A program made the position numbers and the translations under genes. The notes under the pieces are model-generated. The model ran no database searches and had not been told where the DNA came from. It saw only the letters and a list, made by a program, of their open reading frames with translations. From Acidobacteriota bacterium (lineage in GTDB: Bacteria; Acidobacteriota; Terriglobia; Terriglobales; Acidobacteriaceae), in contig JAGWRX010000166.1 in assembly GCA_028876395.1 (NCBI GenBank), positions 1 through 32,506 on the forward strand: a DNA stretch of 32,506 nucleotides, in the 5' to 3' direction. How positions within the stretch are numbered: the first letter of the stretch is position 1; each line of letters starts with the position of its first letter. Positions 1 through 32,506 of this stretch are shown piece by piece.

Positions 1-2
1 GC

Positions 3-1454
3 GAACCTGCTGGAGCGCCTCCGCGTGTTTCGCCAAGCACGGCCAGGCTGTGGATGCTTCTGGACGCGACGACCGTACTCGCGTCCGCCGCGATTGCCGT
101 CTGGCTTGAACTGCGTGCTGGCTCAACGGCAGGCGCCCGGGAGTTTTACCGGGGCACGATGTTCTCCGATCATTTCATTGGACGTCAGCTTGCCGTCCTG
201 TGCGGGTTCATTCTTGCTCTCATCGTGACCAGCCGGCGGCTGAATCTCTACTCTCCGGCGCGCCTGCAGAGCTTCCTGCACGAGCAGCGGCTGAGTGTTC
301 AGGCGTGCTTTACGTCCGGCGTTCTGCTCCTGGGGACGCTCTACCTGGTTGATGACACGGAAGTGCCCCACGGTGTGGTGCTGATCACACTGGCCCTGGC
401 CACTGTGGGTCTGAGCCTGCGACGGATTTTCTATCGCATTCTGCTTTATCGGCGGTTTGATCGTGGCATTGATACCAGGAATGTTCTTATTGTGGGAACC
501 GGCCCGGAGGCGCACGCGCTGCGTCGTTATCTTGAGAGCGTGCGGCATCTCGGATACAAGTTCAAGGGGTTCATCGGGGTGACGGATGAGGAACTCCGCC
601 AGGACTCCGGCACGCTGGACGTGGCGGGCACGGTCGATACGCTCTTCCAGCACGCCCGCAAACAGTTTGTGGATGAGATCTTCATCACGGCGCCCTGCGA
701 TCCGGTGGCCATGCAGGAGATTCTGGAGCAGGCCCGCGCATCTCGAGTGAACCTGCGCGTAGTCCCCAATATTTACGGCGGCACGGCATGGAACAGCCCC
801 ATCGAGTACATCGGGCAGTTCCCGACCATTCCGTTGCACAGCGGGCGCGTTCCAGAGGTGACCAGGCTGATCAAACGTTTTTTCGACGTCATCTTCTTGA
901 TGCTTATGCTGGTTCTGCTTGCGCCATTTTTCCTGCTTGTAGCGATGGTCATCAAGCTGGACTCCTCTGGCCCCGTCTTCTACGCTGCTGACCGCATAGG
1001 GAAGAAGGGCCGCGTCTTCCGCTGCTTCAAGCTCCGCACCATGGTGGATGACGCGGAAGACCGCCGAGCAGACATCCTGCACATGAACGAGCGCGACGGC
1101 GTTCTGTTCAAAATCAGCAACGATCCACGCATCACGAGGGTCGGACGCCTGCTGCGCAAGTATTCGCTGGACGAACTGCCCCAGTTTTTCAACGTGCTGC
1201 GCGGCGACATGAGCGTCGTGGGCCCGCGTCCGCCAATCGCGAGCGAAGTGAAGGAGTACAAGCTAGGCCACCTGCGCCGTCTCGATGTAACCCCGGGCAT
1301 AACGGGCCTCTGGCAGGTACAGGCACGGCGGGACCCCTCGTTCGACAGCTACGTTTCTCTCGATGTGGCGTACATCGAAAGCTGGAGCATGTGGCTGGAT
1401 TTCAAAATCATCGTGCGCACAATCGGCGTTGTGCTTGCCGGAACGGGCACGTAG
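3..1454 (+). CDS. Polyprenyl glycosylphosphotransferase (exopolysaccharide initiating sugar transferase), 5' partial
   Basis: Membrane enzyme that transfers a sugar-1-phosphate from a nucleotide sugar to undecaprenyl phosphate, the first step of exopolysaccharide or O-unit assembly. The frame is open to the left edge, so the true start probably lies outside the window; the ATG at 54 is only the first visible one. Numbered from that ATG (466 residues), hydrophobic segments fill about 1-130, a Rossmann-like NVLIVGTGPEA stretch starts near 143, and the bacterial sugar transferase domain spans about 274-466. That domain begins with a membrane helix (KRFFDVIFL) and contains FKLRTM (near 325), DELPQ (near 372), VVGPRPP (near 389) and TPGITGLWQV. 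This is the WcaJ/PssY-type architecture of the family. The sugar substrate cannot be told from sequence. nadE follows 53 bp downstream on the same strand with no evident functional link. Confidence 0.93.
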   Translation, partial: EPAGAPPRVSPSTARLWMLLDATTVLASAAIAVWLELRAGSTAGAREFYRGTMFSDHFIGRQLAVLCGFILALIVTSRRLNLYSPARLQSFLHEQRLSVQACFTSGVLLLGTLYLVDDTEVPHGVVLITLALATVGLSLRRIFYRILLYRRFDRGIDTRNVLIVGTGPEAHALRRYLESVRHLGYKFKGFIGVTDEELRQDSGTLDVAGTVDTLFQHARKQFVDEIFITAPCDPVAMQEILEQARASRVNLRVVPNIYGGTAWNSPIEYIGQFPTIPLHSGRVPEVTRLIKRFFDVIFLMLMLVLLAPFFLLVAMVIKLDSSGPVFYAADRIGKKGRVFRCFKLRTMVDDAEDRRADILHMNERDGVLFKISNDPRITRVGRLLRKYSLDELPQFFNVLRGDMSVVGPRPPIASEVKEYKLGHLRRLDVTPGITGLWQVQARRDPSFDSYVSLDVAYIESWSMWLDFKIIVRTIGVVLAGTGT

Positions 1455-1507
1455 GGCCCGATGACACCAATGGGCCGTCTCATCCGCTGAAGGGTTAAAC
1501 TGGGGAA

Positions 1508-3151
1508 GTGAAGATCGCACTGGCCCAGATCAATCCGACCGTCGGGGATTTTAGCGGGAACCTTGAAAAAATCGTCGCGGCGAGCGGCCGGGCCTCCGCC
1601 CTGGGAGCGCGACTCACCGTGTTCTCAGAGCTTGCCCTGTGCGGTTACCCACCAGCCGACTTCCTTGAGAAGCCCGCGTTTCTGGCGCGCTGCCGCACAG
1701 CCGTGGATGAACTGGCCGCGGCGACGCGCGGCCTGTCCACCGCCGTGCTGGCCGGTGTGGCGCTGCCCGCGCCCGCGGAAGCGGGCAAGCCGGCGGTCAA
1801 CGCCGCCATCCTTCTGGACCGCGGCCAATTGCTGCTTGAACAGCACAAGCGCCTGCTGCCGTTTTACGACGTTTTTGATGAGCAGCGCTATTTCTCTCCG
1901 TCGCGGCCGCAGCAGGTGGTCGAACTGGACGGCGTGCGCCTGGCCATCACCATCTGCGAAGACGCATGGAACGACAAGGGCTTCTGGCAGCGCCGTCTCT
2001 ATTCCGTTGATCCCATCGAAGAGCTGATGCGGCAGAACCCTGCCGTGCATATCAACCTCTCGTCGTCACCGTTCTGGCACTCGAAGCCGGAGACGCGGCG
2101 CAAGATGCTGGCGGCTATTGCGAAGCGCGACGGCATTCCTGTCTTGATGTGCAACCAGGTGGGCGGCAATGACAGCCTTGTGTTTGACGGCTCGTCGCTG
2201 GCGCTGAATGGGCGCGGAGAGTTGATTGCCCAGGCCGCTTCCTTTGAGGAAGACCTGGTGATCGTCGATGTCCTCGGCGCGCCGCCGATTGCGGAGCCGC
2301 AGGCCGATGACACGGAGGCGGCGTATCGCGCTCTGGTTCTGGGCACGCGCGACTACGTGCGCAAATGCGGCTTCCGCAGGGTTCTCGTCGGACTGAGCGG
2401 CGGCATCGATTCGGCGCTCGTGGCTGCCATTGCCACGGAAGCTCTGGGCGCGGAAAACGTGATGGGCATCGGCATGCCCAGCCCTTATTCATCTGCCGGC
2501 TCCATCGACGACAGCCGCAAACTGGCAGCGAACCTGGGAATCCGCTTTGAGGTGATTGGCATCAGCGGGCTGTTTCAGGAGTTTACCCGCGCGCTTGATC
2601 CGCTGTTTGCCGGTTTGAAGCCGGACACGACGGAGGAAAACATCCAGTCGCGCATTCGCGGGACGCTGCTCATGGCGCTCTCCAACAAGTTCTCCGCACT
2701 GGTGCTGACCACGGGAAACAAGTCGGAGATGGCCGTGGGCTACTGCACGCTCTACGGCGACATGGTCGGAGCGCTGGCTGTTATTGGCGATCTGGTGAAG
2801 ACGCGCGTGTATGCCGTCTGCCGCTGGCTCAATCGCGAACGCGAAATCATTCCGCTGCCTATTCTTGAAAAGCCGCCCTCCGCGGAGCTGCGGCCCGGGC
2901 AGAAGGATACGGATTCGCTGCCTCCTTACGATCTGCTCGACCCTGTCATTGAGGCTTACGTGGAGCGATATGAGACCCCCGAACACATTGCGGAGACGCA
3001 CGGCTTTCCGCTGGAACTCGTCAGGCAGGTAGTGCGCCTGGTGGAGCGCTCGGAGTACAAGCGGCAGCAAGCTGCGCCGGTTCTGAAAGTTACGTCAAAG
3101 TCGTTTGGCATGGGCCGCCGATTTCCCATCGCCGTGAAGGTTCAGGTATAA
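1508..3151 (+). CDS. nadE: Glutamine-dependent NAD+ synthetase
   Basis: Cytoplasmic enzyme catalysing the last step of NAD biosynthesis: deamido-NAD is adenylylated and amidated with ammonia channelled from glutamine. The N-terminal half is a nitrilase-type glutaminase with a visible Glu-Lys-Cys triad: E41 in FSELALCGYP, K114 in EQHKRLLPFYD and C150 in ITICEDAW. The C-terminal half is the ATP-pyrophosphatase synthetase with the P-loop SGGIDS at 297-302 and TGNKSEMAVGYCTLYGDM. The length (547 aa) fits the short two-domain bacterial form. The start is a GTG at 1508; no ATG further upstream in frame is available before the preceding gene, and the Shine-Dalgarno signal is poor (GGGGA directly abuts the start). 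Identification is secure. Confidence 0.96.
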   Translation: MKIALAQINPTVGDFSGNLEKIVAASGRASALGARLTVFSELALCGYPPADFLEKPAFLARCRTAVDELAAATRGLSTAVLAGVALPAPAEAGKPAVNAAILLDRGQLLLEQHKRLLPFYDVFDEQRYFSPSRPQQVVELDGVRLAITICEDAWNDKGFWQRRLYSVDPIEELMRQNPAVHINLSSSPFWHSKPETRRKMLAAIAKRDGIPVLMCNQVGGNDSLVFDGSSLALNGRGELIAQAASFEEDLVIVDVLGAPPIAEPQADDTEAAYRALVLGTRDYVRKCGFRRVLVGLSGGIDSALVAAIATEALGAENVMGIGMPSPYSSAGSIDDSRKLAANLGIRFEVIGISGLFQEFTRALDPLFAGLKPDTTEENIQSRIRGTLLMALSNKFSALVLTTGNKSEMAVGYCTLYGDMVGALAVIGDLVKTRVYAVCRWLNREREIIPLPILEKPPSAELRPGQKDTDSLPPYDLLDPVIEAYVERYETPEHIAETHGFPLELVRQVVRLVERSEYKRQQAAPVLKVTSKSFGMGRRFPIAVKVQV

Positions 3152-3194
3152 GCTAGTAGGTGGGAGAACTTCCCGCCGTTGGAGGAGATTCAGC

Positions 3195-4205
3195 TTGATT
3201 CGTCCGTATGCCCGCTTTGCCAGCGCCGTTGCGCTGGTGGTTCTTTCTCTGCCCATCTTGAAGGCCGCCGCACAGCAACAGGTGCCGGCTGTGCCCGCCG
3301 CGCCCAGTGCGTCCGGTGCGTCCGTTCCGTCGGCTCCAGCCGCTGCGCCCGCCGTGGTGTTTCCCAAAGCCGACCCCCAGTTCTTCACCGCTTCGACGCC
3401 CACCAAGGAAGTTCTGAACGCCTTTTTCCAGGCGACGTGGGGCTACGATCCGAACCGCGTCTGGCAGGTCCAGGCTATTTTGAAGACGCAGGTTGAGGGC
3501 ATCAGCAAGGTGGTTCTGCTGGTCGGCGACAAGAGCGGCAAGCAGAAGCTCTCTGCTGTGCAGTTTTTCGCTCTGCCGGATGGCAAGCACATTATCGCCG
3601 GCGACGAGATCCTCCCTTTTGGCGAGCATCCGTACGCGGACAATCGCGCACAGCTTGAGCAGAAGGCGGACGGCCCCTATCGCGGACCCGCGACGAAGGA
3701 ACTGGAGCTGGTGGAATTTGCCGACTTCCAGTGTCCCCACTGCAAGGAAGCGCAGGCCAGCATCGACCGGCTCGCTGTGGATTTCCCCAAGGCGCACATC
3801 GTCTTCCAGAATTTTCCTCTGGTGCGCATCCATCCTTCCGCGCTCAAGGCGGCCGAGTACGGTGTGTGCGTGACCAAGCTGGGCGGAAGCAACGCGTTCT
3901 TCCAGTTCGCTTCGGCGGTGTTCGACGGCCAGGATGGCCTCGCGACCCCTGACGGCGCAACGCTCACGCTGAACAGCGCCGCCACGAAGGCCGGTCTTGA
4001 TCCTGTGAAGGTGCAGGCTTGCTCCACCACGCCGGAGACAGGTTCAATCGTTGAAGCGTCCGTGAAGCTGGCGCAGGATCTGAACATCGCAGAGACGCCC
4101 ACGCTGATGGTCAATGGCCGCCAGGTGCCCATCGGCGGGCTGCCGTACGACACGCTGAAGCAGATCGTCGAGTACCAGGCCAGGATGGATGGCGTAACCC
4201 AGTAA
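3195..4205 (+). CDS. Secreted DsbA-family thioredoxin-fold protein (CPHC)
   Basis: Probable periplasmic thiol-disulfide oxidoreductase. The start is a TTG at 3195 preceded by a strong GGAGGAG at 3181. The N-terminus (MIRPYARF then a hydrophobic run to about residue 27) is a signal peptide, followed by an Ala/Pro-rich linker. Residues about 60-150 form an N-terminal region that looks like a small domain seen in related acidobacterial proteins; I do not assign it. The thioredoxin domain starts near 165 with ELVEFADFQ followed by the active site C180-P-H-C183, the same dipeptide as E. coli DsbA, and closes with a cis-Pro-like ETPTLMVNG segment. These features match the Thioredoxin_4/DsbA group. 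Whether it oxidises or isomerises cannot be decided; no DsbB-like partner is present in the window. Confidence 0.88.
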   Translation: MIRPYARFASAVALVVLSLPILKAAAQQQVPAVPAAPSASGASVPSAPAAAPAVVFPKADPQFFTASTPTKEVLNAFFQATWGYDPNRVWQVQAILKTQVEGISKVVLLVGDKSGKQKLSAVQFFALPDGKHIIAGDEILPFGEHPYADNRAQLEQKADGPYRGPATKELELVEFADFQCPHCKEAQASIDRLAVDFPKAHIVFQNFPLVRIHPSALKAAEYGVCVTKLGGSNAFFQFASAVFDGQDGLATPDGATLTLNSAATKAGLDPVKVQACSTTPETGSIVEASVKLAQDLNIAETPTLMVNGRQVPIGGLPYDTLKQIVEYQARMDGVTQ

Positions 4206-4235
4206 AGCGCCCGCATTCAGGGCGGACAAGCTCAA

Positions 4236-4287
4236 GCCCTCGCGCATGACATGACATCCGGCGACGGATGCGGCCGTGAGCGAGGGC
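4236..4287. terminator. Compound hairpin between convergent genes, possible bidirectional terminator
   Basis: An outer stem GCCCTCGC (4236-4243) pairs with GCGAGGGC (4280-4287) and encloses an inner hairpin CATCCG-gcga-CGGATG (4255-4270). It lies in the 126-bp gap where the thioredoxin gene (+) and the secretin gene (-) converge, where a transcription stop is expected. There is no T-run on either side, so intrinsic termination is not proven. Confidence 0.35.
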
Positions 4288-4331
4288 CTTCTGCGTCTGG
4301 GGAGGAAATCAGACGGCGCCGGAAACTGGCT

Positions 4332-6299
4332 CTACCGCGCGGGCGTTCCGCTCTCCAGGCGAATCATGGGCGAGTGGCCGTTCAATTGGGGCCCGCGAAT
4401 CACGTGCGGCGTCATGATGATGACCAGCGTGGCGTAGTTTTGCTGCAGGTCTTTGCCGGTAAGGTTGTTCAGGCCGGGGATCTCAGTGATGCCGGGCATG
4501 CCGCTCAGCGCCTGGCTTTCCTGCTTATCCAGCTCGCTGACCACGACGATACCCGCGCCTTCCTTGAGGGTGATCACGCCGGAAAAATTGCGGTTGCTCA
4601 GGATTGGAATTCCATTGAGCGCGGTGCCGGCAAGAGCAGTGATCTTCAGATCGAGAGAAAGGGCCACATCGCCGTTTCGCATCACCTTGGGAGTGGTCTT
4701 GAGGGTCATGCCCAGGTCCTGATATTCCACCTGCGGAATGGTCGTTGCCGCCCCGGAGAAAGATGAAAGCAGAGAAGAAAGGCTGCTTGAAGTGCCCGCG
4801 CTGGTGAGTCCGGGAATGTTGATGCCGCTCGTATTCAGCCCGGAATAGGACGAGGTCATGATCGGGTAGCGCATGCCGTCGCGCAGAGTCCCTTCCTCGC
4901 CGTCGCCGAGCCTTACCTGAATCTGGTCGAGGGTGCGCGTGGCAGAGGAGTTCAGGCTCAGGTTCAGTGTGGCCGGGCCGGGCGAGAGACCGGAGAGGGT
5001 AAGACCTCCGCCAAACAGCGCAATGCCGTTGGAGAAGATGGAGCTGGAGACCTGCCCGGATGCGAGGAGAATGCCAAGAATCGCCAGCGTGTCGCCGGGA
5101 GACGCCAGTCCCGATGAAATGATCTGCTGCACCAGGGCCTGATTGGCGTTGAGAATCGCCTGCTCCTCGGCGTATACGTTGAAGGCTGTAATCTGCTGCG
5201 GAAACTGGACGCCGGTGTTTCGCTCGCTGGTGTGCGCAAGCTGAATCATGCGCACGTCCAGCAACACCTGGCTTTGCCCGTCCAGCAGATCGCGGAGGGT
5301 GGTGTTGAAGGCGCTCAGCGAGCTTGCCGGAGCGCGGATGGTCATGGTTCCAAGATTTTGCGCTGACACCGCCTGCTGCGCATCGAACACATTCTTGGCA
5401 AGGTTGCTCACTGTGGTGACTTCCGCAGGTGTCAGCCCCTGCAGGTACACGGTCTCCATCGCCATGCGCTCGAATTGCTGGCGATTTGGAGCTGTGTCCC
5501 TTGCCACCAGCACGCGGTGCGCGTCCAGAGGAATCCAGAACGAATCGGTGACCATGCCCACAACGCGCACGGCCTGCTGGAATGTGACCTCGTCGAGGTC
5601 CAGCTTCACCGGCACCGCGGGGACACTTTGATCCAGGGTCGCCTGAATGCCGAAGGCAGTGAACACCTTCTGGATCAACTGCCGTCTGTCAGTCTTGAGA
5701 TGAAAGCTCTTGAGGCCGGCAGCCGGCTCCAGCGAGGGTGCTTCTCCCACATCGCCGGCGGCTTCTTCGTAGAGGGCTTTGGTCTCCCCGGCCACTGCAT
5801 CGCTCGACAGACTGCGCAGGTGTTCGGCGACCTGTGCGTTGGCAGGATCGAGATCGCGGGCCTGCTCGAGGGCCGCGAGCGCGGCTCCGGAGTCGTTGCG
5901 CGTGCGCGCCCTGGCCGCTGCCTGAATCAGCGCCGTGACCTGATGGCTGCGCGCCAGCTTTGCCGCCATCGCATAGTTGGCATTGTTGGGGTCCAGCGCT
6001 GCTGCCTGTTCAAAAGCCCCCATCGCCGCGTCAAACTGTTCCTGATCAAACAGCTTGCTGGCCTGAAGGAACAGCTTTGCCGCGCGCCGTCGGTTTTTGC
6101 CGCTGACGGGCTTATTCGGAGTGGCAGACTGTGCCTGTGCTCCTGCGGGCTGCATGTTCGCGCCTGCAGGGGCGCCAGCCTGCACGCCTGGCTGCGCCTG
6201 TGCCGGTTGCGCGGGCTGCTGAGCCGCTGCCGCGGCAGCCGTGACGGCAAGCACCATGGCAGCGAGCCAGGCGCTCCGCTGTGTGCGCTGGCCGCTCAT
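4332..6299 (-). CDS. Secretin (type II/III secretion or type IV pilus family) with N-terminal TPR region
   Basis: Predicted outer-membrane secretin-family protein of 655 aa. The order is: signal peptide (about 1-27), an Ala/Gln/Pro-rich stretch (28-65), TPR-like helices (about 70-165, with FEQAAALDPNNANYAMA and LEQARDLDPANAQVAEH), an STN/N0-like domain (about 198-268), a ring-building domain (about 280-340) and the secretin core (about 340-640). The core carries the typical RMIQLAH, LGDGEEGTLRDGMRYPI, YQDLGMTLKTTPKV, LSNRNFSGVITLKEGAGIVV and LVIIMTPHVI signatures. The ATG overlaps the stop of the upstream HAD gene by 4 bp (ATGA), so translation is probably coupled. No ATPase, pseudopilin or inner-membrane secretion gene is nearby, so it is an orphan secretin here. 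Which machine it serves is unknown. Confidence 0.88.
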   Translation of the reverse strand: MSGQRTQRSAWLAAMVLAVTAAAAAAQQPAQPAQAQPGVQAGAPAGANMQPAGAQAQSATPNKPVSGKNRRRAAKLFLQASKLFDQEQFDAAMGAFEQAAALDPNNANYAMAAKLARSHQVTALIQAAARARTRNDSGAALAALEQARDLDPANAQVAEHLRSLSSDAVAGETKALYEEAAGDVGEAPSLEPAAGLKSFHLKTDRRQLIQKVFTAFGIQATLDQSVPAVPVKLDLDEVTFQQAVRVVGMVTDSFWIPLDAHRVLVARDTAPNRQQFERMAMETVYLQGLTPAEVTTVSNLAKNVFDAQQAVSAQNLGTMTIRAPASSLSAFNTTLRDLLDGQSQVLLDVRMIQLAHTSERNTGVQFPQQITAFNVYAEEQAILNANQALVQQIISSGLASPGDTLAILGILLASGQVSSSIFSNGIALFGGGLTLSGLSPGPATLNLSLNSSATRTLDQIQVRLGDGEEGTLRDGMRYPIMTSSYSGLNTSGINIPGLTSAGTSSSLSSLLSSFSGAATTIPQVEYQDLGMTLKTTPKVMRNGDVALSLDLKITALAGTALNGIPILSNRNFSGVITLKEGAGIVVVSELDKQESQALSGMPGITEIPGLNNLTGKDLQQNYATLVIIMTPHVIRGPQLNGHSPMIRLESGTPAR

Positions 6300-7033
6300 G
6301 TTGCAGTCCGTGTGGCCGCCATCAGATCGGCCAAAGAACTGGCGCAGACCTCGGGCCGGTGTTCCAGCAGCGTTTCAAAGTTGAAGTGGCCGGTGGCCAC
6401 GGCAATCACAGGCAGCCGGTTGGCGTGCGCGGCCGCAATATCCCGCGGCGTATCGCCCACCACGCAGACGCGCGCCGCAGGGCCGGCCAGGTCGCGTGCC
6501 TTGCGCGCGGCGTTGCCAATCAGCTCAGCGCGGACAGGGAAGCGGTCGCTGAAGCCGCCAAAACGGAACCACTCGCGCAGCCCCGCCTGCTCAATCTTGA
6601 TCCAGCCAATCATTTCGAGGTTGCCGGTAGCCACGCCCAGCAGGGCATGACGCGCGGCCAGGTGGCTGAGGGCATCCTGCACGCCGGGCATGAGCACCGG
6701 CTCCAATTGATGCCGCCGTTCCGCCACGTGATTGCACATGGCTGCAAGAATGGCTTCAACCTGAGGAGCGAGGACTTCAGCAGGGATGCCGGCGCGGTCG
6801 CAGGCCTCGCGCAGAATCGCAGTGTCCGTGCTGCCGTGAATCGCTACGCCTTCCAGCGAGACGTCAAACCCGGTGACTTGGCGCACGCTGCTGGCTACGG
6901 AATCAAAATGGACGCGATCGCGGCTGCGCAGAAGCGTGCCGTCGATATCGAACAGGTAGGCGTCCTGCCCATCCCAGGTGAACCCCGGCTCAATGGCGAT
7001 GCGCGCTTCGTTTTCCCGCTGGAATGTCTGCAT
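6296..7033 (-). CDS. HAD-superfamily hydrolase (phosphatase, phosphoglycolate-phosphatase-like)
   Basis: Haloacid-dehalogenase-type phosphohydrolase of 245 aa. It shows motif I DIDGTLL (residues 29-35, nucleophile D29 and acid/base D31), a helical cap region, motif II near GVATGN, and motif IV VVGDTPRDIAAA. This is the pattern of Gph-like subfamily I phosphatases acting on small metabolites; the substrate cannot be assigned. The frame is open upstream to a possible start at 7138, but that would overlap the Fis-like gene by about 90 bp. The ATG at 7033 lies 16 bp after that gene's stop and gives the usual N-terminal length, so I chose it, although its Shine-Dalgarno signal is weak. The last base triplet overlaps the secretin start. 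Confidence 0.87.
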   Translation of the reverse strand: MQTFQRENEARIAIEPGFTWDGQDAYLFDIDGTLLRSRDRVHFDSVASSVRQVTGFDVSLEGVAIHGSTDTAILREACDRAGIPAEVLAPQVEAILAAMCNHVAERRHQLEPVLMPGVQDALSHLAARHALLGVATGNLEMIGWIKIEQAGLREWFRFGGFSDRFPVRAELIGNAARKARDLAGPAARVCVVGDTPRDIAAAHANRLPVIAVATGHFNFETLLEHRPEVCASSLADLMAATRTAT

Positions 7034-7049
7034 GCTTTGGGGAGATCTG

Positions 7050-7337
7050 TCAGCCCTGGCGGAAGCCCTGGCGAACTGCTCCATACACAGGACGTTCGCT
7101 GCGCGGCGGACGCTTGAGGCCGGTCCGCACTTCCGCAAGGCTCAGGCCGAGCTCGGCCATGGTGCGGCTGAGCGTATTGCGGTGAATCCCCAGCTCATCG
7201 GCAGCTTTGCACTGGTTTCCCCGGTTCGCAACCAGCACTTCGCGCAGATATTGTCTTTTGAACTCGCGCACGGCATCCTCATACCGAATGCCGCTGGAAT
7301 GCATCTGAGTCACCAGGCTGTCCAGTTCTCGTCTCAC
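7050..7337 (-). CDS. Small Fis-type helix-turn-helix DNA-binding protein
   Basis: Protein of about 95 aa with a C-terminal Fis-family (HTH_8) helix-turn-helix: FKRQYLREVLVANRGNQCKA followed by AADELGIHRNTLSRTMAELG, at about residues 25-65. This is the DNA-binding module also found at the end of NtrC-type activators, here without an AAA+ domain, so it is likely an architectural or local regulator. Two GTG starts are possible. The one at 7355 has no ribosome-binding site. The one at 7337 has AGGGGA seven bases upstream and was chosen. A basic, Arg/Pro-rich tail follows the HTH. It lies between cvpA and the HAD gene in the purC operon, so it could autoregulate that operon; this is inference. Confidence 0.8.
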   Translation of the reverse strand: MRRELDSLVTQMHSSGIRYEDAVREFKRQYLREVLVANRGNQCKAADELGIHRNTLSRTMAELGLSLAEVRTGLKRPPRSERPVYGAVRQGFRQG

Positions 7338-7399
7338 GTCCCCATCCCCTTGCACTAATAGCTTGCCACATCAGGCCGCGCTGCGGCCCGGTAAAAAAA

Positions 7400-7945
7400 T
7401 CATGCGCCGCTTTTTCCGGGGTGCATCCACTCGGGCGACGCTTCTTCCAGGGTCTTCAACTCCTGCCGTACCCGCTGCGCGAGCTTGTCCGGGCTGAGGT
7501 GCGTGCTGAGGTGGCACGCTCCAAAGAAATACTTCGGCAGCCGGGACTCCGTCAACCACTGCGTCTTGGGGAAAAACGCAACGGTGACAAGAATGCCGAG
7601 CGTCACGATGACCGCGCCCTGGAACAAGCCAAAGAGCGCGCCCGCCAACCGGTCCAGGCAGCCAAGGCCAATCTTGTGCAGCGCCTTTGACAGCAGCGAA
7701 CCCGTCATGGCCGCCACCGCCATGACGACCAGGGCGATCAGCAGGAAGCCAATGGCGTTGGCGGCTTTCTCATTGTGCACCGCGTGCCTGAGCACTGTTC
7801 CGATGCGCTGGTAATTCCATGCCGCCAGGACGAGGCCCAGAATGAGTCCGCCCAGCGAGAAGACCGAGCGCAGAAAACCCTGCGCCAGTCCTCCCAGCAC
7901 TGCCCCGGCAAGGAGCGCCACGATGATCCAGTCCACCAGTGTCAC
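7400..7945 (-). CDS. cvpA: CvpA-family membrane protein
   Basis: Integral inner-membrane protein of 181 aa with four hydrophobic segments in the N-terminal 140 residues and a soluble C-terminus. The opening MTLVDWIIVALLAGAVLGGLAQGFLR and the LDRLAGALFGLFQGAVIV segment are typical of the CvpA family. E. coli CvpA is needed for colicin V production and envelope robustness, and cvpA is co-transcribed with purF there; here it follows purC by 12 bp, a comparable link to purine synthesis. The start is a GTG at 7945. The biochemical role of the family is not settled. Confidence 0.88.
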   Translation of the reverse strand: MTLVDWIIVALLAGAVLGGLAQGFLRSVFSLGGLILGLVLAAWNYQRIGTVLRHAVHNEKAANAIGFLLIALVVMAVAAMTGSLLSKALHKIGLGCLDRLAGALFGLFQGAVIVTLGILVTVAFFPKTQWLTESRLPKYFFGACHLSTHLSPDKLAQRVRQELKTLEEASPEWMHPGKSGA

Positions 7946-7957
7946 GTTCGCTCCGTT

Positions 7958-8857
7958 TTATCTCGCCAAATCAAGATCCCGCCCGGTGATCCGGCGGAAT
8001 GCCTCAAGGTATTTGGCCAGAGTGCGCTCGACCACGTCTTCAGGCAGGCCGGGCGCGGGTGCCTGCTTGTTCCAGTGAATGCTTTCGAGATAATCGCGCA
8101 CAAACTGCTTGTCAAACGACGGCTGCGCGCCTCCGGGCTGCCAGGCGGCGGCCTCCCAGAAGCGGGAAGAGTCCGGCGTCAGCACCTCGTCGGCGAGCAC
8201 GATGCCGCCTTCTATCGTGCCGAACTCGAATTTTGTGTCGGCAAGGATGAGGCCGTGTGCTTCAGCGTGGCCGGCGGCCCTGCGATAGATGGCCAGAGTG
8301 AGGCGCCGCAACTCGGCAGCGACATCCGCGCCGAGGAGCTTTTCCGTCGCAGCAAACGAAATGTTTTCATCGTGGGCCCCGTCCTGGCTTTTGGTTGCGG
8401 GCGTGAAGACCGGCTCCGGCAGGCGCGACCCATCCTGCAACCCAGCCGGAAGAGGAATGCCGCAGACCGTTCCGCCGGCCTTGTATTCCTTCCAGCCGGA
8501 ACCTGCCAGATAGCCGCGCGCCACGCACTCCACGGGGAACATCTTCGCCCGCTTGACGAGCATCGAGCGGCCTTCGAGCTGGTCGCGGTAGGGTTGGAGC
8601 GAGGCAGGGAACTCCGCGACCTGCGCCGTAATCAGATGATTGGCGACGACGTCCGACAGCAGATTGAACCAGAAGAGGGACATCTGGGTCAGGATTTTTC
8701 CCTTCCCCGGAATGCCTGTGGCGAGCACATGATCGAAGGCTGAGATGCGGTCGGTGGCCACAAGCAGCAGCGCATCGCCGACGGCATAGAGGTCGCGCAC
8801 TTTGCCCCGGCCAAGCAGCGGAGTTGAACCCAGATTCGTTGTGAGCAGAGCTGTCAT
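7958..8857 (-). CDS. purC: Phosphoribosylaminoimidazole-succinocarboxamide synthase (SAICAR synthetase)
   Basis: Cytoplasmic enzyme of de novo purine synthesis that joins CAIR and aspartate with ATP to give SAICAR. The 299-aa protein carries the family's signatures: GRGKVRDLYAVGD near residue 18, ATDRISAFDHVL, the MLVKRAKMFPVECVARGYLAGSGWKEY block, and the LADTKFEFG and LTPDSSRFW motifs. Its length and N-terminus match the roughly 300-aa, yeast-ADE1-like form rather than the shorter 237-aa E. coli type. The start is an ATG at 8857. It is the first gene of the minus-strand run purC-cvpA-fis-like-HAD-secretin, with gaps of 12 to 62 bp or overlap, so one operon is likely. Confidence 0.96.
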   Translation of the reverse strand: MTALLTTNLGSTPLLGRGKVRDLYAVGDALLLVATDRISAFDHVLATGIPGKGKILTQMSLFWFNLLSDVVANHLITAQVAEFPASLQPYRDQLEGRSMLVKRAKMFPVECVARGYLAGSGWKEYKAGGTVCGIPLPAGLQDGSRLPEPVFTPATKSQDGAHDENISFAATEKLLGADVAAELRRLTLAIYRRAAGHAEAHGLILADTKFEFGTIEGGIVLADEVLTPDSSRFWEAAAWQPGGAQPSFDKQFVRDYLESIHWNKQAPAPGLPEDVVERTLAKYLEAFRRITGRDLDLAR

Positions 8858-8989
8858 GGAAGGGACTTACCTCGGCGGAAACTGAATCTCCGATTTTCCG
8901 GCGTGAGCCGCGGTTTGTCAATGTGACGGCCGCGCCGCGCAGGCCTTGAATCATGCAGGAAACATTGCTTTAGGACTAGTTTAAACCTG

Positions 8990-9005
8990 TGTGATGACCG
9001 TCACA
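8990..9005. promoter_or_regulatory. Perfect TGTGA-N6-TCACA palindrome (CRP/FNR-superfamily-like operator)
   Basis: The sequence TGTGATGACCGTCACA is a perfect match to the half-site spacing recognised by Crp-type regulators. It sits 133 bp upstream of the purC start and at the 5' side of the candidate plus-strand RNA. The match is visible in the sequence; binding by any protein is inference, and the palindrome could also be a 5' hairpin of the RNA. Confidence 0.45.
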
Positions 9006-9251
9006 GATCGAGAAGCGGTTTTGGGGGAAACTCCAATTGTCAACATGGTTCGGAGGACGGGCAAGAAAGTCCTCTTTGAGCCGGGCGACACGAGGCAGCA
9101 GTGGAAAGGGGAAGCCGCGGCTAGCTTCGTTTCATAGGGATCACCAGTAGCCGCGCGCTACCGACCTCCAGCGTCGGCTACTGGTCCCCGTCTTCATCTT
9201 GTGTAAGACAAGCGCCTCCGAAGAGAAGAGTTCCTTCGGAGGCGATTTTTT
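9006..9251 (+). ncRNA. Candidate structured non-coding RNA between purC and smc
   Basis: This stretch has no credible ORF but ends in a strong plus-strand terminator, although no plus-strand gene precedes it: purC and smc are both on the minus strand. Before the terminator it holds at least three hairpins: 9047-9082 (outer GGTTC/GAGCC, inner GGAC/GTCC), 9111-9128 (GAAGC/GCTTC) and 9142-9184 (ACCAGTAGCCG/CGGCTACTGGT, 11 bp). The 5' end is uncertain; no clear -35/-10 pair was found. I could not match it to 6S, SRP, tmRNA, RNase P or a known riboswitch by eye. The call rests on the terminator, the structure and the absence of an ORF. Confidence 0.45.
9212..9251 (+). terminator. Rho-independent terminator (plus strand)
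   Basis: The arm CGCCTCCGAAG (9213-9223) pairs perfectly with CTTCGGAGGCG (9234-9244), followed by A and six T (9246-9251). The T-run lies only on the plus-strand side, so it does not terminate smc. It is the best evidence for a plus-strand transcript in this gap. Confidence 0.85.
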
Positions 9252-9309
9252 GCCTTTTCGCGGTCAGCTCACATTCTTCAACGGCTCGGCAGCGAGAGGT
9301 GCATGAGCG

Positions 9310-12300
9310 CTATGCTGTGGCCCGTTGCTGCTCGTGCCCGCCCAGGCGCACGCTGACGACCTTCGACACGCCCGGCTCCTGCATGGTCACGCCGTAGATC
9401 ATATCTGCGGAGTGCATCATGCGCTTGGAGTGGGTCACCACAAGGAATTGCGTCTCCATGCTCAGCGAGTGCAGCAGATCCGCCAGCCTGCCCACGTTGG
9501 TCTCGTCCAGCGCGGCGTCCACTTCGTCGAGCACGCAGAAGGGGCTGGGCCGGAATTGGAAAATGCCCACCAGCAGCGAGAGGGCAGTCAGCGCCTTTTC
9601 GCCGCCGGAGAGCAGCAGCACATTCTGCAGCTTCTTGCCCGGCGGCGAGGCCACGATGTCCAGGCCGCTTTCAGCCTGATTCTCTGCGTCCGTGATGCGC
9701 AGGAAGGCCTGGCCTCCCTGGAACAGGCGGGAAAAGACCTTGCCGAAGTTTTCGTTGATCTGCGCAAACGCTTCGTCAAACCTGGTGCGCGAAATCTGGT
9801 CGATCTCCTTGATTGTCTCCTGCGTGTTCTCAATGGACTCGATGAGATCCCTGCGCTGTGTTTCGAGGAATCCGTGGCGCTCGGCCGTTTCCTTGTACTC
9901 GTCGAGTGCCATCATGTTTACCGGGCCCATCTGCTCGATGCGCTGGCGCAGCCCGCGGCATGTCTCGTCTTCGGCAGCTAGAGCCTCGCCGGCCAGGTGC
10001 ACAATCTCCGTGTCGGCGCGCAGCGCAGCCGCCTCGACATTGACTTCGGTCAGGCAGCTTCCCTCCAGGTGCTCCAGATCCGAGCGCAGTCTGGCCGCCT
10101 CGCTGGAACGGTTGGCGCGGTCTTCACGCAACTGATCCAGCGCGGCACGAGCGGTCTTCAACTGCGTCTCCATCGAGGCCAGCTGCTGGCGCAGGGCTTG
10201 CGCCTGGGCGGACATTGTCTGCGCTTGGGCCAGCGCCTCGGCGCGCTGTGCCGTAAGCTCCTGCGCACGCTGCGCCAACTCGGCGCTCTCGCGGATGCGC
10301 TGTTCACGCTCCGCCTCTGCCGCGGCACGCTGCTGCTCAAGGGCCAGTACGCGGCGTTCGAGATCGGCATGGAGCCGGTCAATACGCTGGAAGGCTGCCT
10401 CCGCGCCACGCCGGCGCTCCTCGAGACCCGCCAGCTCCGCGGTGACCTGCGCGGCTTCCTGCTGCAAGCCTTCGCGCCTCTGGCGCAATGCGGCCAGCTG
10501 CGCCTGCAACTCCTCCAGCGCCGACTCCGCCGTAGCGTGTTCAGCTTCCAGGCGCACTGCCTCTTCGCGCTTCTGCCCGATCACGGCAAGCTTGGCGTCG
10601 CGCGCATCCTTGTTGCGCGCGGCCTGGAGGGACCACTCCTGCAAGCGCCTCTCAACGCGCTGCGTCTCGGCCTCCATCTGCTTGAGCGCCGCGCCCTGGT
10701 CGGCGGCCTCGCGCTCGGCCATGCGCCGCTCCTCGCTGCGCGTTTCCAGCTGCGCAGTGAGTTCCGCAATGGTGCGGGTCAGGGCTGCTGCTTCAGCCTC
10801 AGCCTGCTCGAGGTCCTTCTCCAGCCCGGCCAGGCGGGCGTCAATCTCGCGCAGTTCGCGCTTCAGGGCAAGCGGGCCTTCGCTGGCCGGCTTGCCGCCG
10901 GTTACTGTCGCGTTGTGGAAGCACTCGCCCTCAGGCGTGAGGAAAAATGCATGGCTGTGCTCACCTGCCAGCCGCTGTGCCTCGGCAGCGCTTGCCACCA
11001 GATATCCGTGCCTCAGCTTGGGCAGAATCGTCTCCAGCGACCGCCCAAAGCCGTTCAGCACCCGGATGGTGTACTTGAGCGGCGTGATGCCGGGAGCGCT
11101 GATTGCGTCGTAGTGGCCATTGTCCGTGCCGCCTTGCCCGGCATCCTCCGGGTGAATCAGGAACGTAGCGCGGCCGTCCACGCCCGACTTCAGCATGCGG
11201 ACGCCCTCTTCAGCGGCGGTCCAACTTTCAACCACTACGTAATTCAGCTCGTCGCGCAGGAACTCGTCCACTACGCCCTCGTGCGCGCCGCTGACCTCCA
11301 GGAAGTCCGCCAGCGTGCCTACTGGCGCCATGCCCTGCGCCAGCGCGCCGGGCTTGAGCAGACGCCGCACCGTGTCAGTGGAGTAGCTGTGGTCGCGAAT
11401 CAGCGCTGCCAGCGAGTTGCGCCTGCCGGTCGCCGTGGCTTGCGCACTGCGCAGCTGGTTGGCGCGGGCGCGAAGGGCATCTTCCTCGGCACGGCGCGCC
11501 TGCAGATTCTCGCGCAGTGCCACGATGTCGCTTTCAAGCTGCCTGAGCGACTCGCCTGCGGACTCAAAGCGCAGCTTTGCCTGCCCGCTCTGCACGCCCA
11601 TGTGCTCGAGCTCATTGCGCGCCTGGCCCATCTCGGCCTCAAGCCGCTCCGCCTCGCGCTCCAGGGCTGCGAGGCTCTCTTCAGCCTGGGCGGTGCTGTT
11701 GCGCGCGTTGCCGGCCTGGGCGAGCAGGTGCATGGCGTGGCGGCGGCTGGATTCCAACTGGCGCTCCGCGCTGAAGACTTCTTCGGCTGCCGCGCGCGCC
11801 TCCTGCTGACGCGCTTCCACCTTCTGATGAAAGGCCCGCGCCTCGCCGGCCGCCGTTTCAAGAAAGCTGTGCTGCTGCGTGCGCTCCTCGGCAATGCCGC
11901 TCAACTGCGTCCGCGTCTGCTCCAGCTCGGCGGCGGCCGCGGCCAGCCGCGCCTCCAATTCGCCGATGCGCTCGCCGTTGCTGCGTTCCCGCGCCACGGC
12001 GCGCTCCAACTCCACGGCAGCGGCGTTGGCACGATTCTGCGCCTCCTGGCCCTCTCGCTCGAGTTCGTAGCCGCGCTCGGTGAGCGAGTGCTGGCTGGCC
12101 TCCTGCGTTGCAATTTCGGCTGCCGAGGCGTTGATGCGTTCGGTCAGGCCGGCAATCTCCTGTTCAAGGCGCGCCTGGTCGGCATCCATCGCAGCCATGC
12201 GGCTGGCGAGCACCACGCGCAGACGGCTGCGGAGTTCGTCGCGCACCGCGGCGTACCGCTCAGCTTTTGACGCCTGCCGCTTCAGGCTGTTCATCTGGCG

Positions 12301-13131
12301 AGTGACTTCCTCAAAGATATCGTCGACGCGCGCCAGGTTCTGCCTGGAGCTTTCGAGCCGCAATTCGGCCAGCCGCTTCTTGGTCTTGAAACGGGTGATG
12401 CCTGCGGCCTCTTCGATAATGGCACGCCGGTCGTGCGGCTTCGAGCTGAGCAGTTGCCCAATCTGCTCCTGCGCGATGATGGCGTAGCTGTCCGGCCCCA
12501 GGCCCGTGCCCATGAAAATGTCCTGAATGTCGCGCAACCGGCAGAGCTTGCCGTTGAGCAGATACTCGCTCTCCCCGGTGCGGAACAGCCGCCGGGTGAT
12601 CACAACCTCGCCCTTTTGCGGCGTGCGGTGGAACTTGCGGCGGCGGATCTTGAGCACCACCGCCTGTGGACCTTCAGCAGACTCTGTCGCCTGCGGCTGC
12701 TCCGAATCTTCTTCCTCGATCACCTGCCCGGGCTGTTCGGCAGACATGATCTCCTCGGCCTCGACAGCCCGCTGGCGGCGCAATTCATCCTCGTCCCAGT
12801 CTGCCGGCCCGTCATGGTCCACCACAACTTCCGGTTCAACGGGCACCGGCCCCTCATAGGCCTCGGGGTCGATCATGGTCAGCGTGACCTCGGCCATGCC
12901 GAGCGGCTTGCGGTCACGCGTTCCGGCAAAGATCACATCCTGCATGTGCGTGCCGCGAAGGCTCTTTGCGCTCTGCTCGCCAAGCACCCAGCTCATGCCG
13001 TCCAGGATGTTCGACTTTCCGCATCCATTTGGCCCAACGACCACGGCAATGCCTGTACCCGGAACGGTGAGTTCCGTCCGGTCGCAGAAGCTCTTAAAGC
13101 CGAGGATGTGGATTTTTTTCAGTTTCAGCAT
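9310..13131 (-). CDS. smc: Chromosome segregation SMC ATPase
   Basis: Core subunit of the SMC-ScpAB condensin, an ATP-driven ring that loops and segregates DNA. The 1273-aa protein shows Walker A GPNGCGKSN (33-41), a Q-loop region GPDSYAIIAQEQIGQLLSS, two long Glu/Ala/Arg-rich coiled coils separated by a hinge (around residues 500-690, with a VGTLADFLEV segment), the C-motif LSGGEKALTALSLL (near 1174) and Walker B CVLDEVDAALDE (near 1200). The frame is open to 13185, but the ATG at 13131 has GGAGTG just upstream and begins MLKLKKIHILGFKSF, the usual SMC N-terminus. Odd: an acidic insert of about 75 residues splits the N-terminal ATPase lobe (about residues 88-172). No scpA or scpB lies in the window. 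Confidence 0.96.
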   Translation of the reverse strand: MLKLKKIHILGFKSFCDRTELTVPGTGIAVVVGPNGCGKSNILDGMSWVLGEQSAKSLRGTHMQDVIFAGTRDRKPLGMAEVTLTMIDPEAYEGPVPVEPEVVVDHDGPADWDEDELRRQRAVEAEEIMSAEQPGQVIEEEDSEQPQATESAEGPQAVVLKIRRRKFHRTPQKGEVVITRRLFRTGESEYLLNGKLCRLRDIQDIFMGTGLGPDSYAIIAQEQIGQLLSSKPHDRRAIIEEAAGITRFKTKKRLAELRLESSRQNLARVDDIFEEVTRQMNSLKRQASKAERYAAVRDELRSRLRVVLASRMAAMDADQARLEQEIAGLTERINASAAEIATQEASQHSLTERGYELEREGQEAQNRANAAAVELERAVARERSNGERIGELEARLAAAAAELEQTRTQLSGIAEERTQQHSFLETAAGEARAFHQKVEARQQEARAAAEEVFSAERQLESSRRHAMHLLAQAGNARNSTAQAEESLAALEREAERLEAEMGQARNELEHMGVQSGQAKLRFESAGESLRQLESDIVALRENLQARRAEEDALRARANQLRSAQATATGRRNSLAALIRDHSYSTDTVRRLLKPGALAQGMAPVGTLADFLEVSGAHEGVVDEFLRDELNYVVVESWTAAEEGVRMLKSGVDGRATFLIHPEDAGQGGTDNGHYDAISAPGITPLKYTIRVLNGFGRSLETILPKLRHGYLVASAAEAQRLAGEHSHAFFLTPEGECFHNATVTGGKPASEGPLALKRELREIDARLAGLEKDLEQAEAEAAALTRTIAELTAQLETRSEERRMAEREAADQGAALKQMEAETQRVERRLQEWSLQAARNKDARDAKLAVIGQKREEAVRLEAEHATAESALEELQAQLAALRQRREGLQQEAAQVTAELAGLEERRRGAEAAFQRIDRLHADLERRVLALEQQRAAAEAEREQRIRESAELAQRAQELTAQRAEALAQAQTMSAQAQALRQQLASMETQLKTARAALDQLREDRANRSSEAARLRSDLEHLEGSCLTEVNVEAAALRADTEIVHLAGEALAAEDETCRGLRQRIEQMGPVNMMALDEYKETAERHGFLETQRRDLIESIENTQETIKEIDQISRTRFDEAFAQINENFGKVFSRLFQGGQAFLRITDAENQAESGLDIVASPPGKKLQNVLLLSGGEKALTALSLLVGIFQFRPSPFCVLDEVDAALDETNVGRLADLLHSLSMETQFLVVTHSKRMMHSADMIYGVTMQEPGVSKVVSVRLGGHEQQRATA

Positions 13132-13280
13132 GGTCACTCCGGTTCGTTGGGGCTTTGCACGACTGTGTTTCTTCTTCCGCGGCAACCATCCGGCACAGCC
13201 AACGCGGGAGATGGATTGCCCTTCGATTACAGACTCTAAGGAGCCGCGGGGGCAGGGTCAACGGCGGCAAAACGGGTTTT

Positions 13281-13377
13281 TGTGGATAAGGAGTGCCGGA
13301 ATTCGTCTTCTGCACGAATCTCCGGAAATTGGCGAAGAATTTCGGTTTTTCAGGGAGTTTCGTCCTATTTTTCCACA
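13281..13377. promoter_or_regulatory. Two DnaA-box-like sites upstream of smc
   Basis: TGTGGATAA at 13281-13289 is the reverse complement of the consensus box TTATCCACA, and TTTTCCACA at 13369-13377 fits the relaxed TTWTNCACA. Both lie in the 265-bp gap between the oxyR 3' end and the smc start and face each other. They may place smc under DnaA influence. Two boxes without an AT-rich unwinding region do not make an origin. No intrinsic terminator or convincing promoter was seen in this gap. Confidence 0.35.
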
Positions 13378-13396
13378 ACCAGAGACTCTTCACTGC

Positions 13397-14299
13397 TCAG
13401 TTCAGAACCTTCGCGGAATCCACCGCCGCACGAATTACTTTCTCCAGTGCCCGAAGCGCCTGAGGCCGGACAAATCCCGGACGGCTGGCCAGACGGATAG
13501 CCCGGCATGACCGCCCGGACAACTGCCGGAGTGCAATGCCCCGCTGCGCGAGAGAACTGGCCGCCAGCGCTGGAACCAGCGTGACCCCATAGCCGGCTGC
13601 AACCAGGTGGACCAGCGTCTCCAGCGTTGCCGCCTGCATGGACGCCTGCAACCCGCGGCGCGGGCCGTGCTTTGTTCCGCACGCTGCCAGCGCCTGATTG
13701 GCCAGGCAATGCCCTTCAGCCAGCACCAGAAGCTCATCCGTCAGTGCCTCCTCACTAAGAGACGCTCCGGCGGCCAGACGGTGATTCAGGGGAAGGGCGG
13801 CAAGGAAGGGCTCCTCGAACAGGGTGATCTCCGTAATCTCCGGGGCGTCGGTTGCCGTGGCCAGCAGCAGAGCGTCCAGCCGGTGGTTGCGTAACCCGTC
13901 CACCAGCGCCTTGGTCTGGTCCTCCCACAGCTCGATGGTAAGCCCGGGATAATCCCGCTGCAGCGGCTTCAGAATCAAAGGCATCAGGTAGGGCGCCAGG
14001 GTGGGAATCACGCCGAGCTTCAGCGGTCCCACGAGGGGATCGCGCGCCGTGCGCGCCACCTGCTCCATTTGTCGCGCCTCATCCAGTGCATGCTGGGCGT
14101 GCATCAAGATCCTGCTGCCCACCGGGGTCATCTCCACGCGCTTGTTGGTACGCTCCAGCAGCGTGACGCCAAGCTCCTCTTCGAGCTTGCGAATCTGGCT
14201 GCTGAGCGTTGGCTGGCTTACGTTGCACGCCTCCGCAGCCCGGCCAAAATGGCGGTGCTCCGCCACGGCTACCAGATAGCGAAGATCCTGAAGATTCAT
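13397..14299 (-). CDS. oxyR: LysR-family hydrogen peroxide sensor OxyR
   Basis: Transcription regulator of the peroxide response, 300 aa. The N-terminal winged helix-turn-helix (about 1-60) includes AEACNVSQPTLSSQIRKLEEELG, and the effector domain (about 90-295) follows. It has both cysteines that form the redox switch in E. coli OxyR: C198 in LAEGHCL and C207 in ALAACG, nine residues apart as in C199/C208. This makes OxyR far more likely than a generic LysR or CysB-type regulator. The frame is open upstream to 14464, but the ATG at 14299 (MNLQDLRYLVAVAEHRHFGRA) aligns with the usual OxyR start. No catalase or peroxiredoxin gene adjoins it. A probable autoregulatory site lies at 14330-14344. 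Confidence 0.93.
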   Translation of the reverse strand: MNLQDLRYLVAVAEHRHFGRAAEACNVSQPTLSSQIRKLEEELGVTLLERTNKRVEMTPVGSRILMHAQHALDEARQMEQVARTARDPLVGPLKLGVIPTLAPYLMPLILKPLQRDYPGLTIELWEDQTKALVDGLRNHRLDALLLATATDAPEITEITLFEEPFLAALPLNHRLAAGASLSEEALTDELLVLAEGHCLANQALAACGTKHGPRRGLQASMQAATLETLVHLVAAGYGVTLVPALAASSLAQRGIALRQLSGRSCRAIRLASRPGFVRPQALRALEKVIRAAVDSAKVLN

Positions 14300-14329
14300 C
14301 TGCCGTCCCGGAATTGACTCGTCACTATC

Positions 14330-14344
14330 ATAGGTTACACCGAT
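14330..14344 (-). promoter_or_regulatory. Putative OxyR-binding half-site upstream of oxyR
   Basis: On the minus strand this reads ATCGGTGTAACCTAT, differing at one position from the ATAG-N-T-NNN-A-N-CTAT element known for E. coli OxyR. It also satisfies the T-N11-A rule of LysR regulators. It lies about 30 bp upstream of the oxyR start, where an autorepressor would act. A second copy at the usual spacing is much weaker. Confidence 0.45.
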
Positions 14345-14677
14345 TGTCACAGTGGAAACGATTGTCCTGCTGTATCGCAGGAGGCATCCTGCACTCGTTC
14401 GACGATATGCCGGCAACCTGCCGGGAACACCTTGGAAAATCTCGTATAAGCAAAATGTAAACAAAGAGTTGCACCCATGCCGTCCGTTTAACGAGGAACG
14501 CAGGAGTGCCGATTGCTGGCAGGCAGAACTCCCTCACCGCAGGTCCGCGCGGCCCGGCGCTGTCGCAAGGCCGTCGTCGGCAGGCAGGCGACGGGCCTGT
14601 TTCGTTTCTCTAATGTTGCGGTGAGCTGGGCCAGGTGCTGCCGTCGAATGGTCTGGCAACAATTTGCCTGGAGGGTG

Positions 14678-14723
14678 GTCTATGCGAGGGCGGCTAGTTT
14701 CCGGTAGCCGCTCTCGCATAGGC
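14678..14723. repeat. Long near-perfect hairpin downstream of flp
   Basis: The arm at 14678-14696 pairs with 14705-14723 over about 19 bp, with two G-T wobbles and an 8-base loop (GTTTCCGG). There is no T-run on either strand, so it is not a classic intrinsic terminator. It lies about 60 bp past the flp stop in the direction of flp transcription and may protect or end that message. Confidence 0.6.
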
Positions 14724-14744
14724 AGGGTCGATCTAATCTATTCG

Positions 14745-14781
14745 CATCTTTAATCTACGGGTCACATCTTTATCTACGGGT
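14745..14781. repeat. Tandem direct repeat just after the flp stop
   Basis: CATCTTTAATCTACGGGT (14745-14762) is followed by CATCTTTATCTACGGGT (14765-14781), two copies of about 18 bp that differ by a single base deletion. The second copy touches the flp stop codon. It could have arisen by replication slippage; no function is evident. Confidence 0.7.
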
Positions 14782-14993
14782 TAATCGTCAACGCGGGTTG
14801 ATGCGTAATGGCGGACGCTTAAGGCCAGGCTGTCGAATGCCTGATCCACTCCAACGGCCAGCAGCTTCATTCCGGCAGTCGCTCCACAGGCAACCAGGGC
14901 CAGGAGAAGAGCATACTCGACCATATCCTGCGCCTCCTCGCACACCATCAGGGTGCGTAGCCATACGTAAACTTTCAGCGTCAGGTTGTTCAT
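14781..14993 (-). CDS. Flp-type (type IVb) pilin, small
   Basis: Predicted 70-aa class IVb prepilin. After a short N-terminal leader (about 19 residues, MNNLTLKVYVWLRTLMVCEEA) comes QDMVEYALLLALVACGATAG, the hallmark Flp motif: a Glu-Tyr pair followed by a hydrophobic helix. Prepilin peptidase would cut before QDM; the residue before the cut is Ala instead of the usual Gly. The ATG at 14993 has a strong GGAGGAG four bases upstream; the longer open frame to 15131 has no such signal. No tad/cpa assembly genes or prepilin peptidase occur in the window, so this is an orphan pilin gene whose assembly machinery must be encoded elsewhere, if it is used. Confidence 0.82.
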   Translation of the reverse strand: MNNLTLKVYVWLRTLMVCEEAQDMVEYALLLALVACGATAGMKLLAVGVDQAFDSLALSVRHYASTRVDD

Positions 14994-15295
14994 CTCTCCT
15001 CCTTCGCAACTCCAATCAAGAGCTGCGCACTTGATGCGGTCTGCTGTTTTGGCGCCTATCCCGCGTTCAGCATGAAGTGATTTAAGGCTGGTTTTAGACG
15101 GCAGGATATACCACAACAGTTGCAAGTACATGCAAATAAAGGGTTATAAGCGCAATTTTCAGTGACCAAGGTAATGGAGGCCGCCGAATCGAACACTCTT
15201 GAGGGGTCGGGCGGCATGCGCGGAGAGGAATTCGGGTCCCTGGTCCTGTAGAGTGTCCTGAGGGACCTGCGCGGACCCTTTCGGCCCTTCCCTTG
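14994..15295. other. Divergent upstream region of flp and recQ
   Basis: The 302-bp gap separates the minus-strand flp from the plus-strand recQ. It holds no ORF of its own. A sigma70-like pair lies on the plus strand: TTGCAA at 15120-15125 and TTATAA at 15144-15149 with an 18-bp spacer, which would give recQ a leader of about 140 nt. Apart from this and the flp ribosome-binding site, nothing specific was recognised. Confidence 0.45.
15120..15149 (+). promoter_or_regulatory. Putative sigma70 promoter of recQ
   Basis: A -35-like TTGCAA and -10-like TTATAA are separated by 18 bp in a locally AT-rich patch of otherwise GC-rich DNA. The start of recQ lies 146 bp further on. This is a consensus match only. 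Confidence 0.35.
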
Positions 15296-17347
15296 ATGAA
15301 ATCTTCCAATTCGCACGATCTTCCTGGCATATTGCGTTCGATTTTTGGCTTCTCCGGGTTTCGGGCGAATCAGGAGGAGGTCTGCCGTGCCGCCATCGAG
15401 GGTTGCGACCTGCTGCTGGTGATGCCGACCGGGTCCGGCAAGTCGCTGTGCTACCAGTTGCCGGCGATTGCGCTGGGCGGGACGGCGCTGGTTGTCTCGC
15501 CCTTGATTGCGCTGATGGAGGATCAGGCGGCCAAGCTGGTGGCGCTCGGGCTGCGGGTGGCGCGGATTCACTCCGGCCTGGACCGTGCTGCCTCGCGCCA
15601 GGCATGCGTGGACTACCTGCAGGGCAACCTGCAATTCCTGTTTATTGCGCCGGAGCGGCTGCGCGTGCCGGGCTTTGGCGAGATGCTGACGAAGCGCAAG
15701 CCCGCCCTGATTGCCATTGACGAGGCACATTGCATTTCCCAGTGGGGGCACGATTTTCGACCCGACTACCGGATGCTGGGCCAGTATTTGCCTGCGCTCC
15801 GGCCGGCGCCTGTGCTCGCGCTTACGGCTACGGCAACGCCCACGGTGCAGGCCGACATTATGACGCAGCTTGGCATGGTCAGACCGGAGCGCTTTATCCA
15901 CGGCTTCCGCCGCGAGAATCTGGCCATCGAGGTGGTGGAGGTTCCGGTGCCGCAGCGGCCGGAGACGGTCCGCGGCCTGCTGAAGGACAAGGCACGGCGA
16001 CCGGCGATTGTCTATGCTCCCTCGCGCAAGCTGGCCGACCGGCTGGCGGAAGAACTGTCGCGTACGGTTTCGGCGGCGGCGTACCACGCGGGGCTCGATG
16101 CGGAGACGCGGGAGCGTGTGCAGAGCGCTTTTCAAGGCGGAGAACTGGAGGTGGTGGTAGCAACGATCGCCTTCGGCATGGGCATCGACAAGGCGGACAT
16201 TCGCACGGTGATTCACGCCGGGCTGCCCGCGACGCTGGAGGGCTACTACCAGGAGATTGGGCGGGCGGGACGGGATGGCGCGCCGAGCCGGACGTTCCTG
16301 ATGCACTCCTATGCGGACCAGCGGACGCATGATTTTTTCCTGAGCCGGGACTATCCGCCGGTGGGGAATCTGGAGCTGGTTTTCAAGACGCTGGGCGAGG
16401 ACGCGCGAGCAGTGGAGGAGCTGCGGGAAACCTCGAAATTAGGTGAAGAAGAGTTTGATAAGGCACTGGAAAAGCTGGAGATTCACGGCGGAGCGCGGGT
16501 GGATTTTGGCGGCAATGTGACGCGTGGCGGGCCGGGTTGGAAGAAGACCTACGCGGTGCAGGCGCAGTACAGGGCGGAGCAGCTTGGCAAGGTGCTGCGA
16601 TTTACTGCCTCAAGCGAATGCCGCATGGCGGCGCTGGTGCGGCATTTTGGCGACGTCGAGGATGCAGGGCGGGTCTGCGAGGTGTGCGATGTGTGCGATC
16701 CGGCTGGCGCGGTGCTGCGGCTGTTTCGCCATGCGACTGCGGCGGAGCGGGAGATGGCGCAGGCGATTGCCGACGAGCTGCGGGCGGTGGACTACAAGGC
16801 TGCGGGTATGCTGCAGCGGAGTGTTGATGCGGCGGGGCGTGTGGACCGGAGCGGCTTCGATGGGCTGGTGGATGCCATGACGCGCGCCGGGCTGATTGAG
16901 ATTGATGACGCCGAATACGAGAAGGACGGCGAGGTGAGGCGCTTCCGCAAGGTGCGGCTGACGGCTGCGGGGCTGGAGATGCGGCGGACAACGCCAGTGG
17001 AACTGCTGATAGCGGATGGAGTGGTGGAGGAGTTCGGCAGCTCGGCGAGGCCCATGCGCGGGGCAAAGAAGAGTGCTGCGAAGACCGGGCCTAAAGAAAA
17101 GGCTGCCGCGCCGGTGCGACTTTCTGTCGCGGACGAGGCGCTGGCAGCGCGGCTGCGGGAATGGCGCGCGGGAGAGGCAAAGCGGTTGCGCGTTCCGGCC
17201 TATGTGGTGCTGCATGACCGGACATTGAATGCGGTGGCGCAGGCTCGGCCGGGAAATCCCAGGCAGCTGATGGAAATTGAGGGAATTGGCGAGGCCAAGG
17301 TGGAGAAATTCGGCGAAGCCATTCTGGATGTGTGCAGGACAGGATGA
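15296..17347 (+). CDS. recQ: ATP-dependent DNA helicase RecQ
   Basis: 3'-5' superfamily 2 DNA helicase acting in recombination and fork repair. The 683-aa protein shows motif I TGSGKS (45-50), DEAH (142-145) in AIDEAHCISQWGHDFRPDY, motif III LTATATP, motif V AFGMGIDKADIRTVIH and motif VI YYQEIGRAGRDG. These are followed by the RecQ-C-terminal zinc module (SSECRMAAL and the CEVCDVC cluster), a winged-helix region, a Lys/Ala-rich linker near 585-600 and a C-terminal HRDC domain ending in GIGEAKVEKFGEAIL. A TTG at 15293 directly precedes the ATG at 15296; I chose the ATG. The ribosome-binding site is weak. A G-rich run lies about 60 bp after its stop. Confidence 0.95.
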   Translation: MKSSNSHDLPGILRSIFGFSGFRANQEEVCRAAIEGCDLLLVMPTGSGKSLCYQLPAIALGGTALVVSPLIALMEDQAAKLVALGLRVARIHSGLDRAASRQACVDYLQGNLQFLFIAPERLRVPGFGEMLTKRKPALIAIDEAHCISQWGHDFRPDYRMLGQYLPALRPAPVLALTATATPTVQADIMTQLGMVRPERFIHGFRRENLAIEVVEVPVPQRPETVRGLLKDKARRPAIVYAPSRKLADRLAEELSRTVSAAAYHAGLDAETRERVQSAFQGGELEVVVATIAFGMGIDKADIRTVIHAGLPATLEGYYQEIGRAGRDGAPSRTFLMHSYADQRTHDFFLSRDYPPVGNLELVFKTLGEDARAVEELRETSKLGEEEFDKALEKLEIHGGARVDFGGNVTRGGPGWKKTYAVQAQYRAEQLGKVLRFTASSECRMAALVRHFGDVEDAGRVCEVCDVCDPAGAVLRLFRHATAAEREMAQAIADELRAVDYKAAGMLQRSVDAAGRVDRSGFDGLVDAMTRAGLIEIDDAEYEKDGEVRRFRKVRLTAAGLEMRRTTPVELLIADGVVEEFGSSARPMRGAKKSAAKTGPKEKAAAPVRLSVADEALAARLREWRAGEAKRLRVPAYVVLHDRTLNAVAQARPGNPRQLMEIEGIGEAKVEKFGEAILDVCRTG

Positions 17348-17408
17348 TGCTTGTCTGACGTGCTGCGAAATAATGTGCAAACTTTTTGTGGAAAACAAAA
17401 ATAAATAA

Positions 17409-17448
17409 GGGGGGGGTAGGGGTACCCTTCCAGGGGTACGGACCGGGG
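17409..17448 (+). other. G-rich tract with four G-runs (possible G-quadruplex)
   Basis: Runs of 8, 4, 4 and 4 guanines are separated by loops of 2, 10 and 8 bases. The loops are longer than the strict quadruplex rule allows, so folding is only possible. A small GTACCC/GGGTAC hairpin overlaps it. It lies just after recQ, whose family can unwind quadruplexes; the proximity may be chance. Confidence 0.35.
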
Positions 17449-17572
17449 ACAAACCTGACAGATTTCTACTCACACAAATCCATTGTGCGGGATTGAGGGG
17501 AAATCATATGCAAAATGGGCGAAGGAAATTTTGTTGTGGCGGGGTGAGGGTTGCGGCTTCCCACCCGCCGAT

Positions 17573-17601
17573 CCCGGGTGCCCAAAGGCGAGGCACCCGG
17601 G
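17573..17601. repeat. REP-like palindrome (CCCGGGTGCC stem)
   Basis: CCCGGGTGCC (17573-17582) pairs perfectly with GGCACCCGGG (17592-17601) around a 9-base loop, and is followed by GGCAACC. It resembles the palindromes at 19322-19356 and 20683-20708 in arm length and G-rich exit. It lies between two convergent genes. Confidence 0.5.
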
Positions 17602-17664
17602 GCAACCACCCTTTGTGGGAGTACTCGCCTTGCTTCCTCCGGCGCCCGGGCCACTCGCCCGTGA

Positions 17665-19227
17665 TTATTTTGGGCGTGTTGCTTCTTTCATGGTCAATCC
17701 CGTTGCGTAGTCCAGTTCGCGGGGCAGGTAGCCGTCACTCTCACGCTGGCGCGTCATCCCGGCGTTATTCCAGGTTTCAGGGAATTCCGGCCGCCAGGGT
17801 CGGTGTCCCCAGTAGTATCCGCGGAAAGGGTCGCGGGTGACATTCATCCAGTTCAAGAGCCTGTCGTGCAACTCATTGCGTTTGGCTGCGTGTACCGGGG
17901 AGTCGATGAGGTTGTTCATTTCGCCGGGGTCGGCTTCAAGATCGTAGAGCTCATCGGTTGTTTCAAGATGGATGGAGAGCTTGTAGCGGCTGTCGCGGAC
18001 ACAGCGAATGGGCTGAAAGGCTCCAAAGCCGTCGTGGTCCACTTCATAGCGTCCCCACTCGATGAAGACCTCAGTATGCGGAGCGATCGAGGGATCGCGG
18101 AAGGTGGCCAGCATGGAGGCGCCTTCCATTGTCTTGGGGACGTCGTGGCCGAAGTAGTCGATTACGGTTCCGCTGAGATCGATTTGGGAAACGAGATGGG
18201 GACAGACGGCGCCGTGGGGTGCGACTCCGGGCCATTTGACTATGAATGGAATTCTTGTGATTTCGTCGTACATGGCGGGTCCTTTGTCTTGCAGGTGGTG
18301 GGAGCCGAGGAAGACGCCATGGTCGGCGGTGAAGAGCGTGAGCGCGCCGGGAGCGCTCTTTTCCATTTCATCGAGGACGCGGCCGATTTCGTAATCGACG
18401 AAGGTGTGCGAGCCGAAGAACTGATGGGCTTGAATCGGGACAGGGTCCTGATGGATGCGCGGGCCGGCCCAGATGCTCTGCTCCGCGGGCTTGGTGGTCA
18501 GAGGGTCTTTTTCATTCGGGCTGCCGGGGAAGATGAAGTCCTTGTAACTGTCTGTGTATTCCCTGGGGCAGAGAGAGGGGTCGTGGGGTTCGTCAAAGGC
18601 GAGGACCAGAAGATAGTCATCGTCCTTGTGCTTTGCGAGAAAGTCGAGGGCGCGATTGGCGCAGCGATGCGCGTAGCAGTGGTCGGCTGTCCAGGTGGGG
18701 TCGTTGCCGGTGCTCCTTTGGCGCGAGCGCACGCGATCTTCGGGGGATAGCTCCTGCAGGTAATCGCGCATGTCGTACCAGTAGTTCGGGTCCCATCCCG
18801 GAGCGGGGCGGCCTGTGCCGAAGTAATCGACGCCGTCCAGATGCCACTTGCCGACGAAGGCGCAGTGGACGCCGCGGTCATGGAGGTGCTGGCCGAGGGT
18901 GTGGACGGTGTCGCCGAGGGGCATACTGTTGCCCCAGACGCCGTTGGTGTGGGGAAACATGCCGGTCCAGATGGCGGAGCGGGCCGGGGCGCAGACGGGC
19001 TGGCAGTTGTAGGCCTTATCGAATCGGATGCCCTGCGCGGCGAGGCGGTCGAGATTGGGCGTTCTCAGGCCGGTCTGGCGGTAGCAGTTCAACATATCGG
19101 CGCGAACGGACTCGCCCAGAATGATGACGGCCTGCTTTGGCTTTCTGACTTCGGCTCGTGTAGTGGCTTCCATGAGAGATGCCGCGCTGACTGCGCCGGT
19201 GGTTTTGAGGAACTCTCTGCGATTCAT
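17665..19227 (-). CDS. Sulfatase (type I, formylglycine-dependent), exported
   Basis: Predicted extracytoplasmic sulfatase of 520 aa, alkaline-phosphatase superfamily. The N-terminus MNRREFLKTTGAVSAASLM resembles a Tat signal, although with a single Arg pair and a lengthened n-region it is not perfect. The sulfatase signature C79-A-P-A-R, followed by SAIWTG, provides the cysteine that is converted to formylglycine. A second metal site is seen at FTADHG (D302, H303), then LGSHHLQDKGPAMYDE. Oddly, the first metal motif, usually DD in 'ADDxR', is E39-S40 (LGESVRADML). The substrate, a sulfate ester, cannot be predicted; no glycosidase or polysaccharide locus is attached and no maturase is nearby. 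The start ATG at 19227 lies 230 bp after the ROK gene on the same strand. Confidence 0.9.
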   Translation of the reverse strand: MNRREFLKTTGAVSAASLMEATTRAEVRKPKQAVIILGESVRADMLNCYRQTGLRTPNLDRLAAQGIRFDKAYNCQPVCAPARSAIWTGMFPHTNGVWGNSMPLGDTVHTLGQHLHDRGVHCAFVGKWHLDGVDYFGTGRPAPGWDPNYWYDMRDYLQELSPEDRVRSRQRSTGNDPTWTADHCYAHRCANRALDFLAKHKDDDYLLVLAFDEPHDPSLCPREYTDSYKDFIFPGSPNEKDPLTTKPAEQSIWAGPRIHQDPVPIQAHQFFGSHTFVDYEIGRVLDEMEKSAPGALTLFTADHGVFLGSHHLQDKGPAMYDEITRIPFIVKWPGVAPHGAVCPHLVSQIDLSGTVIDYFGHDVPKTMEGASMLATFRDPSIAPHTEVFIEWGRYEVDHDGFGAFQPIRCVRDSRYKLSIHLETTDELYDLEADPGEMNNLIDSPVHAAKRNELHDRLLNWMNVTRDPFRGYYWGHRPWRPEFPETWNNAGMTRQRESDGYLPRELDYATGLTMKEATRPK

Positions 19228-19321
19228 GGAACGGGGTCTCCGGGAATGTTGAAGTCAGATTGTATCCGGTGTTGCGCGGGCCCGGCTATGCGGGTTGTCG
19301 CCTTTTGTAGATGCCTGGTTT

Positions 19322-19356
19322 CCCAACCATGCGGCAAAAGACGCCGCATGGTTGGG
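19322..19356. repeat. REP-like palindrome with GGGGCAC exit
   Basis: CCCAACCATGCGGC (19322-19335) pairs perfectly over 14 bp with GCCGCATGGTTGGG (19343-19356) around a 7-base loop, and is followed by GCAC. It lies in the 229-bp gap between the ROK and sulfatase genes and has no T-run. The CATG inside the arms and the GGGGCAC exit are shared with the palindrome in priA. Confidence 0.6.
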
Positions 19357-19456
19357 GCACTCACGGTCGTGGTGGAAGGGGCTCCGAAAAAACACATGGG
19401 TGGGAAACTGGCCCCGGTTCCTTCACCCTGTGTTTGCGAAAGCGTGCCGGCGGTGC

Positions 19457-20218
19457 TCAGGGCTGGTCGCGCCAGAGGGCTACGCCGCCGAGGAGGCCGG
19501 TTTCGTTGGAGACGATGGTGACGTGTATGCCGGGCTTGAACTCGATTTTTTTGGCGTTGCCTCCGCCGATGTAGAGGTGGTCCCAGTTGAAGAGCTTTTC
19601 GGTCTGTTCGATGGCTTCCTGGAGGAACTTGTTCCATCGCTTTTTGCCGAAGCGGTCGAGGCCTCGGCGGCCGAGGTAGTCCTCGTAGGTCATGCCCTTG
19701 GTGCGCCAGGGGTGGTGGCCGAGCTCGAGGCCGGGGCAGAGGCGGCCGTTGGTGAAGAGGGCTCCGCCGAGGCCGGTGCCGAGGGTGAGTGTGAGCTCGA
19801 CGCCGACACCCTTGATGGCGCCGTAGCCCTGCACGGCGGCGTCATTGCAGACGCGGACGGGCTTGCGCCAGCGCTTTTCGAGTTCCGACTGGAGGGGGAA
19901 TCCGGCGGCCCAGCGGGGATGGAGGTTGAATGCGCCGTAGGTTTTGCCGTGCTTGATGATGCCGGGGAAGCCGACGGAGACGCGGTCGAATTTACCGACC
20001 ATTTTGCGGAGCGCGTCGAGCTTTTTGAGGACGGCGGCGGGTGTTGGGATTTTGGGCGTGACGATGCGCTGGCGCTCGCTGACGGGCTTGCCGGCGGGGT
20101 CAAGGAGCATGGCCTTGAGGTGGGAGCCGCCGATGTCGATGGCGAGGGTGACGGGCGAAGACGCTGCGGGCGAGGCGGCGGGCTTGCGGGCGGCGGAGTG
20201 AGAGCTGCGGGTAGTCAT
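19457..20218 (-). CDS. ROK-family sugar kinase, polyphosphate-glucokinase-like
   Basis: Cytoplasmic kinase of 253 aa that probably phosphorylates glucose, with polyphosphate and/or ATP as donor. After an Ala/Ser-rich 20-residue N-terminus, the phosphate-binding AIDIGGSHLK (27-36) starts the fold. The catalytic aspartate is D126 in VCNDAAVQGYGA, and the second phosphate motif is LTLGTGLGGALF (144-155). ELGHHPW and the short total length agree with polyphosphate glucokinases. The zinc-binding cysteine motif of classical ROK repressors and kinases is absent. Donor preference cannot be read from sequence. Its start lies 76 bp from the divergent priA start, so the two share an upstream region. Confidence 0.85.
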   Translation of the reverse strand: MTTRSSHSAARKPAASPAASSPVTLAIDIGGSHLKAMLLDPAGKPVSERQRIVTPKIPTPAAVLKKLDALRKMVGKFDRVSVGFPGIIKHGKTYGAFNLHPRWAAGFPLQSELEKRWRKPVRVCNDAAVQGYGAIKGVGVELTLTLGTGLGGALFTNGRLCPGLELGHHPWRTKGMTYEDYLGRRGLDRFGKKRWNKFLQEAIEQTEKLFNWDHLYIGGGNAKKIEFKPGIHVTIVSNETGLLGGVALWRDQP

Positions 20219-20294
20219 CAGGAGTGAATTGTACTGCGCGAGGGGCGGGAAGCAGCAGGGGGCGGGGTATCGCCTACACTGAGGTTTGCCGCCT

Positions 20295-22778
20295 ATGCCT
20301 GTTTACTGCGAAGTCGCGCTGCCTGTGCCGCTGGACCGCACGTTTACGTATGCGGCGCGGGAGGAGCATGCGCCGGTGCGCGGGGCGCGGGTGATTGCGC
20401 CGTTCCGGAATGAAAAGCTGATCGGGGTGGTGACGGGCGTGTCGGAGACGGCTCCGGCGGAGTTTGAAGCGCGGTCGCTGGAGGCCTTGCTGGATGAGGC
20501 GCCGCTGCTGAGTGAGCACCTTCTGAAGCTCGCGGAGTGGATTGCGGGGTACTATCTGGCTCCGCTGGGCGAGGTGCTGCGGGGGATGCTGCCGCTGATG
20601 GCGGAGGTGCGGCGCACGGTGTATTACCGCATCAGCGACCTGGGACGGGATGTGCTGGCGCGGAGCGTGGAGGGAGCGGACTCCCATGTCTCAAACGCGA
20701 GACATGGGGCACCCCGGAAGCTTTCAGCCGAGAAGCAGGATCTGGAGCGGCGGGTGCTGGAGCGGCTGGCGGAGGGCGAGGTGGTGAAGGTGTCTACGCT
20801 GCGCACGGCGACGTCGGCCACGCTGACGGTGCTTGCGACGATGCTGCGCAAGAAGTGGATTGTGCGCGAGACTTCGGCTGTGGAGCGCGATGCGCGGCGC
20901 ACGGAGCGATTTGCTGTACTGATTCCCGAGGCGCGGCTGCCGGCGCTGACGGAGAAGCAGCAGGCGATTCTGGCGGAGCTGGCAGCATGCGGCGGGGAAC
21001 TGCCGCTGGCGGAGCTGCGGAAGAAGGAACTGTCTGCATCGACGCTGCAGACGCTGGTGCGGCGGGGGTTGGTGCGCGTTGAGGAACGGGCGGCGGCATT
21101 TCGGCTGGGCGGGATTGAGGCTTCCACGGAGCCGCTGAATCTGAATGAAGTGCAGATGGATTCGCTGTCCTCGATTGCCGCGGCGCTGGGAGGATTCAAG
21201 CCGTTTCTGCTGCATGGGGTGACGGGGTCGGGAAAGACGGCGGTGTATCTGGCGGCGATGCAGCGGGCGCTGGACCGGGGGATGGCGTCGATTCTACTGG
21301 TGCCGGAGATCGGGCTGACGCCGCAGATGGCAGGGCTGCTGGATGCGGCGTTTGGCGAGCGTGTGGCGCTGCTGCACTCCGCACTGACGCCGGAGGAGCG
21401 CACCGAGCAGTGGAGGAGGATTCATCGCGGAGAAGCGCCGATTGTGGTGGGGACGCGCTCGGCGATATTTGCGCCGGTGCCGAAGCTGGGCTTGATCCTG
21501 GTGGATGAGGAGCACGACCAGAGCTACAAGCAGGAGGAGACGCCGCGCTACAACGCGCGCGATGTGGCGGTGATGCGGGCGAAGCTGGCGGAGGCGGTGG
21601 TGGTGCTGGGGTCGGCGACGCCGTCGCTGGAGAGCTGGCAGAACTCGGCGCAGGGGAAGTACACGCGCATCGAGATGCAGGACCGCGTGAAGGGAAGGCC
21701 GCTGCCTGAGGTCGAATTGATTGACATGCGGCGCGAGTTTCAAGAGACGGGGCAGGAGCAGCTTTTTTCGCGCGCGCTGGTGGAGCAGACACGACAGGCG
21801 CTGGAGCGCGGGGAGCAGGCGCTGATTCTGCTGAACCGGAGGGGGTACTCGTTTGCCGTGATTTGCCGGGCGTGCGGGACGAAGCTGGAGTGCGAGAACT
21901 GCGCGATTGCGCTGACGCACCACAAGCCGCCGGAGGGACAGGAGATTGCGCGGGAGGGGCAGCGGCTGGAGTGCCACTATTGCGGCTATCGGCGGACGGT
22001 GCCGAAGCGGTGCCCGAAGTGCGACAGCGAGCACCTCTACTACCTGGGCGCGGGCTCACAGCAGGGCGAGGAGCGGCTGGCGGAGATTTTTCCGGGAGCG
22101 CGGATCGGGCGGATGGATCGCGACACGGTACGCGGGCGGCACGACCTGGAACGGCTGCTGGCGCGGCTGCACTCGGGGGAGATCAATCTGCTGGTGGGCA
22201 CGCAGATGATCGCGAAAGGGCATGATATTCACGGCGTGACGCTGGTGGGTGTTGTGGGCTGCGACCACGCGTTGGCGATGCCGGACTTTCGCGCGGCGGA
22301 GCGGGTGTTTCAACTGATGACACAGGTTTCGGGCCGTGCGGGGCGCGGCGAACTGACGGGGCGCGTGGTGGTGCAGACGTACTATCCGGACCACTATGCG
22401 ATTGTGGCAGCGAGCAAGCATGACTATGCGAGCTTTGTGGAGCGCGAGCTGAAGTACCGGCGTTGGATGCACTATCCGCCGTTTGGCGTGCTGGCGAATG
22501 TGCTGGTGCAGTCACAGAAGCTGGAAGAGGCAGCGGGGTGGTCGGCGGAGATTGGCAAGTGGTTTCAGAAAGCGGCACCGGAAGGAGTGCGCGTGCTGGG
22601 GCCATGCACCGCGCCAATTGCGCGCATCAAGGGCGTGTATCGCTTTCACCTGATTCTGAAGGCGGCATCGCGGAAAGCGCTGAATGCGGCATTGCGTGGC
22701 GCGCTAGCGCATGCGGACAAGGCTGGTGTGCCGCGCAGGAACCTGGTAGTGGATGTGGATGCGCAGCGGCTGATGTGA
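20295..22778 (+). CDS. priA: Primosomal protein N' (replication restart helicase PriA)
   Basis: Superfamily 2 helicase that recognises abandoned forks and reloads the replisome. The 827-aa protein has the N-terminal DNA-binding domain (CEVALPVPLDRTFTYAA), Walker A TGSGKT (310-315), DEEH (404-407) in LILVDEEHDQSYKQEE, and the eight-cysteine zinc module starting at C524 (CRACGTKLECENC, then CHYCGYRRTVPKRCPKC). The helicase C-terminal motifs follow: GTQMIAKGHDI, VGVVGCDHAL and VSGRAGRG. The ATG at 20295 was preferred over a TTG at 20286 because GAGG lies 10 bases upstream of the ATG. Odd: residues about 130-138, between the 3'-binding and winged-helix parts, are encoded by a GC-rich palindrome. 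Confidence 0.95.
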   Translation: MPVYCEVALPVPLDRTFTYAAREEHAPVRGARVIAPFRNEKLIGVVTGVSETAPAEFEARSLEALLDEAPLLSEHLLKLAEWIAGYYLAPLGEVLRGMLPLMAEVRRTVYYRISDLGRDVLARSVEGADSHVSNARHGAPRKLSAEKQDLERRVLERLAEGEVVKVSTLRTATSATLTVLATMLRKKWIVRETSAVERDARRTERFAVLIPEARLPALTEKQQAILAELAACGGELPLAELRKKELSASTLQTLVRRGLVRVEERAAAFRLGGIEASTEPLNLNEVQMDSLSSIAAALGGFKPFLLHGVTGSGKTAVYLAAMQRALDRGMASILLVPEIGLTPQMAGLLDAAFGERVALLHSALTPEERTEQWRRIHRGEAPIVVGTRSAIFAPVPKLGLILVDEEHDQSYKQEETPRYNARDVAVMRAKLAEAVVVLGSATPSLESWQNSAQGKYTRIEMQDRVKGRPLPEVELIDMRREFQETGQEQLFSRALVEQTRQALERGEQALILLNRRGYSFAVICRACGTKLECENCAIALTHHKPPEGQEIAREGQRLECHYCGYRRTVPKRCPKCDSEHLYYLGAGSQQGEERLAEIFPGARIGRMDRDTVRGRHDLERLLARLHSGEINLLVGTQMIAKGHDIHGVTLVGVVGCDHALAMPDFRAAERVFQLMTQVSGRAGRGELTGRVVVQTYYPDHYAIVAASKHDYASFVERELKYRRWMHYPPFGVLANVLVQSQKLEEAAGWSAEIGKWFQKAAPEGVRVLGPCTAPIARIKGVYRFHLILKAASRKALNAALRGALAHADKAGVPRRNLVVDVDAQRLM
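20683..20708. repeat. REP-like palindrome inside the priA coding sequence
   Basis: CCCATGTCTC (20683-20692) pairs perfectly with GAGACATGGG (20699-20708) around a 6-base loop and is followed by GCACCCCGG. It is read in frame as SHVSNARHG, flanked by charged, poorly conserved sequence. It shares CATG in the arms and the GGGGCAC exit with the intergenic palindrome at 19322-19356. Confidence 0.6.
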
Positions 22779-22796
22779 AGAGGCAGCGAAGTTGGG

Positions 22797-24749
22797 CTAA
22801 GCGAGCGCTGTCAGGCGCGCGACGGTGAGGACGGTGATGTCGTCCTCCTGGCCGAAGGTCTGCGCGGCGGAGGCGAGGGCTGCGGCGGCCATGCCTTGTT
22901 CTAGCAACTCTGCGATGCGGTCGAAGCCGAAGAGATGACCCTCAGCGTCCTGTGCTTCCGCCACGCCGTCGGTCATGAGCATCAGGGAATCCCCCTGGGC
23001 GAACTTGAAGTTGAGGACGGGGAAGTCGATTCCTGGGACTGCGCCGAGCGGGAGCGCTCCCTCGATGGGCAGTTCCTGCCCGTTGAGGTACGGCGGCAGA
23101 TGCCCGGCGTTGGCCAGTGCCGCGGCGCCGTCCTTCTCGATGCGCAAGGCGAGGCATGTGGCGAGGCCGCGCCCGAGCATGCGCTCATTGAGCAGGGCGA
23201 TGATTTTTCCGGGATCGGTGGTGAATGACGCGGCGGTGCGAATGGCGCCGACGATGAGGGTGGCGAGCATGCCGGCTTCCATTCCTTTGCCGGCGACATC
23301 GCCCACCACGATCAGTGCACTGCCGTCGGTGGTGTTGGGAAGCACCTGAAAGAAATCGCCGCCGACCTCGCGCGCGGGGCGGTACTCGCTTTCGATGGCG
23401 AGGCCCGGCGTTTGCGGCAGGTGCACGGGAATCAGGAACTGCTGTACGTTGCGCGCGGCCAGAACTTCGCTGGCGAAGCGCTCCTCCTGGCTGCGCGTTC
23501 GCGTGAAGCGGTGGATCAGGATGGCGAGCATGGCGAGCAGGAAGAGGCCGTTGGCAGCGGCCAGAAGCTCAACCGGGACGGGATGCTCGAAGAGGAGGGC
23601 GTGGTAGCCGAGCGTGTGCTGCAAGCCCAGATTTGCCAGAAGGTCCGCGCCCTGCTGAAAGACGAGCGCGGCCTTTTGCATGACGACGGGAGCGATGAGG
23701 AGGCGTGCGTCGAGGAAATTCTGGCGGGCGCGGGTGAAGAGCAGCGAGAGCATCCACACGTAGAGCGGGAGCATCATCGAATCGCGGGCCATGCGGAATC
23801 CGGCGATGTGCGGATTGCTGAAAAATGGTTGAACAAAGTTCAAAACCAGGGTAAGAGACAGGCCGATGACGGCTGCCAAATAGAGCGGCGTGCGCTTGCC
23901 CTTGAGGAGGGTGCGATAGAAGGCGATCTCCGCCAGGCCAACGCAGGATTCGCCCAGCGATTCGACCACCTTTGTAGCCACCATCGTTGGCAAGGGGTGA
24001 AGGCTCATGAACAGTGTGCCGGATTCCGAGCCAATGGCAAACAGCATGATCAGGCTGAACCAGAGGTACTCGCGCTCGGAGCGCCGCATGGCGAAGAGAA
24101 ACAAAGCGCAGAGCCCGGCCAGTGTTTGAAACGCAATCAGCATGCCCGTGCCGGCGAGACCCCACTGCAGCACGGCGCGCCATAAGGCCTGCTGCTGTTG
24201 GATTAGAGCAGTGCTGCCGATGAGGGCGCCGCCCTCTGCGGGGCCGCCAGGGTTATACATTGTCCAACCGGGCCACTGCCACACACGGATCGCGATGGTC
24301 ACTTTGTCTCGATGGGTGCTCGCGAGGGGTATTGAATAATAGCCCCGAAAGCGCCCGCCCCCTGCGTAAGCGGGCCCTGACGGCATCTTGCCGTACGTGC
24401 CGATCAACGCTCCGTCGGCATATACCTCATAGTTCGTAATAATATGTGGCAGCGCCAACGAGAGCTGTTCTGGATCTGAGGGAAGCTCGACGCTGAACCG
24501 GTACCACGCCATGCCGGTGTAGTCCGGATAGCCCTGCGCGGTCCAGCTCTGGTCGGAGCGGAGCAGGGGCCATGCAGAGTCGTCAAAGTTGGGGTCGGCC
24601 CAGGCGGGGTTGTCTCCGGTGTGAAAGCGCCAGAGGCCATCGAGGGAGGTTACCGGCTCGCGCTGCGTTTGCAGGCTGAAGGTCTGGGCGCGGAGGCCTG
24701 TGCAGGCGGGGAGGACGAGCGAGAGTGCCAGCAAGGCTGCCGTTTTCAT
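22797..24749 (-). CDS. Membrane-anchored SpoIIE/PP2C-family serine phosphatase with extracytoplasmic sensor domain (second copy)
   Basis: Predicted sensor phosphatase of 650 aa. The N-terminal signal sequence carries a lipobox-like LVLPAC; whether it is lipidated is open. An extracytoplasmic beta-rich domain follows (about 30-195; DGLWRFHTGDNPAWADPNFD resembles galactose-binding folds), then seven or so membrane helices (about 205-415), a short linker helix, and a cytosolic PP2C/SpoIIE phosphatase (about 430-648). The metal-binding aspartates are all present: EVGGDF (D465), VGDVAGKG, LMTDGVAEA and GQEDDITVLTV. Such phosphatases usually dephosphorylate STAS anti-anti-sigma factors; none is in the window. 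The frame is open to 24818, but the ATG at 24749 overlaps the upstream paralogue's stop by 4 bp (ATGA), so coupling is likely. It converges with priA at 18 bp. Confidence 0.88.
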   Translation of the reverse strand: MKTAALLALSLVLPACTGLRAQTFSLQTQREPVTSLDGLWRFHTGDNPAWADPNFDDSAWPLLRSDQSWTAQGYPDYTGMAWYRFSVELPSDPEQLSLALPHIITNYEVYADGALIGTYGKMPSGPAYAGGGRFRGYYSIPLASTHRDKVTIAIRVWQWPGWTMYNPGGPAEGGALIGSTALIQQQQALWRAVLQWGLAGTGMLIAFQTLAGLCALFLFAMRRSEREYLWFSLIMLFAIGSESGTLFMSLHPLPTMVATKVVESLGESCVGLAEIAFYRTLLKGKRTPLYLAAVIGLSLTLVLNFVQPFFSNPHIAGFRMARDSMMLPLYVWMLSLLFTRARQNFLDARLLIAPVVMQKAALVFQQGADLLANLGLQHTLGYHALLFEHPVPVELLAAANGLFLLAMLAILIHRFTRTRSQEERFASEVLAARNVQQFLIPVHLPQTPGLAIESEYRPAREVGGDFFQVLPNTTDGSALIVVGDVAGKGMEAGMLATLIVGAIRTAASFTTDPGKIIALLNERMLGRGLATCLALRIEKDGAAALANAGHLPPYLNGQELPIEGALPLGAVPGIDFPVLNFKFAQGDSLMLMTDGVAEAQDAEGHLFGFDRIAELLEQGMAAAALASAAQTFGQEDDITVLTVARLTALA

Positions 24750-26680
24750 GCAGTGACCTCGTTCAGACTGAATGTTGGCGCGACGGTGAGGACGGTGATG
24801 TCGTCTTCCTGGCCCCATTGCTGGGCGGCTTGGGCGATGGCGGCGGCGGGTTTGACGGTGAGCGCGGCCATGCGGTCGAAGCCGAGGAGTTCGCCCTGGG
24901 CGTTGCGGGCTTCGACGACGCCGTCGGAGAGGAAGGTGAGGGCGGAGCTGGCCTGGATTTCGGCCTCGGCGTAGGCGGCGTGGGGACTGATGCCGAGCGG
25001 GAGGCCGTTTTCGAGTGGCAGCTCGCGGCCGTCGAGGTAGGGAGGGATGTGTCCGGCGTTGGCGAGCAGGACGCTGCCACTGGGATGGAAGCGGGCACAG
25101 CAGGCGGTGATGAATCCGCCATTGGTGCGGCCGAGGACGGCCTGGTTGAGATAGGCGAGGAGCGCGGCCGGGTTGCGGTGAGTTTCATTGGCGAGGCTGC
25201 CGAGGATGAGAGCGACCAGCATGGCGGCATCGAGGCCCTTGCCACTGACGTCGCCGACGATGACGAGAAGGGAGCCGTCTTCGAGAGGGACGGTGCGGTA
25301 GAAGTCGCCGCCGACCTCACGGGCTGGGCGGTAGACGGCATCGACGGTGAAGCCCGGGGGATTTTCGGTGTGGGCGGCGAGCAACTGCTGCTGCATGCGG
25401 CGGGCCGCGGCGAGATCCTGATCCATGGCGGCCTGGCGGGCCTGCTCGTCGCGGTAGCGCAGGTAGAGGACGAGCAGCGTGACGAAGATGAAAATCACGA
25501 GGGGCACGCTGCGGACGTCGACTTGAAAGGGCCCGGCAGTAAAAACCAGCCCGGGCAGATGAAACCGGAGGGCGACTGTTCCCCAGGCCCACCCTGCCGC
25601 ACTCAGCAGCAGACAGAATGCGATGGCGAACGAACCCCGGCTACGATCCTTCAAAAAACCCCACGCTGCAATAAGAATGAAGGGCCATGTACCGAAATTG
25701 ACCCAGTCTCTCCATATCAACATCGCGGCATATGATTGTGCCGCCAGGCCGTAAGCGGCCGTCGACGCGGTGATAACGGACAGAGATGCTCCGAGTTTGA
25801 GGATTTTGCGATACCGCGGGCAGAGGGTGGCCAGGAAGAGTAACTGGAACGCGTCGGACATCGTTGCCAGGAAGAAAACAAGTCCCGGACCCCAGGATGG
25901 ACCCATCACGGAATCACTGGTTGCCAATGGGATGGCAATCAGGGGCGGCACGCCCCAAAGCGCGCAATAGACCCCGAGGTAGAAGTATTCCAGCCTGCGC
26001 CGCTGGACGCTGTAAAGGACGAAGCTGATTGCGGCGGCAAACAGGAAGAGGAGATAGTCCAGGCCCCATGGCAGCTCCCCGATTGCGCCGGCGGCGGGAT
26101 GAAGACGTTCCCGCTCTTCGATCAAGGCCTTCGACCCAATCTCCGGGGCATGTTCATGCGACATATAGCCCGACATGCCGAATGTCACCCAGAAAAGCCC
26201 AGCCCCGCCTTTCCAGCGGCGAATGGCGATGTGTCCGACAGGCCCTTTGAGCAGTCCCGGAGGAATGGGAAAGGTAAGATGCCGCGGGAATGGTCCGCGC
26301 GGGTCTGGTTCCCAGTGGCCCAGGCGTCCCACCCGTGCGCCATCGATATACACGTCGTAGACCTCATCGAGAGGGCCCATTCCGACGGCCAGTTCCTGCC
26401 CCGCGAAGTCGGGAGGAACCTGAAATGTTGCCCGATACCAGTGCGTACCGGTGTTGGAGGCTTCCGGTTCGTTCAACTGACGAAAGCCGATGGTTGCCCA
26501 CTGGGAGTCGTCGAAGTCAGGCGCGGCCCAGGCGGGATTGTCGCCCGCATGGACGCGCCAGTTGGTGACGGCAACGATTTCCTGCTGGGCGGTTGCGGGG
26601 AGCGCGAAGAGCAACAGGAGGATGCAGGGAACGAGGCGGAGGGGACGCACGACGCAACTCGGCTTGCGGTGAACGCGCAA
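24746..26680 (-). CDS. Membrane-anchored SpoIIE/PP2C-family serine phosphatase with extracytoplasmic sensor domain (first copy)
   Basis: Paralogue of the next gene with the same layout, 644 aa: signal peptide (about 1-31, ending ATAQQ), beta-rich extracytoplasmic domain (about 35-190) with NWRVHAGDNPAWAAPDFDD, seven predicted membrane helices (about 200-415), a coiled linker (YRDEQARQAAMDQDLAAARRMQQQ) and a SpoIIE phosphatase (about 430-635). Metal ligands are intact: EVGGDF (D459), VGDVSGKG, FLSDGVVEA and GQEDDITVLTV. The start is a TTG at 26680 with an excellent GGAGGT seven bases upstream. It follows the HU-like gene by 104 bp on the same strand and may share its transcript. The sensed signal and the phosphoprotein partner are unknown. 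Confidence 0.88.
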   Translation of the reverse strand: MRVHRKPSCVVRPLRLVPCILLLLFALPATAQQEIVAVTNWRVHAGDNPAWAAPDFDDSQWATIGFRQLNEPEASNTGTHWYRATFQVPPDFAGQELAVGMGPLDEVYDVYIDGARVGRLGHWEPDPRGPFPRHLTFPIPPGLLKGPVGHIAIRRWKGGAGLFWVTFGMSGYMSHEHAPEIGSKALIEERERLHPAAGAIGELPWGLDYLLFLFAAAISFVLYSVQRRRLEYFYLGVYCALWGVPPLIAIPLATSDSVMGPSWGPGLVFFLATMSDAFQLLFLATLCPRYRKILKLGASLSVITASTAAYGLAAQSYAAMLIWRDWVNFGTWPFILIAAWGFLKDRSRGSFAIAFCLLLSAAGWAWGTVALRFHLPGLVFTAGPFQVDVRSVPLVIFIFVTLLVLYLRYRDEQARQAAMDQDLAAARRMQQQLLAAHTENPPGFTVDAVYRPAREVGGDFYRTVPLEDGSLLVIVGDVSGKGLDAAMLVALILGSLANETHRNPAALLAYLNQAVLGRTNGGFITACCARFHPSGSVLLANAGHIPPYLDGRELPLENGLPLGISPHAAYAEAEIQASSALTFLSDGVVEARNAQGELLGFDRMAALTVKPAAAIAQAAQQWGQEDDITVLTVAPTFSLNEVTA

Positions 26681-26784
26681 GGATCGACCTCCAACGCAAC
26701 GTTCTTGCAGCCAGTCCTGCTCAAGGGGGGAAGTGCAGGGGACAGGCTTCGCCCGGGATCATGCTCGGGGAACGAGCGACCGCG

Positions 26785-27075
26785 CTATTTGCCGGGAGCG
26801 CTGCCGGTTTCCAGGGTGTGCAGCTCTTTGCCGGGTTTGAAGCGTACGGCTTTTCCTGGGGTGATGCTCACTTCAGTGCCGGTGCGGGGGTTGCGGCCGA
26901 TACCGGTTTTGCGCGCGCGGACGCTGAAGACACCGAAGCCGCGCAACTCGATGCGCTCGCCTGCGGCCAAAGCCTGCTTGAGGCCCTCAAAAACCGTATC
27001 CACCGCGGCCTCGGCCTTGGTGCGGGGCAGGCCCGTGCGCTCAATCACATGATGAACAATATCCTGCTTGATCAA
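26785..27075 (-). CDS. HU/IHF-family histone-like DNA-binding protein
   Basis: Small nucleoid protein (96 aa) that binds and bends DNA as a dimer. After the N-terminal helices (MIKQDIVHHVIERTGLPRTK, AAVDTVFEGLKQALAAGERI) comes the family core ELRGFGVFSVRARK, the DNA-intercalating arm GRNPRTGTEVSITPGKAVRF (the conserved RNP with its proline), then FKPGKEL. It is closer in look to IHF/HU-beta types than to a specific subunit, so I give no symbol. The frame is open to 27216, but the TTG at 27075 has AGGTGA five bases upstream and matches the usual HU N-terminus. An inverted repeat lies 34-63 bp upstream. Confidence 0.92.
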   Translation of the reverse strand: MIKQDIVHHVIERTGLPRTKAEAAVDTVFEGLKQALAAGERIELRGFGVFSVRARKTGIGRNPRTGTEVSITPGKAVRFKPGKELHTLETGSAPGK

Positions 27076-27108
27076 TGCGGTCACCTCGCTGGCGCAACTG
27101 GATTTGAC

Positions 27109-27138
27109 TGTACCACGGTCTACCGGATTGATGGTACA
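27109..27138. promoter_or_regulatory. Inverted repeat upstream of the HU-like gene
   Basis: TGTACCA (27109-27115) and TGGTACA (27132-27138) form a perfect inverted pair with a 16-bp gap, giving a centre-to-centre spacing of 23 bp, about two helical turns. The position suits an operator for the minus-strand gene. No regulator is identified. Confidence 0.35.
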
Positions 27139-27265
27139 GAATTTGCACCGATTTTGGAACCCCGGCCTGTGGAGGAATGGGACTTTTCCGATGCGGCAAC
27201 GGCAAGCTGCGTTCACGCGGCGGGGAGGGATGGATGTTCCGGGGGACGGCAGGGAAGATACGTGG

Positions 27266-27294
27266 TTGTCATCTGCAGGCGCGTTTCGTAAGAT
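27266..27294 (+). promoter_or_regulatory. Putative sigma70 promoter of dcd
   Basis: TTGTCA (27266-27271) and TAAGAT (27289-27294) are separated by exactly 17 bp, five of six and four of six consensus matches. The dcd start lies 71 bp downstream, leaving a leader of about 65 nt. Confidence 0.55.
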
Positions 27295-27365
27295 GAATCC
27301 TTCAAGCGGCCATTGGAGCCAGCTGGTTTTTGCCGGGTGATTTTCGAGTCCGGCACAGGAGAGGC

Positions 27366-27920
27366 ATGTCGATTCAGAGTGACCGTTGGATCAGGGAACA
27401 AGCCCTGCAACACCAGATGATTGAGCCGTTCAGCGAAAAACAGGTGCGCGAGGGCGTCATCTCATACGGGCTTTCATCCTATGGCTACGACCTGAGGGTT
27501 TCAGACGAGTTCAAGATTTTTACCAACGTGAACAGCGCGATTATCGATCCGAAGGCCTTTGACGAGCGGTCGTTTGTGTCGGTGCAGGCCGAGTCGGTGA
27601 TTATTCCGCCCAATTCGTTCGCGCTGGCGCGTTCAGTGGAGTATTTTCGTATTCCGAGGGATGTGTTGACGATCTGCGTAGGGAAATCAACCTATGCGCG
27701 CTGCGGGATTATCGTGAATGTGACGCCTTTCGAGCCGGAGTGGGAGGGATTTGTAACGCTTGAAATCTCGAATACCACGCCTTTGCCGGCCCGGGTTTAC
27801 GCCAATGAAGGACTCTGCCAGATTTTGTTCTTCCGCTCGAACGAGCCGTGCGAGACGAGCTATGCCGATCGCAAGGGCAAGTATCAGAAGCAGCAGGGAA
27901 TTGTCCTTCCCAAACTCTAG
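27366..27920 (+). CDS. dcd: dCTP deaminase
   Basis: Cytosolic nucleotide enzyme that deaminates dCTP to dUTP, the precursor route to dTMP. The 184-aa protein has [17 protein letters not shown] near residue 33, the active-site stretch [10 protein letters not shown] with S108 and R112, and TLEISN with E133, corresponding to S111, R115 and E138 of the E. coli enzyme. The C-terminal [15 protein letters not shown] is the usual lid. An in-frame TTG-type extension to 27330 exists, but the ATG at 27366 has AGGAG at suitable spacing and was chosen. Whether it also has dUTPase activity, as in the archaeal bifunctional form, cannot be settled by eye. A sigma70-like promoter precedes it. Confidence 0.94.
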
Positions 27921-28045
27921 TAGTGAAGCAAGGTGCTTTGTCGCGTGACTCATCGGGTGTGTGTCTCCTGCGGCCTCCCCCGCCGCAGGATGGGCGCAGA
28001 AAGCGTCTCCGGATGAATCACTTTCGCCTCAAGCAGGGAGTCGAA

Positions 28046-28735
28046 ATGCCCTCTACTCAAACTCCGGGTGCCATCCGGGTCGGCCTGATTGCCGGCGAGC
28101 CATTGCGCATGGAAGGTCTGAACAGCATCTTCGAGCGGCAGCCGGAGCCGGGGCAGGTGGCGCTGCGCCCCGTGACGGGAGCACTGGAAGAACTGCTGGC
28201 GGATGCGACGATCGAGTACCTGGTGGTGGATCTGAATTCTTCGTCCGGGCGGCTGGAGTCGCTGAAGGAGATTCGGCGAACGCGGCCTACCATCCGGCTG
28301 ATCGTGATTGGCCCGGAGGGCAACGACCAGCTTGTCATGGACGCGATCATTGCCGGCGCACGGGCGTTTCTGGATTTGACGGCGGGACCGCGCGTGGTGC
28401 GGGAGGCGATCGAGGTGGTTGTTTCAGGGTCGATCTGGGCCCCGCGGCGGCTGCTCTCGCTGCTGATCGACCGGCTGCTGGCGAATTACGACGGCAGTCC
28501 AAGCAAGAGCTCCCTCTACCTGACGACCCGCGAACGTCAGGTGCTGGACCTTATCCTGCTGGCGCGCTCGAACAAGGAAATCGCGCAGGAACTGGGCATC
28601 GAGGAGCGTACCGTAAAGGCTCATGTGGGCAAGCTGATGCGCAAGACCGGCGCGGAAAACAGGATTGAGTTGTCCCTGCGCGCGCTGAACGGATCACTGC
28701 TTTCGAGAGCCGGTGCAGCGCCTTCCGCGAGTTGA
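28046..28735 (+). CDS. NarL/LuxR-type response regulator with degenerate receiver domain
   Basis: Transcription regulator of 229 aa. The receiver-like domain (about 10-130) keeps the phospho-acceptor position D62 (YLVVDLNSSSG), but the usual acidic pair after beta-1 is G17-E18 (LIAGEPLRMEGL) and the conserved lysine of beta-5 is replaced (ARAFLDLT, L111). It may therefore not be phosphorylated in the normal way. A LuxR-type helix-turn-helix follows (157-215; LTTRERQVLDLILLARSNKE, IAQELGIEERTVKAHVGKLM). The ATG at 28046 has AGGGAG five bases upstream; a possible ATG at 28013 has none. No histidine kinase is adjacent, so it is an orphan. It follows dcd by 125 bp. Confidence 0.88.
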   Translation: MPSTQTPGAIRVGLIAGEPLRMEGLNSIFERQPEPGQVALRPVTGALEELLADATIEYLVVDLNSSSGRLESLKEIRRTRPTIRLIVIGPEGNDQLVMDAIIAGARAFLDLTAGPRVVREAIEVVVSGSIWAPRRLLSLLIDRLLANYDGSPSKSSLYLTTRERQVLDLILLARSNKEIAQELGIEERTVKAHVGKLMRKTGAENRIELSLRALNGSLLSRAGAAPSAS

Positions 28736-29236
28736 TGTCCGCAAAGCGGAATGCGTGCGAAAGCCTTTATAGAGAGCACCTTGAAGCGTAACTGAAAGTC
28801 TTACTCCTTTCGTACTCTTGTCCATGAGGGCTGCAACCTAGACACTCCAATCAAGAAACAACGCAGATCTGGGGAAAGGGGTTCCCAGGCAGCATGAGTT
28901 TCATGAAGCCCGGGAACCCCTCTTTTTTGTTTGCGCCGCCAGGCACCCCTGTACTGTTTTCCTTGTGTTCCAGCCCACCTCCGCATTAATCTGCGCATCT
29001 AACTTTAAGACGGCAAACTTGTCTGCGATGAGGCATGGTGCTGTGGCAAGCGCCTGATTGCGGGCAATTTATTTTCGCGGCAGCTGTATGGCCGCTGCAT
29101 GCCCGGTGACGCGCATCCAAGGACTGGGTGTGTGGGTTTGTGATTCCCCCGGACGTGACTTTGTAAGGAACGAACCGTCTTTTGTTCAGAGAACCCCAAA
29201 CCGCCGATAACGGCGCGGACTTGAAAGGATTCACGA
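28736..29236. other. Gene-free stretch between the LuxR-type gene and the SYLF gene
   Basis: The 501-bp gap holds a small TCCGC/GCGGA hairpin right after the LuxR-type stop, a strong plus-strand terminator 142 bp downstream of it, and about 300 bp of leader or promoter region for the SYLF gene in which I recognise no clear promoter. A minus-strand 65-codon frame across the terminator is not credible. Confidence 0.6.
28877..28928 (+). terminator. Rho-independent terminator with long stem
   Basis: AGGGGTTCCC (28877-28886) pairs perfectly with GGGAACCCCT (28912-28921), then C and six T (28923-28928). The interior contains further pairing (GGC/GCC and CATGA/TCATG), so the full hairpin is tall. 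It would end the LuxR-type transcript or an independent small RNA. Confidence 0.85.
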
Positions 29237-29926
29237 ATGAAGAGAGCCATTGCTTCGATTTCCCTCTGTTTTGTGCTTACGTGTTCTGCGTTCGCAGCAT
29301 CTTCGAAGCAGGATTTGCAGGCGCGCGTTGATGCGGCCAAAACCGTCCTTGAACAGATCATGGCTGCCCAGGACCGGAGCATCCCGATGAACATTCTTCA
29401 ATCGGCGACGTGCGTGGCGGTTGTGCCGGGCATGCTGAAGGGTGCGTTCATCTTCGGCGGCCAGTATGGGCAGGGCGTTGTAACCTGCCGCACAGGTCAC
29501 GGCTGGAGCGCACCGGTGTTCATCCGCATGGCCGGCGGCTCGTTCGGCTTCCAGATCGGCGGTCAGTCGACTGACCTGGTGCTGGTGGCGGTGAACGACA
29601 AGGGCTTTCAGGACCTGCTGAAGAGCAAGTTCAAGATTGGCGGGGATGCTTCAGCGGCGGCGGGCCCGGTGGGCCGCACAGGGCAGGCCTCCACCGACTG
29701 GAAGATGAATGCGGAACTGCTGAGCTACTCGCGCAACAAGGGACTGTTTGCGGGCATTGATCTGGATGGAACCAGCGTGAGCCAGAACATGGATGATACT
29801 CAGACCTATTTCGGTGCTTCGCACACCTTCGAGTCCATCCTGAAAGGGGACGTCGCCGTTCCCGCAGGTGCAGTGCCGTTTGTCAAGAGCGTGGCCCAGT
29901 ACTTTGTCGAGGCCAAGAAGAAGTAA
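29237..29926 (+). CDS. Secreted SYLF/Ysc84-domain lipid-binding protein
   Basis: Predicted exported protein of 229 aa with a signal peptide (MKRAIASISLCFVLTCSAFA, cut near 20). The SYLF domain follows: IPMNILQSATCVAVVPGMLKGAFIFGG, QYGQGVVTCRTG, GWSAPVFIRMAGGSFGFQIGGQSTDLVLVAVN, then DWKMNAELLSYSRNKGLFAGIDLDGTSV. SYLF proteins bind phosphoinositides in eukaryotes; bacterial members are exported and poorly understood, possibly envelope-lipid associated. AAAGGA about 8 bases before the ATG acts as ribosome-binding site. It stands alone, bounded by terminators on both sides, upstream of lipid A genes. Confidence 0.9.
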   Translation: MKRAIASISLCFVLTCSAFAASSKQDLQARVDAAKTVLEQIMAAQDRSIPMNILQSATCVAVVPGMLKGAFIFGGQYGQGVVTCRTGHGWSAPVFIRMAGGSFGFQIGGQSTDLVLVAVNDKGFQDLLKSKFKIGGDASAAAGPVGRTGQASTDWKMNAELLSYSRNKGLFAGIDLDGTSVSQNMDDTQTYFGASHTFESILKGDVAVPAGAVPFVKSVAQYFVEAKKK

Positions 29927-29955
29927 GAAAACGCATTTTGCATTTTGAGTGTCCG

Positions 29956-29984
29956 GGCGGCCCTTCAGCGGGCCGCCTTTTTTT
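29956..29984 (+). terminator. Rho-independent terminator of the SYLF gene
   Basis: GGCGGCCC (29956-29963) pairs perfectly with GGGCCGCC (29970-29977) around a 6-base loop, followed by seven T (29978-29984). It lies 30 bp after the SYLF stop. Confidence 0.9.
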
Positions 29985-30074
29985 GCGGGTGCAGTCTTCG
30001 TCGTTCCTTGACTGGTAAGCCGTCAAAGGCACAACGAGGCCTGCCATGCCATACACTTGTCTTTGCCTTCTACG

Positions 30075-30974
30075 ATGCGGGAAAAGATTGAGTACTGGCT
30101 GGTGGTGGCGGTGGCGCGCGCTTTGGGGCGCATGCCGCGCGGACTGGCGCGCGTGCCGGCCGGCGGGTTGGCCTGGGCTGTGTACCTGGCGCTTGGCCGG
30201 CTGAGGCGTGTGGGCGCGCGCAACCTGGAACTGGCTCTGCCGGAGATTTCCGCCGGCGAAAGGGAGCGCATTCTGCGGGGCGTCTACCGGCATCTGGGCT
30301 GGCAGCTGGTGGAGTTCTGCCGGATGCGCCGCTACACGGCGGAGAACACCCGGCAGTGGATTCGCACCGAAGGGCTGGAGCATTACCTTCAGGCGCGGAG
30401 CCGCGGCAAGGGTGTGCTGGTGCTGACGGGGCACCTGGGCGCGTGGGAGTTGTCGAGCTTTTATCACTCACTGATGGGCTACCCGATGGGCATGGTCATC
30501 CGGCGGCTGGACAACCGGCCTCTGGATGAGTTCGTCAACGGCATCCGCTGCATGCACGGCAATCGTGTGCTGCACAAGGACGACTTTGCGCGCGGGCTGC
30601 TGAAGGCGATGCATGCGGGCGACACGGTTGGCATCCTGATGGACACGAACATGACGCCGCCGCAGGGTGTTTTTGTGGACTTTTTTGGACGCAAGGCGTG
30701 CACCGGATCGGGGTTGGCGCGGGTGGCGCTGAAGACCGGTGCGGCGGTGCTGCCGGGATTCATGCTGTGGGAGCCGGGCGAGCGGCGGTACGTGCTGCAC
30801 TTTGGGCCGGAGTTGAACTTTACACGGACGGGAAACACGGAGGCGGATATTGTAGCGGCGACGCAGCAGTGCAACGACGTGCTGGAAGCGTGGATTCGAC
30901 GCTATCCTGATCAATGGCTGTGGATTCATCGCCGGTGGAAGACGCGCCCGCCAGGCGAGGCGGGACTGTATTGA
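30075..30974 (+). CDS. LpxL/HtrB-type lysophospholipid/lipid A acyltransferase
   Basis: Inner-membrane acyltransferase of 299 aa that likely adds a secondary acyl chain to a lipid A precursor. It has an N-terminal hydrophobic helix (about 8-45), the catalytic H-X4-E motif in TGHLGAWE (H120, E125), a DTNMTPPQGVFVDFFGRKA block and the closing WLWIHRRWKTRP that is characteristic of the LpxL/LpxM/HtrB family. The exact acyl position is unknown. A TTG at 30057 would extend it by six residues; the ATG at 30075 was preferred although neither has a clear ribosome-binding site. lpxD begins 9 bp after its stop, supporting a lipid A role. Confidence 0.9.
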   Translation: MREKIEYWLVVAVARALGRMPRGLARVPAGGLAWAVYLALGRLRRVGARNLELALPEISAGERERILRGVYRHLGWQLVEFCRMRRYTAENTRQWIRTEGLEHYLQARSRGKGVLVLTGHLGAWELSSFYHSLMGYPMGMVIRRLDNRPLDEFVNGIRCMHGNRVLHKDDFARGLLKAMHAGDTVGILMDTNMTPPQGVFVDFFGRKACTGSGLARVALKTGAAVLPGFMLWEPGERRYVLHFGPELNFTRTGNTEADIVAATQQCNDVLEAWIRRYPDQWLWIHRRWKTRPPGEAGLY

Positions 30975-30983
30975 GGTGAACGG

Positions 30984-32009
30984 ATGACGCTGGGGGAATT
31001 GATCGAGAACCTGGGCGGCAGGCTGGTGCAGGGGGACCCGAAGTGGGACGTGAGCGGGATCTCCACGATTGAGCAGGCGAGCACCTTTGAACTGGTGTTT
31101 GCGGAATCCGCGGCCGCAGCGGCAGATGCGCTGGCGAGCAAGGCGGGCATGGTCGTGCTGGCGCCGGGCGCTGTGCAGGAGTATCCGCGCGGGAAGTGCA
31201 TCATCGAGGCGGACCAGCCGCGCCTCTGGTTTGCGCAGGCTGCGAAGCTGCTGGACAAGCGGCCTCTGGATGCGGGTATTCATGCGACGGCGACGGTGCC
31301 GAGCGATGTGGTCCTGTCTCCCGGCGTGGTTGTTGGGCCAGGGGTTGTGATTGGCTCGCATGCGCGCATCGGCATGCGTACGCGCATTGACGCAGGCGCG
31401 GTGATTGGCGAGGCAGTGGAACTTGGCGCAGAGTGCCACATTTACCCGCGGGCGGTGATTTACCCGGGGACGACGCTGCGTGATCGGGTGGTGGTGCATG
31501 CCGGAGCGGTGCTGGGGGCGGACGGCTTTGGATACGTGCGTGACGAGGTGACGGGGGCGTACACGCAGTTTCCGCAGAACGGGACGCTGGTGATCGAGAG
31601 CGATGTGGAGATTGGCGCGAACTCGACGATTGACCGCGGGGCGCTGCAGGAGACGAGAATCCGGAGGGGAACCAAGATCGACAACCTGGTGCACGTGGGG
31701 CACAACTGCGACATTGGCGAGGACGTGATTCTGGTGGCGCTGACGGGTATCTCGGGGTCATGCACGGTGGGCAAAGGCGCGTTGATTGCCGGGCAGGTGG
31801 GGATCGGCGACCATGCGCACATCGGTCCGGGGGTGATTCTGGGCGGGCAGGCGGGCGTGCTGAGCGGCAAGACGGTGACCAACGAGGGATTGAGGCCGGG
31901 AACAGTGCTGTGGGGGACGCCGGCGCGTCCGCTGAAACAAGTGCTGCGCGAGCAGGCGACGCTGATGCGGTTGGCGCGACGGCAGGGCAAAACGCCTGAG
32001 AAGGAATAG
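30984..32009 (+). CDS. lpxD: UDP-3-O-(3-hydroxyacyl)glucosamine N-acyltransferase
   Basis: Third enzyme of lipid A synthesis; it transfers a 3-hydroxyacyl chain from ACP to the 2-amino group of UDP-3-O-acylglucosamine. The 341-aa protein has the uridine-binding N-terminal domain (about 1-100), a left-handed beta-helix built of hexapeptide repeats (about 100-310; for example VLSPGVVVGPGVVIGSHARIG) with the loop GADGFGYVRD, the catalytic histidine H240 in NLVHVGHNC (E. coli H239), and a C-terminal helix. GAGGTGA four bases before the ATG is a strong ribosome-binding site. It is tightly linked to the LpxL-like gene and to the P-loop gene 5 bp downstream. Confidence 0.96.
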   Translation: MTLGELIENLGGRLVQGDPKWDVSGISTIEQASTFELVFAESAAAAADALASKAGMVVLAPGAVQEYPRGKCIIEADQPRLWFAQAAKLLDKRPLDAGIHATATVPSDVVLSPGVVVGPGVVIGSHARIGMRTRIDAGAVIGEAVELGAECHIYPRAVIYPGTTLRDRVVVHAGAVLGADGFGYVRDEVTGAYTQFPQNGTLVIESDVEIGANSTIDRGALQETRIRRGTKIDNLVHVGHNCDIGEDVILVALTGISGSCTVGKGALIAGQVGIGDHAHIGPGVILGGQAGVLSGKTVTNEGLRPGTVLWGTPARPLKQVLREQATLMRLARRQGKTPEKE

Positions 32010-32014
32010 CCTCG

Positions 32015-32506
32015 ATGGCGGTCATCGTCGTAGGCGGGAGCGGGCAGGGCGCGGGCAAGACCGCGCTTGTGTGCGGAGTGATTGCCGCGCTGGCCGAGTT
32101 TGGCTGGACGGCGGTGAAAATTACGAACCACGCGCACGGCCAGCGTGAGGCGATATGGGAAGAGCGCGACGCGGGACGGGGAACGGACACGGCGCGCTAT
32201 CTGGCGGCTGGAGCGCGGCGGGCGCTGCTGGTGACGGCTGGGGATGACGAGCTTGCGCTGCGGCTTGGGCAGCTTGAGGCGATGCTGGAGCCGGGAGCGC
32301 ATGTGATTTACGAGTCGAATCGAATCGTGGAGCATGTGCGGGCCGATGTGTGCCTGGCGGTGGGGGGCGATGCGGAGGGTGTTCCGAAGCCGTCTTTTCG
32401 CGGGCTTGTGGAGCGCGCGGATGCGATGGTGTCGCGGGAAGGTGCGAAGAGTATTGACGGCGGTTCGAAGCGGCTTTTTCGACTGGCCAGACTGGACAGT
32501 ATTTCA
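32015..32506 (+). CDS. P-loop NTPase, MobB-like, 3' partial
   Basis: The frame from the ATG at 32015 stays open to the right edge (164 codons visible). It begins MAVIVVGGSGQGAGKTALVC, a Walker A motif at the N-terminus, followed by AEFGWTAVKIT and later YESNRIVEHVRADVCLAV. This pattern resembles MobB/molybdopterin-guanine dinucleotide biosynthesis B and related GTPases that start with a P-loop and have an ESN-type second motif. The resemblance is by eye only, so no symbol is given. It lies 5 bp after lpxD and is probably co-transcribed, which would not be expected for a molybdenum cofactor gene. Confidence 0.6.
   Translation, partial: MAVIVVGGSGQGAGKTALVCGVIAALAEFGWTAVKITNHAHGQREAIWEERDAGRGTDTARYLAAGARRALLVTAGDDELALRLGQLEAMLEPGAHVIYESNRIVEHVRADVCLAVGGDAEGVPKPSFRGLVERADAMVSREGAKSIDGGSKRLFRLARLDSIS

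Follow-up and report, generated by a model that had tools for sequence, protein, structure and literature searches.

What is encoded in the 452-nt gap between purC and smc in this member of the Acidobacteriota? In the 32,506-nt stretch of DNA that was analyzed as a whole (the window), both genes lie on the minus strand, purC at 7958-8857 and smc at 9310-13185 (names taken from a first-pass annotation and from the sequence judged by eye), and the gap holds no convincing gene. The first-pass annotation placed an unannotated structured RNA on the plus strand of the gap, pointing to a perfect 11-bp stem followed by six T, to the minus-strand orientation of both neighbors, and to the lack of a plus-strand open reading frame (ORF) ahead of the hairpin. 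These observations hold: the stem and the T run are present exactly as described, both genes are on the minus strand, and the plus-strand ORFs ahead of the hairpin are antisense overlaps of purC, none of them convincing. Comparative evidence indicates that the RNA is real and conserved, with its stems, predicted promoter and terminator kept in relatives. The gene would be divergent from purC and convergent with smc (Table 1), and comparison of sequences leaves its geometry, together with that of its promoter, well supported. The end of the interval first proposed, 9006-9251, stands, but its start was slightly early, since the predicted start is at 9039 and the promoter would occupy 8990-9038. 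Our best reading, to which we give a probability of roughly 0.6, is that the locus encodes a trans-acting small RNA (sRNA) that is activated by a CRP/FNR-family protein and carries an anti-Shine-Dalgarno (anti-SD) loop.

Table 1. Features of the RNA locus in window coordinates, with the weak Rfam matches to the region.
Feature	Position	Strand	Remarks
CRP/FNR-family palindrome TGTGATGACCGTCACA	8990-9005	+	centre 8997.5, -41.5 from predicted start
-10-like hexamer GAAACT (consensus GAMACT)	9027-9032	+	putative promoter element
Structured RNA	9039-9251	+	about 213 nt; start predicted from promoter geometry, end from terminator
Hairpin 1	9039-9089	+	GUC/GAC closing pairs, GGUUC/GAGCC, GGAGGAC/GUCCUC; 8 of 11 main-helix pairs change on both sides
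Hairpin 2	9090-9130	+	loop AAAGGGGAAG at 9105-9114; 8 of 14 pairs change on both sides
Hairpin 3	9137-9188	+	loop ACCGACCUCC at 9160-9169; 14 of 16 main-helix pairs change on both sides
Small linker stem CUUGU/ACAAG	9198-9212	+	consensus fold; five pairs, each conserved in 27 to 29 of 29 sequences, none changed on both sides
Intrinsic terminator with U6	9213-9251	+	stem CGCCTCCGAAG/CTTCGGAGGCG (9213-9223/9234-9244), then A and six T (9246-9251)
Weak Rfam match, MIR7510	terminator hairpin	both	21.9 and 21.7 against 93 bits
Weak Rfam match, CC1840 (Caulobacter sRNA)	region		18 against 50 bits
Weak Rfam match, mir-449	region	-	15.3 against 60.4 bits

Evidence for a structured RNA came from folding and from covariation. 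The plus strand of 9000-9251 folds at -111 kcal/mol, compared with a mean of -85.4 for shuffled sequences (z -5.2; 0 of 200 as good), and the minus-strand fold of the same region is weaker (z -2.6; 2 of 200 shuffles as good). When RNAalifold was applied to a plain MAFFT alignment of 29 full-length sequences (set A2), 66 pairs were predicted, 17 of them with double-sided changes. Two further alignments were made by fitting sequences to the model structure and are therefore biased towards it. In the first, A5 (70 distinct sequences, from 66 named loci minus L054, L078, L093, L109, L114 and L127, which were cut or duplicate, plus 13 others), 97.8% of pair cells are standard and 33 of 48 pairs show a double-sided change; shuffled controls average 10.6 such pairs, with 0 of 500 reaching 33, and sliding one strand by 1-3 columns leaves 9-13. 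In the second, A6 (20 rows, 19 of them distinct, chosen to take in other genera and second copies of the RNA), the figure is 38 of 48 pairs, against 10-17 after sliding. Hairpins 1, 2 and 3 are, on this comparative evidence, each supported by compensatory changes, in agreement with the first-pass annotation, which had counted at least three further hairpins before the terminator and had proposed an alignment of relatives as a check for such changes. Because an alignable counterpart exists in 32 of 60 relatives and the stems covary, we consider the region a real conserved RNA. A small protein gene was considered and rejected: in the window, an ORF of 30 codons opens with the ATG at 9045, but 14 of the 70 sequences have no such ATG, the frame in the remainder measures anything between 5 and 100 or more codons, and no ORF is conserved.

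A blastn search with 8990-9260 gave matches in 32 of 36 same-genus genomes (the organism's own included) and in 0 of 24 others, and the 30 sequences found in this way make up set A1. Covariance models, run with stricter filters under which weak matches are lost, found the RNA in 17 of 399 genomes of the class (model R1, built on the core; one weak partial match, of 24.7 bits over 41 positions in G173, was discarded as chance) and in 55 of 398 genomes of the family (model R2), the latter belonging to 4 of 79 genera, with 46 in the same genus and nine in three others. At least four same-genus genomes had no match to R2, and genomes of the genus with no detected copy include one of 100% completeness (G005). 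When the genomes of named species were scanned for an 18-mer taken from the RNA, 77 stretches were obtained, of which 66 scored above 100 bits and contain all or most of the RNA, six scored 15-21 and five had no match; the locus is common to records of Acidobacteriaceae bacterium, Terracidiphilus sp. and Occallatibacter savannae AB23 (L100). Distant relatives were also sought across the class with a pattern of the two conserved loops, which matched 125 of 399 genomes, and were rejected: counts outside the known genera were about those of a reversed control (by eye, untallied), and, among the matches listed, those outside these genera bore no evident resemblance to the RNA. Four genomes have second copies (G371, L049/L207; G360, L050/L078; G256, L051; G696, L092/L205), in which the upstream box described below is present and no purC was seen in the available sequence.

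The terminator alone proves nothing, because a consensus scan found 4 terminator-like sites against 3.5 expected in shuffled sequence and listed the 9213-9251 hairpin on the minus strand only. A lenient scan of relatives, which had no shuffled control and in which the matches at L110 and L049 are doubtful, found a hairpin followed by a T run directly 3' of the RNA in 67 of 69 sequences (one of the 70 in A5 was dropped). The terminators of other genera are unrelated in sequence: CCCTCCAGGCA/TGCCTGGAGGG in L045 and L201, GGGTTCCGTCGC/GCGACGGAACCC in L046, ACCCCCGG/CCGGGGGT in L047 and L203, and yet others in L200 and L202. Such differences between genera are what comparison would be expected to reveal if selection acted on termination alone. 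The second copies show less regularity: L050 and L051 had no terminator by the scan, and in L207 hairpin 3 runs straight into a T run, CTCTTTTTT.

Upstream of the RNA lies a box, TGTGA-N6-TCAC, that corresponds to the CRP/FNR-family consensus. It could be scored in 68 of the 70 A5 sequences (two were dropped for short upstream sequence); 62 match all nine core bases and six match eight. The distance from the centre of the box to the first paired base of the RNA, the G at 9039, is 41.5 in 61 of these sequences, 42.5 in five, 40.5 in one and 43.5 in one. The hexamer at -12 to -7 reads GAMACT; its A (-11) is present in 65 of 68 sequences and its T (-7) in 67 of 68. At -12 it has G rather than T, which counts against our best reading. 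Moderate conservation was also seen for an ACAAA element at -58 to -54. All eight other-genus loci with upstream sequence have the box (L045, L046, L047, L102, L200, L201, L202 and L203), two of them reading TGTGATGATTATCACA and TGTGATCGATGTCACA. Class II CRP/FNR-activated promoters are arranged in this way, with a TGTGA-N6-TCAC site centred near -41.5 and a -10 element downstream. By its sequence, the region has the features of such a promoter, with the start site a predicted one, and comparative sequence delineates a putative transcription unit together with its structure, box, spacing and loops. Elsewhere in this genome (G000), the pattern GTGAYNRCNRTCAC occurs at nine places (including L135-L141), compared with one or two for the reversed pattern, and there may be a small regulon of such boxes; no clear regulon could be read from seven of the nine.

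The neighborhood is conserved more strongly on one side than on the other, so that the purC-smc setting described at the outset held better for purC. This gene is upstream and divergent in 56 of the 66 named loci, at 166 to 562 nt from the RNA in 55 of them and at 2308 nt in one. Of the ten loci without it, six have too little upstream sequence, two are second copies and two have cvpA but no purC; at these last (L087 and L091), cvpA lies about 520 nt upstream of the RNA with no purC match between, and purC seems to have been moved or lost. In the other genera, purC adjoins the RNA at seven of nine loci (L045, L046, L047, L102, L201, L202 and L203); there is no purC in the 431 nt upstream at L200, and the L061 record has no upstream sequence. 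On the downstream side, smc was found in only 30 of the 66 loci, and the downstream sequence of the 36 loci where it was not found measures 0 to 7893 nt. In the window, the minus strand at 8893-8921, upstream of purC, has a promoter-like TTGACA-17-GAAAAT, the only sigma-70-type match in 7500-11000, and its reverse, TTTGTCAA, was seen in many plus-oriented relatives.

These arrangements bear on three rival explanations. The box might instead serve a repressor or belong to the promoter of the divergent purC, the RNA being otherwise constitutive, as would fit both the frequency with which purC is divergent and the promoter-like -35/-10 for purC at 8921-8893 (minus strand). However, the box is locked to the start of the RNA, whereas purC lies at varying distances from the RNA, and the box accompanies second copies away from purC (L049-L051, L078 and L092); we therefore consider this explanation improbable. 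A cis-acting leader, whether riboswitch or attenuator, of a plus-strand gene would share the usual attenuator anatomy of a structured RNA followed by a terminator, and UUCGGAGG at 9049-9056 is complementary to a terminator arm. Yet the alternative pairing has a probability of 0.000 in the ensemble (9040-9251 folded), the hairpin 1 bases concerned vary between sequences, and after 9251 the window has no convincing plus-strand gene, smc being convergent there and in the 30 loci where it was found. A leader is thus very improbable. Least credible is the suggestion that there is no RNA, and that the conservation reflects a bidirectional smc terminator next to a conserved promoter region. The hairpin does score as a minus-strand terminator too, smc ends at 9310, and 13 of the 30 loci with an identified smc have it less than 400 nt away. 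In the other 17, however, it is 809-4168 nt away, while a terminator-like hairpin follows the RNA almost throughout. This suggestion is disfavored above all because the stems covary, over about 150 nt upstream of the terminator.

If the RNA acts in trans, its loops are candidate points of contact. The cores GGGGAAG (loop 2) and GACCUCC (loop 3) are present in 70 of 70 sequences, and each loop is complete in 68 of them. The 66 named loci were picked with an 18-mer that includes loop 2, which biases its conservation in that set, but both cores are also invariant in the 30 blastn-found sequences of A1, which are free of that bias, and are kept in the 20 rows of A6, including the other-genus matches of the covariance model, to which the bias does not extend either. 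In L047 and L203, the stem has been replaced, UUUUGG-AAAGGGGAAG-CCAAAA standing for GUGG/CCGC, and loop 2 is unchanged. Both loops are predicted to be unpaired in the ensemble of the RNA from the window (P 0.80-1.00). Pairing of loop 3 with a consensus Shine-Dalgarno (SD) sequence is predicted at -10.1 kcal/mol, a value equaled by 8% of shuffled loops, which is modest support. The exact 12-base complement of loop 3 has only three matches outside the RNA in 40 genomes, and no conserved perfect target was found among them. Two other pairings were rejected: loop 2 as an SD mimic that pairs with the 16S tail (37% of shuffled loops as good), and a kissing interaction between loops 2 and 3 (-4.9 kcal/mol; 74% as good).

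Loops that are kept while their stems are rebuilt, on a stable fold, could also be read as the mark of an RNA that binds or titrates a protein through GGGGAAG and GACCUCC rather than pairing with mRNA, and the lack of a perfect conserved antisense target of loop 3 points the same way. Against this, loop 3 is an anti-SD sequence, as expected for mRNA pairing, and no particular protein is indicated. CsrA, the classical titrated protein, was found in 0 of 40 genomes, with a positive control in three named genomes, and a CsrA-titrating RNA of the CsrB/RsmZ type was rejected. Binding of a protein other than CsrA is a possible but rather unlikely explanation. The RNA has the sequence features of a trans-acting sRNA, with its own predicted promoter and terminator and no conserved ORF, and of 40 genomes of the genus, 39 gave a match to an Hfq model above the cut-off (34 at 48-101 bits, five weak at 28-36 bits). 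We favor a trans-acting, CRP/FNR-activated sRNA because its anti-SD loop resembles that of alpha-r14, because loop 3 is predicted to pair with SD sequences, and because Hfq occurs in the genus.

Under the favored reading, a CRP/FNR-family activator would bind TGTGA-N6-TCAC at -41.5, the class II position, and recruit RNA polymerase to the -10-like GAMACT. Transcription would run from about 9039 and stop at the U6 terminator near 9251. The transcript would fold into three hairpins, the third of which would present ACCUCC, the complement of SD sequences, in single-stranded form. Loop 3 would then pair with ribosome-binding sites, probably with Hfq, so that a set of mRNAs would be translated less while the activator is on, and the hairpin 2 loop might be another contact, with mRNA or protein. 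Expression of the RNA, the identity and signal of the activator, the base-pairing mode and the targets are what we infer. A far more speculative possibility, to which we give little credence, is that an oxygen- or metabolite-sensing CRP/FNR regulon of Acidobacteria acts through this RNA on translation at large. Its ACCUCC (anti-SD) and AAAGGGG (SD-like) loops, each borne by a rigid hairpin of its own, would touch the ribosome-binding sites of mRNAs and, at the same time, the 16S tail or the ribosome, damping translation globally.

The RNA matched no Rfam family above threshold. No known family had been recognized by eye in the first-pass annotation, and the Rfam covariance search it had proposed gave no match at gathering score anywhere in the window. 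Relaxing E to as much as 10 brought four weak matches in the region, all far under their thresholds (Table 1), which we took as chance; five divergent members of the RNA gave none with E up to 1. The one candidate that had been offered, 6S RNA, which adjoins purine genes in some bacteria much as this RNA adjoins purC, did not survive: RF00013 had no match in the region with E up to 10. Whereas 6S RNA is a single rod with a central bubble, three separate hairpins are predicted here, a multi-hairpin layout that had itself been noted as unlike the 6S rod. On another contig, a 6S-like match (L031, G000:C212:3327-3511) reaches 42.9 bits, 3.5 under the gathering score of 46.4, and is probably the 6S RNA of this organism. 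Acido-1 (RF01686), with 64 model positions, is likewise a noncoding RNA candidate of Acidobacteria, for which PMC2864571 lists Acido-1 and Acido-Lenti-1. It was rejected too, having no match in the region with E up to 10, and none in 21 genomes of the genus, though no control genome matched either.

Parallels exist with the alpha-r14/NfeR1 and AbcR ("cuckoo") sRNAs of alpha-proteobacteria, which, according to PMC10746234, carry ultraconserved anti-SD loops on differing stems, as does the RNA here on a stem of varying sequence. In that paper, NfeR1 is said to be Hfq-independent and to block the ribosome-binding site of mRNAs, which silences them. The alpha-r14/cuckoo sRNAs have CCUCCUCCC in three loops, whereas here ACCUCC is in one loop and the other loop reads GGGGAAG; CCUCCUCCC is absent from the RNA consensus, which places the RNA outside that family. 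They differ from it also in structure, promoter type and phylum. With the present RNA, an anti-SD loop carried by a stem of drifting sequence is seen in a phylum remote from the alpha-proteobacteria.

Spot 42, CyaR and FnrS are sRNAs of enterobacteria controlled by CRP/FNR-family proteins. In these, as proposed here, a CRP/FNR-type site controls an independent sRNA gene; unlike them, the RNA here has no Rfam match, is larger, has three predicted hairpins, and has its site fixed at -41.5 over four genera. It is apparently a new family of a known kind, the regulatory sRNAs, undescribed as far as we searched: no report of it stood among the papers listed by searches of the open-license literature on Acidobacteria, which is weak evidence of absence, and few regulatory RNAs of this phylum appear in that literature. 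Acidobacteria are abundant in soils and peat. The locus offers a concrete RNA family from this phylum, for which start, end, structure and regulator site are predicted and two loops are candidate contacts. Since the RNA is present in a named strain, O. savannae AB23, its activator and targets are directly testable.

Candidates for the activator can be named. Three proteins of the genome score above the Pfam cut-off for a CRP-type helix-turn-helix, with the recognition helices SRETVTR, TRETVTR and VRELISR (RExxxR). For the first (L130:1492-2229), the nearest solved structures are 4cyd, 4byy and 3r6s, whose entries name transcription regulators, in one case of the CRP/FNR family; we take them to be corynebacterial GlxR, which binds TGTGA-N6-TCACA. 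The first and second proteins have clustered N-terminal cysteines, which may form an iron-sulphur sensor. Orthologs of the L130 protein, the best candidate of the three (at least 80% identity), occur in 35 of 40 genomes of the genus. Tight co-occurrence with the RNA was not borne out, as four of the five genomes lacking an ortholog keep the RNA (G016, G017, G021 and G706), three of these four being 85-88% complete, and G005 lacks both. The L130 candidate adjoins an ORF that resembles, by eye, a tandem universal-stress protein.
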